Assembly (NCBI GenBank): GCA_016192455.1
Contig: JACPUC010000006.1
Location: 186,001-250,000, forward strand
Reading direction: 5' to 3'
Source of the DNA: Candidatus Tectimicrobiota bacterium
GTDB lineage: Bacteria > JACPUC01
Length of the DNA: 64,000 nucleotides
The notes below the pieces were generated by a model that saw only the letters and a program-made list of their open reading frames with translations, was not told the DNA's origin and did no database searches. Both the position numbers and the translations under genes were made by a program. Positions 1 to 64,000 of this stretch are shown piece after piece (position 1 is the first letter of the stretch; each line of letters opens with the position of its first letter).

Positions 1-237
1 CTCCTCTTCGCCGCCGCCGAGCGCCGCCCGGAGACGCTGTACCGCCTCAACCTGGAAACGAAGACCCTCACCTTCGAGGCGGACGGCGGCATGCAGCGGC
101 TCGCCATCGACCTCGCCGAGCCGCGGCGCGTCGCTCTGCTGAGCGGGAGCTGGAATTCCCTCGCCATGCTGCAGGCGAATGAGGCCCGCGTGCGCCAGGT
201 GGCGGCGGCCCTCCCCTACATGAACGAGTTCCGCTAG
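1..237 (+). CDS. C-terminal fragment of an unidentified protein
   Basis: Reading frame 1 is open from the first base to a TAG at 235-237, giving the last 78 residues of a protein that begins outside the window. The fragment starts LLFAAAERRPETLYR and ends PYMNEFR. It has no motif I can assign and no hydrophobic segment. Codon use matches the neighbours. The next gene begins 114 bp downstream, so the two could share a transcript. Function unknown. Confidence 0.6.
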   Translation, partial: LLFAAAERRPETLYRLNLETKTLTFEADGGMQRLAIDLAEPRRVALLSGSWNSLAMLQANEARVRQVAAALPYMNEFR

Positions 238-351
238 CGCCGTGGCTGTCGCCCTTGGCAGCCGTGGTGGCGGTACCGGACCTGGGAAGCCGTCCGCGCG
301 GCCACGGAGAGGGTTTTGGGGCCGAGCGGCTGGACCGCGGGGGGAGAGACC

Positions 352-1989
352 ATGCCCATCATCCTGGAGGTGCCGGATTCGTACCAAGAGTTTCGCGCCA
401 GCGGCGCCTGGCTGGGCAAGACGCTGCACGCCTGCATCGACGAGTGGGCCGCGAGCCAGCCGGGCAGCGAGGCGGTCGTCTCACCGCGGGCGCGCCTCAC
501 GTACAGTGCCCTCGCCGAGCGGAGCCGGCAGCTCGCGGCGGGCTTCCAGGAGATCGGCATCGGCCGCGGCGACGTCGTCTCCCTCCTCATCCCGAACCTC
601 GTCGAGTTCAGCCTCATCCACGTTGCCCTCTCCCGCCTCGGCGCCGTCATCAACCCTCTCTACCTCGCCTTCCGCGAGCGCGAGGTGACGCAGTTCGTCA
701 ACCTCGCCGAGTCCAAGGTAATCATCGCGGCGCCGAGCTACGGCGGCTTCGACTACGCCGGCATGCTGCGCACCCTACGGCCGCGGCTCCCCAGCGTCGA
801 GCACCTCGTCGCCGTGGGGGCCGCCCTCGGCCAGGCCACCCCCGCCGGCTTCCTCGACCTGCGGCAGGTCATCGAGCGCGGCGGCCGCGCGGCGGACTTC
901 CCCGACCCGCCGGTGAGCGCCGCTGAGCCGTTCTCCCTCTTCTTCACCTCCGGCAGCACCGGCGAGCCGAAGGGGGTAGTGCACCTGCACGACGCCCCGC
1001 TCAGCAACGCCGCGCACCTCATGCGCGCCTGGGCCTCCGACACGAGCGAGGTGATCCTGGGTCAGGCGCCCTACGGCTTCGCCTTCGGCGCCTACATCGC
1101 CTACTGCAGCCTCGTCGCGGGCGCCAAACTCGTGGTCCTCGAAGCCTTCACTCCGGAGGCGTACGCCCGCCTCGTGCAGGAGGAGCGCGTCACCTACACC
1201 TTCGGCGGGCCGACCCAGGTCCACATGGTGCTCGAGCAGCGGCTGCAGGAACGCTACGACTTCTCCAGCCTCAGGAAGTACCTCATCGGCGGCACGATCT
1301 CGCCACCCGAGTTGATCCGCGAGGCCGCGGCGAAGCTCGAGTGCTATCCTATCGCGCTCTGGGGGATGACGGAGACCTACGGCGGCCTCCATACCTCGTT
1401 TGGCGATCCCCCCGAGTTTGCCGCCACCTCCGTGGGCCGGCCCGCCTTCGGCAACGAGATCATGATTGCCGACGATCGGGGCGCGGAGCTGCCGCCGGGC
1501 GAGGTGGGCGAGCTCCTCTGCCGCGGCGCCATCCTCTTCCACTCCTACCACCAGCGGCCCGATCTCACCCGCGCCAGCTTCAGCAGCACCGCGCGCGGCG
1601 ACGGCTGGTTCCACACCGGCGACCTGGCGTGCCTGGATAGGGCTGGCAATGTGCGCATCGTCTCGCGCCTGAAGGACATGATCAACCGGGGCGGCGCCAA
1701 GGTCTACCCGGCGGAGGTCGAAACCCTCCTGAGCCGCCACCCGAGGATCGCCCAGGCCGCCATGGTGGGCATGCCGGACGAGCGCCTCGGCGAGCGCGCC
1801 TGTCTCTTCGTCACCACCCGCGACGCCGCCCCCCTCGGCCTCGACGAGGTGGTGGCCTTCCTGCGCGCCCAACGCATCGCCAGCTACAAGCTCCCCGAGC
1901 GCCTCGAGGTGATCGACCGCATGCCCCTCAACCCCGCCGCCAAGCTCGATAAGCAGGCCCTGCGCGCGCGCCTCCTGCCGCCGACCTAG
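352..1989 (+). CDS. AMP-dependent acyl-CoA ligase (benzoate/cyclohexanecarboxylate-CoA ligase-like)
   Basis: A 545-residue member of the ANL adenylating superfamily, which activates a carboxylic acid with ATP to an acyl-AMP and transfers it to coenzyme A. The P-loop-like A3 motif FTSGSTGEPKG lies near residue 195. WGMTETYG (A5), the TGDL segment (A7) and the hinge SRLKDMINRGG followed by YPAEVE are all present, and the C-terminal catalytic lysine segment is KLDKQAL. The ATG at 352 is preceded by a GGGGGGAGAG ribosome site; an in-frame ATG at 316 lacks one. The substrate cannot be read from sequence. The overall pattern resembles aryl- or alicyclic-acid CoA ligases more than the long-chain enzyme at 26.8 kb. 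A neighbouring pathway is not evident. Confidence 0.85.
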   Translation: MPIILEVPDSYQEFRASGAWLGKTLHACIDEWAASQPGSEAVVSPRARLTYSALAERSRQLAAGFQEIGIGRGDVVSLLIPNLVEFSLIHVALSRLGAVINPLYLAFREREVTQFVNLAESKVIIAAPSYGGFDYAGMLRTLRPRLPSVEHLVAVGAALGQATPAGFLDLRQVIERGGRAADFPDPPVSAAEPFSLFFTSGSTGEPKGVVHLHDAPLSNAAHLMRAWASDTSEVILGQAPYGFAFGAYIAYCSLVAGAKLVVLEAFTPEAYARLVQEERVTYTFGGPTQVHMVLEQRLQERYDFSSLRKYLIGGTISPPELIREAAAKLECYPIALWGMTETYGGLHTSFGDPPEFAATSVGRPAFGNEIMIADDRGAELPPGEVGELLCRGAILFHSYHQRPDLTRASFSSTARGDGWFHTGDLACLDRAGNVRIVSRLKDMINRGGAKVYPAEVETLLSRHPRIAQAAMVGMPDERLGERACLFVTTRDAAPLGLDEVVAFLRAQRIASYKLPERLEVIDRMPLNPAAKLDKQALRARLLPPT

Positions 1990-2060
1990 GCAGTGCGGCG
2001 GCGCTCCCGTGCTGTCCTCCAGGCGTCGCTCCGGCACGGCCCCGCGCCGGTTCAGGTGCA

Positions 2061-2089
2061 TTGACAGGCGCGAACCACCCCCGTACCCT
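2061..2089 (+). promoter_or_regulatory. possible sigma-70 promoter for the PfkB-kinase gene
   Basis: TTGACA at 2061-2066 is followed after 17 bp by TACCCT (2084-2089). The -35 is perfect and the -10 weak. It lies in the 258-bp gap upstream of the kinase start at 2248. No gene is supported in this gap. Confidence 0.3.
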
Positions 2090-2247
2090 ACAAGGGGGAA
2101 AGGGGCCGGCGTTCCAGCGCGGCGGCGTCGCAAGGTGAAGGTGGGCCGTGCCGGTGGTCCAAGGAGGGGATCGGCCAGGGGGAGGAGCGGAGAACCGGTG
2201 CCGCGTGGCGTGCCTGGGGTTGCCAGCGCCAGAGAGGGGATGGGAAC

Positions 2248-3168
2248 GTGAGTCTGCTCGTGGTGGGATCGGTGGCGCTCGATTCGGTGCGAACGCCGTT
2301 CGGCGAGGTAGAGGAGGTGCTGGGCGGCTCGGCCACCTACTTTTCCACGGTGGCCAGCTACTTTTGCCAGGTGCAGGTGGTGGCCGTCGTCGGTGACGAC
2401 TTTCCGCACGAGCACCTGGAGTTCCTGCGTTCCCGTGACATTCATCTCGAGGGCCTCAGCGCGGTGCGGGGGAAGACCTTCCGCTGGCGCGGAGAGTACG
2501 GCTACGATCTGAACGAAGCGCACACCTTGGAGACGCGCCTGAACGTCTTCGAGACCTTCGAGCCGGTTCTCCCCGAGAGCTACCGCAAGGCCACCTACGT
2601 CTTCCTCGCCAACATCGACCCGGAGTTGCAGAGCCGGGTCCTCGATCAGGTGATCTCCCCGACGATGGTGGCATGCGATACGATGAACTTCTGGATCGCG
2701 GGGAAGTACGACGCCCTGCGCGCCACCCTGAAGCGCGTGGACCTCCTCGTCATCAATGAAGCCGAGGCGCGCGAGCTGGCCCGGGAGCCGAACATCATCC
2801 GCGCCTGCCGCATCGTCCTCACCTGGGGGCCGAAGATCGTCATCGTGAAGCGCGGCGAGTACGGCGCCATCATGGTGACCGTGGAGAGCATCTTCTCCAT
2901 TCCCGGCTACCCCCTGGAGACCATCGCCGATCCGACCGGGGCGGGCGACTGCTTTGCCGGCGGCCTCATGGGCTACCTGGCGAACGTCAACGACTGGTCC
3001 GAGCCGGCCCTCCGCCAGGGCATCATCTTCGGCAGCGCCATGGCCTCCTTCAATGTCGAGCGGTTCAGCCTCGAGGGTCTCAGGAAGCTCACCTACGAGC
3101 AGATCCTGGAGCGCTACGAAGCCTTCCGCCGCCTCGTCCACTTCGAGAGTGTGCCGAGCCTGGGCTGA
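2248..3168 (+). CDS. PfkB-family carbohydrate/nucleoside kinase
   Basis: A 306-residue cytosolic sugar kinase of the ribokinase/PfkB family, which phosphorylates a sugar or nucleoside hydroxyl with ATP. The N-terminus (VVGSVALDSV, then GGSATYF) carries the family's glycine pair. The C-terminal signature DPTGAGDCFAGG, near residues 230-241, contains the catalytic Asp and the anion hole. Start GTG 2248 follows AGAGAGGGGA. Length is normal for the family. The middle segment VILTWGPKIVIVKRGEYGA matches the adenine-side strand. The substrate is unknown; the family includes ribokinase, adenosine kinase and fructokinase. It is followed after about 110 bp by rsmD. Confidence 0.88.
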   Translation: MSLLVVGSVALDSVRTPFGEVEEVLGGSATYFSTVASYFCQVQVVAVVGDDFPHEHLEFLRSRDIHLEGLSAVRGKTFRWRGEYGYDLNEAHTLETRLNVFETFEPVLPESYRKATYVFLANIDPELQSRVLDQVISPTMVACDTMNFWIAGKYDALRATLKRVDLLVINEAEARELAREPNIIRACRIVLTWGPKIVIVKRGEYGAIMVTVESIFSIPGYPLETIADPTGAGDCFAGGLMGYLANVNDWSEPALRQGIIFGSAMASFNVERFSLEGLRKLTYEQILERYEAFRRLVHFESVPSLG

Positions 3169-3279
3169 CCGTGCGGCGCGGCGGCGCCGCGCCGCACGCT
3201 CGCCGCGCGGCACGGGCGGGGTGTGGCGGCGGGCCCGGCGTCGAGGCGGCCAGCCTGGCGGGAGGCGGAGGAGGCGGAG

Positions 3280-3915
3280 GTGCGGGTCATCGCCGGCAGC
3301 GCCCGCGGCCGCACGCTGCAGGCGCCCCGCGGCCTGCGGGTGCGACCGACGGCGGCTCGGGCCCGCGAGTCCCTCTTCGGCATCCTCGGCGCTGCCGTCG
3401 AGGCGGCACGGGTGCTCGACCTCTACGCCGGCGTCGGCTGCCTCGGCATCGAAGCCCTCAGCCGCGGCGCGGCGCACGTCACCTTCGTCGAGTTTGAGGC
3501 GGCCGCGGCGCGGCTGCTGCGGCGCAACCTGGCGCACTGCGGCTTTCCGGAGGCGCGCGGCGCGCCGCCGCAGGAGGCGGCGGCCGCAGGGCCGCGGGCG
3601 CGGCTGCTCGTCCAGCCCGTGGCGCGCGCCCTGCGCTGGCTGGCGCGGCGCGGCGAAGGGTTCGACGTGGTGCTCGCCGATCCCCCCTATGGGGCGCGTG
3701 AGCATGGGGCGCTCCTCGCGGCGCTGGGGGGAGGCTCCCTGCTGCGGCGGGGGGGCCTCGTCATCCTGGAGCACCACCGCAAGCTCGAGGTTCCCGCGTC
3801 CGCGGGGCGGCTGCGGCTGCGCTGGCAGCGCGACGTCGGGGGGACGCGATTCACGGCCTACGGGGACGACCCTGCGGCGGCGGAGGAGGGCTCGCCATGC
3901 CGTACGAGAAACTGA
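3280..3915 (+). CDS. rsmD: 16S rRNA (guanine966-N2)-methyltransferase RsmD
   Basis: A 211-residue SAM-dependent methyltransferase that modifies G966 of 16S rRNA in the small ribosomal subunit. It begins MRVIAGSARGRTL, the classic RsmD N-terminus, followed by RPTAARARESLF. The SAM loop LDLYAGVGCLGIEALSRGA lies near residues 46-64, and the catalytic N-methylation motif ADPPYG near residue 139. The GTG at 3280 was chosen because it directly precedes the conserved N-terminus and follows a GGAGGCGGAG Shine-Dalgarno. An upstream ATG at 3223 would add an unconserved Arg-rich tail. The 3' end overlaps the next gene by 19 bp, suggesting translational coupling. Confidence 0.9.
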   Translation: MRVIAGSARGRTLQAPRGLRVRPTAARARESLFGILGAAVEAARVLDLYAGVGCLGIEALSRGAAHVTFVEFEAAAARLLRRNLAHCGFPEARGAPPQEAAAAGPRARLLVQPVARALRWLARRGEGFDVVLADPPYGAREHGALLAALGGGSLLRRGGLVILEHHRKLEVPASAGRLRLRWQRDVGGTRFTAYGDDPAAAEEGSPCRTRN

Positions 3916-4508
3916 AGCTCCTGGAGGCGAAGATCGCCGAGGCGACCCAGCTCATGGAGCGCTTGCGGCGTGAGAAGGAGGGGCTGGCGACGCGCTCCGC
4001 GGAGCTGCAGGAGGAGCTGGCGCGGCGCCAGGCGGAACTCGAGCAGGTGCGGCAGGAGAGCGCCGAGTTCCTGCCGCAGCTCGATGATCTCCTGACCCGC
4101 CTGGAGGGGCTCACGGAGGAGGTTGAGGAGGAGCAGCCGGCCGGTCGCGCCCCCCATGTCGAAGCCTCCTCCGCCGCTCCTCGCCGGCAGCCTGGAGAGG
4201 CGGAGGCGACGCCCGCGCCGCCGCTCCTCGGCGCCGTCGAGCCGTGGGGGACGGAGGGGGACGCGGAGGAGGAGGGTGCGTCGCGGCGGGCGCGCGAGCC
4301 CCACCTCGAGCACTACGACCGCGGCGTGCAGCTCGAGCGCGAGGGGCGGTACGAAGAGGCCATCGCCGCCTACCGCAAGGCGCTCACGACGGCGCCGGAG
4401 TTTGTCGACGCCCTCGAGCACTTGGCGTTCCTCCTCGAGAAGCTGAATCGCGAGGAGGAGGCCTCGCCCCTCTGGGCGAAGGTCTTGGCCCTCAAGAAGA
4501 CGAAGTAG
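3897..4508 (+). CDS. coiled-coil (ZapB-like) and TPR protein
   Basis: A 203-residue soluble protein. Residues 1-80 form a long charged coiled coil (LKLLEAKIAEATQLMERL...) of the kind seen in cell-division protein ZapB. A low-complexity Pro/Ala/Glu linker follows, then about 60 residues making a tetratricopeptide repeat pair (YDRGVQLEREGRYEEAIAAY, then ALEHLAFLLEKLNREEEA). The ATG at 3897 lies inside the end of rsmD. I do not know its function. Coupling to rsmD and mnmA suggests only co-expression with RNA-modification genes. Confidence 0.75.
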   Translation: MPYEKLKLLEAKIAEATQLMERLRREKEGLATRSAELQEELARRQAELEQVRQESAEFLPQLDDLLTRLEGLTEEVEEEQPAGRAPHVEASSAAPRRQPGEAEATPAPPLLGAVEPWGTEGDAEEEGASRRAREPHLEHYDRGVQLEREGRYEEAIAAYRKALTTAPEFVDALEHLAFLLEKLNREEEASPLWAKVLALKKTK

Positions 4509-4645
4509 GGTGCGCGCGCCGCGCCGCTGGCCGGTCCCCGGTGGGGGGCGTCCGGCGCCGGCGCGGAACCTGAGGGGAGGTGCGCTCCTCAGCCGGGGTG
4601 CGGCGTCCCCCAGGCGGCGCGCCGCCCCCTGGAGAGGTTGCCGGC

Positions 4646-5815
4646 GTGGAACCAGTGCAGCCCGGCGGTCGCATCGTCGTCGCCATGAGCGGCGGCGTTG
4701 ACAGCTCCGTCGCCGCGGCCTTCTTGCAGCGGCAGGGCTATGAGGTGGTCGGGATGACGATCCAGACCCATGCCCTGGACGCGAACCGCCGGCGGGGGTT
4801 CGGCGGCTGCTGCTCGAGCGCCGACCTGCGCGATGCGCGCCGCGTCGCCGAGCAGCTCGGCCTGCCGCACTACGTCCTCAACCTCACCGAGGAGTTCCGC
4901 GCGCTCGTCATCGACGAGTTCGTTGCGGAGTACCTTGCCGGGCGCACACCGAATCCCTGCGTGCGCTGCAACCAGCGGGTGAAGTTCGACCTCCTGCTGC
5001 GGCGCGCCGCGGCCATCGGCGCCGCCGCCGTGGCGACCGGCCACTACGCCCGCTGCCAGTGGGAGGCGGCGGCGGGCTCCTACGTCCTGCGGCGCGGGCG
5101 CGACCGCCAGAAGGACCAGAGCTACGTCCTCTTCAACCTCTCGCAGCGGCAGCTCGCCCACCTGCGCTTCCCCCTCGGCGACTGCACGAAGGCGGAGGTG
5201 CGCCGCCTCGCCGCGGAGCTGGGGCTGCCCGTCGCCGCGAAGCCGGAGAGCCAGGAAATCTGCTTCGTGCCGGAGAACGACTACGGGGCCTGGCTGCGGC
5301 GGCAGGTCCCCGATCGCCTGCCCGGCCCCGGCGACATCGTCGATGAGGCGGGGCACGTCCTCGGGCGCCATCGCGGCGTCCCTTTCTACACCGTCGGGCA
5401 GCGCCGCGGCCTCGGCCTGGCGAGCCCCCGTCCCCTCTACGTGCAGCGCCTCGAGCCGCAGCGCAACCGCGTCGTCGTGGCGTCGCACGACAGCCTGGCG
5501 CGGCGCTGCCGCCTGCGCGAGGTGAGCTGGCTGCTGCCGCCCGCCGCCTCGACCTGCCGCGCCGCCGTGCAGATTCGCTCCCGCCACTCGCCCGCCCCGG
5601 CCAGCCTGACGCTCCTGCCCCACCGCGCCGCGGCGGGGGAGAGCGACGGCGGGGTGAGGGTGACCTTCGACGCGCCGCAGCGCGCCGTGACGCCCGGCCA
5701 GGCGGCGGTCTTCTACGCCGCCGACGGGCTCAACGGCGACCGGGTGCTCGGCGGCGGCTGGATCGAGGCGGTGGAGGAGGAGGGGCCGGGCGGCGGCGAG
5801 GCTGCCGCCGGCTAG
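4646..5815 (+). CDS. mnmA: tRNA 2-thiouridine(34) synthase MnmA
   Basis: A 389-residue enzyme that adenylates U34 of tRNA-Glu/Gln/Lys and inserts sulfur from a relay or IscS-type donor. The PP-loop [10 protein letters not shown] lies near residue 15. The nucleophile Cys sits in NPCVRCNQ and the persulfide Cys in the [11 protein letters not shown] segment, both conserved. A C-terminal beta-barrel segment with YTVGQRRGL and RNRVVV is present. The GTG at 4646 follows GGAGAGG by 8 bp and gives the normal N-terminus; an upstream in-frame GTG/ATG extension is Pro-rich and unconserved. The stop lies 5 bp from the end of the convergent mazG. Confidence 0.93.
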
Positions 5816-5820
5816 CCGCT

Positions 5821-6768
5821 TCAGGTCAGCCCCGGCGGCGAACCCTCCTGCTGCGGAGCCGCCGCGCGCTGGCGTCGCTTCACCGCCTCCCAGCGGGCGT
5901 CGAGGTCGGCGGGGGAGGCGTCCTCGAGGCGCCGGCCGTCGCGGGCGAACTCCTCCTCGACGGCGCGGAAGCGGGCCTCGAACCTCCGCGTCGCGCCGCG
6001 CAGCGCCTCCTCGGCGTTGAAGCGCAGCCAGCGCGCCAGGTTCACGAGGCTGAAGAGGAGGTCGCCGAACTCCGCCTCGCGGTCAGCGTGGGTGCCCTGC
6101 GCCAGGCGCTCGCGCAGCTCCTCCCACTCCTCCTCGACCTTCGCCAGGACGCCGCCGCGGTCGGGCCAGTCGAAGCCGCCGCGCCGCGCCTTCTCCTGCA
6201 GGCGCTGGGCGCGCAGCAGGCCGGGGAGGGTGCGCGGCACCCCGTCGAGGGCGGAGACGGCAGCGCCGCCGGCCGCCGCCCCGCCCGTCCGCCGCTCCGC
6301 CTCGCGCTCGCGCCGCTTCAGCTCCTCCCAGCGCACCAGCACCTCATCGGCGGAGTGCAGCCGCGACCCCTGGCCGAAGACGTGGGGGTGGCGACGCACC
6401 ATCTTGTCGCACGCTTCCCGCAGCACCTCCGTCATGTCGAAGCGCCCCGCCTCGCGGCCGAGCTGGGCGTGGAAGACGATTTGAAAAAGGAGGTCGCCGA
6501 GCTCCTCGGCGGTGCTCCTGGCATCGCCGCTCTCCAGCGCGTCGAGCACCTCGTGCGCCTCCTCCAGGAGGTACGGCTTGATGGAGGCGGCGGTCTGCTC
6601 GCGGTCCCAGGGGCAGCCCTGCGGCGAGCGCAAGCGCTCCATGATGCCGAGGAGATCCTCGAACAGCCGACCCGGCGCGGCGCCCTCGGCCGCGGCGGCG
6701 GCCGGGACCTCCTGCCGCTGGCCGCTCCCCGTTTCCTCAGCACCCCCCTGCTGGGGTCTCTCGGTCAT
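5821..6768 (-). CDS. mazG: nucleoside triphosphate pyrophosphohydrolase MazG
   Basis: A 315-residue tandem-domain MazG that hydrolyses (d)NTPs to NMP and pyrophosphate, a house-cleaning enzyme. Domain 1 begins LFEDLLGIMERLRSPQGCPWDREQT and has the metal-binding EEAHE...EELGDLLFQ pattern. Domain 2 (FDWPDRGGVLAKVEEEWEELRE, then EFGDLLFSL) repeats it. An unusual Gln/Glu/Ala-rich tail of about 30 residues precedes domain 1. The ATG at 6768 is the first good start, preceded on the minus strand by a purine stretch (GAGGAGGCGACG). It is convergent with mnmA and divergent from mutL. Confidence 0.92.
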   Translation of the reverse strand: MTERPQQGGAEETGSGQRQEVPAAAAAEGAAPGRLFEDLLGIMERLRSPQGCPWDREQTAASIKPYLLEEAHEVLDALESGDARSTAEELGDLLFQIVFHAQLGREAGRFDMTEVLREACDKMVRRHPHVFGQGSRLHSADEVLVRWEELKRREREAERRTGGAAAGGAAVSALDGVPRTLPGLLRAQRLQEKARRGGFDWPDRGGVLAKVEEEWEELRERLAQGTHADREAEFGDLLFSLVNLARWLRFNAEEALRGATRRFEARFRAVEEEFARDGRRLEDASPADLDARWEAVKRRQRAAAPQQEGSPPGLT

Positions 6769-6870
6769 CGTCGCCTCCTCTGCCTGCGCCCGGCCGGGCG
6801 TGCCGGCGGCTGCCGCCTGCCTCCCCGCCGACTACCAAGGATGCACCACGTGCGATCACCCATCACAACA

Positions 6871-6899
6871 TGTAGTGGCCGCGTTCCGCCGCCACTACA
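6871..6899. repeat. 9-bp inverted repeat in the mazG-mutL divergent spacer
   Basis: TGTAGTGGC (6871-6879) and GCCACTACA (6891-6899) are perfect complements separated by 11 bp, followed by an AT-rich run (6899-6912). There is no T-tract on either strand in the right place for an intrinsic terminator. It could be an operator between the divergent genes or a REP-like hairpin. Confidence 0.5.
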
Positions 6900-6929
6900 A
6901 TATATAAAAAAATGGCGGTTCCTTTCCCC

Positions 6930-6958
6930 TTGACGGGTGGAGTCGGCTGCGTTATCTC
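6930..6958 (+). promoter_or_regulatory. probable mutL promoter
   Basis: TTGACG (6930-6935), a 17-bp spacer and TATCTC (6953-6958) sit 75 bp upstream of the mutL ATG. An AT-rich block (6897-6912) just upstream could serve as an UP element. This is a sigma-70-type reading by eye only. Confidence 0.4.
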
Positions 6959-7032
6959 TAAGGTAACCCCGGGCCGCCTCGGCGGCAGCGGAGCCAGGAG
7001 GAGGAGCCACCGGCAGTTGTGGGGGCAGACGC

Positions 7033-10667
<3,635 letters not shown>

Positions 10668-10753
10668 CGACGCGGCGTGGCCCCCGGCGCGGTGCGCGGC
10701 GTCGCCGGTCGTCAGCGGCGGGGGGGCGGCGGCGCGCCTCCCGGGTGGAAGTC

Positions 10754-12340
<1,587 letters not shown>

Positions 12341-12468
12341 GAGGCTCTGGAAGCCGGAGACACCGGGGCGGCGGCGCTGCCGGCGCCATGCTCGGCCGGG
12401 GGACCGGGAGCACGGCACGAGGTGTTGTTCCTGCTCATACCGTGACACGCACAAGGAGCTGGCGACCC

Positions 12469-15963
<3,495 letters not shown>

Positions 15964-16391
15964 CGCGGCATTCTCTCACCCAGCCATCGCTGCGCCGGCG
16001 GCGGCGCCCGATGGGGGGCTTCAACGACCAGGACGCCCTGCAGCGCATCATTGACAGTACAACGTCGTGCAGCGCCTCAACGCCCTGGGGGAGCAACGTC
16101 CTCTCAAACGCTCTTCCACGCAAAACTCTTGGCAGTACCCTCGGCAGGTCCGTTCTTGTGAGGTGGGGGGTAGCGGGATATAATAGTCCTCTCACCTGCT
16201 CCTGGGGGTTTGTTCCGGCCGGCTGGAGGGAGCGCCGATGGAGTCGCAGCCGAGGGACTGATATCGTCCGCGGCTGCCGCGCCTAGCTTCCTCGATCGGG
16301 GGGAAGCGCGGTGATCCCTGCCGTGGCGCTGGCGTGGAGGGTTGCAAGCGGTTCCGGGAGCGGGGGGTGAGGGGGAGAGGAGCATGGCGCC
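15964..16391. other. 428-bp spacer between dnaE and accA
   Basis: No convincing coding region is seen in this gap. It holds one good promoter (16156-16184). The first 150 bp contain a TTGACA at about 16051 without a matching -10. No clear intrinsic terminator for dnaE is visible. Confidence 0.6.
16156..16184 (+). promoter_or_regulatory. sigma-70 promoter upstream of accA
   Basis: TTGTGA (16156-16161), a 17-bp spacer and a perfect TATAAT (16179-16184) make the strongest -10 match noticed in the window. Transcription would start near 16191 and give a leader of about 200 nt before the accA ATG at 16392. Confidence 0.65.
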
Positions 16392-17348
16392 ATGCACCTG
16401 CTCGACTTTGAACGGCCACTGGCGGAGTTAGAAGAAAAGATCGCCACGTTGCGGGCCTTCCAGGCATCGAACGAGGAGGTCGAGGTCCGGGCGGAGGTCC
16501 GCAAGCTCATGAAGCGCTTGCGGCGCCTCCAACGGGACACCTTCGCGAAGCTGAGCGGCTGGCAGCGGACCCAGGTGGCGCGGCATCCCAACCGTCCCTA
16601 TGTCCTCGACATCATCGGGGGCCTCTGCGCCGATTTCATCGAGCTCCACGGTGATCGCGCCTTTCGCGATGATCCGAGCATCGTCGGGGGCATCGGGCAT
16701 CTTGACGGTATCCCGGTGCTCATCGTCGGGCAGCAGAAGGGGCGGGATACCAAGGAGAAGCTGTACCGCAACTTCGGCATGGCGCACCCCGAGGGCTATC
16801 GCAAGGCCCTGCGCCTCATGCGCCTGGCGGAGAAGTTTCGCAAGCCGATCCTGACGCTCCTCGACACGCCGGGCGCCTACCCCGGCATTGGAGCGGAGGA
16901 GCGCGGTCAGTCCACGGCCATTGCGGAGAGCCTCATGGGCATGGCCTCGCTTGGCGTTCCCATCGTCTGCTGCGTGATCGGGGAGGGCGGCAGCGGTGGG
17001 GCCCTGGCGCTGGGGGTTGGGAACCGTGTCCTCATGCTGAGCAATGCGATCTACTCCGTCATCAGCCCCGAAGGCTGCGCGGCCATCCTTTGGAATGATG
17101 GGAGCCAGGCGCCGAAGGCCGCCGAGGCCTTGAAGCTCACCGCGAGCGATCTCCTCGAACTTGGGGTCATCGATGAGATCATCAAGGAGCCGCCCGGCGG
17201 CGCCCATCGGGACCCCCAACGCACCATCTCCGTCCTTCGCCGCGCCGTGCGGCGCCACCTCCATGAACTCCTGGCCCTGCCCCCTGAGAAGCTCATCGAA
17301 CAGCGCTACGAACGATTTCGTCGCATCGGCCAGTTCAGCGAGCGCTGA
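16392..17348 (+). CDS. accA: acetyl-CoA carboxylase carboxyltransferase subunit alpha
   Basis: A 318-residue subunit that, with AccD, transfers the carboxyl group from carboxybiotin to acetyl-CoA, giving malonyl-CoA for fatty-acid synthesis. It begins with the conserved [17 protein letters not shown] helix and contains [14 protein letters not shown]. The oxyanion-forming Gly pairs are in [14 protein letters not shown] and [12 protein letters not shown], and [12 protein letters not shown] is also present. The length matches AccA (about 315-325). accD is not in the window. The gene has its own promoter and a GGGGGAGAGGAGC leader. Confidence 0.95.
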
Positions 17349-17602
17349 GGCTCCCGCGCGGCGGCTGCTGCGGCATGGTCCCAGCCGGCAAGCCGGCGCC
17401 GGAACCCGGCGCAAGGCAGAACCGGCCGCCAGTCCCCGTCGATTTCCGTGGCCCCGCAGGGCGGCGCCTCGGGAGGGGCGCGGCGCCCGAAAGGTGAACT
17501 CTCGCCGCCGAGTGCTGTCTAATTGCCAGAGTCTGGCCATACCCCATCGGCCGGGAGCATGGCGGGTACGAATGTGCCCGGCGTCTGCCGAGCGGAGGTT
17601 CG

Positions 17603-20020
17603 ATGGGTGGGGCCTGCGGGAGCTGGCAAGCCGCACCTCACCAACCCCACGGGGTCGAGCGACACGCAATGCTTGGAGCCGGCACACCACGAGCTGCACG
17701 CGAGGCGCCCAAGCGCCGGCCTCCCCGGCGGGCCTGGCGCACCCGCGGGGTGGGTTGCCCCCTCCTCGTCGCGGCGCTCCTCGTCGGCTTCTTCCTGGGG
17801 TTCCCCCCCCTGCCCGCCCGGGGCGACGAGGCGGACACCTACCGGGCGGCGTGGCGCTCCTTCCGCGAGAAGAACTTCGAGCTGGCCCGGGACCTCGCCG
17901 AGGACTACCTCCGGCGCCAGCCCGCGGGACGCTACCGGCAGCAGGCCCTGCAGCTCCTCGGCGAGACGGCCTTCCTCCAAAAGGACTACACCGCTGCCGC
18001 CGCGGCGTTCGCCACGCTTCTGCGGAGCGCGCCGGCCGATGCCTCTCTGGAGCCGATGCTGGTGCGCCTGCTGCAGAGCGTCGTGCAGGGGAAGCGTTGT
18101 GGGAGCGAGCTGACCTCCCTGCAGAGCATGGTGTTCGCGTGGCCCCAGGGGGGCGCGGCGGCGGCCCGGTACTGGCTGGCCGAGTGTCACCTCCAGGTAG
18201 GCGACCTGGCGCGGGCGGCGAGCGAGCTCCGCGACGTCGTGAGCCGCCGCGGCGCCGAGCATCTGCGCGCCAACGCGCTCCGTACCCTGGCGTGGGTGGA
18301 GCAGCGCCTCGCCCACGAGGACGAGTCCATCGGCTACTACACGATGTTCGTCCAGGAGTTCCCGCGCCATGCCTTCGCGCCGGAGGCGCAGTTCCGCGCG
18401 GCGCAGCTCTACTTCCGCACCCAGCGCTACCGTCAGGCGATGGCGCAGTTCCGCGCCCTGCTCGAGCACCAGGCGGCGCGCGCGTGGCACGCCGAGGCGC
18501 GCTACTGGGCGGCGGAAAGCGCCTATGCCCTCGGGGAGTACCGGGAGGCGCGGCGGCAGTACGCGGCGTACCTGCAGACGTCCCCTCGGGGAGCATATGT
18601 GGCGGCGGCGCTCCTAGGACTCGCCTGGGCGGCCTCCAAGATGGCGGACTACGGCGGCGCCGAACAGCTCTTCCTGCGCTACGCCGAGCGCTTCAGCGGC
18701 CGCGGCGAGGCACTTGCCGCGCACTACTACGCCGCGGCGAGCGCGGCGGCCGCCGGCGCGCCGTCACGGGCCATCCGTCGGCTGGATCAGTTCCTGCTCC
18801 TGGCTCCCGGGCATCCCCTGGCCCAGCAGGGGCAGCACCTGTTCTTCCGCCTGGCGACCCAGCTAGCGGCCTACGACAAGCTCGAGGTCATGCTGGTGCG
18901 GCTCGAGGGGGCGTCCGAGAGCGTGACGCGCGCGATGTTCCGCTACCTGGGTGACCGCCATGCGGCGCGCGGACGGGTCGCCGCGGCCCGCCGCTGGTGG
19001 CAGCGGGCCGGCAGGGAGGAGACGGACCCAGAGGTGCGGCGCGACCTGGCGCTGAAGGTGGCCCGCAGCCTCGCCGACGAGGGTGCCTACGACGCCGCCC
19101 TGCGCGAGGCCGGCGCAGTGGTCGCGGCGGAGCCTCGCCGCGACGCGGGGGCCGCCGAGCAGGGGCCGCGACTCCTCACGAAGGCCCTCGTGCTGGCCGC
19201 CGAACGCGCCTCCCAAGCGGGAGCGCTGGAGCAGGCGCTGCACCTCTACCGCCGCAGCCTGCGCACCCTGCCGGAGGAGCGTGAGGGGCACGCACCCTGG
19301 CGTGCGGCCGTGCGCTTCCAGGTTGCCGTCCTCCTGCAGCGATTGCAGCGCCCCACCCAGGCGGAAGCCGTTCTCAAGACTTACCTCGCCGGGGGGGCGG
19401 AGAAGTTCGCCGAGGGCGCCAACTTCCTCCTGGTGAGCCTCTACCTCGAGACCGGCCGCCTGGCGCGGGCGGTGCAGGCGTTCCAGGCGGCGCGGCGCCG
19501 CTACCCCTCATCGCACTATAGCCTGCGCCTGCAACGTCGCGCGCCTCAGCTCCTGGCCGCAATCGGCCAGCCTGACCGCGCCCTGGCCGGCTACCTTGAT
19601 CAGCGCTTCGAGCGTCCGCATGACACCCTGCCGGCGTTGCGCGCCGCGCAACTGCTCCTCGAGGTGGGGCGCAGCACCGCCGCCGTCGCCCCGCTGCGCC
19701 AGGCGAGCCGCGCCGGCGACGCCGCGATCGCGGCGCCGGCCCTCTACTGGCTCGCCGAAGCCTACGGCAAGGCGGGGAACGAGCGGGCCGCGCGCAGCGC
19801 GCTCTACGAGCTGCTCAAGCGCTTCCCGCAGCGGCGGGAGTGGCGCCAGATCGGCCTAGCCCGTCTGGGGGCGATCGAGGAACGGCTGGGGAACCTGGCC
19901 AAGGCCAAGGCGCTCTACGATGAGCTTGCCGGGCTTCCCGGCGCCCCTGCGATCCAGGAGGTGGGACGGGAACGCAGTCGCATGCTGCTGAGCCGGCTGA
20001 CGAGAGGACGGGCGACCTGA
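17603..20020 (+). CDS. exported tetratricopeptide-repeat protein
   Basis: An 805-residue protein. After a basic stretch comes one hydrophobic segment (GCPLLVAALLVGFFLGF, about residues 50-66) ending in PARGDE, consistent with a signal peptide or anchor. The rest is a chain of TPR/Sel1-like helices with the periplasmic YbgF/BamD signature: YRQAMAQFRALLEHQ, EYREARRQYAAYLQTSPRGAY, ALYWLAEAYGKAGNE. Start ATG 17603 follows GGAGG by 4 bp; ATG 17669 is an alternative with a weaker site but a signal closer to the N-terminus. Its last base overlaps the next start (TGATG), so it is coupled to the second TPR gene and the exbB-exbD-tonB genes. It is probably a periplasmic scaffold for that system. Confidence 0.78.
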   Translation: MGGACGSWQAAPHQPHGVERHAMLGAGTPRAAREAPKRRPPRRAWRTRGVGCPLLVAALLVGFFLGFPPLPARGDEADTYRAAWRSFREKNFELARDLAEDYLRRQPAGRYRQQALQLLGETAFLQKDYTAAAAAFATLLRSAPADASLEPMLVRLLQSVVQGKRCGSELTSLQSMVFAWPQGGAAAARYWLAECHLQVGDLARAASELRDVVSRRGAEHLRANALRTLAWVEQRLAHEDESIGYYTMFVQEFPRHAFAPEAQFRAAQLYFRTQRYRQAMAQFRALLEHQAARAWHAEARYWAAESAYALGEYREARRQYAAYLQTSPRGAYVAAALLGLAWAASKMADYGGAEQLFLRYAERFSGRGEALAAHYYAAASAAAAGAPSRAIRRLDQFLLLAPGHPLAQQGQHLFFRLATQLAAYDKLEVMLVRLEGASESVTRAMFRYLGDRHAARGRVAAARRWWQRAGREETDPEVRRDLALKVARSLADEGAYDAALREAGAVVAAEPRRDAGAAEQGPRLLTKALVLAAERASQAGALEQALHLYRRSLRTLPEEREGHAPWRAAVRFQVAVLLQRLQRPTQAEAVLKTYLAGGAEKFAEGANFLLVSLYLETGRLARAVQAFQAARRRYPSSHYSLRLQRRAPQLLAAIGQPDRALAGYLDQRFERPHDTLPALRAAQLLLEVGRSTAAVAPLRQASRAGDAAIAAPALYWLAEAYGKAGNERAARSALYELLKRFPQRREWRQIGLARLGAIEERLGNLAKAKALYDELAGLPGAPAIQEVGRERSRMLLSRLTRGRAT

Positions 20021-23000
20021 TGCCGAGAGTCTTGCAGGACAAGGGATGGATTACCTGGCCAGGCGTCGGGGGAGGGAAGCTGCGGTGTCCCGGCGGCCAG
20101 GCCGAGGCGCGCCGCGCGCACGAGCTGGCGGCGGCCCGCCGCGCTCGGCCGCAGGCGCGGGACGAGCTCCCCCTGCGCCGCAGCCGCCGGTTCCTCCTGG
20201 GAGTCCTCCTGGGAAGCCTGGGGATCCTGCTGCTGACTCCCCAGTGCCTGAATGCTCAACCACCGGTAGGCACGCCGGCGCCGCCGCGCCTGGCGGCCCC
20301 ACCGCCTGCGGCGCCTGGCGCGGCGGGAGGTGCGCCGGCAGGGGACCAGCGGCAGGTTCCAGCACGTCCCGCGGCGGAGCCGCAGGCGACAACGACGGGC
20401 GAGGGCGCGGCGCCCCTGACGCAGGGCGACAAGCCGCCGATCTCGCTGCCGGAAGTGGTCGTGGTCGGGGAAGACCTGGCGATCCTGCGCACCGCCGGCG
20501 AGAAGGTGCTGCCGGAGCCGGTCACCCTCGGCGTCAAGGAGACGCCTCCCCAGGCGAGGGAAAAAATCGATCCCTCAACCCTGCCGCTGGGCGAGAAGAC
20601 CGCCCCGGAGGTCGGCCAGCCGAGCGGCTGCTTCGGAAACCCGGTGACGGGCTCGATCAGCCGCGCCTTTCTGGGCGACGAGGGGGAGTACAAGACCGGC
20701 CTCTTCTACTTCCAGGCGCGCGACTACGCCACCGCCGAGGCGTCGTTCCGGACGCTCCTGCGCGAGCACCCGAAGAGCGAGTACCTGGGGCCGGCGCACT
20801 TCTGGCTGGGGGAGATCGCCTACCGCCGCAATGAGTACGACGTCGCCCTCGCCTCCTATCGCGACGTGATTGAGCGTTTCCCCACCCACCAGTTCCGCGC
20901 CTGGGCCTCCTTCTCCGCCGCCTGGATCCTGATGAGCCGCGGCGCTTACGGCGAGGCGCAGGGGCTGCTCGAGGCGCTGCAACGCGAGGCGCCGAACCAT
21001 CCCCTCGCCGAGGCGGTGCACTTCCTCCTCGCCGAGACGAGTTTCTACCTGAAAGACTTCGAGCGCGCCGCCCAGGAGTACGCGCAGGTCCTCAGGGTTG
21101 CGCCGGGCGGGCGCTTCGCCGAGCGGGGGCTGCTCTGGTTGGCGGAGAGCTCCTACCAGGCGGGGAGCTACGAGGCCGCCGTCACGAGTTTCGCCGCGTA
21201 CCTGCGCACGTACCCCCAGGGGGCCTATCGCCTGCAGGCGCTCTATGGCTACGGCTGGAGCGCCGAGAAGAGCCGACGCTCGGAGGAGGCGGTGCGGGCG
21301 TTCACCGAGCTCCTCGCCCAGGGCGGGGATGCCGTCTACAACGACTCCGCGCTCTATGGCATCCTGCTGGCCGACCTCCAGCTTGAGCGCAGCGACGAGG
21401 CGGGGCGAGTCCTGGCGGAGCTCCGGCAGCGTTACCCCGGCAGCCGCTGGGGCGCCAATGGCGGGGTGCACCTTGGCCTGCACCACTTCAACCGGCGGCA
21501 GTACGTGCCGGCCTGGCGAGCCTTCCAGGAGGTGGTGCGGCGCTACCCCGGCACCGACCTTGCCGACCTCGCCGCCTACCTGGCGGGCGAGAGCCTCTAC
21601 CGACGCGCCGAGTACACGAAAGCCGCGGCCTACCTCATGGCGGCCCGCCAGCAGACGCCCGCGACGCGCTTCGCGGAGAACCTCAGCTTCAGCCTTGCCC
21701 TCGCCACCTATCGGCTCGGCGAGTATGGTCCCGCGGCCGCCGAGCTGCGCCGCTTCCTGGCGGGGTTCCGCGGCAGCCGCCTCGCCGACGAGGCGCAGTT
21801 CATGCTGGGCGAATCGCTCTACCGGAAGAAGCAGTTCGCGGCTGCGGCCACCGCCTTCCGCGCCGTGCCGGTGGGCAGCGAGCGCTACCAGGCGGCGCGC
21901 CACGGGATCGCTTGGGCGCTCTATCGCCAGGACGCCTGGCGCGAGGCGGCGGCGGTCTTCCTGGCTTACGCGGCCTCGGTGACCGACGAGCGCCAGCGCT
22001 CCGAGGCGCTCTTCCGCGCCGCGGAGTGCCTCATCAACGCCAGGAGGTATGACCGCGGCGTCGAGCTCTACCTCGCCATCATGGCGCGCTCCCCCCTGGC
22101 GCCCATCCACCAGGAGGCCAGGTTCCAGCTTGGGCAGACCTACGTTCGGCGCGGCCTCCCTGAGCCGGCGGCGCGGCACTTCCGCGTCCTGCGTGAGACG
22201 GCGAGCCCCCTGGCCCCCGAGGCCGCCTACCTCTATGGCATGACCTTCTTCAGCCGCGGCGATTTCGCGGCGGCGCGGCGGGAGTTCTACACCGTCTGGC
22301 GTCGCTTCTCCGGCCAGCCGGCAGCCTTGAAAGCCCTCCTGCGCATGGGAGACGCCTACTACAACGAGCGCCAGTACGGCAATGCGATCACCACCTACGA
22401 GAACGTCCTGGCCAAGGGGGGCCCCCGGGAGATCGCCGCCGATGCCCACTACAGCATCGTTCAGAGCTACTACCAGCTCAAGAACTACGCGCGCTTCCTC
22501 GACTACGGCGAGGCGTTCGTGCGCACCTTCCGTTCCAACCCCCGCGGCGTCACCCTGCAGTTTCAGATGGCCGGGCACCGTGCGGCGACGGGGGACTATG
22601 ACGCGGCGGCCCGGGCATTCAGCGACATCGTGCAGAAGTTCAGCGACAACGACCTGGCGGATGACGCGCAGTTCCGGCTCGCCGAGGTGGAGGTGCAGCG
22701 CGGCAGGACCGCCGCCGCATTGATCGCCTACGACGCGCTCCTGGCACGCTTCCCCGACAGCCCCCTGCGTCAGGATGGGCGCCTGGGGAAAGCCCGCCTC
22801 TTGCGTCAGACCGGCATGTCGGCGCAAGCCGCGACGCAGCTCCGGGATCTCCTCAAGGAGGCGCCCCGCGGCCCCTTGGCGCCGGAGGCCCTCTCCCTCC
22901 TCGGCGACACGCTCGTGGGGCTTGGCCAGGCCGGCGAGGCGCGCCAGGCGTTCACCGGCTTTCTCACCGACCACCCGCAGGATGCGGCGCGCCACCGCGT

Positions 23001-23388
23001 CCACCTCGCCTTCGGCAAGCTCCTCGTGGCGGGCGGCGAGCGGCGGCAGGCGCAGTCGCATTTCCGGGCGGCCACGGAGAGCCCCGAGGCGTCCCTGGCG
23101 GCGGAGGCCCACTATCGCCTCGGCGAGACTCTGGCTGAGCAAGGGGAGCTGGAGCGGGCGGCCGTCGAGCTCCTGAAGGTTGCCTACCTCTACCCGAAAG
23201 TGCGAAACTGGAGTGATCAGGCGCTCCTCCTCGCGGCCGCGGCCTACGAGGAGCTCAATCAAACGGCGAAGGCGACGGCGGTGTACCGGAAGCTCGTCAA
23301 CGAATCGCAGGATGAGGCCCGTGTGCGGGTGGCGCGCGAGAAGCTCGCCTCGATGCACACCACGATCAAGCTCAAGCGCAAGCGCTGA
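20020..23388 (+). CDS. large exported tetratricopeptide-repeat protein
   Basis: A 1122-residue protein. A long basic N-region is followed by a hydrophobic segment (FLLGVLLGSLGILLL, about residues 58-72) and a Pro/Ala-rich linker. From about residue 225 onward there are some twenty TPR-like units, for example GLFYFQARDYATAEASFRTL, AHFWLGEIAYRRNEYDVALA and LADDAQFRLAEVEVQRGRT. The repeats are of the outer-membrane lipoprotein YbgF/BamD kind with SxLADxAxFxLGE spacing. The N-region is unusually long for a signal peptide, so a later start is possible. It is paired with the 805-residue TPR gene and followed by exbB after 56 bp. Its role in substrate recognition or machine assembly is inference. 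Confidence 0.78.
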   Translation: MPRVLQDKGWITWPGVGGGKLRCPGGQAEARRAHELAAARRARPQARDELPLRRSRRFLLGVLLGSLGILLLTPQCLNAQPPVGTPAPPRLAAPPPAAPGAAGGAPAGDQRQVPARPAAEPQATTTGEGAAPLTQGDKPPISLPEVVVVGEDLAILRTAGEKVLPEPVTLGVKETPPQAREKIDPSTLPLGEKTAPEVGQPSGCFGNPVTGSISRAFLGDEGEYKTGLFYFQARDYATAEASFRTLLREHPKSEYLGPAHFWLGEIAYRRNEYDVALASYRDVIERFPTHQFRAWASFSAAWILMSRGAYGEAQGLLEALQREAPNHPLAEAVHFLLAETSFYLKDFERAAQEYAQVLRVAPGGRFAERGLLWLAESSYQAGSYEAAVTSFAAYLRTYPQGAYRLQALYGYGWSAEKSRRSEEAVRAFTELLAQGGDAVYNDSALYGILLADLQLERSDEAGRVLAELRQRYPGSRWGANGGVHLGLHHFNRRQYVPAWRAFQEVVRRYPGTDLADLAAYLAGESLYRRAEYTKAAAYLMAARQQTPATRFAENLSFSLALATYRLGEYGPAAAELRRFLAGFRGSRLADEAQFMLGESLYRKKQFAAAATAFRAVPVGSERYQAARHGIAWALYRQDAWREAAAVFLAYAASVTDERQRSEALFRAAECLINARRYDRGVELYLAIMARSPLAPIHQEARFQLGQTYVRRGLPEPAARHFRVLRETASPLAPEAAYLYGMTFFSRGDFAAARREFYTVWRRFSGQPAALKALLRMGDAYYNERQYGNAITTYENVLAKGGPREIAADAHYSIVQSYYQLKNYARFLDYGEAFVRTFRSNPRGVTLQFQMAGHRAATGDYDAAARAFSDIVQKFSDNDLADDAQFRLAEVEVQRGRTAAALIAYDALLARFPDSPLRQDGRLGKARLLRQTGMSAQAATQLRDLLKEAPRGPLAPEALSLLGDTLVGLGQAGEARQAFTGFLTDHPQDAARHRVHLAFGKLLVAGGERRQAQSHFRAATESPEASLAAEAHYRLGETLAEQGELERAAVELLKVAYLYPKVRNWSDQALLLAAAAYEELNQTAKATAVYRKLVNESQDEARVRVAREKLASMHTTIKLKRKR

Positions 23389-23444
23389 GGCCGAAACCGG
23401 CCGGGCCGCGCCCTGCTGGTTGCGGCAGCGCTGCTGAAGCAGGG

Positions 23445-24056
23445 GTGGAGACGGTTGTGATTGAGATGCTCACCAAGGGCGGCATCCTGATGGTGCCGAT
23501 CAGCTTCTGCTCGGTGCTGGCCCTAGGGATCGTGCTGGAGCGCCTGTTTAACCTCCGCCACCGGCGCATCGTGCGGATGGATATCCTGCAGCGCGTCGAG
23601 GACCTGCTGCGCGATAAGAAGATCCATGAGGCCACCACCCTCTGCAAGCGGTACCAGTCAGCCATGACGCGCATCCTCTACGCCGCCATCCTGAACCACG
23701 ATCTCGAGAAGCCGGAGATCAAGGAGATCATCGAGGACGCGGGACGCCAGGAGGTGCCGAGCCTGGAACGCTACCTGAGCATCCTGGGGACGATCGCCAA
23801 CATCTCTCCTTTGCTCGGTCTTCTCGGCACCGTCTTCGGCATCATGAGGGTCTTCCTGGTGATCACCTCGCAGGGGGTGGGGCATCCGCAAGCCATGGCG
23901 GGCGGCATCTCCGAGGCCCTCATCACCACCGCCGCCGGCCTGTCCGTGGCGATCCCCGCCCTCGTCTTCCATAGCTACTTCATGAACAAGGCGAACCTCC
24001 TCGTCCTGGAGATGGAGAAGAACGCCCTGAAGATGCTCAACATCCTGAAACGCTGA
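23445..24056 (+). CDS. exbB: MotA/TolQ/ExbB proton-channel family protein
   Basis: A 203-residue inner-membrane protein with three membrane spans: ILMVPISFCSVLALGIVLE, SILGTIANISPLLGLLGTVFGIM and ITTAAGLSVAIPALVFHSYF. The cytoplasmic loop carries REVPSLERYL-like sequence. It forms a pentameric channel that uses proton-motive force together with ExbD. The conserved LGLLGTVFGIM and AGLSVAIPALV segments are clear. It lies between TPR genes and exbD/tonB. Whether the trio works as ExbBD-TonB or as a TolQR-like or motility motor cannot be decided from sequence. Start GTG 23445 is followed by several alternative starts. Confidence 0.88.
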   Translation: METVVIEMLTKGGILMVPISFCSVLALGIVLERLFNLRHRRIVRMDILQRVEDLLRDKKIHEATTLCKRYQSAMTRILYAAILNHDLEKPEIKEIIEDAGRQEVPSLERYLSILGTIANISPLLGLLGTVFGIMRVFLVITSQGVGHPQAMAGGISEALITTAAGLSVAIPALVFHSYFMNKANLLVLEMEKNALKMLNILKR

Positions 24057-24107
24057 GGCGCGCCGCGCTGCGTCGCCGCGCAGGGCGGCGAGGGGACCCA
24101 CTTCCGC

Positions 24108-24518
24108 ATGCAATTTCGCGCTCGACAACCGACCTCGCCAAGCGTCAACGTCATCTCGCTCATCGACGTGGTGCTGATGCTGCTGATCTTTTTCATGCTC
24201 TCCACGACGTTCGTCGCGCAACCGGGCATCACGGTGAACCTGCCGAAGGCGGAGAGTCAGGCCTCCACCGGCAGCCAGGATATTATCGTGGCGGTCACCG
24301 CGGGCGGCGACCTCTACGTCAATGAGCAACGTGTGACCCTGGAGACCCTGGCGGAGCATTTGCGGCGCCTGCTTGCCGAGAAGCCGGCGTCGGTGGTCAT
24401 CGTGAAGGCTGATGAGACGATCCGCCACGGCCTCGTGGTCACCATCATGGATGTCGCCAAGCAGCGCGGCGCCCAACGTCTTGCGATTGCAACGCGACCG
24501 CGCGACACCGCGCCCTGA
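24108..24518 (+). CDS. exbD: ExbD/TolR family biopolymer transport protein
   Basis: A 136-residue single-span protein. It has a short cytoplasmic N-terminus, one membrane helix with the proton-carrying Asp in VNVISLIDVVLMLLIFFMLST, and a periplasmic domain (ITVNLPKAESQA... VVIVKADETIRHGLVVTIMD). Length and motif match ExbD/TolR. It starts 51 bp after exbB and ends 16 bp before the TonB-like gene. Confidence 0.9.
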   Translation: MQFRARQPTSPSVNVISLIDVVLMLLIFFMLSTTFVAQPGITVNLPKAESQASTGSQDIIVAVTAGGDLYVNEQRVTLETLAEHLRRLLAEKPASVVIVKADETIRHGLVVTIMDVAKQRGAQRLAIATRPRDTAP

Positions 24519-24534
24519 ACGTGGCGGGCCGACG

Positions 24535-25440
24535 ATGGGTGATCGGGTCCTCAGTCTCGCCCTCTTCCTCTCTCTCCTCCTCCACCTGCTGCTTGTCGTG
24601 GCGCCGCTGCCCGTCGACTGGGGACGCGACGTGCACGCCTCGCGCATCGACGTGGAGTTGCGGGAGCTTCCGCCCCCCGAACCGCCGGCCAAGCCTGCGC
24701 CGCTTGCCGAGATTCTGCCGCAGCTTCCGCCTTCCGAGCCCGCCGAGGTGAAACCAGCCCCACCCTCGCCGGACACCTCCCAGATCGGCCGCGCTCCGCG
24801 GCCGGCGCCACTCCCAGCCGCGCAGCTCACCCCCTGGGCGGAGCGGGCCAAGGAGCTGAGCTTCGGGCCGCGCATCCTGCAGCCGTCGGTCAGGCTCGAC
24901 CTGCCCACGAGCGCCATTGACGCCGCCGACCTCTTCAGGGAGGAGGCGCGGGCAGCCGCGGCGAGCACGAAGCAGGAGCTCGAACGCCTGCTGCAGACCC
25001 TCCAGCCTTCAGGGGTGTTGGAGGGAACGAAGCTGACGGCGCGCTTGACCATCAAGGAGATGGAGCGGCCGCCCCTGCCGACTGACGAGCAGATCGGCTT
25101 TCCCCTGCAGCCGCAGCCTCCGAGCGAGGCGGTCGCCGAACCGCTCCCCGTGCCGCTGGCGGCCATGGAGAACATCAAGGGGCCGGCCAGCAAACGCTAC
25201 GTGGTCAGCAAGCCGGGCAAACCCCCGCGGGTGCAACTGGAGGCTTCCTCGAGTGTCGAGCTGAAGTTCTGGGTGAGGGCGGATGGGACGGTCGAGCGGG
25301 TCGTGCCGCTGAAGCGCGGGGCAACCGCGCTCGAGGAAGCGGGGATGAACTACTTCCGCCAGTGGCGATTCAATCCGCTCGCCAACGGGGAAGAGGAGCC
25401 GCAGTGGGGGATCATTACGATCCGCTATGAGCTGCAGTAG
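24535..25440 (+). CDS. tonB: TonB-like energy transducer
   Basis: A 301-residue protein with an N-terminal membrane anchor (VLSLALFLSLLLHLLLVV) that includes the Ser/His pair typical of TonB (SLLLH). A Pro/Glu-rich periplasm-spanning region follows (PPPEPPAKPAP). The C-terminal TonB-like domain is about 65 residues (ELKFWVRADGTVERVVPL... FRQWRFNPL). The protein presumably passes ExbBD energy to an outer-membrane partner. No TonB-dependent receptor lies in the window. The ATG at 24535 follows the exbD stop by 16 bp; an in-frame upstream start lies inside exbD. Confidence 0.85.
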   Translation: MGDRVLSLALFLSLLLHLLLVVAPLPVDWGRDVHASRIDVELRELPPPEPPAKPAPLAEILPQLPPSEPAEVKPAPPSPDTSQIGRAPRPAPLPAAQLTPWAERAKELSFGPRILQPSVRLDLPTSAIDAADLFREEARAAAASTKQELERLLQTLQPSGVLEGTKLTARLTIKEMERPPLPTDEQIGFPLQPQPPSEAVAEPLPVPLAAMENIKGPASKRYVVSKPGKPPRVQLEASSSVELKFWVRADGTVERVVPLKRGATALEEAGMNYFRQWRFNPLANGEEEPQWGIITIRYELQ

Positions 25441-25527
25441 CTTCCGCCGCCGGCTGCTTCTGGAGGAGGGCCGTCGGCCGTCTCCCGGCCGCGGCGCCGG
25501 AGCGGGGCGGCTGCCGCCGGAGGCCGG

Positions 25528-26511
25528 TTAACCTCGGAACGCCTCGGGGTTGACGAGGTTCGGCGGCCGCTCGCCGCGCAGCGCCGCCACGCAGTTCTCG
25601 GCGGCCATGCGGGCCATGCGTTCGCGCGTGCGGCGCGAGGCGCTGCCGAGGTGCGGCAGGAGCACCGTCTGCGGAAGCTCGGCGAGGCCGGGACTGAGCG
25701 CCGGCTCACGCTCGTAGACATCGAGCGCCGCGGCGCCGAGGCATCCGTCCCGCAGCGCGATGACGAGGGCGGCCTCATCGACCACCGGCCCGCGCGCGGT
25801 ATTGATGAGGCAGGCGGTCGGCTTCATGCGCCGCAGCTCCGGCATGCCGATGAGGTGGTGCGTCTGCGGCGTGAGGGGGACGTGCAGGCTGATGAAATCC
25901 GCCTCGCCGAGGAGGGTCTCGAGGGGGACGTAGGAAGCCGCGAGCTCCTGTTCCAGAGGCGCCGGCAGGGGGCGGCGGTTGTGGTAGATGAGGCGCATCG
26001 CGAAGCCGCGGGCGCGGCGAGCCACCGCCTGGCCGATGCGTCCCATGCCGATGATCCCCAGCGTGGCGCCGTGCACGTCGCAGCCCAGGAAGTCCATGAG
26101 CTCCCAGCGCCGGAAGCGGCCGGCGCGCACGTAGCGGTCTGCTTCCACGAGGCGACGGGCGGCGGCCATCAGCAACGCCCAGGCAAGATCGGCGGTGGTC
26201 TCGGTGAGCACGCCGGGCGTATTGGTGACCATGATGCCGCGGCTGCTCGCCGCCGCCACATCGATGTTGTCATACCCCACCGCCACGTTGGCGATCACCT
26301 TGAACCCCGTCGGCAGCGCGCCGATGAGCTGCGCGTCGAAGCGGTCGGTCAAGAGGCAGACCACGCCGTCGTGGGCGGCGGCTCGCCGGCGCAGTTCCTG
26401 CGGCGGAAGGGGGTCGCCGCTCTCGTTGACCTCGACCTCCGCGTGCGCGCGCAGGTACGCCGTGGCCGAGGCCGGAAGACGATTGGTCTGGAGAACGCGC
26501 GGCGTTGCCAT
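25528..26511 (-). CDS. D-2-hydroxyacid dehydrogenase (glyoxylate/hydroxypyruvate reductase-like)
   Basis: A 327-residue NAD(P)-dependent D-isomer-specific dehydrogenase. The Rossmann motif is GIIGMGRIGQAVARRARGF. The substrate-binding Arg lies in LINTARGPVVDE, the Glu in YEREPALSPGL and the catalytic His in LPHLGSA. The N-terminus MATPRVLQTNRLP is typical of D-glycerate dehydrogenases. The ATG at 26511 follows a GGAGG on the minus strand; a 40-residue upstream extension is unconserved. It reduces glyoxylate, hydroxypyruvate or a related 2-oxoacid; which one is unknown. It converges on tonB across a 87-bp G+C-rich gap with several dyads but no T-tract. Confidence 0.88.
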   Translation of the reverse strand: MATPRVLQTNRLPASATAYLRAHAEVEVNESGDPLPPQELRRRAAAHDGVVCLLTDRFDAQLIGALPTGFKVIANVAVGYDNIDVAAASSRGIMVTNTPGVLTETTADLAWALLMAAARRLVEADRYVRAGRFRRWELMDFLGCDVHGATLGIIGMGRIGQAVARRARGFAMRLIYHNRRPLPAPLEQELAASYVPLETLLGEADFISLHVPLTPQTHHLIGMPELRRMKPTACLINTARGPVVDEAALVIALRDGCLGAAALDVYEREPALSPGLAELPQTVLLPHLGSASRRTRERMARMAAENCVAALRGERPPNLVNPEAFRG

Positions 26512-26813
26512 GGTGCCTTGGAACCTCCGGAAAGCGCGCGACGGCGCCCATTCTACGCAAGGCTGCGGCGGGTGCGCAAGCGACGCCGCCGGGAGAGCCG
26601 ACGGATCGACAGCTCCTGGGGTCCAGGCCATGATGCGGCGTCACCGAGCCGTGGCCGCGTCCCGACCTCACCCCGCGCCGGGGCCGCCGCGCTGCGGCGC
26701 CTCCCACCCGGAACCGGGGCCGGGAGGCGAGGGGAGAGGCGCGGGAAGCCGCGCGGGGTGGCGGTGAGCCGCCGAGGTGGAGAGCGGCTGGCGGAGCGGG
26801 AGGAGCGTGGCGC
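26512..26813. other. 302-bp divergent spacer
   Basis: The region between the dehydrogenase and fadD starts, transcribed away from each other. It is G+C-rich. I see no good sigma-70 box and no small gene with codon character. Confidence 0.5.
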
Positions 26814-28532
26814 ATGGAGCGCATCTGGTTAGCTCATTATCCCGAGGGCGTGCCCCACGACATTGAGCCGCCGAATGTCACCGTCCCGCACCTCCTGGAG
26901 GCGTCGGCGGCTCGCTGGGGGGAGCGGCCCGCCACGATCTTCTTCGGCAAGAGGATAACGTACCGTCAGCTCTGGCGCGCCGCGCGCCGCTTCGCCAGCG
27001 CCCTGGCCGGGCTCGGAGTGGCGCCGGGGGAGCGGCTGGCGCTGTTGCTCCCCAACTGCCCGCAAGCGATCATCGCTTACTACGGCGCCCTCCTGGCGGG
27101 GGCCATCGTCGTCCAGCACAACCCGCTCTACACGGAGCGCGAGCTCGAGTTCCAGCTCAACGACTCCGAATCCTCAACGCTCGTCACGCTGGAAATCTTT
27201 TACAGCCGCATCAAGCGCCTGCGTGCGCGCACCTCCCTGCGGCGCATCATCATCACGAGCGTGCGGGAGGCCCTGCCGTTCCCGCTCAACCTCCTGTACC
27301 CCCTGAAGGCGCGGCGGCAGGGCTACAAGCGGCGCGTGGACACCGAGCCGTCGGTCTTCCAGTTCGCGCGCCTCCTCGCGGAGGCCCCGGAGGCGGCGCC
27401 GGAGGTGCGCCTCGATCCCGCCCAGACGGTGGCGCTCCTGCAGTACACCGGCGGCACCACGGGGAGGGCGAAGGGCGCCATGCTGACGCATCGCAACCTG
27501 GTGGCGAACAGCATCCAGGTGCGGCACTGGTTCGTCGGGGCCGAGGAGGGGCGCGAGGTCTGGATGTCCGTGCTCCCCTTCTTCCATGTCTTCGGCATGA
27601 CCGTCTGCATGAACGTGCCGATCTCCCTCGGCGCGTGCCTCGTGCTCATGCCGCAGTTCGACCTGCGGCTCCTCCTGCGCAGCCTGCAGAAATATCGCGT
27701 CACCATGTTCCCCGGGGTGCCCGCGATGTACGTCGCCGTCGTCAACCAGCCGGGCATCGAGCGCTACGATCTCTCCTCGGTGAAGTACTGCATCAGCGGC
27801 GCGGCGCCCATGCCGGAGGAGGTGCAGCGCCGCTTCGAGGCCCTCACGGGCGCCACGCTCATCGAGGGCTACGGCCTCACCGAGGCATCGCCGGTCACCC
27901 ATGCCAACCCGCTGCGCGGCCGGCGGAAGATCGGCAGCATCGGCGTGGCCCTGCCGAGCACCGAGTGCAAGGTCGTCGACCTCGACAGCGGCACGCGGGA
28001 GGTGCCGCCGGGAGAGGCGGGAGACCTCTGCGTCCGCGGCCCCCAGGTCATGCGGGGGTACTGGCGGCGGCCCGAGGAGAAGCAGGCGGTGCTGCGCGAC
28101 GGCTGGCTGCACACGGGAGACGTCGCCCGCCTCGACGAGGACGGCTACGCCTACCTCCTCGAGCGCAAGAAGGAGATCATCCTCACCGGCGGCTACAACG
28201 TTTACCCGCGCGAAGTCGAGGAGGTTCTCTGCCAGCACCCCGCCGTGCTCGAGGCCGCCGCCGTCGGCGTGCCGCACGAGAAGCTGGGGGAGGTGGTGCA
28301 GGCCTTCGTGGTCCTGCGGCAGGGCGCCACGGCGGAGCCGCAGGACCTCGTCGCGCACTGCGCCGCCGGTCTCGCGGCCTACAAGGTGCCGCGCACCATT
28401 CACTTGCGCCGGGAGCTTCCCAAGACCCTGATCGGTAAGGTGCTGCGGCGCGTGCTCCAGGAGGAGGCGCGCCAGCCTGCGCCGCGGCAGACAGCGGCTG
28501 CGTCGGGGGAAGGGACGGAGGAGCATCCGTAG
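26814..28532 (+). CDS. fadD: long-chain fatty-acid-CoA ligase
   Basis: A 572-residue ANL-superfamily ligase that makes acyl-CoA from a fatty acid, ATP and CoA, at the inner face of the membrane. It has the ATP loop YTGGTTGRAKGAMLTHRN, the FadD-like fatty-acid gate region (PFFHVFGMTVCMNVP), EGYGLTEASPV, LHTGDVARLDEDGY, the hinge LERKKEIILTGGYNVYPREVE, and a C-terminal Lys in LPKTLIGKVLRR. The N-terminus (ERIWLAHYPEGVPHDIEP) matches bacterial FadD. No beta-oxidation genes lie next to it. The P1 peptidase follows after 36 bp. Confidence 0.9.
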   Translation: MERIWLAHYPEGVPHDIEPPNVTVPHLLEASAARWGERPATIFFGKRITYRQLWRAARRFASALAGLGVAPGERLALLLPNCPQAIIAYYGALLAGAIVVQHNPLYTERELEFQLNDSESSTLVTLEIFYSRIKRLRARTSLRRIIITSVREALPFPLNLLYPLKARRQGYKRRVDTEPSVFQFARLLAEAPEAAPEVRLDPAQTVALLQYTGGTTGRAKGAMLTHRNLVANSIQVRHWFVGAEEGREVWMSVLPFFHVFGMTVCMNVPISLGACLVLMPQFDLRLLLRSLQKYRVTMFPGVPAMYVAVVNQPGIERYDLSSVKYCISGAAPMPEEVQRRFEALTGATLIEGYGLTEASPVTHANPLRGRRKIGSIGVALPSTECKVVDLDSGTREVPPGEAGDLCVRGPQVMRGYWRRPEEKQAVLRDGWLHTGDVARLDEDGYAYLLERKKEIILTGGYNVYPREVEEVLCQHPAVLEAAAVGVPHEKLGEVVQAFVVLRQGATAEPQDLVAHCAAGLAAYKVPRTIHLRRELPKTLIGKVLRRVLQEEARQPAPRQTAAASGEGTEEHP

Positions 28533-28568
28533 CGCGGGTCGGGAGGACGCCGGGATGGAGGAGCCGAG

Positions 28569-29591
28569 GTGAGGAGCGCTGCCGGCGCGGGGGCAGGGTC
28601 TGCCGCGCATCCGCCGCTGGACAACCTGACCGACGTGCCCGGGATCAAGGTGGGGCACGCCACCGACCTGATCGGCTACACCGGCTGCACCGTCATCCTC
28701 TGCGAGGGCGGGGCTGTCAGCGGCGTCGCGGTGCGCGGCTATGCCTCCGGCACGCGCGACCTCGGCCCGAGTACGCCGCTCCACATCGTCGAGCGCGTGG
28801 ATGCCATCCTGTTCGCGGGAGGCAGCGCCTTCGGCCTCGACGCCGTCGGGGGGGTCATGGAGGAGCTGGAGCGGCGCGGCCAGGGGTTCCCCGTCGGTCC
28901 CACCTGCGTGCCCATCGTTCCCGCCGCGATCCTCTTCGACCTCAACTACGGGAGTCATCGCGCGCGCCCGGACAAGGAGATGGGTCGGCAGGCGTGCCTG
29001 GCGGCGAGCCGTGGGCCGCTCCCCATGGGGAGCGTGGGGGCGGGCACCGGCGCGACGGTGGGCAAGCTCAGAGGCATCGCCTGCGCCACCAAGAGCGGTC
29101 TCGGCAGCGCCAGTCTGCATGCGGCGGGCGTGGTGATCGGCGCCCTCGCTGTGGTCAACGCCTTCGGGGATGTCCTTGACGGCTCCTCGGGGGGCATTCT
29201 GGCCGGTTTGCGCGACTCGCCCACGGGCCGACGCTTCGTCTCCACCATGGAAGAGCTGAAGCGCGGCCGGGCCGATGTCGCCCCAGCCTTCACGAACACC
29301 ACCCTCGCCGTCATCGCCACGAACGCGCGGCTCGGCAGGATCGAAGCGACGCGCCTGGCGGGGATGGCCCATGATGCCTTGGCGCGGGTCCTGGCGCCGG
29401 CGCACACGACGCTCGACGGGGATACGATCTTCGTGCTCTCGGCCGGCCCTGCCGCGGCGCAGAGGGAGGTGGAGCTGAATCGGCTGGCGATGCTGGCCCA
29501 GGAGGTGCTGCTCGTGGCGGTGCGGCGCGCCGTGGAACTGGCTGACGGCTTCGGCCTCCTGCCGGCGGTGCGGGACCTGCGGACACCATGA
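28569..29591 (+). CDS. P1 (DmpA/S58) family peptidase
   Basis: A 340-residue member of the N-terminal-nucleophile-like DmpA family (L-aminopeptidase/D-esterase). These enzymes self-cleave before a Ser/Thr to make two chains and hydrolyse short peptides or beta-amino-acid peptides. Seen here: LTDVPGIKVGHATDL, the GCTVILCEGG strand, GGSAFGLDAVGGVM, and the C-terminal NTTLAVIATNARL, where the junction at the Asn-Thr-Thr matches the family's cleavage region. Start GTG 28569 follows GGAGGAG. The stop overlaps the next ATG (ATGA), so it is translationally coupled to the PDZ-repeat gene. The natural substrate is unknown. Confidence 0.88.
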   Translation: MRSAAGAGAGSAAHPPLDNLTDVPGIKVGHATDLIGYTGCTVILCEGGAVSGVAVRGYASGTRDLGPSTPLHIVERVDAILFAGGSAFGLDAVGGVMEELERRGQGFPVGPTCVPIVPAAILFDLNYGSHRARPDKEMGRQACLAASRGPLPMGSVGAGTGATVGKLRGIACATKSGLGSASLHAAGVVIGALAVVNAFGDVLDGSSGGILAGLRDSPTGRRFVSTMEELKRGRADVAPAFTNTTLAVIATNARLGRIEATRLAGMAHDALARVLAPAHTTLDGDTIFVLSAGPAAAQREVELNRLAMLAQEVLLVAVRRAVELADGFGLLPAVRDLRTP

Positions 29592-32206
29592 CGGCGCAGC
29601 ATCCTTCTAAATGGGGCGCGGCGCGGGGGATGACCGCTTCGCCGCTCCCCTGTGAGGCGCCGGCGCGCGGCGGGGGCGCCTGGTGGGGCCTCCTCGCGTT
29701 CGTGCTCGCGGGTCTCCTCTCGCTGTTCGCTGCCGGCGGCCTGCCGGGGAGGAGCGAAGCGGGCGACCTGGCGAGCCGCTGGCAGGCGCGCTACGCGCGG
29801 TACCTCCACCTCGATGCGCCGCGCCTTGCAGGCCTCAGGCCGCCATATCGCTCGCGCGCTTGGCTGGGGGTGATGATCGAGACGGCGCCGCTGCCGGATT
29901 CCGCGGCGCAGGCTGGCTCCGCCGAGGCTGAGGTGGACGCGCCTCCGCAGGGCGACGGGAGGCCACAGCTCTCGGCGCAGGGGACCCGCCCGGCAGAGCG
30001 GTACGTGCGGATCACCAATGTGCTGCGGGGCTCGCCGGCGGAGCGGGCAGGGCTCGAAGCGGGCGACATGATCCTGTCATTCGCGGGCGAGACGACGGCG
30101 CATGGGGAGGAGACGCTCGACCGCTTCCTTGATCGCGCCCGCCGCCAGGAGCCGGAGGTGGACGTGCCTCTCCGCATCTTGCGCCGTGGCGAGGAGCGGA
30201 CGGTGCGCGTGCGGCTGGCGACGTGGCCGACCCGTAGGGGACCGGAGGCGCCTCACCCCGAGCTCGACCTGCCTGCGTCCGCGCCTCCGTCAACCCTCGA
30301 GGAGGCCGCGCGCGATGACGTCCGGGGCCGCCGCCTGGCGATGGCCATGGCATACCTCGAGGAGGCGGCGCAGCGCCGCTGGCCCTCCCCCGCGGAGGAG
30401 GGGCTGGACGCCGACCCCTTCCGGCTGCCGGAGGTGACCTACCTGCTGCGGCATCCCTTCGCCACCCTGCCGGTGGCGGCGCAGCTCGTCGAGCGGATCG
30501 GCCTCGGCGCGCCCGCGGACGACGCCGCTGCGGGCGCTGCGCAGGCGCAGAGGCCGTCGGCGGAGCGTCCGCACCCGGGGGCCTCGGGCGCCTCGCCGGC
30601 GCACCCCCTGGGCAGTGTGGTGGAACGCCTGCGTGGGGCCGCGGCGGCCCTCCACCTCGGCAGGCTCGAAGCACCGGCGCCGCCGCTCGACTTGGGGGTG
30701 CGGGCGCTCATCGCGCGCTGGCTGGCGGCGCAGGAGGCGGTGCAGCGGAGCCTGGCAAGGCTCACCGACGAGGATCGGCAGTTCCTCTGGCAGGCGATCA
30801 GCCGCTCCTCCCCGCTGCGCCTCGAGGCGGCGGAGTGGTCGCGCCTGCTGCGGCTGGCCACGACGATTGACCTTACGCCGTTTGTGCAGGCCGCCCTCGA
30901 TCTGGCCGTCTTTTTTGAGCCGCAGAGGCGTGCGGCCCTGCGCGCGGCGCTGAGAGCCTGGACGCCCTCGGCGCCGGCGCCGGCCGTCGAGGGGGTGAGC
31001 GGTCGCCTCCTGCTCGCCGAGGAGACTCCCGCCGGGCTGGTGCTCGTGGGGGATGAGGGACCGAACCTCTACCGGCGCGACGCCGCCTTCATCCTCGACC
31101 TCGGCGGCGACGACGTCTACCTCAACAATGCCGGCGCCAGCCGCCCGGGGATGCCGGTGACCATGGTCGTGGACCTCGACGGCGACGATCTCTACGGCGC
31201 GGCGCGGGGCGGGGGAGAAGAGGGTCCCGCCCAGGGCGCCGGGTGCCTGGGGGTGGGGCTGCTCATCGACCTGGCGGGCAATGATCGGTATATCGGCGGG
31301 AGGCTGGCCCAGGGGGCCGGCTGCCTGGGGGTCGGCCTGCTGCTCGACGCGGCCGGCGACGACACCTATGAGGGGAACGAGTTCGTCCAGGGGTACGGCC
31401 TCTTCGGCATCGGCATGCTCATTGACGAGGGTGGCTGGGACGCCTATCGGGCCGCCGGTTTCGCCCAGGGGGCGTCGATGACCGGCGGCCTTGGGGCCCT
31501 GGTAGAAATGGCGGGCAACGACGTCTATGTTGCTGGCGGGCGGGACGCCGATTTCCGCGACCCGGCCAAGGCCACAACGAGCTTCAGCCAGGGGTTCAGC
31601 ATCGGCGCGCGGCCGCGCGGGGAGCATCCTGGGGCGGCGGGGGGCATCGGCCTGCTGGCGGATTTCTCCGGCCACGACACCTACGTGGCGGACTACTTCG
31701 GCCAGGGGGCGAGCTATTGGTATGGGCTCGGAATCCTGTATGATGGCGCCGGCAACGATCGCTACCTTGCCGGGCGCTATGCCCAGGGGGCCGGCGTCCA
31801 CTTCTCCCTCGGGGCCCTCCTTGACGAGGGCGGCGATGATCGCTACGAAGCGCGCGTCGGCGTCAGCCAGGGGCTGGGGCACGATCAGGCCTTCGGCCTG
31901 CTTGCGGATGCCGAGGGGGAGGATGTCTATCAGGCCGGATGGCTGGCCCAGGGGGCGGGCAGCGCCAACGGCGTGGGCCTGCTCCTTGACCTGGGCGGCA
32001 AGGATCAGGCGCTGATCGGCGAGCGCGGCCTGGGATGGGGGGAGGCTCCCGCCGCCGGCGCGAGCGCGGGGATTGTCCTGAAAATCGGCGGCGGGTTGGC
32101 GGGGCAGCGTGGCGCCGGACCCGGCGAGCTCGAGCCGCTCAAGGAGGCGGGGATGCCGCCCCAGGGGCAGGAACGCGGCCGTTTCGGCATCCTCATCCAG
32201 CGCTAG
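29588..32206 (+). CDS. exported PDZ protein with eleven QG/GxDxY repeats
   Basis: An 872-residue protein of unknown function. A hydrophobic segment at about residues 33-51 (GLLAFVLAGLLSLFAAGGL) suggests export. Residues about 138-215 form a PDZ domain (ITNVLRGSPAERAGLEAGDMILSF). A helical middle of about 280 residues follows. Residues about 495-820 are some eleven copies of a 26-30 residue unit with the pattern L-L-x-D-x-x-G-x-D-x-Y, about 6-9 residues, Q-G-x-G-x-x-G-x-G. The regular Gly/Asp spacing resembles calcium-binding or beta-solenoid repeats but is not the RTX nonapeptide. It is coupled to the P1 peptidase upstream. A scaffold or adhesive surface protein is possible. Confidence 0.75.
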   Translation: MTAQHPSKWGAARGMTASPLPCEAPARGGGAWWGLLAFVLAGLLSLFAAGGLPGRSEAGDLASRWQARYARYLHLDAPRLAGLRPPYRSRAWLGVMIETAPLPDSAAQAGSAEAEVDAPPQGDGRPQLSAQGTRPAERYVRITNVLRGSPAERAGLEAGDMILSFAGETTAHGEETLDRFLDRARRQEPEVDVPLRILRRGEERTVRVRLATWPTRRGPEAPHPELDLPASAPPSTLEEAARDDVRGRRLAMAMAYLEEAAQRRWPSPAEEGLDADPFRLPEVTYLLRHPFATLPVAAQLVERIGLGAPADDAAAGAAQAQRPSAERPHPGASGASPAHPLGSVVERLRGAAAALHLGRLEAPAPPLDLGVRALIARWLAAQEAVQRSLARLTDEDRQFLWQAISRSSPLRLEAAEWSRLLRLATTIDLTPFVQAALDLAVFFEPQRRAALRAALRAWTPSAPAPAVEGVSGRLLLAEETPAGLVLVGDEGPNLYRRDAAFILDLGGDDVYLNNAGASRPGMPVTMVVDLDGDDLYGAARGGGEEGPAQGAGCLGVGLLIDLAGNDRYIGGRLAQGAGCLGVGLLLDAAGDDTYEGNEFVQGYGLFGIGMLIDEGGWDAYRAAGFAQGASMTGGLGALVEMAGNDVYVAGGRDADFRDPAKATTSFSQGFSIGARPRGEHPGAAGGIGLLADFSGHDTYVADYFGQGASYWYGLGILYDGAGNDRYLAGRYAQGAGVHFSLGALLDEGGDDRYEARVGVSQGLGHDQAFGLLADAEGEDVYQAGWLAQGAGSANGVGLLLDLGGKDQALIGERGLGWGEAPAAGASAGIVLKIGGGLAGQRGAGPGELEPLKEAGMPPQGQERGRFGILIQR
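31088..32050 (+). repeat. coding tandem repeat, about eleven degenerate 78-90 bp units
   Basis: Each unit encodes the D-x-x-G-x-D-x-Y box and then a Q-G box, for example GNDRY / AQGAG, GDDTY / VQGYG, GHDTY / GQGAS, GEDVY / AQGAG. At DNA level the phrases CCAGGGGGC and GGCAACGA/GGCGACGA recur. Unit 6 carries an insertion of about 24 residues; the last unit has lost the Tyr. The divergence indicates an old expansion, not a recent slippage array. Confidence 0.75.
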
Positions 32207-32318
32207 GGTGATTTCCCGCCACCCCGCGGCGAACGCTTGCGGGTTGCTGGTGTCAAATGGTAGGTATATGGGTCGTTGCCGTGAGGATATTGCTTTCCAA
32301 CCATCGAGGACGACGTGC

Positions 32319-32951
32319 ATGCTTTCTCCTGTCAGACGACATGCCAAGCGAGCGGTGCAGTTGTTCGTGGTGCCACCTAGGGGTACGCTCCTCACCGTTG
32401 GCCTGATCGCCGGCCTGCTGGTGGCCTTCCAGCTCGCCGCCCTTTGGAGCTGGGTGCCACCCGCCGCGGCGACCACCCTCATTCGCATGAGCACCAAGGA
32501 GCTGAGCCTGAAGGCCGACGCGATCTTCTACGGCATCTGCGAGGCCGTTGAGGAGGCGTGGAACAGCGAGCGCACGAAGATCCTCACCAAGGCGCGCTTC
32601 TCGGTCCGCGAGGTCCTGAAAGGCGAGCTGGGCGCCGAGGTGACCGTCTCCTCCCTTGGTGGTAGGGTGGGGGACCTCGCCATGCTGGTGCCGGCGTCCC
32701 CCAAGTTCAAAGCGGGAGAGGAGGCCGTCCTCTTCCTGTGGCAGAACCCTGAGGGCGCCTACTTTGTCCTCGGCATGGTGCAGGGGAAGAAGGACGTCCT
32801 GACGGACCCGAGCACGAGCGGCAAGTACCTCTCCACCGATTCCGGCGTTGACGGCGCCCCCCGGCCGGGGTCGAAGCGGGTGACGTCGCAGGGGCTGGTG
32901 CCACTCGCCGCGTATCTCGAGGAAATCCGCTCGTATCTTGCGCGGCAGTGA
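32319..32951 (+). CDS. exported protein with possible TIMP/NTR-like fold
   Basis: A 210-residue protein. A hydrophobic span (LTVGLIAGLLVAFQLAALWSW) and a PPAAA cleavage-like site predict a signal peptide. The mature part has LKADAIFYGICEAVEE... TKARFSVREVLKGELGAEVTVSSLGG... FKAGEEAVLFLW, the strand order of bacterial NTR/TIMP-like OB-fold proteins. That likeness is from memory of family patterns, not a search. The ATG at 32319 is chosen because it precedes the signal; open frame upstream lies in the previous gene's end. The matrixin gene follows after about 160 bp, hinting at a protease-partner pair. The TIMP-type N-terminal inhibitory Cys is not evident. Confidence 0.6.
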   Translation: MLSPVRRHAKRAVQLFVVPPRGTLLTVGLIAGLLVAFQLAALWSWVPPAAATTLIRMSTKELSLKADAIFYGICEAVEEAWNSERTKILTKARFSVREVLKGELGAEVTVSSLGGRVGDLAMLVPASPKFKAGEEAVLFLWQNPEGAYFVLGMVQGKKDVLTDPSTSGKYLSTDSGVDGAPRPGSKRVTSQGLVPLAAYLEEIRSYLARQ

Positions 32952-33114
32952 TGCAGCCGCGAGCCGCGCGGCTCGCGCAGGGGAGCCTCTGCGCGCCGCC
33001 TCCCTCCAGCGACCGCCAGCCAGCCTTCGCGGCGCCGCGGCGACCTTTTCGAGGACCTGTCAGCGGCTGCGGGTCCTGGGGCTGTGCCTCTCCTCTCAGG
33101 ATTCGCGCCTCACC

Positions 33115-35622
33115 ATGAAGCGAGCCACACCGACCCTCGTCCGTGCCTTCCTTGCCGTTCTGGCGGCGCTGCTGCTTCTGCCGGCGGCAGGCTCCCGCGC
33201 CTCAGTCGATGAGATCATCAGCCTGCCCTTTACCGGCCCACCCTATGATCTCGTAGAACCGCCGCCGCTGGCCGGCCCCTTCACTCCCTTGCGCTGGAAC
33301 CTGGACGAGTATGCGGAGCGGCGCATCCCCTTCACCGTCAACCCGGGGATCGATCTGCGCGGCGGCCTGGCCTTGCCGCCGCGCGCTGAGATCATCGCCG
33401 CCTTCCGCGCTGGCTTTGCGACCTGGGAAGGGGTGCCGACGGCGAGCGTCGGCTTCGCCGTGTCCACCCCGGAGAACCCGCCCCGGGAGACCGGGCTGGA
33501 TGGCACGAACCTTCTGACCCTTGCCGATGAATCCATCGTTGGGCCGGGCACCCTCGGCGCCACGCTCATCTTTGCGCTCGACCGCACGGGCCGGGTCGGG
33601 GTCGGCCCCTTCGCGACGGTCTCCGATTTTGTCAACGAGATCATTGAAGTCGACACCGCCTTCAACCCGGCGGTGCACTTCACCACCGACGGGTCTGCAA
33701 CCGGCTTCGACCTGCAGAGCGTCGTCACCCACGAGCTGGGGCACGCCCTGGGGCGCGACCATACCGGCCTCATCCACGCCACGATGTTCGGCACCGGGGC
33801 GCCCGGCAGCATCCGCCAACGCACGCTCAGCCAGGATGACATTGCCGGCATCTCGGTGATCTACCCCGCCGGCGATGCCTTCCGGCAGGCCCACGGCGGA
33901 ATTGGCGGCAGCGTCCTGCGGGCGGGGGCGCCGGTGTTTGGGGCGCATGTCGTGGCGCTCGACAGCGCGGGCATGCCGCAGGTCAGCGCGCTCAGCTATC
34001 CCGACGGCAGCTTCCATATTCCCGGCCTGCCGCCCGGGACGTACACCCTCTATGCGGAGCCCCTCGACGGCCCATCCCAGCCCGAGGAGTATGATCTCGG
34101 GGTCCTCTTCAGCTTCTCTCCAGGCTTCGCCACCACCTTCGCCACAGAGCCGGTGACGGTGCGGGCTGGCGAGGAGAGCGAGGCGGTGCTCCTGGCCGTT
34201 GGGGGGAGCGGCCAGCTCAACCTGATCAGTCTTGCGGCCGTTGATGCGCGTGGCAACGACGAGGATGCTCCCGCGGGCCTCGTGCTGGTGCCGGGACAGC
34301 GCACACGGCTGCGCGTCAGCGGTCAGGGGATCAGCGAGCGCGCCGAGGTCTCCGTCAGTGGCGCGGGGGTGACGGTGGTCGGCGGTCCCACGGCGAGCCC
34401 GCAGTCTCCCAGCTCGCTGGATCTCACCCTGGAGGTGGATGCCGAGGCCGCACGTGGCCCGCGCACGCTCTTCCTGGAGAGCAACGGCGAGCTGGCGGCG
34501 CTCAGTGGCGGGGTGATCGTCAGCGACGAGAGCTGCGTGGCACTCGCGCCTTCAGCATCGGCCCAGCCCCTCGCCCCTGGGGAGGAGACGAGCGGCGCCA
34601 TCAGCGTTGCGGGGGAAGAAGATCGGTACCGCTTTCAAGGCCGCGCCGGGCAGTTCGTCATGATCGCCATGCTGGCGACGGCCGCCTCGCAGCTCGACAG
34701 CTTCCTCGAGTTGCGCTCCCCCGAGGGCTGCCCGCTGGCCGTGAACGATGACACCATTGGGCTGAGTGCCGTCTTGCAGGATGTGCGGCTGCCGCGTGAC
34801 GGCGAGTACGAGGTCATCGGGTCGGCCTTTGGGGAGAGCACCGGCGAGTATACCCTGCTCCTGACCTTCGCCGACGCCCCGCGTGGGTTCGAGCAGCCGC
34901 GGGGCCCGCTCGTCCCCGGCGATGTCGTTGATGGGAGCGTTGCCGAGCCGGGGACAGTGGGGGAGACGGAGGTCTGGGCCCTCGAGGTGGGCGGCGAAGA
35001 GCGACTGACGATTCGGGTGAGCGGCGTGCGGAGCTTTGATCCCTTCGTCGAGCTTTTTGACAGCACCTTCGCGCTCCTCGGCGCGGACGACGACAGCGGC
35101 GCCGGGCGCGACGCCCTGCTGCAGGACATGCAGCTCCCGGCGGGACGCTACTTCCTCAGGGTGAGCGGCGCCGTCAGGACGTTCGGCTCCTACCTCCTGG
35201 CGTTGGAGGCGGCATCCCAGGGCGGGGCCGCATCGGCGGAGCGTCCCTTCGACATCCAGTTGACGTTGAACAGCTCACTCTATCGCGTGGGGGATCCCTT
35301 CTCAGCCCTTCTGACGGTTTCCGGAACGCCGAACCGGCTGGTTGATCTCTACCTCGCCTTCGTCCTTCCCGATGCGCGGATCGCCTACGCCATCCCCGAG
35401 CCGCTGCAGCGCTTCAGCGCCGAGGCGCTCCCCATCGAGCGCCAGACAAGCTTGGGTGTGGCGCCGGCGGAGTTACTCAGCCTGTCGATGCCTGATGTGC
35501 CGGTGGGGGAGTACGCGGCGATCGCGGCCACGGTGATCGCCGGGGCTCCCCCCTCGCTCACCACCATCCGCGCCCTTGACGTGGCCTTTTTCCAGGTGCG
35601 GGCGCAGGTCGGATCGCGATGA
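33115..35622 (+). CDS. secreted matrixin-type metalloprotease with C-terminal pre-peptidase-like domains
   Basis: An 835-residue protein. A signal peptide (FLAVLAALLLLPAAGSRAS) leads into a catalytic domain with the zinc motif HELGHALGRDH (His206, His210 and His216 as ligands, Glu207 as base). Upstream, DEYAERRIPFTVNPG and FRAGFATWEGVPT are matrixin-like. A carboxypeptidase-regulatory-like Ig fold follows (GSVLRAGAPVFGAHVVAL... LPPGTYTLYAEP). Then come two PPC-like beta-sandwiches (EEDRYRFQGRAGQFVMIAM... LDSFLELRSPEG and its repeat) and a final beta domain. ATG 33115 precedes the signal directly; the longer open frame is Ala/Arg-rich. It probably acts outside the cell. Substrate unknown. Confidence 0.82.
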   Translation: MKRATPTLVRAFLAVLAALLLLPAAGSRASVDEIISLPFTGPPYDLVEPPPLAGPFTPLRWNLDEYAERRIPFTVNPGIDLRGGLALPPRAEIIAAFRAGFATWEGVPTASVGFAVSTPENPPRETGLDGTNLLTLADESIVGPGTLGATLIFALDRTGRVGVGPFATVSDFVNEIIEVDTAFNPAVHFTTDGSATGFDLQSVVTHELGHALGRDHTGLIHATMFGTGAPGSIRQRTLSQDDIAGISVIYPAGDAFRQAHGGIGGSVLRAGAPVFGAHVVALDSAGMPQVSALSYPDGSFHIPGLPPGTYTLYAEPLDGPSQPEEYDLGVLFSFSPGFATTFATEPVTVRAGEESEAVLLAVGGSGQLNLISLAAVDARGNDEDAPAGLVLVPGQRTRLRVSGQGISERAEVSVSGAGVTVVGGPTASPQSPSSLDLTLEVDAEAARGPRTLFLESNGELAALSGGVIVSDESCVALAPSASAQPLAPGEETSGAISVAGEEDRYRFQGRAGQFVMIAMLATAASQLDSFLELRSPEGCPLAVNDDTIGLSAVLQDVRLPRDGEYEVIGSAFGESTGEYTLLLTFADAPRGFEQPRGPLVPGDVVDGSVAEPGTVGETEVWALEVGGEERLTIRVSGVRSFDPFVELFDSTFALLGADDDSGAGRDALLQDMQLPAGRYFLRVSGAVRTFGSYLLALEAASQGGAASAERPFDIQLTLNSSLYRVGDPFSALLTVSGTPNRLVDLYLAFVLPDARIAYAIPEPLQRFSAEALPIERQTSLGVAPAELLSLSMPDVPVGEYAAIAATVIAGAPPSLTTIRALDVAFFQVRAQVGSR

Positions 35623-35812
35623 TCGGGCTCTGAGGGAGAGAGGCGGAGGGGGAGGGCGCAACCTCCCACGAGGAGCGGGGCGAGGCGCTGCTTCGCAGGC
35701 GGAGCGGGCGAGGATCGGACTCCTTGGTGGTGGGTGGCGGCGAGGCTGGCGAGGAGAGATGGGAGGCGGCGCTGAATTTTGCGTTTCGTGAGCGGAAATT
35801 TACGATCAGATG

Positions 35813-35841
35813 TTGACAACTCGAAAATATGTCAGCACAAT
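35813..35841 (+). promoter_or_regulatory. possible sigma-70 promoter in the AT-rich spacer
   Basis: A perfect TTGACA (35813-35818) is followed after 17 bp by CACAAT (35836-35841), in an AT-rich surround. The first supported gene downstream is about 580 bp away, so an untranslated RNA is possible. Confidence 0.4.
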
Positions 35842-36259
35842 ATCACCGATCTGGCGGCGCGTGTGCAAGTCTCTGGGCGCTCTCTCCTGGTGTTCCTGCT
35901 GCGGGCCCGGCATTGCGGGCAGAGCGTGGGTCCTCAGCGCGGGGCTGGGCGGGGTCTTCTGCTGCGGTGGCGGGAGCGCGCGAGGTCAGTCTGAATTTTC
36001 GTTCGAGGTTCCGAGGCGGTGACGAGTGGCGGTCTCCCCTGGCTGGCGAAGCAAGGGGGAGGAGGATGGTGTGAGGGCTTTTTTTGGATTTAGATGCCGC
36101 GACGGATGACGCACTGATTGCACCTTTTCTGACCAGTAAACCTTCCTTGATCGTCAATCTTCATCCATCGGGCTCGTGGCTGCGTTGCGGAGTGGAAGGA
36201 TCACGAGCTGACGGTGGCAGGGTTGTCCCCTCAGCGTTGTAAAAAAACGTAAAATTTTC

Positions 36260-36288
36260 TTGACTTCCCTTGCGGTTGATCGTATTTC
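36260..36288 (+). promoter_or_regulatory. probable pdaD promoter with UP-like element
   Basis: TTGACT (36260-36265), 17 bp, TATTTC (36283-36288), preceded by the A/T tract 36239-36259. Located 134 bp before the pdaD ATG. Likely drives pdaD and perhaps speB. Confidence 0.5.
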
Positions 36289-36421
36289 TACGAAACTGAA
36301 GAAGCTGCCTTGCAGAGTGCAAGAACGTCGTGTGTGGGGTTCTCTTTCAGTAATGAAAGGGGTGATTCTAACCTCGTAGCGACACAGGTCCTTGAGGCCT
36401 GGCGAAGGGGGCGAGCCGTTG

Positions 36422-36970
36422 ATGCCTGGCATTCCCTCCAAGATCTTTCTGACGCGTGGCGTGGGTTCTCACAAGGAACACCTGACCAGCTTCGAGATGG
36501 CGCTGCGCGATGCCCACATCGCCGAGTTCAACCTCGTCAACGTCTCCAGTATCTTCCCTCCCCACTGCAAGGTTATCACACGCGATGAGGGATTGACGCA
36601 GCTCTTCCCAGGGCAGATCTGCTATGCGGTGATGAGCCGCAACAGCACCGATGAGGCGAACCGTCTCATTGCCGCCTCGATCGGCATGGCGATCCCAGCG
36701 GATACGAACCAGTACGGCTACCTCGCCGAGCACCACAGCTTCGGGCAAAGCGAAGAACAAGCCGGGGAGCATGCCGAGGATTTGGCCGCATACATGCTGG
36801 CGACGATCCTGGGAGTTGAGTTCGACCCCGACAAGAGCTACGACGAGAAGAAAGAAATCTGGCGCATCTCCGGGAAAATCGTGGAGACCCAGAACATCTG
36901 CGCCGCCACAGCCGGCGTGGCCAACGGCATCTGGACCACCGTGGTGTCGGCCGCCGTGCTGGTTCCGTAG
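36422..36970 (+). CDS. pdaD: pyruvoyl-dependent arginine decarboxylase
   Basis: A 182-residue proenzyme of the PvlArgDC family that decarboxylates arginine to agmatine. It self-cleaves between two serines, converting the second to a pyruvoyl cofactor; here the pair is Ser42-Ser43 in NVSSIFPP. Other family segments are PSKIFLTRGVGSHKEHLTSFE, GQICYAVMSRN, YGYLAEHHSFGQSE, and the C-terminal GVANGIWTTVVSAAVLV. The ATG at 36422 is preceded by AAGGGGGCGAG; a TTG 30 bp upstream is less likely. The agmatinase gene 237 bp downstream completes a route to putrescine. Confidence 0.93.
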   Translation: MPGIPSKIFLTRGVGSHKEHLTSFEMALRDAHIAEFNLVNVSSIFPPHCKVITRDEGLTQLFPGQICYAVMSRNSTDEANRLIAASIGMAIPADTNQYGYLAEHHSFGQSEEQAGEHAEDLAAYMLATILGVEFDPDKSYDEKKEIWRISGKIVETQNICAATAGVANGIWTTVVSAAVLVP

Positions 36971-37207
36971 CGGCGGACCGTGCGGCGCGGAGGCGCAGGC
37001 GCGGCGAGGCCCGCGGGCGGGGCGGCCTGGCGCGCCGCGTGGGCGCGCGGAAGCTCCTGAGGCTCGAGGCGCCATCGGGCTGACGCCGTGTCCGGGGAAT
37101 TGTCTCCGCCGACGAGGCGGGAGCCGGGAGATGTTCTCGGCAGGCCGAAGTGAGCCTGCGACGGTGACATTCCTCGCCGCGCAGCGGCGTGAGCGCATCT
37201 CCGAGTT

Positions 37208-38101
37208 GTGGCGCTGAGAACTGTGCATTTCCTCGATCTTGACCCTCCTCTCCGAGACCCCGCAACTTCCCGAGTCGCCGTTATCCCCGTTCCTTTCGAG
37301 CAGACCACCTCCTACGTCAGAGGGACGTCGCGATCTCCGGCGCGCATCATCGAAGCCTCGGCGCAGGTCGAGTTCTACGATGAAGAGCTGGGCTGCGAAC
37401 CGTGCGAGGTTGGCATCACAACCTACCCCGGGCAGCACCCCAGCGACTGGCCGGTCAGCATGGAGGCCATGCTGGAGCGGGTGGAGCGCCTCGTCGAGCA
37501 AGCCTGCGCGGCTCGTCACTGGCCTCTCCTCCTGGGCGGCGAGCACACCCTCACCCTCGGCACCGTCCGCGCCCTGCTGCGCCGCACCCCTGGTCTCTGC
37601 GTCCTGCAGCTCGACGCCCATGCCGACCTGCGGCAGGAGTACCAGGGCGCCACGCTCAACCACGCCAGCATCGTCGCCAGGCTGCGCGAGCTCTGCCCCG
37701 TCGTGCAGCTCGGTATCCGCGCCCTGTCGCGCCAGGAGGCGGAACGCATCCAGAGCGAGAACCTGCCGGTCATCTTTGCGCAGGAGATGAATGCCGACGG
37801 CGCCTGGATGGACCGCGCCCTCTCCGCCTTGACCGGGCCGGTGTTCCTCACCATTGACATGGATTACTTCGATCCCTCCCTCATCCCCGCCGTGGGGACG
37901 CCGGAGCCGGGCGGCCCGGGGTGGCGCGACACCCTCGTCTTCCTGCGGCGTCTCTTCGCCAGTAACCCGGTGCTCGGCGCGGACCTCGTCGAACTCTGTC
38001 CGCGTGAGGGGGACATCAACTCCGATTTCATCACGGCGCGCCTGGCGTACAAGATCATCGGCCTGCGCGTCAGGCAAGGTTTCGCCGCGGCCGCGGGGTA
38101 A
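37208..38101 (+). CDS. speB: agmatinase (ureohydrolase family)
   Basis: A 297-residue manganese enzyme that hydrolyses agmatine to putrescine and urea. The metal ligands appear in GGEHTL (His), LQLDAHADLR (Asp-His-Asp) and TIDMDYFDPS (Asp-Asp). The N-terminal VIPVPFEQTTSYVRGTSRSP is typical of bacterial SpeB. GTG 37208 is used; a second GTG five codons on (37223) is possible. It pairs with pdaD to form arginine to agmatine to putrescine, feeding polyamine synthesis. Arginase or guanidinobutyrase activity cannot be excluded by sequence alone, but the neighbour favours agmatine. Confidence 0.9.
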   Translation: MALRTVHFLDLDPPLRDPATSRVAVIPVPFEQTTSYVRGTSRSPARIIEASAQVEFYDEELGCEPCEVGITTYPGQHPSDWPVSMEAMLERVERLVEQACAARHWPLLLGGEHTLTLGTVRALLRRTPGLCVLQLDAHADLRQEYQGATLNHASIVARLRELCPVVQLGIRALSRQEAERIQSENLPVIFAQEMNADGAWMDRALSALTGPVFLTIDMDYFDPSLIPAVGTPEPGGPGWRDTLVFLRRLFASNPVLGADLVELCPREGDINSDFITARLAYKIIGLRVRQGFAAAAG

Positions 38102-38475
38102 CGCTGCGCCGCGGACCTCGGCCACCTTGGCGGCGGCATAAGACCTCGGGTCGCTCCAGCAACCGGCGCCGCCGCAGCGCGAGCGACCGCCTCATCGTGA
38201 CGTCTGCGGCTGCACGCCCTCCGCAGCCGTCTGCCGGACGCGGCAAATGTAATCCAGCAGGCGCACGGTCTCAACAAAGGCGGGCAATTTACAGTCCAGA
38301 TGACTATGTTTACGAGGGGGAAAGAGAGGGGAGTTCGGGACGGGCGGAGCGTGCTTGCGTCTCGCCCGACTCACGCCGGGAGCAGCAGACACGCCAACCC
38401 CTGGAGCAGGGCTGCGAAGGTGCGAGCGCGGCCGTTGCCGACGTTGATCGCCCACGCACAAAGGAGAGTGCCACT
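38102..38475. other. 374-bp spacer before hflX
   Basis: An open frame runs through here into hflX from a GTG at 38197, but its residues are low-complexity and unlike any HflX N-terminus. AAAGGAGAG at 38460-38468 is a strong ribosome site next to the proposed hflX start. No complete promoter was recognised. Confidence 0.5.
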
Positions 38476-40464
38476 ATTCCTAAGCTGCACGGCAACCTCA
38501 CGGGGCTGAAACCAAGCCAAGTCAGGCGGATTGAAAACATTCACCGCAGGCGCCTCGATCCGCGGCGCATCATCACCCCCGAGCTGGCGGCCTACCTGGC
38601 GGAGCTGTCGCGCGAGACGGGGCGGCAGCTTGGGGTGCTGGTCGATCGCGGCGGCAAGATCGAGGCGGTGGTCGTTGGTGATGCGCACAGCATCGTGCTG
38701 CCGGACCTGAAGCGGCAGCGCCGTGGGAGCGGGCGGTTTCGCGGCTTGCGTTGCCTGCACACGCACCTGCGCGGCGAGCCCCTGACGCAGGACGACCTCA
38801 CCGACCTGGCGCTCCTCCGGCTCGATCTCATGCTTGCCTTGCAGGTGGGGGAGGACGGCCTGCCGGGCGCCGTCGTCTACGCGCATCTGGTCCCCCTGAC
38901 GGCGGAGGGGGCCGGCGTTGACGGCGGTGACGGCGAGCCCTGGCGCCGCTTCAGCATCCCCCATCCGAATCAGCTCACCGAGAACTTCCTCGACCTCGTC
39001 CGCGCCCTGGAGGAGGAGTTTGCGCGCGCTCCGCAGGCCCGCGATGTGCGGGACGGGCGCGAGCGGGCCATCCTCGTGGGGGTGGCGATCGGCGACCGCG
39101 GCCGCGCCGAGGAATCCCTGGCGGAACTGCGCGAGCTGGCTCGCTCGGCGAACATCCTCGTCCTCGACAGCGTTCTGCAGCGCCGCAAAGCTCTCGACCC
39201 CAGGTTCCTCATCGGTCGCGGCAAGCTCGATGAGCTGATCATCCGCAGCCTGCGGCGCGACGCCGACGTCATTCTCTTCGACCACAACCTCACGCCCGGC
39301 CAGGAGCGCATGATTGCCGATCGCTCCGACCTCGCCATCATCGATCGCACCCAGCTCATCCTCGACATCTTTGCGCAGCGCGCCCGCAGCCGCGACGGCA
39401 AGCTCCAGGTGGAGTTGGCCCAGCTCCGCTACCTCCTGCCACGCCTGGTGGAGAAGGATACGGCCATGTCGCGGCTGACCGGCGGCATTGGCACGCGCGG
39501 CCCGGGCGAGACGAAGCTGGAGATCAACCGGCGCCGTGTGCGCAGCCGCATCCAGGTGCTCGAGCGCGCCCTGGCGCAGCTCTCCCGCGAACGTCAGGGG
39601 AGGCGCGCCCGCCGCCTCAAGGGGGAGCTGCCGATTCTCTCCATCGTCGGCTACACGAACGCCGGCAAGTCGACCCTGCTCAATGCCCTGACGAAGAGCA
39701 CCACGCCGGCCGAGAACCGTCTCTTCTCCACCCTCGATCCGGTCAGCCGCCGCTTGCGCTTCCCGCGCGACCGCGAGGTGATCCTCACCGATACCGTCGG
39801 CTTCCTGAGGGATTTGCCCCCGGACCTCGTGGCCGCCTTCTCCGCCACCCTCGAGGAGCTGCACGACGCTGATCTGCTCCTGCACGTGGCGGACGCCAGC
39901 GATCCGGCCCTGGAGAAGAAGATCGAGGCGGTGGACCGGCTGCTCGAAAGCCTGGAGTTGCATGGCATCCCGCGCCTCCTGGTGCTCAACAAGATGGACG
40001 CGACCAGCCCGGAGACGCTCTCGAACCTGCAGCGGCGCTACGACGCCGTTGCCACCTCGGCGCTCGATCCGAGCACCTTTGGGGCGCTTCTGCGGCGCCT
40101 CCAGGAGCACCTCTGGGCGCGGGGCGAGCGTGCGCTCGCCGCCGGCGAGGGGCGTGATGAGGACGCCTGGAGCGATGCGCGCGAGGAGACCGATACGGCA
40201 GGGACGCAGGCGGAGCGCGAGCTGGCGACGGCAGCGGCGGCAAGTCTGGAAGGCATCGGCGGTCCACTGCACGCCGCCGCGGCGGCAAATGGGGGAGTTG
40301 AGGGCGGAGATGAGTGGCGGTTAGCGAATCAGCCAGTCGAAGCGGAACCAGCCGAGACCGAAGAGCTCCGAGATGGTGGCGAAGACAAGAAGGATAACAT
40401 ACGCGGCCAGCAGCCCGATGACGATCTCGCCCGCGTGCTTTTTATGGAAGGGCAGGGTGCCTGA
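38476..40464 (+). CDS. hflX: ribosome-associated GTPase HflX, long form, probable ATT start
   Basis: A GTPase that binds the 50S subunit and helps split or rescue stalled ribosomes. About 662 residues if started at ATT 38476. The N-terminal extra domain ([23 protein letters not shown]... [14 protein letters not shown]) matches the extended HflX seen in delta-proteobacteria-type genomes. The HflX domain starts ERAILVGV, then [27 protein letters not shown], and a G domain with GYTNAGKST (about residue 391), [10 protein letters not shown] and NKMD. The last 125 or so residues are an acidic, Ala-rich tail that overlaps the antisense membrane-protein gene by 144 bp. The only in-frame ATG/GTG/TTG upstream is GTG 38197. 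Confidence 0.88.
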
Positions 40465-40725
40465 CGGGAGGGGAGGAGGCTGCTGAGCTTCTGCCGCCGC
40501 GGAGACTTCCCCTGCAGCCGGTGGCGGGGCCGCCGCCACCTCGGAGGGTGCCGACGCGGCGGCGGAGGCCGGCGCAGCTTCAACGGCTGCCGCGGCGGCG
40601 GAGACCGTCGGCGCAGGAGCTCCCTCGCTTGCCCTGGGCTGCGGGCCGGTGCGGGGTGCTGGCCTCGGCTTGGCTCCTTTGCCAGTTCCCCCCTTCGCTG
40701 TCCTGCGGCTCTTTTTTTTTGCCAT
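40321..40725 (-). CDS. small Ala/Pro-rich membrane-anchored protein
   Basis: A 134-residue protein of unknown function. It begins MAKKKSRRTAKGG (a basic N-terminus), continues with about 75 residues of Ala/Pro/Glu linker, and ends in one membrane helix ([18 protein letters not shown], about residues 100-118) with a short aromatic tail [14 protein letters not shown] nine-A run in codons 3-5 is a possible slippage point. Its 3' 144 bp are the reverse strand of the hflX tail. A strong minus-strand promoter lies 160-190 bp upstream. It follows the Nudix gene on the same strand. Confidence 0.6.
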   Translation of the reverse strand: MAKKKSRRTAKGGTGKGAKPRPAPRTGPQPRASEGAPAPTVSAAAAAVEAAPASAAASAPSEVAAAPPPAAGEVSAAAEAQQPPPLPSGTLPFHKKHAGEIVIGLLAAYVILLVFATISELFGLGWFRFDWLIR

Positions 40726-40877
40726 GTCGTCAGTGCACGTGCGACGGAAGCGATGCGTAGCAGGCCGTTGCGCTGCGCCGCGGCTCCACTCCCTTGGACT
40801 CCCCCAAGCCCTGCCCGCGCCCGGTTGTTCGGCACGGCGCCGGGGGCTTGCACCCCCGTGGCGCGGCACTCCTTTTC
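40726..40877 (-). other. structured leader of the small membrane-protein gene (possible RNA element)
   Basis: Between the -10 at 40884-40889 and the ATG at 40725, the minus-strand transcript would have about 150 nt. It contains dyads GGGGG-TGCAAG-CCCCC and CTTGG-GGGAGT-CCAAG. No known RNA family was recognised; the conserved SRP-RNA tip is absent. Could be a regulatory leader. Confidence 0.3.
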
Positions 40878-40883
40878 GCAGTT

Positions 40884-40912
40884 ATAGTAAAGCCGCCCGG
40901 CAGCGCTGTCAA
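40884..40912 (-). promoter_or_regulatory. strong sigma-70 promoter, minus strand
   Basis: On the minus strand a perfect TTGACA (40912-40907) and TACTAT (40889-40884) are separated by 17 bp. It sits at the very 3' end of the Nudix gene and points to the small membrane-protein gene. Confidence 0.65.
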
Positions 40913-41409
40913 CGCAGAGGCGCGGGCTCGCCACCGGGGAGGGTGAGGGGGATGCGGCGCATTGCGAAGACCTTGTTGAGCAGCCCAGGCAGCATTGGGG
41001 TGAGCGGATAGGCGCTGATCTCCGCGAAGGGAATCCAGCGGGCCTCCACAATGTCGGACCCCGGGCGCAGCCTGCCGGAGATGTACTCGGCGAGGAAATC
41101 AAGGATCGTGTAGTGATGGAAGATGCGCCCCTGCGTGTCGGGCACGATGCGGTCTACGTAACCGATCAGCTCGGTCGGCCTGATGGTGATGCCGCATTCC
41201 TCGAGAATCTCCCGCTGCGCCGCGGCGTGCAGCGTCTCGCCGAGTTGCACGGCGCCGCCGGGGAGGCTCCAGGCGCCGTACGAGGGCTTCGTCGCCAACA
41301 GGAGGCACCCGGCGTGGATGACCACCGCTCCCACGGCGACAATCGGTCGGCTTGGATACTCACGCTGAAAATCCTTCGACGCATCTGGCTGAGTGTTGGC
41401 TGCGGTCAC
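40909..41409 (-). CDS. Nudix hydrolase
   Basis: A 166-residue Nudix-family pyrophosphohydrolase, acting on a nucleoside diphosphate linked to another moiety. The Nudix box is complete from Gly52: G-x5-E-x7-R-E-I-L-E-E-C-G-I. The flanks RPIVAVGAVVIHAGCLLLA and WSLPGGAV are standard, and RWIPFAEISAYPLTP resembles ADP-ribose or NADH pyrophosphatase relatives. GTG 41409 follows GGGAGAG and removes an unconserved 39-residue extension. Substrate not determinable. Confidence 0.87.
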   Translation of the reverse strand: MTAANTQPDASKDFQREYPSRPIVAVGAVVIHAGCLLLATKPSYGAWSLPGGAVQLGETLHAAAQREILEECGITIRPTELIGYVDRIVPDTQGRIFHHYTILDFLAEYISGRLRPGSDIVEARWIPFAEISAYPLTPMLPGLLNKVFAMRRIPLTLPGGEPAPLR

Positions 41410-41575
41410 GCACTCTCTCCCTGATCCCGCGTGCGGGGCTGGCGAATGAGGGGACTCGCCGCGGCCGGGCAGGAGGCCCCGTTGCCTGCGATGGATACGT
41501 CCGCTGGAGGCTTCTGCTCTGGGCACGTCTGCTCCGAGCGTTTCCGAGCCAGGCGGCGCCGAACGGGGAAACCCC

Positions 41576-41604
41576 TTGCTTGGGGGTCATCGCCTCAATA
41601 TATT
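41576..41604 (+). promoter_or_regulatory. sigma-70 promoter upstream of the glutaredoxin gene
   Basis: TTGCTT (41576-41581), 17 bp and TATATT (41599-41604) lie in the 443-bp gap between the divergent Nudix and glutaredoxin genes. The -10 is embedded in a dyad CGCCTCA (41591-41597) / TGAGGCG (41616-41622), a possible operator. The rest of the gap (41623-41852) holds no convincing gene and would be a leader of about 240 nt. Confidence 0.55.
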
Positions 41605-41852
41605 AAAAAGGTTTATGAGGCGCGGGCAAGTCGGCTTCGCAAAGGGCGGCGTGTCGGCCCCGCGCGGCGGCCCGCCTTTTGATGAACCGCCGCATGCCGC
41701 GGCGGCGCGCCGGGGTCCGCGTCAACAGAGGGAGTGGGCGGTGGCTGAGCTTGGGAGCGCCCCGGCGCCGCAGCGTAGGCTCTGCGCCGCCACCACTGAT
41801 CGCGCAAGGACTGCACGCCATCTCATTTGATGACCGCGGAGGGAGCAAACCG

Positions 41853-42092
41853 ATGGCCGATTCGATTACCATGTACTCCACCACCTGGTGAGCCGCCTGC
41901 AGGGTGGCCAAACGGGTTTTGGACCAGCTTGGTGTCGAGTATCGCGTGATTGACGTGGAAGAGGATGAAGAGGCGGCGCGGCGCGTCATGGAGCAGAACA
42001 AGGGTAATCGGACCGTGCCGACGTTCCAGATCGACGGCGCCTGGTACACGAATCCCGATCCGGCGACCCTCGAGCGGTTGGTGCGTGGTTGA
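41853..42092 (+). CDS. selenocysteine-containing glutaredoxin/mycoredoxin (UxxC)
   Basis: A 79-residue thiol-disulfide oxidoreductase if the in-frame TGA at 41889-41891 is read as selenocysteine. The residues are MADSITMYSTTW, then UGA, then AACRVAKRVLDQLG. In mycoredoxin/glutaredoxin relatives the position after T-T-W is the first Cys of CxxC, so UGA replaces exactly the nucleophilic Cys, giving U13-A-A-C16. The downstream part has VEYRVIDVEEDEEAA, the cis-Pro motif NRTVPTFQIDG and a normal end. The ATG follows GGAGGGAG. A SECIS-like hairpin starts 11 nt after the UGA. Read normally, the gene would yield a useless 12-residue peptide. Sec glutaredoxins are known in a few bacteria. A null mutation or base error is the alternative. 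Confidence 0.83.
41903..41925 (+). promoter_or_regulatory. bacterial SECIS-like hairpin
   Basis: GGT (41903-41905), bulged GG, CCAAA (41908-41912), loop CGGGT (41913-41917), TTTGG (41918-41922), ACC (41923-41925). This gives an eight-pair stem with a two-nucleotide bulge and a five-base loop with G at its second position. The loop starts 22 nt after the UGA, within the distance known for bacterial SECIS elements that recruit SelB. A competing six-pair stem directly after the UGA (41892-41908) is possible. Confidence 0.6.
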
Positions 42093-42195
42093 GCGCCGTC
42101 GCGGCAAAGGGGCGGCGCCGCGGCGGCGGGGGTCGGCGCTGGCCGCGCGGCGGCCAGGATGAGGTGAAGCGTTGCCTCGGCTGCGGGGTTGAACG

Positions 42196-42453
42196 ATGCG
42201 GGTGACGGTGAAGTTCTTCGCGGCGCTCCGGGAGGTGGTGGGAAGCCGCGAACTGCAGCTCCAACTTGACGACGGCAGCACGGTGGCCAGTCTGCTCGAG
42301 CGTCTCAGCCGCGAGTATCCCCGCCTGGGGGCGCTCTGTCAGGCAGCCGCCCCGACGGTGAACCAGGAGTACAGCTCGCTGGGCGCCGAGCTGCACGAGG
42401 GAGACGAGGTGGTGTTCATCCCCCCGGTGAGTGGAGGCTGCGATGATCTGTAG
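42196..42453 (+). CDS. moaD: MoaD-type small sulfur carrier with four residues after Gly-Gly
   Basis: An 85-residue ubiquitin-fold protein that carries sulfur as a C-terminal thiocarboxylate to MoaE for molybdopterin synthesis. MRVTVKFFAALREVVGSRE and EGDEVVFIPPVSGG match MoaD. Unusually the Gly-Gly (residues 80-81) is followed by CDDL. Standard MoaD proteins end at Gly-Gly, so this one would need trimming, or the tail reflects the 11-bp overlap with moaE. The moaE ribosome site GGAGG is formed by the Gly-Gly codons themselves. Confidence 0.85.
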   Translation: MRVTVKFFAALREVVGSRELQLQLDDGSTVASLLERLSREYPRLGALCQAAAPTVNQEYSSLGAELHEGDEVVFIPPVSGGCDDL

Positions 42454-42892
42454 GATCACCAGAGACAAGATCGACACCCCGGCACTCCTGGAGGCGGTGA
42501 AGCATCCCGAAGCGGGGGCGGTCCTGGCATTTGAAGGGATCGCGCGCAACAACTCGCTCGGGCGGCGCGTTCTCTACCTGGTGTACGACGCCTACCCGGA
42601 AATGGCCGAGAAGAAGCTGCGGCAGATCGGCGAGGAGATCGCCGCCAAGTGGGGCATCACCCGGCTGGCGATGGTGCACCGCATCGGGCGCCTGGAGATC
42701 AGCGAGGCGAGCCTGGTGATCGCGCTGGCGTCGGCGCACCGCGCCGATGGGTTTGCGGCCTGCCGCTACGCCCTGGAGCGCATCAAGGCGATCCTGCCGG
42801 TATGGAAGAAAGAGGTGTGGGAAAACGGTGAGGAGTGGATCGAGGGGAAGGACTTCGCCCCCTTCGACCAGGAGGCGGCCCTGAAACGCTGA
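42443..42892 (+). CDS. moaE: molybdopterin synthase catalytic subunit MoaE
   Basis: A 149-residue protein that, with thiocarboxylated MoaD, inserts the dithiolene sulfurs into precursor Z. Recognised segments: RITRDKIDTPALLEAV, PEAGAVLAFEGIARNNSLGRRVLYL, MVHRIGRLEISEASLVIALASAHR, and the catalytic Lys region ERIKAILPVWKKE. The ATG at 42443 has a GGAGG 5 bp upstream; GTG 42431 would add four residues and lacks a site. It overlaps moaD by 11 bp. Confidence 0.94.
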   Translation: MICRITRDKIDTPALLEAVKHPEAGAVLAFEGIARNNSLGRRVLYLVYDAYPEMAEKKLRQIGEEIAAKWGITRLAMVHRIGRLEISEASLVIALASAHRADGFAACRYALERIKAILPVWKKEVWENGEEWIEGKDFAPFDQEAALKR

Positions 42893-43049
42893 CGGCTGGG
42901 TCGCTGGGGAAGGCTGCGCTCCATCCATTCCCGAGGGCGGGAGGGTGGCCGTGCCCGGCGCCGCGGCTGGAGGATTGGCCACCCTGGTGGTGGAGAAGCT
43001 GCGGCGGCATCTCGGATACGCACGGCATCGGCAAGGAGCCCTGAGCAGC

Positions 43050-43886
43050 ATGCCCAAATTCGCCGATCTTCACATGCACTCGACCTGCTCCGATGGCCAG
43101 CGCTCGCCCGCCGAGATGGTGCGCGCCGCGGCCCAGGTCGGCCTGGACGCCATCAGCCTGACGGACCACGATGAGGTCGGCGGCCTGGACGAGGCGATCG
43201 CCGAGGGACGCGCCTGCGGAGTTGAGGTGATTCCCGGCATCGAGCTCAGCGTCATTATGGACGGCCGGGACATCCATCTCCTCGGCTATTTCTTCGATCA
43301 CCACGACCTGGAGCTGCGGGACTTCATCCGGCGCTTCAATGAGTGCCGCCTTCAGCGGGTGCATGCGATGGTGCGGCGCCTGGCGGAGCTGGGCGCGCCC
43401 CTGGAGGTGGAGGCGGTGCTGGCGAAGTCGACGCATGGCGCCATCGGCAGGCCGCACGTCGCCGCGGCGCTCCTCGAGGCCGGCCACGTCGCCTCGGTGT
43501 CCGAGGCGTTCGAGCGCTTCATCGGCAATGACGGACCGGCCTACGTCGCCAAGTATCCCTTCACCCCGGAGGAGGGCGTGCAGCTTATCCACCGCCTCGG
43601 TGGGGTGACCTCCCTGGCTCACCCAGGCTTGTACCCCGACGACGGCATCGTCGAGCGGTTTGTCACGGTCGGCGTGGACGGCCTGGAAATCGAACATCCG
43701 AAGCATACGGAGTCCCAGCGCTCGCGGTTTTACAGGATCGCCCGCGAGCATGGCCTGCTGGTGACTGGAGGCTCCGATTGCCATGGCGATCGCTTCGGTC
43801 TCCAAAGTCTCGGCGGCTTGAAAATCCCCTATGCCAGGGTGGAGGCCCTGCGGGAACGCGCCGCGCGCGTCGACACCCAGTCGTGA
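43050..43886 (+). CDS. PHP-domain phosphoesterase (first of two)
   Basis: A 278-residue PHP-family metallo-phosphoesterase. Metal ligands are in ADLHMHSTCSDG, LTDHDEVGGLDEA, the Glu in IPGIELSV, the DIHLLGYFFD strand, and the C-terminal TGGSDCHGDR. The family includes 3',5'-nucleoside bisphosphate phosphatase/RNase AM (YciV), histidinol phosphatase and others. ATG 43050 follows AAGGAG and removes an unconserved N-terminal extension. A second, related gene follows after 68 bp. Confidence 0.88.
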   Translation: MPKFADLHMHSTCSDGQRSPAEMVRAAAQVGLDAISLTDHDEVGGLDEAIAEGRACGVEVIPGIELSVIMDGRDIHLLGYFFDHHDLELRDFIRRFNECRLQRVHAMVRRLAELGAPLEVEAVLAKSTHGAIGRPHVAAALLEAGHVASVSEAFERFIGNDGPAYVAKYPFTPEEGVQLIHRLGGVTSLAHPGLYPDDGIVERFVTVGVDGLEIEHPKHTESQRSRFYRIAREHGLLVTGGSDCHGDRFGLQSLGGLKIPYARVEALRERAARVDTQS

Positions 43887-43954
43887 GCGATGCGCCGGGC
43901 CGGCCTGGCGGCAGGCCGGATGACCTCAATCCGTGAGGAGAGCGAGCAAACTGG

Positions 43955-44851
43955 ATGGCAAGTATCGTTGATCTGCACATGCATTCCTACTACTCCGATG
44001 GCAGCTTCAGCCCGCGGGCGCTGGTGGCGCGTGGGGCCGTCCTCGGCCTGCGCTACCTGGCGATCACCGATCACGATGAGGTGCAGGCGCTCCCCGAGGC
44101 GCGCGCCGCCGGCGCCGAGCATGGCGTGGCGATCATCCCCGGCATCGAGATTTCGACGCGCTACGACAACCTCGGCCTGCACATCCTCGGCTACTGCTTC
44201 GACGCGGACCACCCCGCCATGCGGGCCCTCGTGGCCCAGCAGGCGAGGAGCCGCAACGAGCGCGCGGAGCAGATCGTGGCGAAGTTTACCGACCTCGGCT
44301 TCGGGCTCGACTTCGACGCCATCGCCGCGCACGCCCGGGGCGCCCTCTCGCAGCCCCTCATCGTGCATGCCCTGCTGGCGAGCGAGCGCAACCGGCAGCT
44401 CCTGCGGCGGCGCGGGCACGAGGCGACGCACGAGACGCTCTACCGGCACTACCTGTCGCGCGGCGGGCCGGCCTACGTGCCGAAATTCAGCCCCGACAGC
44501 CGCGAGGCCATCGACCTCCTTCATACCTGCGGCGGCGTGGCGGTTCTGGCGCACCCTTCGGTGGACCTCTGGCCCGACCGCCATGACCTCCTCAATGACC
44601 TGGCGGAGGCCGGCCTCGATGGTCTGGAGGTTTACAGCAGCAACCACAGCGAGGAGATGACTGCAGTCTACGTCCGCTGCGCCCGCGAGTATGGGCTCCT
44701 CATGACCGGCGGCAGCGATTTCCATGGCGAGGCGGTGCCCGAGTTCGACCTAGGCAGCGGCTGCAAGGGGAACCTCGACATGGGCGTGGAGATCGTCGAG
44801 GACCTCTACCAGCGACACGCGGACTTTCTCGCGGGGCGCGCGGCGGGGTAA
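43955..44851 (+). CDS. PHP-domain phosphoesterase (second of two)
   Basis: A 298-residue paralogue of the upstream PHP gene: VDLHMHSYYSDGSFSPRALV, ITDHDEVQALPEA, IPGIEISTRYDNLGLHILGY, VAVLAHPSVDL, MTGGSDFHGE. All metal-binding positions are kept, so it is probably active. Likely a YciV-type phosphatase. The two copies differ widely in sequence, which suggests different substrates and an old duplication. It lies between moaE and moaB, though PHP enzymes have no known place in molybdopterin synthesis. Confidence 0.88.
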   Translation: MASIVDLHMHSYYSDGSFSPRALVARGAVLGLRYLAITDHDEVQALPEARAAGAEHGVAIIPGIEISTRYDNLGLHILGYCFDADHPAMRALVAQQARSRNERAEQIVAKFTDLGFGLDFDAIAAHARGALSQPLIVHALLASERNRQLLRRRGHEATHETLYRHYLSRGGPAYVPKFSPDSREAIDLLHTCGGVAVLAHPSVDLWPDRHDLLNDLAEAGLDGLEVYSSNHSEEMTAVYVRCAREYGLLMTGGSDFHGEAVPEFDLGSGCKGNLDMGVEIVEDLYQRHADFLAGRAAG

Positions 44852-44933
44852 AGGCGGCGGAGCCGGCGCGGGGGGTTCGTCACTGCGCCGTCCCGAAGCG
44901 GCACCAGGCGGGAGAGCAGCGCAGGAGGCGCGG

Positions 44934-45433
<500 letters not shown>

Positions 45434-45437
<4 letters not shown>

Positions 45438-46639
45438 GGCCCCTGAAAGAGCTCATCTCCCTGGGAGAAGCGCGCGGCATCTGGGAAGCGGCGGCGAAGC
45501 CACTGCGGCGAACCGAAACGGTCTCCACGCTGCAGGCGCTGCATCGCATCCTGGCCCAGCCGCTGGAGGCCCAGCTCGATGTGCCCGGCTTCGCGCGCTC
45601 CGCCATGGACGGCTATGCCCTGCGCTCGAGCGACTCCTTGCCGGCAGAGAAGAATCGTCCCCTGCGGCTGCGCTGCGTCGAGCGCATCTACACCGGTCAG
45701 GTGCCGCAGCGCCCCATCCGGCCGGGAGAATGCGCCGAGATCGCCACCGGCGCCATCCTGCCCGAGGGGGCCGATGCCGTCATCATGGTGGAGCAAACCG
45801 AGGCGGAAGGGGACGAGGTGCTCATCTACCAGGCCCTCGTGCCGCGCGCCAACGTCATCCAGCGTGGCGCGGACATCGCCATGGGAACTGTGGTGCTTCA
45901 GGAGGGGGCCTTCATCAACCCTAGCCGCCTGGGGGTGCTCTGCGCCCTCGGGGTGCAGCAGGTGACCGTGTACGACCGGCCGCGCGTGGCGATCATCCCC
46001 ACCGGCGGCGAGGTGGTGCGACCCGGTGAGGAGCTGCAGCGGGGGCAGGTCTACGACATCAACTCGTACACCCTCGCCAGCATCGTCCTCGAGGCCGGCG
46101 GCGAACCCTTCATCCACCCCATCGTCGAGGATCACCAGGAGAAGATCATCGCCGCCATGGAGTCCTGCCAGGAGACCGACCTCTTCGTCTTCTCCGGCGG
46201 CTCCTCGGTGGGGACGCGCGATCTGATCCTCGACATCTGCACCCGCCTCGGCGAGGTGCTCTTCCCCGGCATCGCCGTGAAGCCGGGGAAGCCGACGCTC
46301 CTCTCCACCTGGGGCGAAAAGCTCATCCTGGGGATGCCGGGCAACCCCACCTCCTGCCTCTCGAACGCCTACATGATCCTCATGCCGGTCATCCGGCGCC
46401 TGGGCCGTCTGCCCGAGGTGCACCGCCAGGTGGCCCACTACCCGCTGAGCCGTCGCCAGCCCTCCACCCTTGGGCGGCATGAGTTCCTCACCGTGCGCAT
46501 CGCCAATGGCGAAGCCATGCCGGTCTTCAAGTCGTCCGGCGACATCACCAGCATGTCCCTCGCCGATGGCTACATCGAGATCGCGGCCAATGTCGACCTC
46601 ATCGAGAAGGGGGAGCGGGTCGCGGTGACGTTCCTGTAG
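45434..46639 (+). CDS. moeA: molybdopterin molybdenumtransferase MoeA
   Basis: A 401-residue enzyme that inserts molybdate into adenylated molybdopterin. FARSAMDGYALRS, TGAILPEGADAVIMVEQ, PTGGEVVRPGEELQRGQVYDINSYTL, FSGGSSVGTRDL and FPGIAVKPGKPTLLS are family signatures. The C-terminal domain ends IEKGERVAVTFL. Directly coupled to moaB. Confidence 0.94.
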
Positions 46640-46699
46640 AAGATGCCGCGGGACTCGTCGTTGAAGGCCTGACGATGCCGCGCCGCAGAGACATGTTCA

Positions 46700-46966
46700 A
46701 TGTTCCGCGAGCCTGAGCGTGCGGGGCTGAAGGAGAGGGTCGAAGAGGTCCTGCGCACCATCCGACCCTACCTGGCGGCCGACGGCGGCAATATCGAGCT
46801 GGTGGCGGTGGAGGGCGGCTGCGTCAAGGTCCGTTTGCTGGGGGCTTGCGCCGGCTGTCCGAGCTCGCGGGAGACGCTGCGCTTCGGCGTCGAGGCGACC
46901 CTCAAGGAGTACGTGCCGGAAATCTCCGCGGTGATCGCGGTGGAGGCGGGTGGGTGTTCGTCGTGA
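46700..46966 (+). CDS. NifU C-terminal-domain iron-sulfur scaffold protein
   Basis: An 88-residue Nfu-type protein with VEEVLRTIRPYLAADGGNIELV and the cluster-binding Cys pair in LLGACAGCPSS (Cys50, Cys53). It is the stand-alone NifU_C domain that carries a 4Fe-4S cluster between two subunits for transfer to targets. Candidate users nearby include the radical-SAM CofG/CofH. Short spacing to moeA (60 bp) suggests the same transcript. Confidence 0.9.
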   Translation: MFREPERAGLKERVEEVLRTIRPYLAADGGNIELVAVEGGCVKVRLLGACAGCPSSRETLRFGVEATLKEYVPEISAVIAVEAGGCSS

Positions 46967-47010
46967 TTGGTGGTGCTGCATGATTCGAGTCGAGGGCGCG
47001 GAAATCCCCC

Positions 47011-47256
47011 ATGCCTAGCCAGGCCTCGAGCCGGAAGAAGTTCTACGGCTTTATCTTTGCCCTCACGGGAGTGTTCACACTCGTCCTCGTCATCGCCTTC
47101 ATCTGGTCTTCTCCCGCCATGCCGGGAAACCCGGTGCACACGCCGGCGCAATCCCAGCAGTCGTGTCTGGCGTGCCATTGGGAGGGGCAAGGGGGCGCGC
47201 CCCTCATCCCGCATCGCCCCATGGGAAGCTGCACGTTCTGCCACGGCGCTCCGTGA
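47011..47256 (+). CDS. tiny membrane-anchored dihaem c-type cytochrome
   Basis: An 81-residue protein with one N-terminal membrane helix (about residues 12-32) and two CxxCH haem-c sites, CLACH at 52-56 and CTFCH at 74-78, in a periplasmic part of only about 45 residues. It may pass electrons from the membrane to a periplasmic partner; the partner is not in the window. The stop overlaps the GTG of the sfsA remnant by 3 bp. I know of no named family for it. Confidence 0.75.
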   Translation: MPSQASSRKKFYGFIFALTGVFTLVLVIAFIWSSPAMPGNPVHTPAQSQQSCLACHWEGQGGAPLIPHRPMGSCTFCHGAP

Positions 47257-47961
47257 GCCAGCCCTACGTTCCCGCCAGGAACCTGCAGCGGGCCCTCCTC
47301 ATCGCCCGCCCCAGCCGCTTTACCGGCCTCGTCGATCTCCAGGGTGTACGCAGGGAGGTCTTTGTGCCCAATCCCGGTCGCCTGGAGGGCCTCCTTGTCC
47401 CCGGCGCCACGGTGTACCTCCATGAACCGGAAAGGGCGGGCGCGTGCGCAGGACGCTCCACGACCTCCTCTTCGTCCGGCACGCCGTCGCCTCGTCTGCG
47501 TGGACACGCGCATCTCCAACGATCTCTTCGCCCACTGGCTGGGCCAGGGCCTCCTTGCCGAATTCGCGCCGTACCCCAGGCATCGCCGCGAGGTGACGTT
47601 CGGCAGAAGCCGCTTCGATTTCCTCCTGGAGGGGCCGGACGGCTCCTGCTTCGTCGAGGTGAAGTCCTGCACCCTCGCGCGCCGCGGCCGGGTGGAGTTT
47701 CCCGACGCTCCCACCGAGCGCGGCGCCCGCCACCTGCGCGAGCTTGTGGACGTGGCGCAGGCTGGCATGCGGGCCTGCGTCGTCTTCTGTCTCTTGCGCG
47801 AGGATGGGGAAGTGTTCAGCCCGGCCGACGACATCGACCGGCGCTTCGGCAGGGCGCTGCGGCAGGCCCTGTGCCAGGGGGTGGAGGCTTTTGCGTACCA
47901 AGTGCGCACGCGGCGCTTTGGCATGAGCTTGGCCGGGAACCGTCCCATTCTCCCGCCGTAG
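47253..47961 (+). pseudogene. sfsA: sfsA (sugar fermentation stimulation protein A) with two frameshifts
   Basis: Three frames together spell an SfsA protein of about 235 residues. Frame A (47253 to about 47440) gives YVPARNLQRALLIARPSRF and EVFVPNPGRLEGLLVPGATVYL. Frame B (about 47450-47482) gives RTLHDLLFVRH. Frame C (about 47485-47961) gives RRRLVCVDTRIS... VEVKSCTLARRGRVEFPDAPTERG. Each change looks like loss of one base, and the two lie within about 40 bp. SfsA is a DNA-binding/nuclease-fold protein. Either the gene is dead or the base calls are wrong here. Confidence 0.75.
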
Positions 47962-48092
47962 GAGGTGCCGCCGCGCCCCGCCCTGCGAGCGTGGAGAACC
48001 TTCCCGATCGCCCCTGCGCAGGAGAGACCCGCCAGCCCGGCTGTATGGTGGAGGGGCGTATTCTCCCTCTTGCGCCGAGTACTCTGCCACAG

Positions 48093-48947
48093 CTACCGGT
48101 TCAGGAGCGCCGACCCCGCCACGTAAACGTACACCTCCAGGAGTCGGCGGCGCGCCGCGGTCCCCTCATCCTCGCCTGCCACGGACGCCACCGCGAGCCG
48201 CCGCTCGTACAGCCCTTCGGCGACACCCTCATAGACGTCGAGGCGCCGCAGTTCCCCCGCTCGCAGCCCGAAGAGGACCTCCCCGTCCACCACCGCCGCC
48301 TCCTCCGCGCAGGCTGAGGGGGAGGTTGGGACGAGAAATGGATAGGCGAACCCCGGCAGGAGCCGGCGCTGGAAGCCGGAAAGGCGGGCGGGCACAGCCG
48401 GCGGGGCGCGCCCGAGGAGTTGGCGGCGCAGCGCCGCATCGCCCAGGCTGCCATAGACGAAGAGCCGGGTGGTGGCCGCTGCGGGCCGCGCCGCCTGCGT
48501 CTCGAAGAGGGGCAGGTTCATCGCGTGCGGCGTGCTGCGGCTGCCGTCGAGGATGTGGAGGACCCGCCAGCCCCGCGCCGCCAAGCGGTCGGCGAGGAAG
48601 CGGCGGTGGCACTGGGCGGGATCGCGTTCGGCGCACATGAAGCACGTCGGAAGGCGCCCTGCCAGGGCTTCCAGCTCCGCCAGACCCTGGGCGAAGGCGG
48701 CCGTCTCCAGATGGGCCGGGTACTCCTGTTCGCCCCTGCCGCCGAGGAGATCGCCAACATATGCATAGCCGATCGCCTCGCTGTCGAGGAGCGCCTCGAG
48801 GGCGCGGCGGTTGAAGGAGGCGAAGCGACTGCGCGGCACGCTGCGCACATCCACCAGGAGGAGGACCTGGTGCGCCCGCAGAGAGGCCACGAACGACTCC
48901 GCGGTGCGGTTGCTGTGGCCGATCGTGAAGATGGTGGGACGATGCAT
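48093..48947 (-). CDS. DUF488 - gamma-glutamylcyclotransferase-like fusion
   Basis: A 284-residue two-domain protein. Residues 1 to about 165 are DUF488: FTIGHSNRTAESFVASLRAHQVLLLVDVRSVPRS... ADRDPAQCHRR-like Cys/His segment (CAERDPAQCHR). Residues from about 172 are an AIG2/GGCT-like fold starting TTRLFVYGSLGD, with GELRRLDVYEGVAEGLYERR carrying the Glu of that family. DUF488 proteins have a possible role in nucleotide or stress metabolism; GGCT-like folds form 5-oxoproline from gamma-glutamyl groups. The fusion suggests linked roles. An ATG 12 bp upstream (48959) is also possible. Confidence 0.8.
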   Translation of the reverse strand: MHRPTIFTIGHSNRTAESFVASLRAHQVLLLVDVRSVPRSRFASFNRRALEALLDSEAIGYAYVGDLLGGRGEQEYPAHLETAAFAQGLAELEALAGRLPTCFMCAERDPAQCHRRFLADRLAARGWRVLHILDGSRSTPHAMNLPLFETQAARPAAATTRLFVYGSLGDAALRRQLLGRAPPAVPARLSGFQRRLLPGFAYPFLVPTSPSACAEEAAVVDGEVLFGLRAGELRRLDVYEGVAEGLYERRLAVASVAGEDEGTAARRRLLEVYVYVAGSALLNR

Positions 48948-49114
48948 CGCGCCGGTCATAGATCGGGAAAAGCTTCCTGGACGCCAGGCGACGGAGAGCA
49001 GCGCCACCCACTTCCTGAGCAGCTCCCCGTGGGCCTTTGGCCCGCCCGCCAGGGATGAACATGGGGGTTACAGGGAGCGACCTTCTCTCCTGTCGAAGGC
49101 TTCGGCATCCCGGG

Positions 49115-49181
49115 TGTAGGGGCGCCGCTTGCCGCGCCCAAGCGTGGCGGCTCGGGGGGCGGCGCAAGCCCCGCCCCTACA
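49115..49181. repeat. REP/MITE-like imperfect hairpin
   Basis: The arms begin TGTAGGGGCG (49115-49124) and end CGCCCCTACA (49172-49181). The next bases are nearly complementary as well (GCTTGC on one arm, GCAAGC on the other). About 67 bp in all. This pattern is common as a dispersed palindromic repeat in high-GC genomes, from general knowledge. Only one copy was noticed in the window. Confidence 0.55.
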
Positions 49182-49311
49182 GTTCTGCACATTCCGTCCG
49201 CTGCAACATGCACGGTGGCAACCCCGCAATGTCGTGAAATCAACCACGTAGACGCTTATTTGCGCGGCAGCCCGCGGGAACACCCCGCCCCCCCGCCGAG
49301 CCGTCGCTCTC

Positions 49312-49375
49312 AACGTTGACAACGTTGACGGGCGGTTTCGAGCCAGGGCGTCAAGGAAAAAGTTCCAACTTTTTC
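49312..49375. repeat. tandem AACGTTGAC and GAAAAAGTT dyad
   Basis: AACGTTGAC occurs twice in tandem (49312-49329). GAAAAAGTT (49356-49364) and AACTTTTTC (49367-49375) form a perfect 9-bp dyad with two bases between. They lie upstream of the metallophosphoesterase gene and may be regulatory or a repeat remnant. Confidence 0.4.
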
Positions 49376-49576
49376 GTACTCAAGAGAAAATTCTCCCTCT
49401 TGCTGGACCAGGCCCTTCGACCCCATACTATAGGGAAAGAGACTCCCAAGGGGCAGGTGCGCCCTGCCGCCCGCCATACTCCCCGAACCCGAAACCCTTA
49501 GTCGACGGGGGGCGCGTCGGCAAGGATCCGGTGCTGTCCTCGCCTTTACTCTTCCTACGAGGTGAATTCTAAGAAC

Positions 49577-50836
49577 ATGTCGACGTGGACACCATTGTAT
49601 GTCATGTTCTTTACCTTCATGGTAGCGATGTTCTTCGTGCAATTCCTGCTCTGCTGGCGGAGCGTGCGGGCGGTGCTCCGCCTGCGGTTGCGACGCCGTT
49701 GGTCGCGGCTGCTCAGCGGCGGAATTTGCGCCTTTTTTGCAGGGATGGCGGCTCCCAGCGGGCTGCAGGCGGTCGGCGTCTCCGTCTTCACGCTGCTGCC
49801 CGCCTCGATCAGCGAGCCGTACCGCACGCTCTTCCTTGTTTGGATGGTCAGCTCCTCGCTGTCGTTCCTGATCCTTGTCACCTCCGATACCCTGGGCTGG
49901 GTGGCGCGCCACGCGCGGGCCTGGCTTCGCCCTCGGGGCCGCCTCCGCGCCGCGGCGCCGTCGCGGGCGCCGGTCGCGGTGAACCCGTCGCGTCGCCAGT
50001 TCCTCCAGGTGATGAGCTTCGGCGCGGTGGCCCTGCCGATTGGATTGACGACGTATGGAGCGGTATGGGGCCGCTCCCGCCTCGAGGTCGTGCGCCGGGA
50101 CATCGTCATTGACAAGTTGCCGGCAGCGTTGGACGGCCTTACCATCGGCCAGATGAGCGACATCCACGCGGGCACCTTCATGTCCTGGCGGGAGATCAAC
50201 GACTATGCCGTGGTCCTGCAAGAGATGAAGCCCGATCTCATTACGCTCACCGGCGACTTCGTGACCCGCAAGCAGTACCAGCTCACGACCTGCCTCGATG
50301 CCTTGCAGGTGCTGCAAGCGCCGCTCGGCATCTTCGCCTGCCTGGGCAACCATGAGTTCTGGGCCGGCATCGACCAGCGCATGGCCGGCGAGTTTGCGCA
50401 GGGCGGGGTGCGCCTGCTCGTCAACGAGTCGGTGCATGTGGAGCGCAACGGCGCCCGTCTGGCGGTGCTGGGGATCGCCGACGCCTGGACGGGGCGGATC
50501 GATTGGCAGAGCACCCTGACGGCGGTGGCGCCGGAAACGCCGAAGCTGCTCCTGGCTCACATCCCCGACGTCTTCCCGACCGCTGGACGCTATGGCATTG
50601 ATCTGACGCTCTCCGGACACTATCATGGAGGGCAGTTGAAGCTGCCGAGCGGACGCGTTGGCCTGACGCCGGCCATGCTCGTCAGCAAGTACATCGCCGG
50701 GCACTACCGGCTCGATGGAGCGCGGCGCGGGCCTCAGCTCTACGTCAACCGCGGTCTGGGGACAACCGGCGTGCCGGTGCGCCTCAACGCCAGGCCGGAG
50801 ATTACGCTCCTGACCCTGCGGGCACGGCCTGCGTGA
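49577..50836 (+). CDS. membrane-anchored metallophosphoesterase with internal Tat-like motif
   Basis: A 419-residue protein. Residues 1 to about 115 hold three hydrophobic spans (LYVMFFTFMVAMFFVQFLL, LSGGICAFFAGM, LFLVWMVSSSLSFLILV). Then comes an internal SRRQFLQVMSFGAVALPIG at about residue 138, which looks like a twin-arginine signal. The catalytic domain has GQMSDIHAG, LTGDFV, GNHEFW and SGHYHGGQ, all metal ligands of calcineurin-like phosphoesterases of the YaeI type. ATG 49577 is preceded by GAGGTG; a GTG at 49979 would make a separate Tat-exported form. Substrate unknown. Confidence 0.82.
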   Translation: MSTWTPLYVMFFTFMVAMFFVQFLLCWRSVRAVLRLRLRRRWSRLLSGGICAFFAGMAAPSGLQAVGVSVFTLLPASISEPYRTLFLVWMVSSSLSFLILVTSDTLGWVARHARAWLRPRGRLRAAAPSRAPVAVNPSRRQFLQVMSFGAVALPIGLTTYGAVWGRSRLEVVRRDIVIDKLPAALDGLTIGQMSDIHAGTFMSWREINDYAVVLQEMKPDLITLTGDFVTRKQYQLTTCLDALQVLQAPLGIFACLGNHEFWAGIDQRMAGEFAQGGVRLLVNESVHVERNGARLAVLGIADAWTGRIDWQSTLTAVAPETPKLLLAHIPDVFPTAGRYGIDLTLSGHYHGGQLKLPSGRVGLTPAMLVSKYIAGHYRLDGARRGPQLYVNRGLGTTGVPVRLNARPEITLLTLRARPA

Positions 50837-51389
50837 GCCACAAGGCACCGCCGCGAGACGGCTGCCTGGTTGAGCGACGACGCACCGAGCTGGCGGGCCC
50901 GGCTGCAGGCGTTGGACCTGCCCGCGCTCGGTGGGCCGCCGCGCGGGCCGCGCCGATCCCGTCGCTAGGCTCTGGCGCGAGCACCCTCGACGTTCCTCCA
51001 GTAGGCGTCACCCCACCTCTCTCCCACCGCCTCTTCCCTAAGTCGGAGTCACCCTGCGATGCCCGGCGAGGGGTGGTGCTGCCTGCCGGAGGAGCGCGCC
51101 CGTGCCAGCGGGGTAGGTGCGCCGCCGCGGACCAGCAGGCAGGGAGGAAGAGAAAGCGGAGAGCGCCAGGCCGAGGGGTCGGCGCGGGTTGCCGCGCCTC
51201 TGCCGATCAAGCGCCGGAGGCTGCGGCGCGCGGGCCGGCCGGTTGCTGCCGCTGAGCCAGGCCCGGCACTGAAGGGTGGCAGTGCGCCCGAGGGTCGCGG
51301 CTTCCTGGCGCCGCGCCTGGCGGCGCGACCTCCACGCCGCCGCGCAGGCCGATCCGCGGACGTGGCGAACCAAGAAGACAGCGCATCGC
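50837..51389. other. 553-bp spacer before the ABC exporter genes
   Basis: G+C-rich, Arg/Ala/Gly-coding in every frame without conserved motifs. No promoter, terminator or RNA gene was recognised. An open frame runs into the exporter gene from 51276 but is unconserved before 51390. Confidence 0.45.
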
Positions 51390-53294
51390 ATGCTCGACAA
51401 GAACCTGACCTCACTCAAACCCTATCTCCTGCGCTACCGCTGGCGCTTGCTCGCGGGTATCCTGGCGCTGCTCTTCACGGACGCCTGCGGGCTCGTCGTG
51501 CCGTGGGTCTTGAAGCTCGCCATCGACGGCATTTCCAGCCCCAGGAACTCCGCTTCCTTGCTCCACTATGCCGGGCTCCTCATGCTGGCGGTGCTGGTGC
51601 AGGCAGTCTTCCGCGTCGGCTGGCGCAACGGCATCTTCGGCTTCTCGCGCCGCGTCGAGGCTGATCTGCGCTGCGACTTCTTCCAGCACCTGCAGCGTCT
51701 CTCACCGTCGTTCTACGACCGCGCGCAGACCGGCGATCTCATGTCGCGCGCCACCAACGATCTCAGTGCTGTCCGGGAGCTCCTCGGCATGGGGGCGATG
51801 GGCATTGTCGACGGCGTGCTCGTGGTGGCGGCGTCGGTCTCCATCATGCTTGTCATCGATCCGCGGCTGACGCTCCTCACCATGTTGCCGCTCCCCGTCA
51901 TCACGCTGGCGGTGCTGCGGCTTGGCAAGCTCGTCCACGAGCGCTCCAGGGAAACGCAGGAGCAAGCCGCGGCGCTCAGCGCCATGGTGCAGGAGAGCTT
52001 CGCCGGCATCCGCGTCGTCAAAGCCTACGTCCAGGAGGAGGCGGAGTACCGCGAGTTTGCCAGGCTCTCCCGGGAGTATTTCGAGAAGAACATGGCCCTG
52101 GTGCGGGTGCGCGCCATCTTCCTGCCGTGCATCGCCCTGATGTCCGCCGTGGGCGTCGCCCTGACCCTTGGCTACGGCGGCTGGCGCGTCATCGCCGGCG
52201 GCATGAGCCTCGGTTCCTTTGTCGCCTTCCTGGGCTACCTGGCGATGCTGACTTGGCCGCTCATGGCCCTCGGCTTCGTGGTCAACCTCTACCAGCGCGG
52301 CATGGCCTCCCTGGCGCGGATCAATGAGATTCTGGCCGTCGAACCGGAGGTGCGCGACGCCCCGGATGCCCTCGGGGACTTCACGGTGGACGGCGCCATC
52401 GAGTTCCGCAACCTCACCTTCCGCTACTCCCGAGGGGCTGCGGGCCCGGCGGCGACCGCCACGGGCGAGGCCGGCGCGCCCGTCCTCCGGAACGTCACCC
52501 TGCGCATCCCCGCCGGCGGGGTGGTAGCCCTGGTCGGGGCAACGGGGAGCGGCAAGAGCACGCTCGTCAACCTCGTGCCGCGACTCTACGATCCGCCGCC
52601 GGGCACGGTGTTCATCGACGGCGTCGAGGTGCGGCGCATCCCGTTGACGCGCCTGCGCAGCGCCATCGGCTACGTCTCCCAGGAGCCCTACCTCTTCAGT
52701 GACACCCTGGCCGCCAACATCCTCTTCTCCGCCCCGGCGAGGAACGGCGTGGAGCCGCGCGAAGAGGCCGAGGTGGCGCAGTTGAGTCGGGAGATCTGCG
52801 CCCTTCCGCAGGGCTTCGAGACGCTCATCGGCGAGCGCGGCGTGAACCTCTCCGGAGGGCAGAAGCAGCGCGTGGCGCTGGCCCGGGCCCTGGCGCGGCG
52901 GCCGCGCATTCTCATCCTGGACGACGCCTTCTCGAGCGTCGATACGGAGACCGAAGAGAAGATCCTGCGGGGGCTGCGCGCCAAGCTGCGCGGCTGCACC
53001 TGTCTCCTCGTCTCGCATCGCGTCACGACGCTGCAGGAGGCGGACCGCATCGTCGTCCTGGAGGAGGGGCGGATCATCGAGGAGGGGACGAACCGCGAGC
53101 TGCTCGCCAGGCGGGGAGCTTACTGGAGGCTCTACCAGAAGCAGCTTTTGGCGCAAGGCCTGGAAGATCGTCTGCGGCAGGCGCCGTTCCAGGCGGCTGT
53201 GGATGCCGTTCCACATTCCTCCCCGTACCGCGCCGCGCCGCCGCAAGAACGCCTCGGAACACGCCCCTCGCAGCGGCAGGAGAGCGCCCCATGA
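51390..53294 (+). CDS. ABC exporter half-transporter, degenerate Walker-B subunit
   Basis: A 634-residue protein with six membrane spans, then an ATPase domain. The transmembrane part begins LTSLKPYLLRYRWRLLAGIL. In the ATPase: GATGSGKST (Walker A), ILILDDAFSSVD (Walker B with Asp in place of the catalytic Glu) and a canonical signature NLSGGQKQRV. The missing Glu marks the degenerate site of a heterodimer such as TM287/288 or BmrCD. Its stop overlaps the next ATG (ATGA). It probably exports lipids or drugs with the partner below. ATG 51390 removes an unconserved Arg-rich extension. A C-terminal tail of about 50 residues follows the ATPase. Confidence 0.88.
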   Translation: MLDKNLTSLKPYLLRYRWRLLAGILALLFTDACGLVVPWVLKLAIDGISSPRNSASLLHYAGLLMLAVLVQAVFRVGWRNGIFGFSRRVEADLRCDFFQHLQRLSPSFYDRAQTGDLMSRATNDLSAVRELLGMGAMGIVDGVLVVAASVSIMLVIDPRLTLLTMLPLPVITLAVLRLGKLVHERSRETQEQAAALSAMVQESFAGIRVVKAYVQEEAEYREFARLSREYFEKNMALVRVRAIFLPCIALMSAVGVALTLGYGGWRVIAGGMSLGSFVAFLGYLAMLTWPLMALGFVVNLYQRGMASLARINEILAVEPEVRDAPDALGDFTVDGAIEFRNLTFRYSRGAAGPAATATGEAGAPVLRNVTLRIPAGGVVALVGATGSGKSTLVNLVPRLYDPPPGTVFIDGVEVRRIPLTRLRSAIGYVSQEPYLFSDTLAANILFSAPARNGVEPREEAEVAQLSREICALPQGFETLIGERGVNLSGGQKQRVALARALARRPRILILDDAFSSVDTETEEKILRGLRAKLRGCTCLLVSHRVTTLQEADRIVVLEEGRIIEEGTNRELLARRGAYWRLYQKQLLAQGLEDRLRQAPFQAAVDAVPHSSPYRAAPPQERLGTRPSQRQESAP

Positions 53295-55129
53295 TCCATG
53301 GCCTCGGGCCTGACAGCGCCATCCACGAGGATGAAGCGCTCGGCAAGGCGTACGACGCCCGCCTCATGCGCCGCCTCATGGGCTACCTGCGCCCCTACCG
53401 CGGCCTCGTCGTGCTGACGAGCCTGCTCCTCCTGGCCATCTCGCTGCTGCAGCTCGTCGGCCCCTACCTCACGAAGGTGGCCATCGACACCTACATCGTC
53501 TCGCAGGACTACGCCGGGGTGCGGAACATGGCCCTCCTCTACCTCGGCATCTGGTGCCTCCTGGCGGTCCTTCAGTACTTCCAGACCTACCTCATGCACC
53601 GCATGGGGCAACACGTCATCTACGACCTGCGGACGCAGGTCTTCCAGCACCTGCAGGGCCAGTCGCTGCGCTTCTTCGATCGCAACCCCGTCGGCCGCCT
53701 GATGACCCGCGTCGTCAATGACGTGGAGGTGCTCGATGAGATGTTCACCACAGGCGTGGTGACGTTCCTGGGCGACTGCTTCATCCTGGCCGGCATCACC
53801 GTCGCCATGATCTGGCTCGACTGGAAGCTGGCGTTGCTGACCCTCGCGCTGGTGCCGCTCCTCGTGCTCGTCAGCTCCATCTACCGCCGCAAGGCGCGCG
53901 AGGCCTACCGCCGCACCCGCCTCGCCCTGGCCCGGCTGAACGCTTACCTGCATGAGAACCTGGCGGGGATGCGCACCGTGCAAGCCTTCGTGCGCGAGCG
54001 CCGCAACCTGAAGACCTTCCACGGCATCAACCTGACCTACCGCGACCTCATGCTGCGGTCCATCTTCTACAATTCGCTCTTCTTCCCTGCCGTGGAGATT
54101 ATTGGAGCGCTGGCAACCGCCCTGGTCATCTGGTATGGTGGAGGGAGGGTGGTCCAGGGGCTGGTCGAACTTGGCGTTCTGGTGGCGTTCCTGCAGTACC
54201 TCGAGCGCTTCTTCCGCCCCATCCGCGATCTGGCGGAGAAGTACAATATCATGCAGTCGGCCATGGCCTCCTCGGAGCGCCTCTTCAAGATTCTCGACAC
54301 GCAGCCGGACCTCGAGAGCCCGGCGCACCCGGTCGCCGTCAGTCAGTGCCGCGGCGCGGTGCGTTTCGACCGGGTGTGGTTCGCCTACCGCAGCGGCGAG
54401 TGGGTGCTGCAAGACTTCACCCTGGAGATCGAGCCGGGTGAGCGCATCGCCCTCGTGGGGCCGACGGGGGCCGGCAAGTCGACCCTGACGAACCTCCTCT
54501 GCCGCTTCTACGACCCGCAGCGCGGGCGCGTCCTCATCGACGGCGTAGATGTGCGGGATTACGACCTGAAGGACCTGCGCCGGCGCATCGGTCTCGTCAT
54601 CCAGGATGTCTTCCTCTTCTCCGGCGACGTGGAGGCGAATATCCGCCTGGGCGACACGCGCATCGGTCTCGAGCGGGTACGGCAGGCGGCGCGGCGGGTC
54701 AACGCCCATCGTTTCATCGAGCAGCTTCCGCGCGGTTACCAGGAGCCGGTGGCGGAACGGGGCGCCACGTTCTCCGCGGGACAGCGGCAGCTCATCAGCT
54801 TCGCCCGCGTGCTCGCCATTGATCCGCAGATCCTCATCCTCGACGAGGCGACGTCGAGTGTGGACACGGAGACAGAGCACCTCATCCAGGAGAACCTGGA
54901 AGAGCTGCTGCGCGGGCGCACCTCGATCATCGTGGCGCACCGTCTCGCCACGGTGCAGCGCGTGGATCGCATCATCGTGCTGCGGGACGGCGCCGTCGTC
55001 GAGATGGGGTCGCACGCCGAGTTGCTGCGCCGCGGCGGCCTCTACGCCACCCTCTACTGGTACCAGTTCAAGGATCGCGCGGAGGACCTCGCGGACCTGG
55101 CGCCGTCCGGCGCCCAGGGGGCCTTGTGA
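53291..55129 (+). CDS. ABC exporter half-transporter, catalytic subunit
   Basis: A 612-residue partner of the upstream gene. Six membrane spans (LVVLTSLLLLAISLLQLVGPYL and others) precede an ATPase with GPTGAGKST, ILILDEATSSVD (catalytic Glu kept) and an altered signature FSAGQRQ. An intact Walker B with an odd signature pairs with the degenerate Walker B and normal signature of its partner, as in heterodimeric exporters. Located in the inner membrane. Its stop overlaps the GTG of the next frame, so the reductase downstream may be coupled. Confidence 0.9.
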   Translation: MIHGLGPDSAIHEDEALGKAYDARLMRRLMGYLRPYRGLVVLTSLLLLAISLLQLVGPYLTKVAIDTYIVSQDYAGVRNMALLYLGIWCLLAVLQYFQTYLMHRMGQHVIYDLRTQVFQHLQGQSLRFFDRNPVGRLMTRVVNDVEVLDEMFTTGVVTFLGDCFILAGITVAMIWLDWKLALLTLALVPLLVLVSSIYRRKAREAYRRTRLALARLNAYLHENLAGMRTVQAFVRERRNLKTFHGINLTYRDLMLRSIFYNSLFFPAVEIIGALATALVIWYGGGRVVQGLVELGVLVAFLQYLERFFRPIRDLAEKYNIMQSAMASSERLFKILDTQPDLESPAHPVAVSQCRGAVRFDRVWFAYRSGEWVLQDFTLEIEPGERIALVGPTGAGKSTLTNLLCRFYDPQRGRVLIDGVDVRDYDLKDLRRRIGLVIQDVFLFSGDVEANIRLGDTRIGLERVRQAARRVNAHRFIEQLPRGYQEPVAERGATFSAGQRQLISFARVLAIDPQILILDEATSSVDTETEHLIQENLEELLRGRTSIIVAHRLATVQRVDRIIVLRDGAVVEMGSHAELLRRGGLYATLYWYQFKDRAEDLADLAPSGAQGAL

Positions 55130-55188
55130 GGCCGTTCCGCGGCAACGGCGGCAGCGGCGCGGTCGGCTCCGCCGTGAGAGCAAGCAGG

Positions 55189-55824
55189 ATGACGGAGCAG
55201 GATCGGCATGCGGCGCTCTGGGACTGCATCGTCGGGCGGCGCTCGGTGCGGCGGATGCAGGAACGGAATGTGTCGCGGGGGGATCTCGAGGCCCTCGTCG
55301 AGGCGGCGGCCTGGTCGCCCTCGCCCCATAAGGCGCAGCCGTGGCGGTTCGCCCTGGTAGACGAGCGGCGGCGCCTGCAGCGGCTGGCCGGGGAGATGGC
55401 GGCGGCCTTCCGCGCCGATCTCGAACGGGACGCCGTCGAACCCGCCACCATCGAGCGCCTCTGCGGGGAATCGGTGGAGCGCTTCGGCAGCGCCCCGGCC
55501 ATGCTCGTCCCCTGCCTTACCATGGAGGAGATGCGCCGCTACCCGGATGCGCGCCGCCGCCGGGCGGAGGAGGAGATGGCGATCATGAGCGCCGGCGCGG
55601 CCCTGCAGAACCTGATGCTGCGGGCGCATGCCCTCGGCCTCGCCACTTGCTGGTACTCGGCGCCGCTCTTCTGCCAGGAGGTCGTGAGGCGGGCGCTCGA
55701 CCTCCCCGCCGGTTGGCAGCCGCTTGCCATCGTCATCGTGGGGTATGCGGCGGTGTCGCCGCCCCTGCCGCCGCGCCGGGAGTTTCAGTCGCTCCTGCGC
55801 TATGCCGAGGCGGCGAACGCCTAG
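55189..55824 (+). CDS. stand-alone FbiB-type FMN reductase (dehydro-F420 reductase)
   Basis: A 211-residue nitroreductase-fold protein. In actinobacterial FbiB, a C-terminal domain of this type reduces dehydro-F420-0 to F420-0; here it is separate from the CofE ligase. Seen: CIVGRRSVRRMQERNVSRGDLE, WSPSPHKAQPWRFALVDE, RYPDARRRRAEEEMAIMSAGAALQNLMLRAHALGLATCWYS and LPAGWQPLAIVIVGY, which follow FbiB well. The location directly before cofD supports the role. ATG 55189 gives the family length; a GTG at 55126 overlaps the exporter stop and is an alternative. Confidence 0.8.
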   Translation: MTEQDRHAALWDCIVGRRSVRRMQERNVSRGDLEALVEAAAWSPSPHKAQPWRFALVDERRRLQRLAGEMAAAFRADLERDAVEPATIERLCGESVERFGSAPAMLVPCLTMEEMRRYPDARRRRAEEEMAIMSAGAALQNLMLRAHALGLATCWYSAPLFCQEVVRRALDLPAGWQPLAIVIVGYAAVSPPLPPRREFQSLLRYAEAANA

Positions 55825-55887
55825 CGGCGCTGCCGACAGCAGCCGCCGCGGGGAGCGCGGACGTTCGCGGCGGCGGGTTGAGGCTTC

Positions 55888-56838
55888 ATGATCGTCGCAC
55901 TGGCTGGAGGCGTTGGCGGCTCGAAGCTCGTCCTCGGTCTGGCGCGGGTGCTGCCGCCGGGCGACCTGACGGTGATCGTGAACACGGGCGACGACGAGGA
56001 CTTCTATGGCCTGCGGGTCTGCCCCGATCTCGATACCGTCCTCTACACCCTGGGAAGTCTCGTCGATCCAGAGCAGGGGTGGGGGCTGGCCGAGGAACGT
56101 TTCGATACCCTGGAGATGCTGCAACGCTACGGCGCCGCGACCTGGTTCCGCCTCGGCAACAAGGACCTGGCGACGCATCTGTTGCGCAGCCTCTGGCTGC
56201 GGGAGGGCCTGCGGCTCACGGAGGTGACGGGCAGGTTCGCCGCCGCCCTGGGGGTGGCGACGCGCATCCTTCCCATGGCTGACGCGCCCGTCGCCACGCG
56301 CCTCATGATTGCGGCGGACGACGGGGCGGGCGAGCGCGAGCTGGCGTTCCAGGAGTACTTCGTGCAGCGGCGCTGGCGCGACCGCGTCGTCGCCGTCCGC
56401 TTTGCGGGCATTGAGCAGACCGCCATCAGCCGCGAAGCGCTCGAGGCGATTGCCGCAGCCAAGGCGATCATCTTCTGCCCCTCGAATCCGGTGGTGAGCA
56501 TCGAGCCAATCCTGAGCGTCCCGGGGATGCGGCAGGCGATTCGCTCCGCGCGCTGCCCACGGGTGGCCCTCAGCCCGATCATCGGCGGCGAGGCGGTGAG
56601 CGGGCCGGCGGCGCGGCTCATGGCAGACCTCGGGAGAGAGCCGACCGCCGTGGGGGTGGCGAGGCTCTATGCGGACGTTCTGAGCCACTTCATCCTCGAC
56701 ACGCGGGATGCCGCCCAGCGCCCCGCGGTGGAGAAGCTGGGGCTTCAGGCGGGCGTCCTCAACACCCTGATGAGCAGCCAGGAGGAGAAGGAAACCCTGG
56801 CGCGCGCTCTCCTGAGGCGGATCGGCGTCGAGAGGTAG
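55888..56838 (+). CDS. cofD: 2-phospho-lactate/PEP transferase CofD (FbiA)
   Basis: A 316-residue enzyme that transfers the lactyl or enolpyruvyl phosphate from the GDP/PP-guanosine donor onto FO, making (dehydro-)F420-0. IVALAGGVGGSKLVLGLARVL, VNTGDDEDFYGLRVCPDLDTVLYTLG, RLGNKDLATHLLR, FCPSNPVVSIEPIL and SPIIGGEAVSGPA are family hallmarks. It lies between the FbiB-type reductase and cofE. Confidence 0.94.
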   Translation: MIVALAGGVGGSKLVLGLARVLPPGDLTVIVNTGDDEDFYGLRVCPDLDTVLYTLGSLVDPEQGWGLAEERFDTLEMLQRYGAATWFRLGNKDLATHLLRSLWLREGLRLTEVTGRFAAALGVATRILPMADAPVATRLMIAADDGAGERELAFQEYFVQRRWRDRVVAVRFAGIEQTAISREALEAIAAAKAIIFCPSNPVVSIEPILSVPGMRQAIRSARCPRVALSPIIGGEAVSGPAARLMADLGREPTAVGVARLYADVLSHFILDTRDAAQRPAVEKLGLQAGVLNTLMSSQEEKETLARALLRRIGVER

Positions 56839-56843
56839 CAGGC

Positions 56844-57626
56844 GTGGCGGAGGCGAGCGGCTCCCTGCGGATCATCCCCGTGCGCGGCATTCCCCTGGTG
56901 CGGGAGGGGGACGACCTTGCCCCGCTCATCCTGGCGGCCCTCGAGCGGCAGGGCACGCCGCTCAGCAACGGCGCCGTGCTGGTGGTGGCGCAGAAGATCG
57001 TCAGCAAGGCCGAGGGGCGGCGCGTGGCGCTGACGGCGGTGACGCCCGGGGCGCGCGCGCTGACCCTGGCGGCGGAGACGCACAAGGACTCGCGCTTCGT
57101 GCAGGTGGTCCTCGACGAGTCGAGCGAGGTCGTCAGGACGGGGCACGACGTCCTCATCGTGGAAAGCCGGCAGGGATTCATCTGCGCCAACGCCGGCGTG
57201 GATCACACCAACGCCGGGGCCAGCGAGGAGGACCTCACCCTCCTGCCGCGCGATGCCGACGCCTCGGCGGCGGCGCTGCGGGCGCGCCTGCGAGAGCTGC
57301 GCGGCGTCGAGGCGGCGGTTATCATCAGCGACACCCATGGGCGGGCGTTTCGTCTCGGCGCCGTCGGGGTGGCGATCGGGGTGGCGGGGATGGCTGCGTT
57401 GCGCGACCTGCGGGGTCAGAAGGACCTCTTCGGGCACACGTTCCGGGTCACCACCGTTGCCGTCGCCGACGAGCTGGCGTCGGCCGCCACTCTTGTCATG
57501 GGGGAGGCGGCGGAGGGGGTGCCTGCGGCGCTCATCGAGGGGCTCGCGGTCGCCGGCGATGCGTCCGGGCAGGAGAGCGGGGCCCGAGCCCTCCTGCGCC
57601 CGCGTGAGCTGGACCTCTTTCGATGA
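56844..57626 (+). CDS. cofE: coenzyme F420-0:L-glutamate ligase CofE
   Basis: A 260-residue GTP-dependent ligase that adds gamma-linked glutamates to F420-0. IIPVRGIPLVREGDDLAPLIL, VLVVAQKIVSKAEGRRVAL, NAGVDHTNAG and ISDTHGRAFRLGAVGVAIGVAGM match CofE. The FbiB C-terminal domain is absent and replaced by the separate reductase gene upstream. GTG 56844 lies 5 bp after the cofD stop. Confidence 0.93.
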   Translation: MAEASGSLRIIPVRGIPLVREGDDLAPLILAALERQGTPLSNGAVLVVAQKIVSKAEGRRVALTAVTPGARALTLAAETHKDSRFVQVVLDESSEVVRTGHDVLIVESRQGFICANAGVDHTNAGASEEDLTLLPRDADASAAALRARLRELRGVEAAVIISDTHGRAFRLGAVGVAIGVAGMAALRDLRGQKDLFGHTFRVTTVAVADELASAATLVMGEAAEGVPAALIEGLAVAGDASGQESGARALLRPRELDLFR

Positions 57627-57774
57627 GCGGCGGCACGCGCGCCGGGGCGTCGGCCGCGCGGGGTAGCTGTCGGCCGGGGAGTTCCTTGCGCGGCGCAGGT
57701 CGGGGGCCGAGTGCCGCGCGGCGGCCGCGGCGGTTGCCGCGCGACCTGCCGCACAACTGGAGGGCTGGAGCCGC

Positions 57775-58428
57775 ATGAGCGTTGCTCTGCTCGGCTTGCC
57801 ACAGACGGAGCCAGGGTGCCTTGTCCCGACCTGGGGGGTCCTTCCCGTGGGCGCCCTGCGGTCGGGAAAGAGCCGGCTGGCGTCGGTGCTGTCGCCGGCG
57901 GAGCGCGAGACGTTCATCCTGGAGACTCTGGAGCGCACCCTCGGGCTCCTCGGGACGGCGCCGTCGCTCGAAGCAGTCGTCGTCGTCAGCCCCGACGAGG
58001 CGGTGCGGGCGCTGGCGGCACGTCGGGGCGCGGCCGTCCTGCGGGATGTGCGCGAGGACTTGAACGCGGCGCTCGAGGAGGCCACGCTGTGGGCCCAGGC
58101 GGAGGACGCCGAGCGCCTCCTGATCCTGGCCGCTGATCTGCCGTTGCTGGGGAGCGGCGACCTCGAGGCGCTGCTCGGCCTAGAGAGCGGGCCGAGTGTC
58201 TGCATCGCTCCGTGCAAGGATGAGAGCGGCACGAATGCGCTGGCCGTGCGACCGCCGGGCCTGCTGCGCTATCGGTTTGGGCCGCAGAGCTTTGCGGCGC
58301 ACTGTCGCGCCGCCCACGCGGCGGGCGCCCATCTGCGCGTCGTGCGGTCGCGGTCGCTCAGCTTCGACATCGATACGCCGCGTGACTATTCCCTCCTGCG
58401 CCAGTGGCGTGAGAAAGCAGTGCGGTGA
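57775..58428 (+). CDS. cofC: 2-phospho-lactate/PEP guanylyltransferase CofC (FbiD)
   Basis: A 217-residue nucleotidyltransferase that makes the guanylated lactyl or enolpyruvyl donor used by CofD. LPVGALRSGKSRLASVLSPAER, VVVVSPDEAV, ILAADLPLLGSGDLEALL, CIAPCKDESGTNALAV and FDIDTPRDYSLL match the family. The substrate (2-phospholactate, PEP or 3-phosphoglycerate) is not decidable from sequence; the nearby dehydro-F420 reductase favours the PEP route. Its stop overlaps the cofG start. Confidence 0.9.
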   Translation: MSVALLGLPQTEPGCLVPTWGVLPVGALRSGKSRLASVLSPAERETFILETLERTLGLLGTAPSLEAVVVVSPDEAVRALAARRGAAVLRDVREDLNAALEEATLWAQAEDAERLLILAADLPLLGSGDLEALLGLESGPSVCIAPCKDESGTNALAVRPPGLLRYRFGPQSFAAHCRAAHAAGAHLRVVRSRSLSFDIDTPRDYSLLRQWREKAVR

Positions 58429-59570
58429 GGATGCTGCGGACACCTCACTCAGAAGCGGCCTCGTTAGCCAGTGAGCTCCGCGCCATGCCTGGCGCTGCGG
58501 CGGAGCTGCGGGCGTGCGGCGAGGCGGCGCCCGGGTCGCGGCTCAATGAGGGGCGGCGCTCGGCCCGGATGGTCACCTACGTCTGCAACGCCACCGTGCC
58601 GCTCACCACAGCGTGCGTCATGCGCTGCAGGTACTGCGGCTACTACGAGGATGACGCGCCCCTGTTGACGCCGGCGCAGGTGCATCGCCTCCTTGATGCC
58701 GCCGAGGCGAACGGCGCGACCGAGGTCCTCATCCTCTCCGGCGACCTGCCGGAGACCTTCCCGCAAATCCGGCGGCAGCTCCAGGATCTCGGCTACGCGA
58801 GCTTCGTGGAGTACGTCCTGCAGGTCTGCGCCTGGTGCCTGGAGCGCAACCTCCTGCCGCATACGAACATCGGCTACGTCACCTATGGCGAGCTGGAGCG
58901 GCTGCGGCAGGTGAACGGCTCGATGGGCATCATGCTGGAGACCACCGACCGGCAGCTCGCGCAGCGCGTGCAGCCGAAGAAGAGCATCACGGGACGGCTG
59001 GAGGTGATCAGGAACGCCGGCAGGCTGCGCATCCCGTTCACCTCCGGCATCCTCATGGGCATGGGCGAGGAGCAGACCAGCCGCCTCGCCTCGCTGGAAG
59101 CGATCATCCGCCTGCACGAGGAGTACCACCACATCCAGGAGGTGATCCTGCAGAACTTCGTGCCCAACAGTCGCTCGGCATTGCGCCTGGCGTCTCCGCT
59201 CACCTTTGAGGAGTATGCCGAGCTGATCGCCTTTGTCCGCCAGCGGTCGGATATCGAGGTGCAGATTCCACCCAACCTGGCGCGTGACTACCCGCACCTG
59301 GTGGAATGCGGTGCCACGGACCTCGGTGGCGTGTCGGCCGACATCGATTACGTCAACTTCGAGAACCCATGGGACGAGCCGGCGATGCTCAGCCGGCTGC
59401 GTGCCGCCGGCTGCACCATCCGCCTGCGCCTGGCGGTCTATGCCAAATACGTTTGGCTGGGGTGGTGCGCGCCACGGGTTGCGAACGTCGTGGAAAGGTA
59501 CAGCCGTGAAGATGCCTATCGCTACTATACTCGATCGGGCCGCGCGGGGAGCGACACTCAGCGAGGCTGA
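58425..59570 (+). CDS. cofG: FO synthase subunit 1 CofG (radical SAM)
   Basis: A 381-residue radical-SAM enzyme that, with CofH, builds FO (7,8-didemethyl-8-hydroxy-5-deazariboflavin). The 4Fe-4S motif CVMRCRYCGYYED is near residue 65. GATEVLILSGDLPE, PHTNIGYVTYGELERLR, GIMLETTDRQL and ADIDYVNFENPW follow the family. The last 65 bp overlap cofH in another frame. ATG two codons in (58431) is a possible start. Confidence 0.92.
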   Translation: MRMLRTPHSEAASLASELRAMPGAAAELRACGEAAPGSRLNEGRRSARMVTYVCNATVPLTTACVMRCRYCGYYEDDAPLLTPAQVHRLLDAAEANGATEVLILSGDLPETFPQIRRQLQDLGYASFVEYVLQVCAWCLERNLLPHTNIGYVTYGELERLRQVNGSMGIMLETTDRQLAQRVQPKKSITGRLEVIRNAGRLRIPFTSGILMGMGEEQTSRLASLEAIIRLHEEYHHIQEVILQNFVPNSRSALRLASPLTFEEYAELIAFVRQRSDIEVQIPPNLARDYPHLVECGATDLGGVSADIDYVNFENPWDEPAMLSRLRAAGCTIRLRLAVYAKYVWLGWCAPRVANVVERYSREDAYRYYTRSGRAGSDTQRG

Positions 59571-60630
59571 AGCCCTGGCGCTCTTCGCCCTTGACGATGC
59601 CGCGGCGCTGCGCGATCTCTACGCCGTGGCCGACCAGCGGCGCGCCGCCCTGGCCGGGGATGAGGTTACCTACGTGCGCAATCGGAACCTCAACTTCACG
59701 AATGTCTGCATCACGAACTGCACCTTCTGCGGCTTCAAACGCAACAAGCAGGACGCGGATTCCTACACCCTTGACACGGAACAAATGTTGCGCAAGATTG
59801 AGGAGGCCCTGAGCGAGGAGATCACCGAGGTCTGCATCCAGGGGGGGCTGAACCCGGAGCTGAAGCTCGACTACTACTGCGCCCTGGTGCGCGAGGTGAA
59901 GGCACACTACCCCGACATCCATGTGCACGCTTTCTCGCCGCAGGAAATCCAGTTCCTCATTGACAACAATGAGGTGAGCCTCACCTACGTGCTCTCTTCC
60001 CTGAAGGAGGCGGGGGTCGATTCGCTGCCAGGGACGGCGGCGGAAATCCTGCGCGATGCCATGCGCTTGCGCATCTCACCCCGGCGGCTGATGACGGCGC
60101 AATGGGTGGAGATCATCACCACGGCGCACCGCGTCGGCTTGCCGACGACCTCGACGATGATGTACGGCCACCTGGAGAGCGCCGAGGACATCGTCGAGCA
60201 CTACCGCGTGCTGCGGCACATCCAGCTCGACACCGGAGGCATCACGGAGTTCGTGCCGATGGCCTTCGTCCCCTTCACCACCCACCTGGGACGCAAGCAC
60301 GAGATTCGCAGCGTCTCGTCGCAGACGTTGACCTTCAAGGTCTACGCCATTGCGCGCCTGTACTTCCAGGAGCTGATGGTGAATCTGCAGACGAGCTGGG
60401 TGAAGCTGGGCTTGGAGTGCGCCGTAGAGAGCGTGCGGGTCGGCGTGAATGACCTCGGCGGCACCCTGTTGGAGGAGAATATCACGCGACTTGCCGGTGG
60501 GCAGCATGGCCAGCGCCTCGACCTCGACAAGGCGCGCGCCCTGCTCGCGCCAACGGGTCGGCCCCTCGTGCAGCGGGATACGCTGTATCGGCGAGTGCCC
60601 GCGAACCAGTCGGCGATGTCGGTTGGGTGA
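59506..60630 (+). CDS. cofH: FO synthase subunit 2 CofH (radical SAM)
   Basis: A 374-residue radical-SAM enzyme that activates tyrosine in FO formation. The cluster motif is CITNCTFCGFKRN. EVCIQGGLNPELKLDYY, HVHAFSPQEIQFL, GVDSLPGTAAEILRDAMR, TTSTMMYGHLES and GGITEFVPMAFVPF are CofH signatures; they also separate it from MqnC/MqnE menaquinone enzymes. GTG 59506 lies 8 bp after GAAAGG, within cofG; ATG 59512 is an alternative. A long in-frame extension upstream is the cofG gene in another frame. Confidence 0.92.
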   Translation: MKMPIATILDRAARGATLSEAEALALFALDDAAALRDLYAVADQRRAALAGDEVTYVRNRNLNFTNVCITNCTFCGFKRNKQDADSYTLDTEQMLRKIEEALSEEITEVCIQGGLNPELKLDYYCALVREVKAHYPDIHVHAFSPQEIQFLIDNNEVSLTYVLSSLKEAGVDSLPGTAAEILRDAMRLRISPRRLMTAQWVEIITTAHRVGLPTTSTMMYGHLESAEDIVEHYRVLRHIQLDTGGITEFVPMAFVPFTTHLGRKHEIRSVSSQTLTFKVYAIARLYFQELMVNLQTSWVKLGLECAVESVRVGVNDLGGTLLEENITRLAGGQHGQRLDLDKARALLAPTGRPLVQRDTLYRRVPANQSAMSVG

Positions 60631-60661
60631 GCATCAAACAAGGGCCCTCCCCACTCATTGA

Positions 60662-60693
60662 GAGGTTCTGCCGCTACCCCCAAAGGTTCTGCC
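60662..60693 (+). repeat. direct repeat AGGTTCTGCCG x2
   Basis: AGGTTCTGCCG at 60662-60672 and again at 60683-60693, with ten bases between, in the 92-bp gap before the CBS-ACT gene. Could be a regulator site; nothing else supports that. Confidence 0.4.
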
Positions 60694-60722
60694 GGGAGCC
60701 TCGCTAGCGCAGGAGAAAGAGC

Positions 60723-61370
60723 ATGCTCGTCAAGGACTGGATGACTCGCGACCCCATTACCATCAACAGCTCCACCCTCCTCGTGGATGCCCAAAAGCTC
60801 ATGAAGGACAACGGCTTCCGTCGCCTGCCGGTGGTTGACAACGGCAAGCTCGTGGGCATCGTCACGCTGTCGGATATCCGCGAGGCGGCCCCCTCACAGG
60901 CCACCTCACTGAGTATCCACGAGCTCCACTACCTGCTCTCGAAGCTCAAGATCACCGAGGTCATGACCCGCACGCTTGTCACCATTGATGCGAACGCCGC
61001 GGTGGAAGATGCCGGTCTGCTGATGAACCGCAAAAAGATCGGCGCCTTGCCGGTCATGGAGCACGACCGGCTGGTGGGCATCATCACCATCACGGACATC
61101 ATCAAGGTGTTCGAAGAGGCGCTTGGCTACGGCACCCCTGGGGTGCGCTACACCATCGCCGCGGTGGATGTCGAGCCCGGCGCCGTCGGGCAGATCACGG
61201 CGATCGTCAAGCAGCAGAAGCGGAAAATCCTCAGCCTCTTGAGCATGCGGGCGCCCGGGACGAACCAACGGTCGCTCATCCTGCGCCTGGAGGGACGGGA
61301 TTCCGCTGAACTGCGCGAGGCATTCAAGGCTGGGGGATACACCATCTCCAACGTGCATGTCACCGAGTAG
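60723..61370 (+). CDS. CBS-CBS-ACT domain protein (AcuB-like)
   Basis: A 215-residue sensor-type protein. Two CBS domains (VKDWMTRDPITINSSTLL... RRLPVVDNGKLVGIVTLSDI and VMTRTLVTIDANAAVED... GALPVMEHDRLVGIITITDI) bind adenosine nucleotides in known relatives. An ACT-like C-terminus (RYTIAAVDVEPGAVGQITAIV... LILRLEG) follows. The arrangement matches AcuB of acetoin catabolism, but no acetoin genes lie nearby. The name is domain-based only. Confidence 0.85.
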   Translation: MLVKDWMTRDPITINSSTLLVDAQKLMKDNGFRRLPVVDNGKLVGIVTLSDIREAAPSQATSLSIHELHYLLSKLKITEVMTRTLVTIDANAAVEDAGLLMNRKKIGALPVMEHDRLVGIITITDIIKVFEEALGYGTPGVRYTIAAVDVEPGAVGQITAIVKQQKRKILSLLSMRAPGTNQRSLILRLEGRDSAELREAFKAGGYTISNVHVTE

Positions 61371-61761
61371 CAGGCCTGCCGCGCCGGCGTGGGCACGTGG
61401 GCGGAAGGGGTCGCCGCGCCCGCCAGCGCTGCCGGAAGTTGGAAATGTTCCACGTGGAACATCCTGCGGGGTCGGCGCGCCCGCTGGCGCTGTCGGCCCC
61501 TGCTGGCGATGAGGTTCGGGCTCTCCTCGTGCGTGCGCACGTCTCTGCTTGCTGCCCCGTTTCTCCGTTGATCGTTCTCCAACCTCCTGGGTTCGCGAAG
61601 TTGCTCCCTCATGGTTGGAATGCTGCCGGCTGGTGGCATGGGGGGCTCGACACGGCACGCCCGCCAAGACGGCCGCGGCCGCCTCCGTGGTGAGGCTCTG
61701 TCGGCCGTCGGTCAATCTCTGCCCACGCTCCCGCATGGAGGCGCGTGGGAGAGGATGTCGC
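61371..61761. other. 391-bp spacer holding a parS site
   Basis: No convincing gene; the open frames are out-of-frame or unconserved. Its notable content is the palindrome at 61446-61461. Confidence 0.5.
61446..61461. other. parS: parS centromere-like site
   Basis: TGTTCCACGTGGAACA is a perfect 16-bp palindrome, flanked by A and T to 18 bp. It equals the consensus parS bound by ParB/Spo0J and is normally found near the origin. It lies outside genes. No parA/parB gene is visible in the window. Confidence 0.82.
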
Positions 61762-63318
61762 ATGAAGATTCGCCTCAGTCAGGAAGCTCCGCAGGAGATC
61801 GCCGCTGATCTGCTCGTCGTGCCGCGCTTCGAGGCAGACGCCGAGGTGCCCCCGCCGGCGCGGGCGCTGGACCGCGCCGCGAAGGGGTTGCTGAGCCGCC
61901 TCTACGCCACGGGGGATGTCTCGGGGAAGCTGCACGAGTGCTGCGTCGTCTACACCCAGGGCAGCGTGCCGTGTCAGCGCATCATGTCTCTTGGCTGCGG
62001 CAAGAAGGAGGCGTTCAAGCTCGATACCGCGCGGGCGGTGATCGGCAAGATGGGGCGCGCGCTGCACCCCCGGAAGATCTCGCGCCTCGCCATCCTGCCG
62101 CCCGGGCTGGGGTTGCCGGACCTCTCACCGCAGCACCTGGCGGCTGCCTGTGTCGAGGGGCTGCGCCTCGGGCTTTACCGCTTCACCGAGTTCAAGACGA
62201 AGGAGGAGGAGAACGGGCGCACCGTTCCCGAGGAGTGCGTCCTTCTCCTGCCGGCGGCTGAAAAGCTCGCCCCCATCCAGGCAGCGGTGGAGGAGAGCGA
62301 GATCGTCTGCGAGGCCGTCCTGCTGGCGCGCGACCTCATCACGCGTCCCGGCTGCTCCTCGACGCCGACGGCCCTGGCCGAGGTGGCGCTGGAGGTGGGA
62401 CGCCTGGCCAAGATGAGCTGCACCGTCCTGGATCGCGCCGACATGGAGAAGCTTGGCATGGGGGCCTTGCTGGGGGTGGCGCGCGGCTCCCAGGAGCCGC
62501 CGAAGTTCATCATCCTCGAGTATCGCGGGGCGCGACGGAAGGGGGAGAAACCGGTGGTCCTGGTCGGCAAGGGGATCACCTTCGACAGTGGCGGGCTCTC
62601 CCTGAAGCCCGCCGCCAGCATGGAGCAGATGAAGTACGACATGGCGGGTGGGGCGGCGGTCCTCGCCACCATGCAGGTGGTCGGCCGCCTGAAGCTGCCC
62701 CTCAACGTGGTGGGCCTCGTGCCGGCTACCGAGAACCTGCCGAGCGGCACCGCCTACAAGCCGGGCGATGTGCTGCGCAGCCTCTCCGGACAGACCATCG
62801 AGGTGCTCAACACCGATGCCGAGGGACGCCTCATCCTGGCGGATGCGCTGGCCTACGCCTGCCGCTACAAGCCCGCCGCCATCCTCGACATCGCCACCCT
62901 CACGGGAGCCTGCATCGTGGCGCTGGGCGACAACCTCATCGGCATGCTGGGGAGCGATGAGGCCCTCCAGGAGGAGGTGCGCCGGGCCGCCGACTTCAGC
63001 GGCGAGCGCGTCTGGCCCCTCCCCTTGTGGGAGGAGTTCAGCGAGCAACTGAAGAGCGATATCGCTGATTGGAAGAACGTCGGCAGCCGGGCCGCCGGCA
63101 CGATCACCGCGGGGATGTTCCTGAGCAAGTTCGTGCAGTCCTACCCCTGGGTGCACCTCGATATTGCCGGACCGGCCTGGGCGGAGAAGGAGAAACCCTA
63201 CGTCCCGAAAGGCGCCAGCGGCGTGGGGGTGCGGCTCTTCGTGGAGTTCCTGAAGCGGCGCGCGAGCAGCCAGGCCGCGGCAGGGGCAACAAAGACTCAG
63301 ACAAAGAAACCGACGTAG
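61762..63318 (+). CDS. pepA: leucyl aminopeptidase (M17 family)
   Basis: A 518-residue dinuclear zinc/manganese exopeptidase. LLARDLITRPGCSSTPTALAE, VLVGKGITFDSGGLSLKP (catalytic Lys, about residue 268), YDMAGGAAVLATM, NTDAEGRLILADAL (about 349; Asp/Glu ligands) and ATLTGACIVALGD are all present. The second catalytic Arg is in the NTDAEGR motif. ATG 61762 follows GGGAGAGG. The N-terminal domain begins MKIRLSQEAPQEIAADLLVVP. A 26-residue Ala/Lys/Gln tail ends the protein. Confidence 0.94.
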   Translation: MKIRLSQEAPQEIAADLLVVPRFEADAEVPPPARALDRAAKGLLSRLYATGDVSGKLHECCVVYTQGSVPCQRIMSLGCGKKEAFKLDTARAVIGKMGRALHPRKISRLAILPPGLGLPDLSPQHLAAACVEGLRLGLYRFTEFKTKEEENGRTVPEECVLLLPAAEKLAPIQAAVEESEIVCEAVLLARDLITRPGCSSTPTALAEVALEVGRLAKMSCTVLDRADMEKLGMGALLGVARGSQEPPKFIILEYRGARRKGEKPVVLVGKGITFDSGGLSLKPAASMEQMKYDMAGGAAVLATMQVVGRLKLPLNVVGLVPATENLPSGTAYKPGDVLRSLSGQTIEVLNTDAEGRLILADALAYACRYKPAAILDIATLTGACIVALGDNLIGMLGSDEALQEEVRRAADFSGERVWPLPLWEEFSEQLKSDIADWKNVGSRAAGTITAGMFLSKFVQSYPWVHLDIAGPAWAEKEKPYVPKGASGVGVRLFVEFLKRRASSQAAAGATKTQTKKPT

Positions 63319-63538
63319 GTTTGCGTCGCCGCGCCTCGTGGCATGATGGGCGTCCTTCCTCTTGAATCGCGGCAAGATTCGCCGCCAGGGAGCCGCGCCC
63401 CCCAGGCGCACTCCTGCTCCCCGAGTTGCTGCGTTGCACACGCCCCGAGGGGGCCTGCGGGATCAATCACCCCCAGTTCATCCTCGCCAGGAGTGCCGCT
63501 TTCCCCGCCTGGATCGTTTGGGGCAATTCCCCCCTTCG

Positions 63539-64000
<462 letters not shown>

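Follow-up and report, generated by a model that had tools for sequence, protein, structure and literature searches.

A glutaredoxin-like reading frame in the window (the whole stretch of 64,000 nucleotides analyzed) carries a single TGA where related proteins have a redox-active cysteine. The question was whether this codon is decoded as selenocysteine (Sec), terminates translation, or was introduced by a sequencing error. Judged from the sequence, the gene very probably encodes a small Sec-containing thiol-disulfide oxidoreductase with a glutaredoxin fold, belonging to a mycoredoxin-like branch, in which UGA 41889 is read as Sec.

Gene structure and genomic context

The frame was uninterrupted from ATG 41853 to the TGA at 42090-42092, save for the single TGA at 41889-41891. 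Full read-through gave the product MADSITMYSTTWUAACRVAKRVLDQLGVEYRVIDVEEDEEAARRVMEQNKGNRTVPTFQIDGAWYTNPDPATLERLVRG, with the active site W-Sec-A-A-Cys (WUAAC). The following features were assigned.

41838..41845 (+): Shine-Dalgarno-like sequence GGAGGGAG, 5' of ATG 41853, assigned from the sequence
41853..42092 (+): predicted Sec-containing glutaredoxin/mycoredoxin-like gene, 79 aa, Sec13 (UxxC), assigned by PF00462, TIGR02200 and alignment
41889..41891 (+): in-frame TGA, predicted Sec13, at the N-terminal redox Cys; in this alignment column the Cys relatives have Cys and nine others have TGA
41898..41900 (+): TGC, predicted resolving Cys16 of UxxC, assigned from sequence and alignment
41901..41930 (+): candidate bacterial SECIS hairpin with the upper stem CCAAA/UUUGG, the loop CGGGU and a lower stem interrupted by a single-base bulge
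42090..42092 (+): second TGA, which is the true stop codon; homology stops there and read-through beyond it is non-homologous

A standard ORF caller returned only a 62-aa GTG-started fragment (41904-42092) in which the redox motif is missing. The original prediction had described a frame open except for one TGA at the first Cys of CxxC, with the rest of the fold (C16, T-V-P region) intact, and had expected ordinary annotation to truncate the gene. Sequence and alignment of relatives agree on the first point; the alignment also confirmed Cys16 and the T-V-P cis-proline region, the cis-proline lying within N-R-T-V-P-T; and the 62-aa remnant bears out the truncation.

Shortly 3' of the Sec-glutaredoxin gene, moaD and moaE are found on the same strand. 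The region 42196-46966 of this strand holds the molybdenum-cofactor genes moaD, moaE, mogA/moaB-like and moeA together with a NifU-like gene. Co-transcription of the Sec-glutaredoxin gene with the molybdenum-cofactor genes may occur.

Protein family

The Pfam Glutaredoxin model PF00462 matched residues 5-62 on both flanks of the TGA (5e-16), with a score of 59.1 bits above the gathering cut-off of 22.9. The best NCBIfam model was mycoredoxin TIGR02200, whose curated cut-off of 89.5 bits was missed by the window protein (77.2 bits). With the UXX-star models NF041212, NF041114, NF041211 and NF047338 it scored far under every cut-off. In an alignment with relatives drawn from a broad bacterial sample, the redox Cys column held TGA in the window gene and in nine other homologues, and the nearest relatives of the window protein were Cys proteins. 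The alignment with Cys homologues that had been proposed as a check places the TGA on the catalytic Cys column. The frame had been called glutaredoxin/mycoredoxin; the fold stands, supported by PF00462, while the sequence does not clearly mark the protein as a classical GSH glutaredoxin and groups it with mycoredoxin-like proteins.

Selenocysteine genes of the host genome

The assembly is a draft of 4.46 Mb in 31 contigs, 88% complete, and is the sole genome of its phylum in the genome set searched. It contains selA (491 bits) and the adjoining selB (366 bits), a selC gene for tRNA-Sec (75.5 bits, anticodon TCA), and selD (389 bits; contig C3, L018), the catalytic residue of which is itself encoded by TGA (VAGUAAK; GUAAK). 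Judged by this motif, SelD is itself a selenoprotein. Absence of selA, selB, selC and selD from the genome had been named beforehand as evidence against the prediction; all four are present. Around the window gene, about one gene in two ends in TGA, as does gltX directly before cysS. Since TGA is the normal stop in neighbouring genes, UGA is not reassigned in this genome, and reassignment was ruled out as an explanation.

Other selenoprotein genes were sampled by family, so that the counts are not exhaustive. An in-frame TGA was present in 8 of 13 matches to the AhpC-TSA family (peroxiredoxin/TlpA superfamily), listed here.

AhpC-TSA/TlpA/deiodinase-like genes with a redox-Cys TGA (eight): L088, L090, L092, L093, L094, L095, L096, L098

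Their motifs are FUGDC, TPGUE, WUKSC, WUPYC (twice), WUPKU (with two Sec), WUQSC and a deiodinase-like TUPP; as read from these motifs, the TGAs sit on the redox Cys. A YeeE/YedE sulfur transporter (contig C31, L076:906) has an in-frame TGA in GYUPGT. A published review gives the motif GUxSG for the Sec form of this family, and the Sec position in the two motifs may differ. Because eight peroxiredoxin/TlpA members and YeeE/YedE carry TGA at the expected Cys, UGA recoding is routine in this genome, which is rich in predicted selenoproteins. The best copy of FdhA in the genome has no TGA, and for some ten or more genes of the molybdopterin oxidoreductase family no TGA was reported inside the match. 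An apparent in-frame TGA of cysteinyl-tRNA synthetase was rejected, since it simply terminates either gltX or cysS itself.

Candidate SECIS hairpin

The bSECIS model specifies a loop of 3-9 nt, an upper stem of 4-16 bp, a G in the first two loop positions, a UGA-to-loop distance of 16-37 nt and an MFE of at most -7.5 kcal/mol (PMC13188914). The window hairpin lies within these limits for spacing, loop G and MFE: its apical loop is located 21 nt past UGA 41889, and the constrained fold gave -15.6 kcal/mol (-10.4 kcal/mol for the 30-nt hairpin in isolation). The upper stem by itself is weak (-1.7 kcal/mol). Hairpins compliant with the model were found in 9/9 UGA homologues at spacings of 21-23 and at the same codons as in the window gene, whereas 0/26 Cys homologues had a stem of 5 bp or more with a spacing of 20-23, a contrast of 10 versus 0 that is not fully independent, since the UGA homologues are related to each other. 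A hairpin as good as the observed one arose in 1.7% of synonymous recodings of the window gene. Compared with shuffled sequence, the hairpin region had no extra stability (z about 0), the SECIS did not stand out by its fold z-score, and an Rfam search around the gene gave no match. Most other selenoprotein genes of the genome have hairpins at spacings of 16-21 with loops containing G (SelD, CGGGG; YeeE, CGGGCG; peroxiredoxins, CGGCG and GGUCG); for the peroxiredoxin L090, such a hairpin was not found.

Alternative explanations

An ordinary Cys mycoredoxin-like gene could have acquired the TGA by a sequencing or assembly error from TGC or TGT. A single base change would suffice, the assembly is a draft, and the nearest relatives are Cys proteins. 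Such an error would have to strike precisely the catalytic Cys codon. It would also have to occur in a genome that has the complete set of Sec genes and in which at least nine further genes carry TGA at the redox Cys, and beside a hairpin positioned as in the nine other UGA homologues; it is considered very unlikely. Even less probable is a pseudogene in which the TGA truly ends translation early. UGA does serve as a normal stop in this genome too, but the TGA is the sole lesion and falls on the very codon at which Sec would be expected. On both flanks the frame, the composition and the motifs are intact, and a Shine-Dalgarno-like site is present.

The shorter 62-aa protein starting at GTG 41904, with the TGA ending an unrelated upstream frame, is the form listed by the ORF caller. 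Residues 5-12 ahead of the TGA match the first strand of glutaredoxins, and the short protein would lack the redox motif, so that the chance of this explanation is regarded as negligible. The reading of UGA 41889 as Sec in a UxxC selenoprotein, as originally proposed, is supported by the Sec genes, the TGA in the Cys column, the hairpin and the other redox-Cys TGAs of the genome. The locus is judged to be a real selenoprotein gene, probably mis-annotated.

Phylogeny and distribution

In a tree of 40 rows, a mycoredoxin-like clade of 19 rows was recovered with a support of 97/95. The window protein was its only Sec row; unlike it, the other nine Sec rows all fell into a clade of YruB/Grx-type proteins. 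Besides the window protein, the Sec rows of this tree are relatives recovered in this analysis, as distinct from the published Sec-Grx sequences. As the Sec rows are split between the clades and the supported branches require at least two label changes (Cys/Sec), an independent Cys-to-Sec switch is suggested. Chances are about even that this is a previously undescribed independent switch in the mycoredoxin-like branch, giving a W-Sec-x-x-Cys redoxin whose host apparently lacks MshC. No description of a Sec mycoredoxin was found in the titles and abstracts of the literature searched.

A second W-U-x-x-C mycoredoxin-like gene was not found by DNA pattern in 84,980 species and IMG/VR. The pattern was Y-x-[ST]-x-W-U-x-x-C...[VI]-P-T, the Cys version of which finds only 8 of the 18 Cys members of the clade. 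Its 10 matches in the 84,980 species and 4 in IMG/VR were all rejected as chance hits, judged by translation. A related-locus search with the window protein as sole query returned none. No close relative was present in the genome set searched. Another W-U-x-x-C glutaredoxin-like type (L051, L052), with YMTDWUPHC and with G-I-P-L/V replacing V-P-T, was observed in two genomes, both belonging to a single other family.

Predicted reaction and electron donor

For Sec insertion, redox chemistry, electron donor and substrate, we infer the following course. The Sec-tRNA (anticodon TCA), brought by SelB, would decode UGA 41889, and the stem-loop shortly 3' within the coding sequence would direct the insertion. 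The selenolate of Sec13 would then attack a disulfide or mixed disulfide, Cys16 would resolve the selenenyl-sulfide, and some reductase or low-molecular-weight thiol would subsequently reduce the protein. The assignment of Sec13 as the attacking residue and Cys16 as the resolving thiol follows established glutaredoxin chemistry. No MshC above the cut-off was found in the 88% complete assembly; the best match to the MshC model was cysteinyl-tRNA synthetase (309 bits versus a cut-off of 485.1). Likewise, a search of this assembly for glutamate-cysteine ligase of the GCS2 type, as distinct from the PF04262 type, gave no match.

Relation to known selenoproteins and biological meaning

UxxC Sec-glutaredoxins (PF00462), which include WP_010943784.1 and the Grx selenoprotein described by Kim et al. 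2011, are a listed selenoprotein family (PMC13188914, PMC9312934, PMC1794560). The family has been experimentally verified in bacteria; that it is not new in itself had been stated at the outset, and it is indeed an accepted one. The window protein shares with these proteins the fold, Sec as the first residue of UxxC and, as predicted, a bacterial SECIS-directed insertion. On the evidence of fold, Sec position and putative recoding signals, it is a member of the Sec-glutaredoxin family, and its novelty is modest.

The best sequence match was to mycoredoxin (TIGR02200 GlrX_actino; M. tuberculosis Rv3198.1, PDB 2lqo). Y-[ST]-T-x-W-[C/U]-x-x-C and G-N-R-T-V-P-T...T-N-P are common to both, whereas the window protein differs in having Sec for Cys, in its score (77 bits versus 89.5) and in a host without MshC above the cut-off. 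With the glutaredoxin-like UXX-star selenoproteins (NF041212, NF041114, NF041211, NF047338) it has in common Sec at the N-terminal position; unlike them, it retains the second Cys (UxxC), and it is not a member of these families.

The general picture of Sec use is unchanged by the window gene. Reading the UGA as Sec would restore the active site, which the truncated gene of an ordinary annotation would lack. The gene likely represents a Cys-to-Sec conversion of its own, in another branch than the glutaredoxins to which the other recovered Sec forms belong, and together with the other predicted selenoproteins it points to heavy use of selenocysteine in the thiol redox enzymes of a barely sampled phylum.
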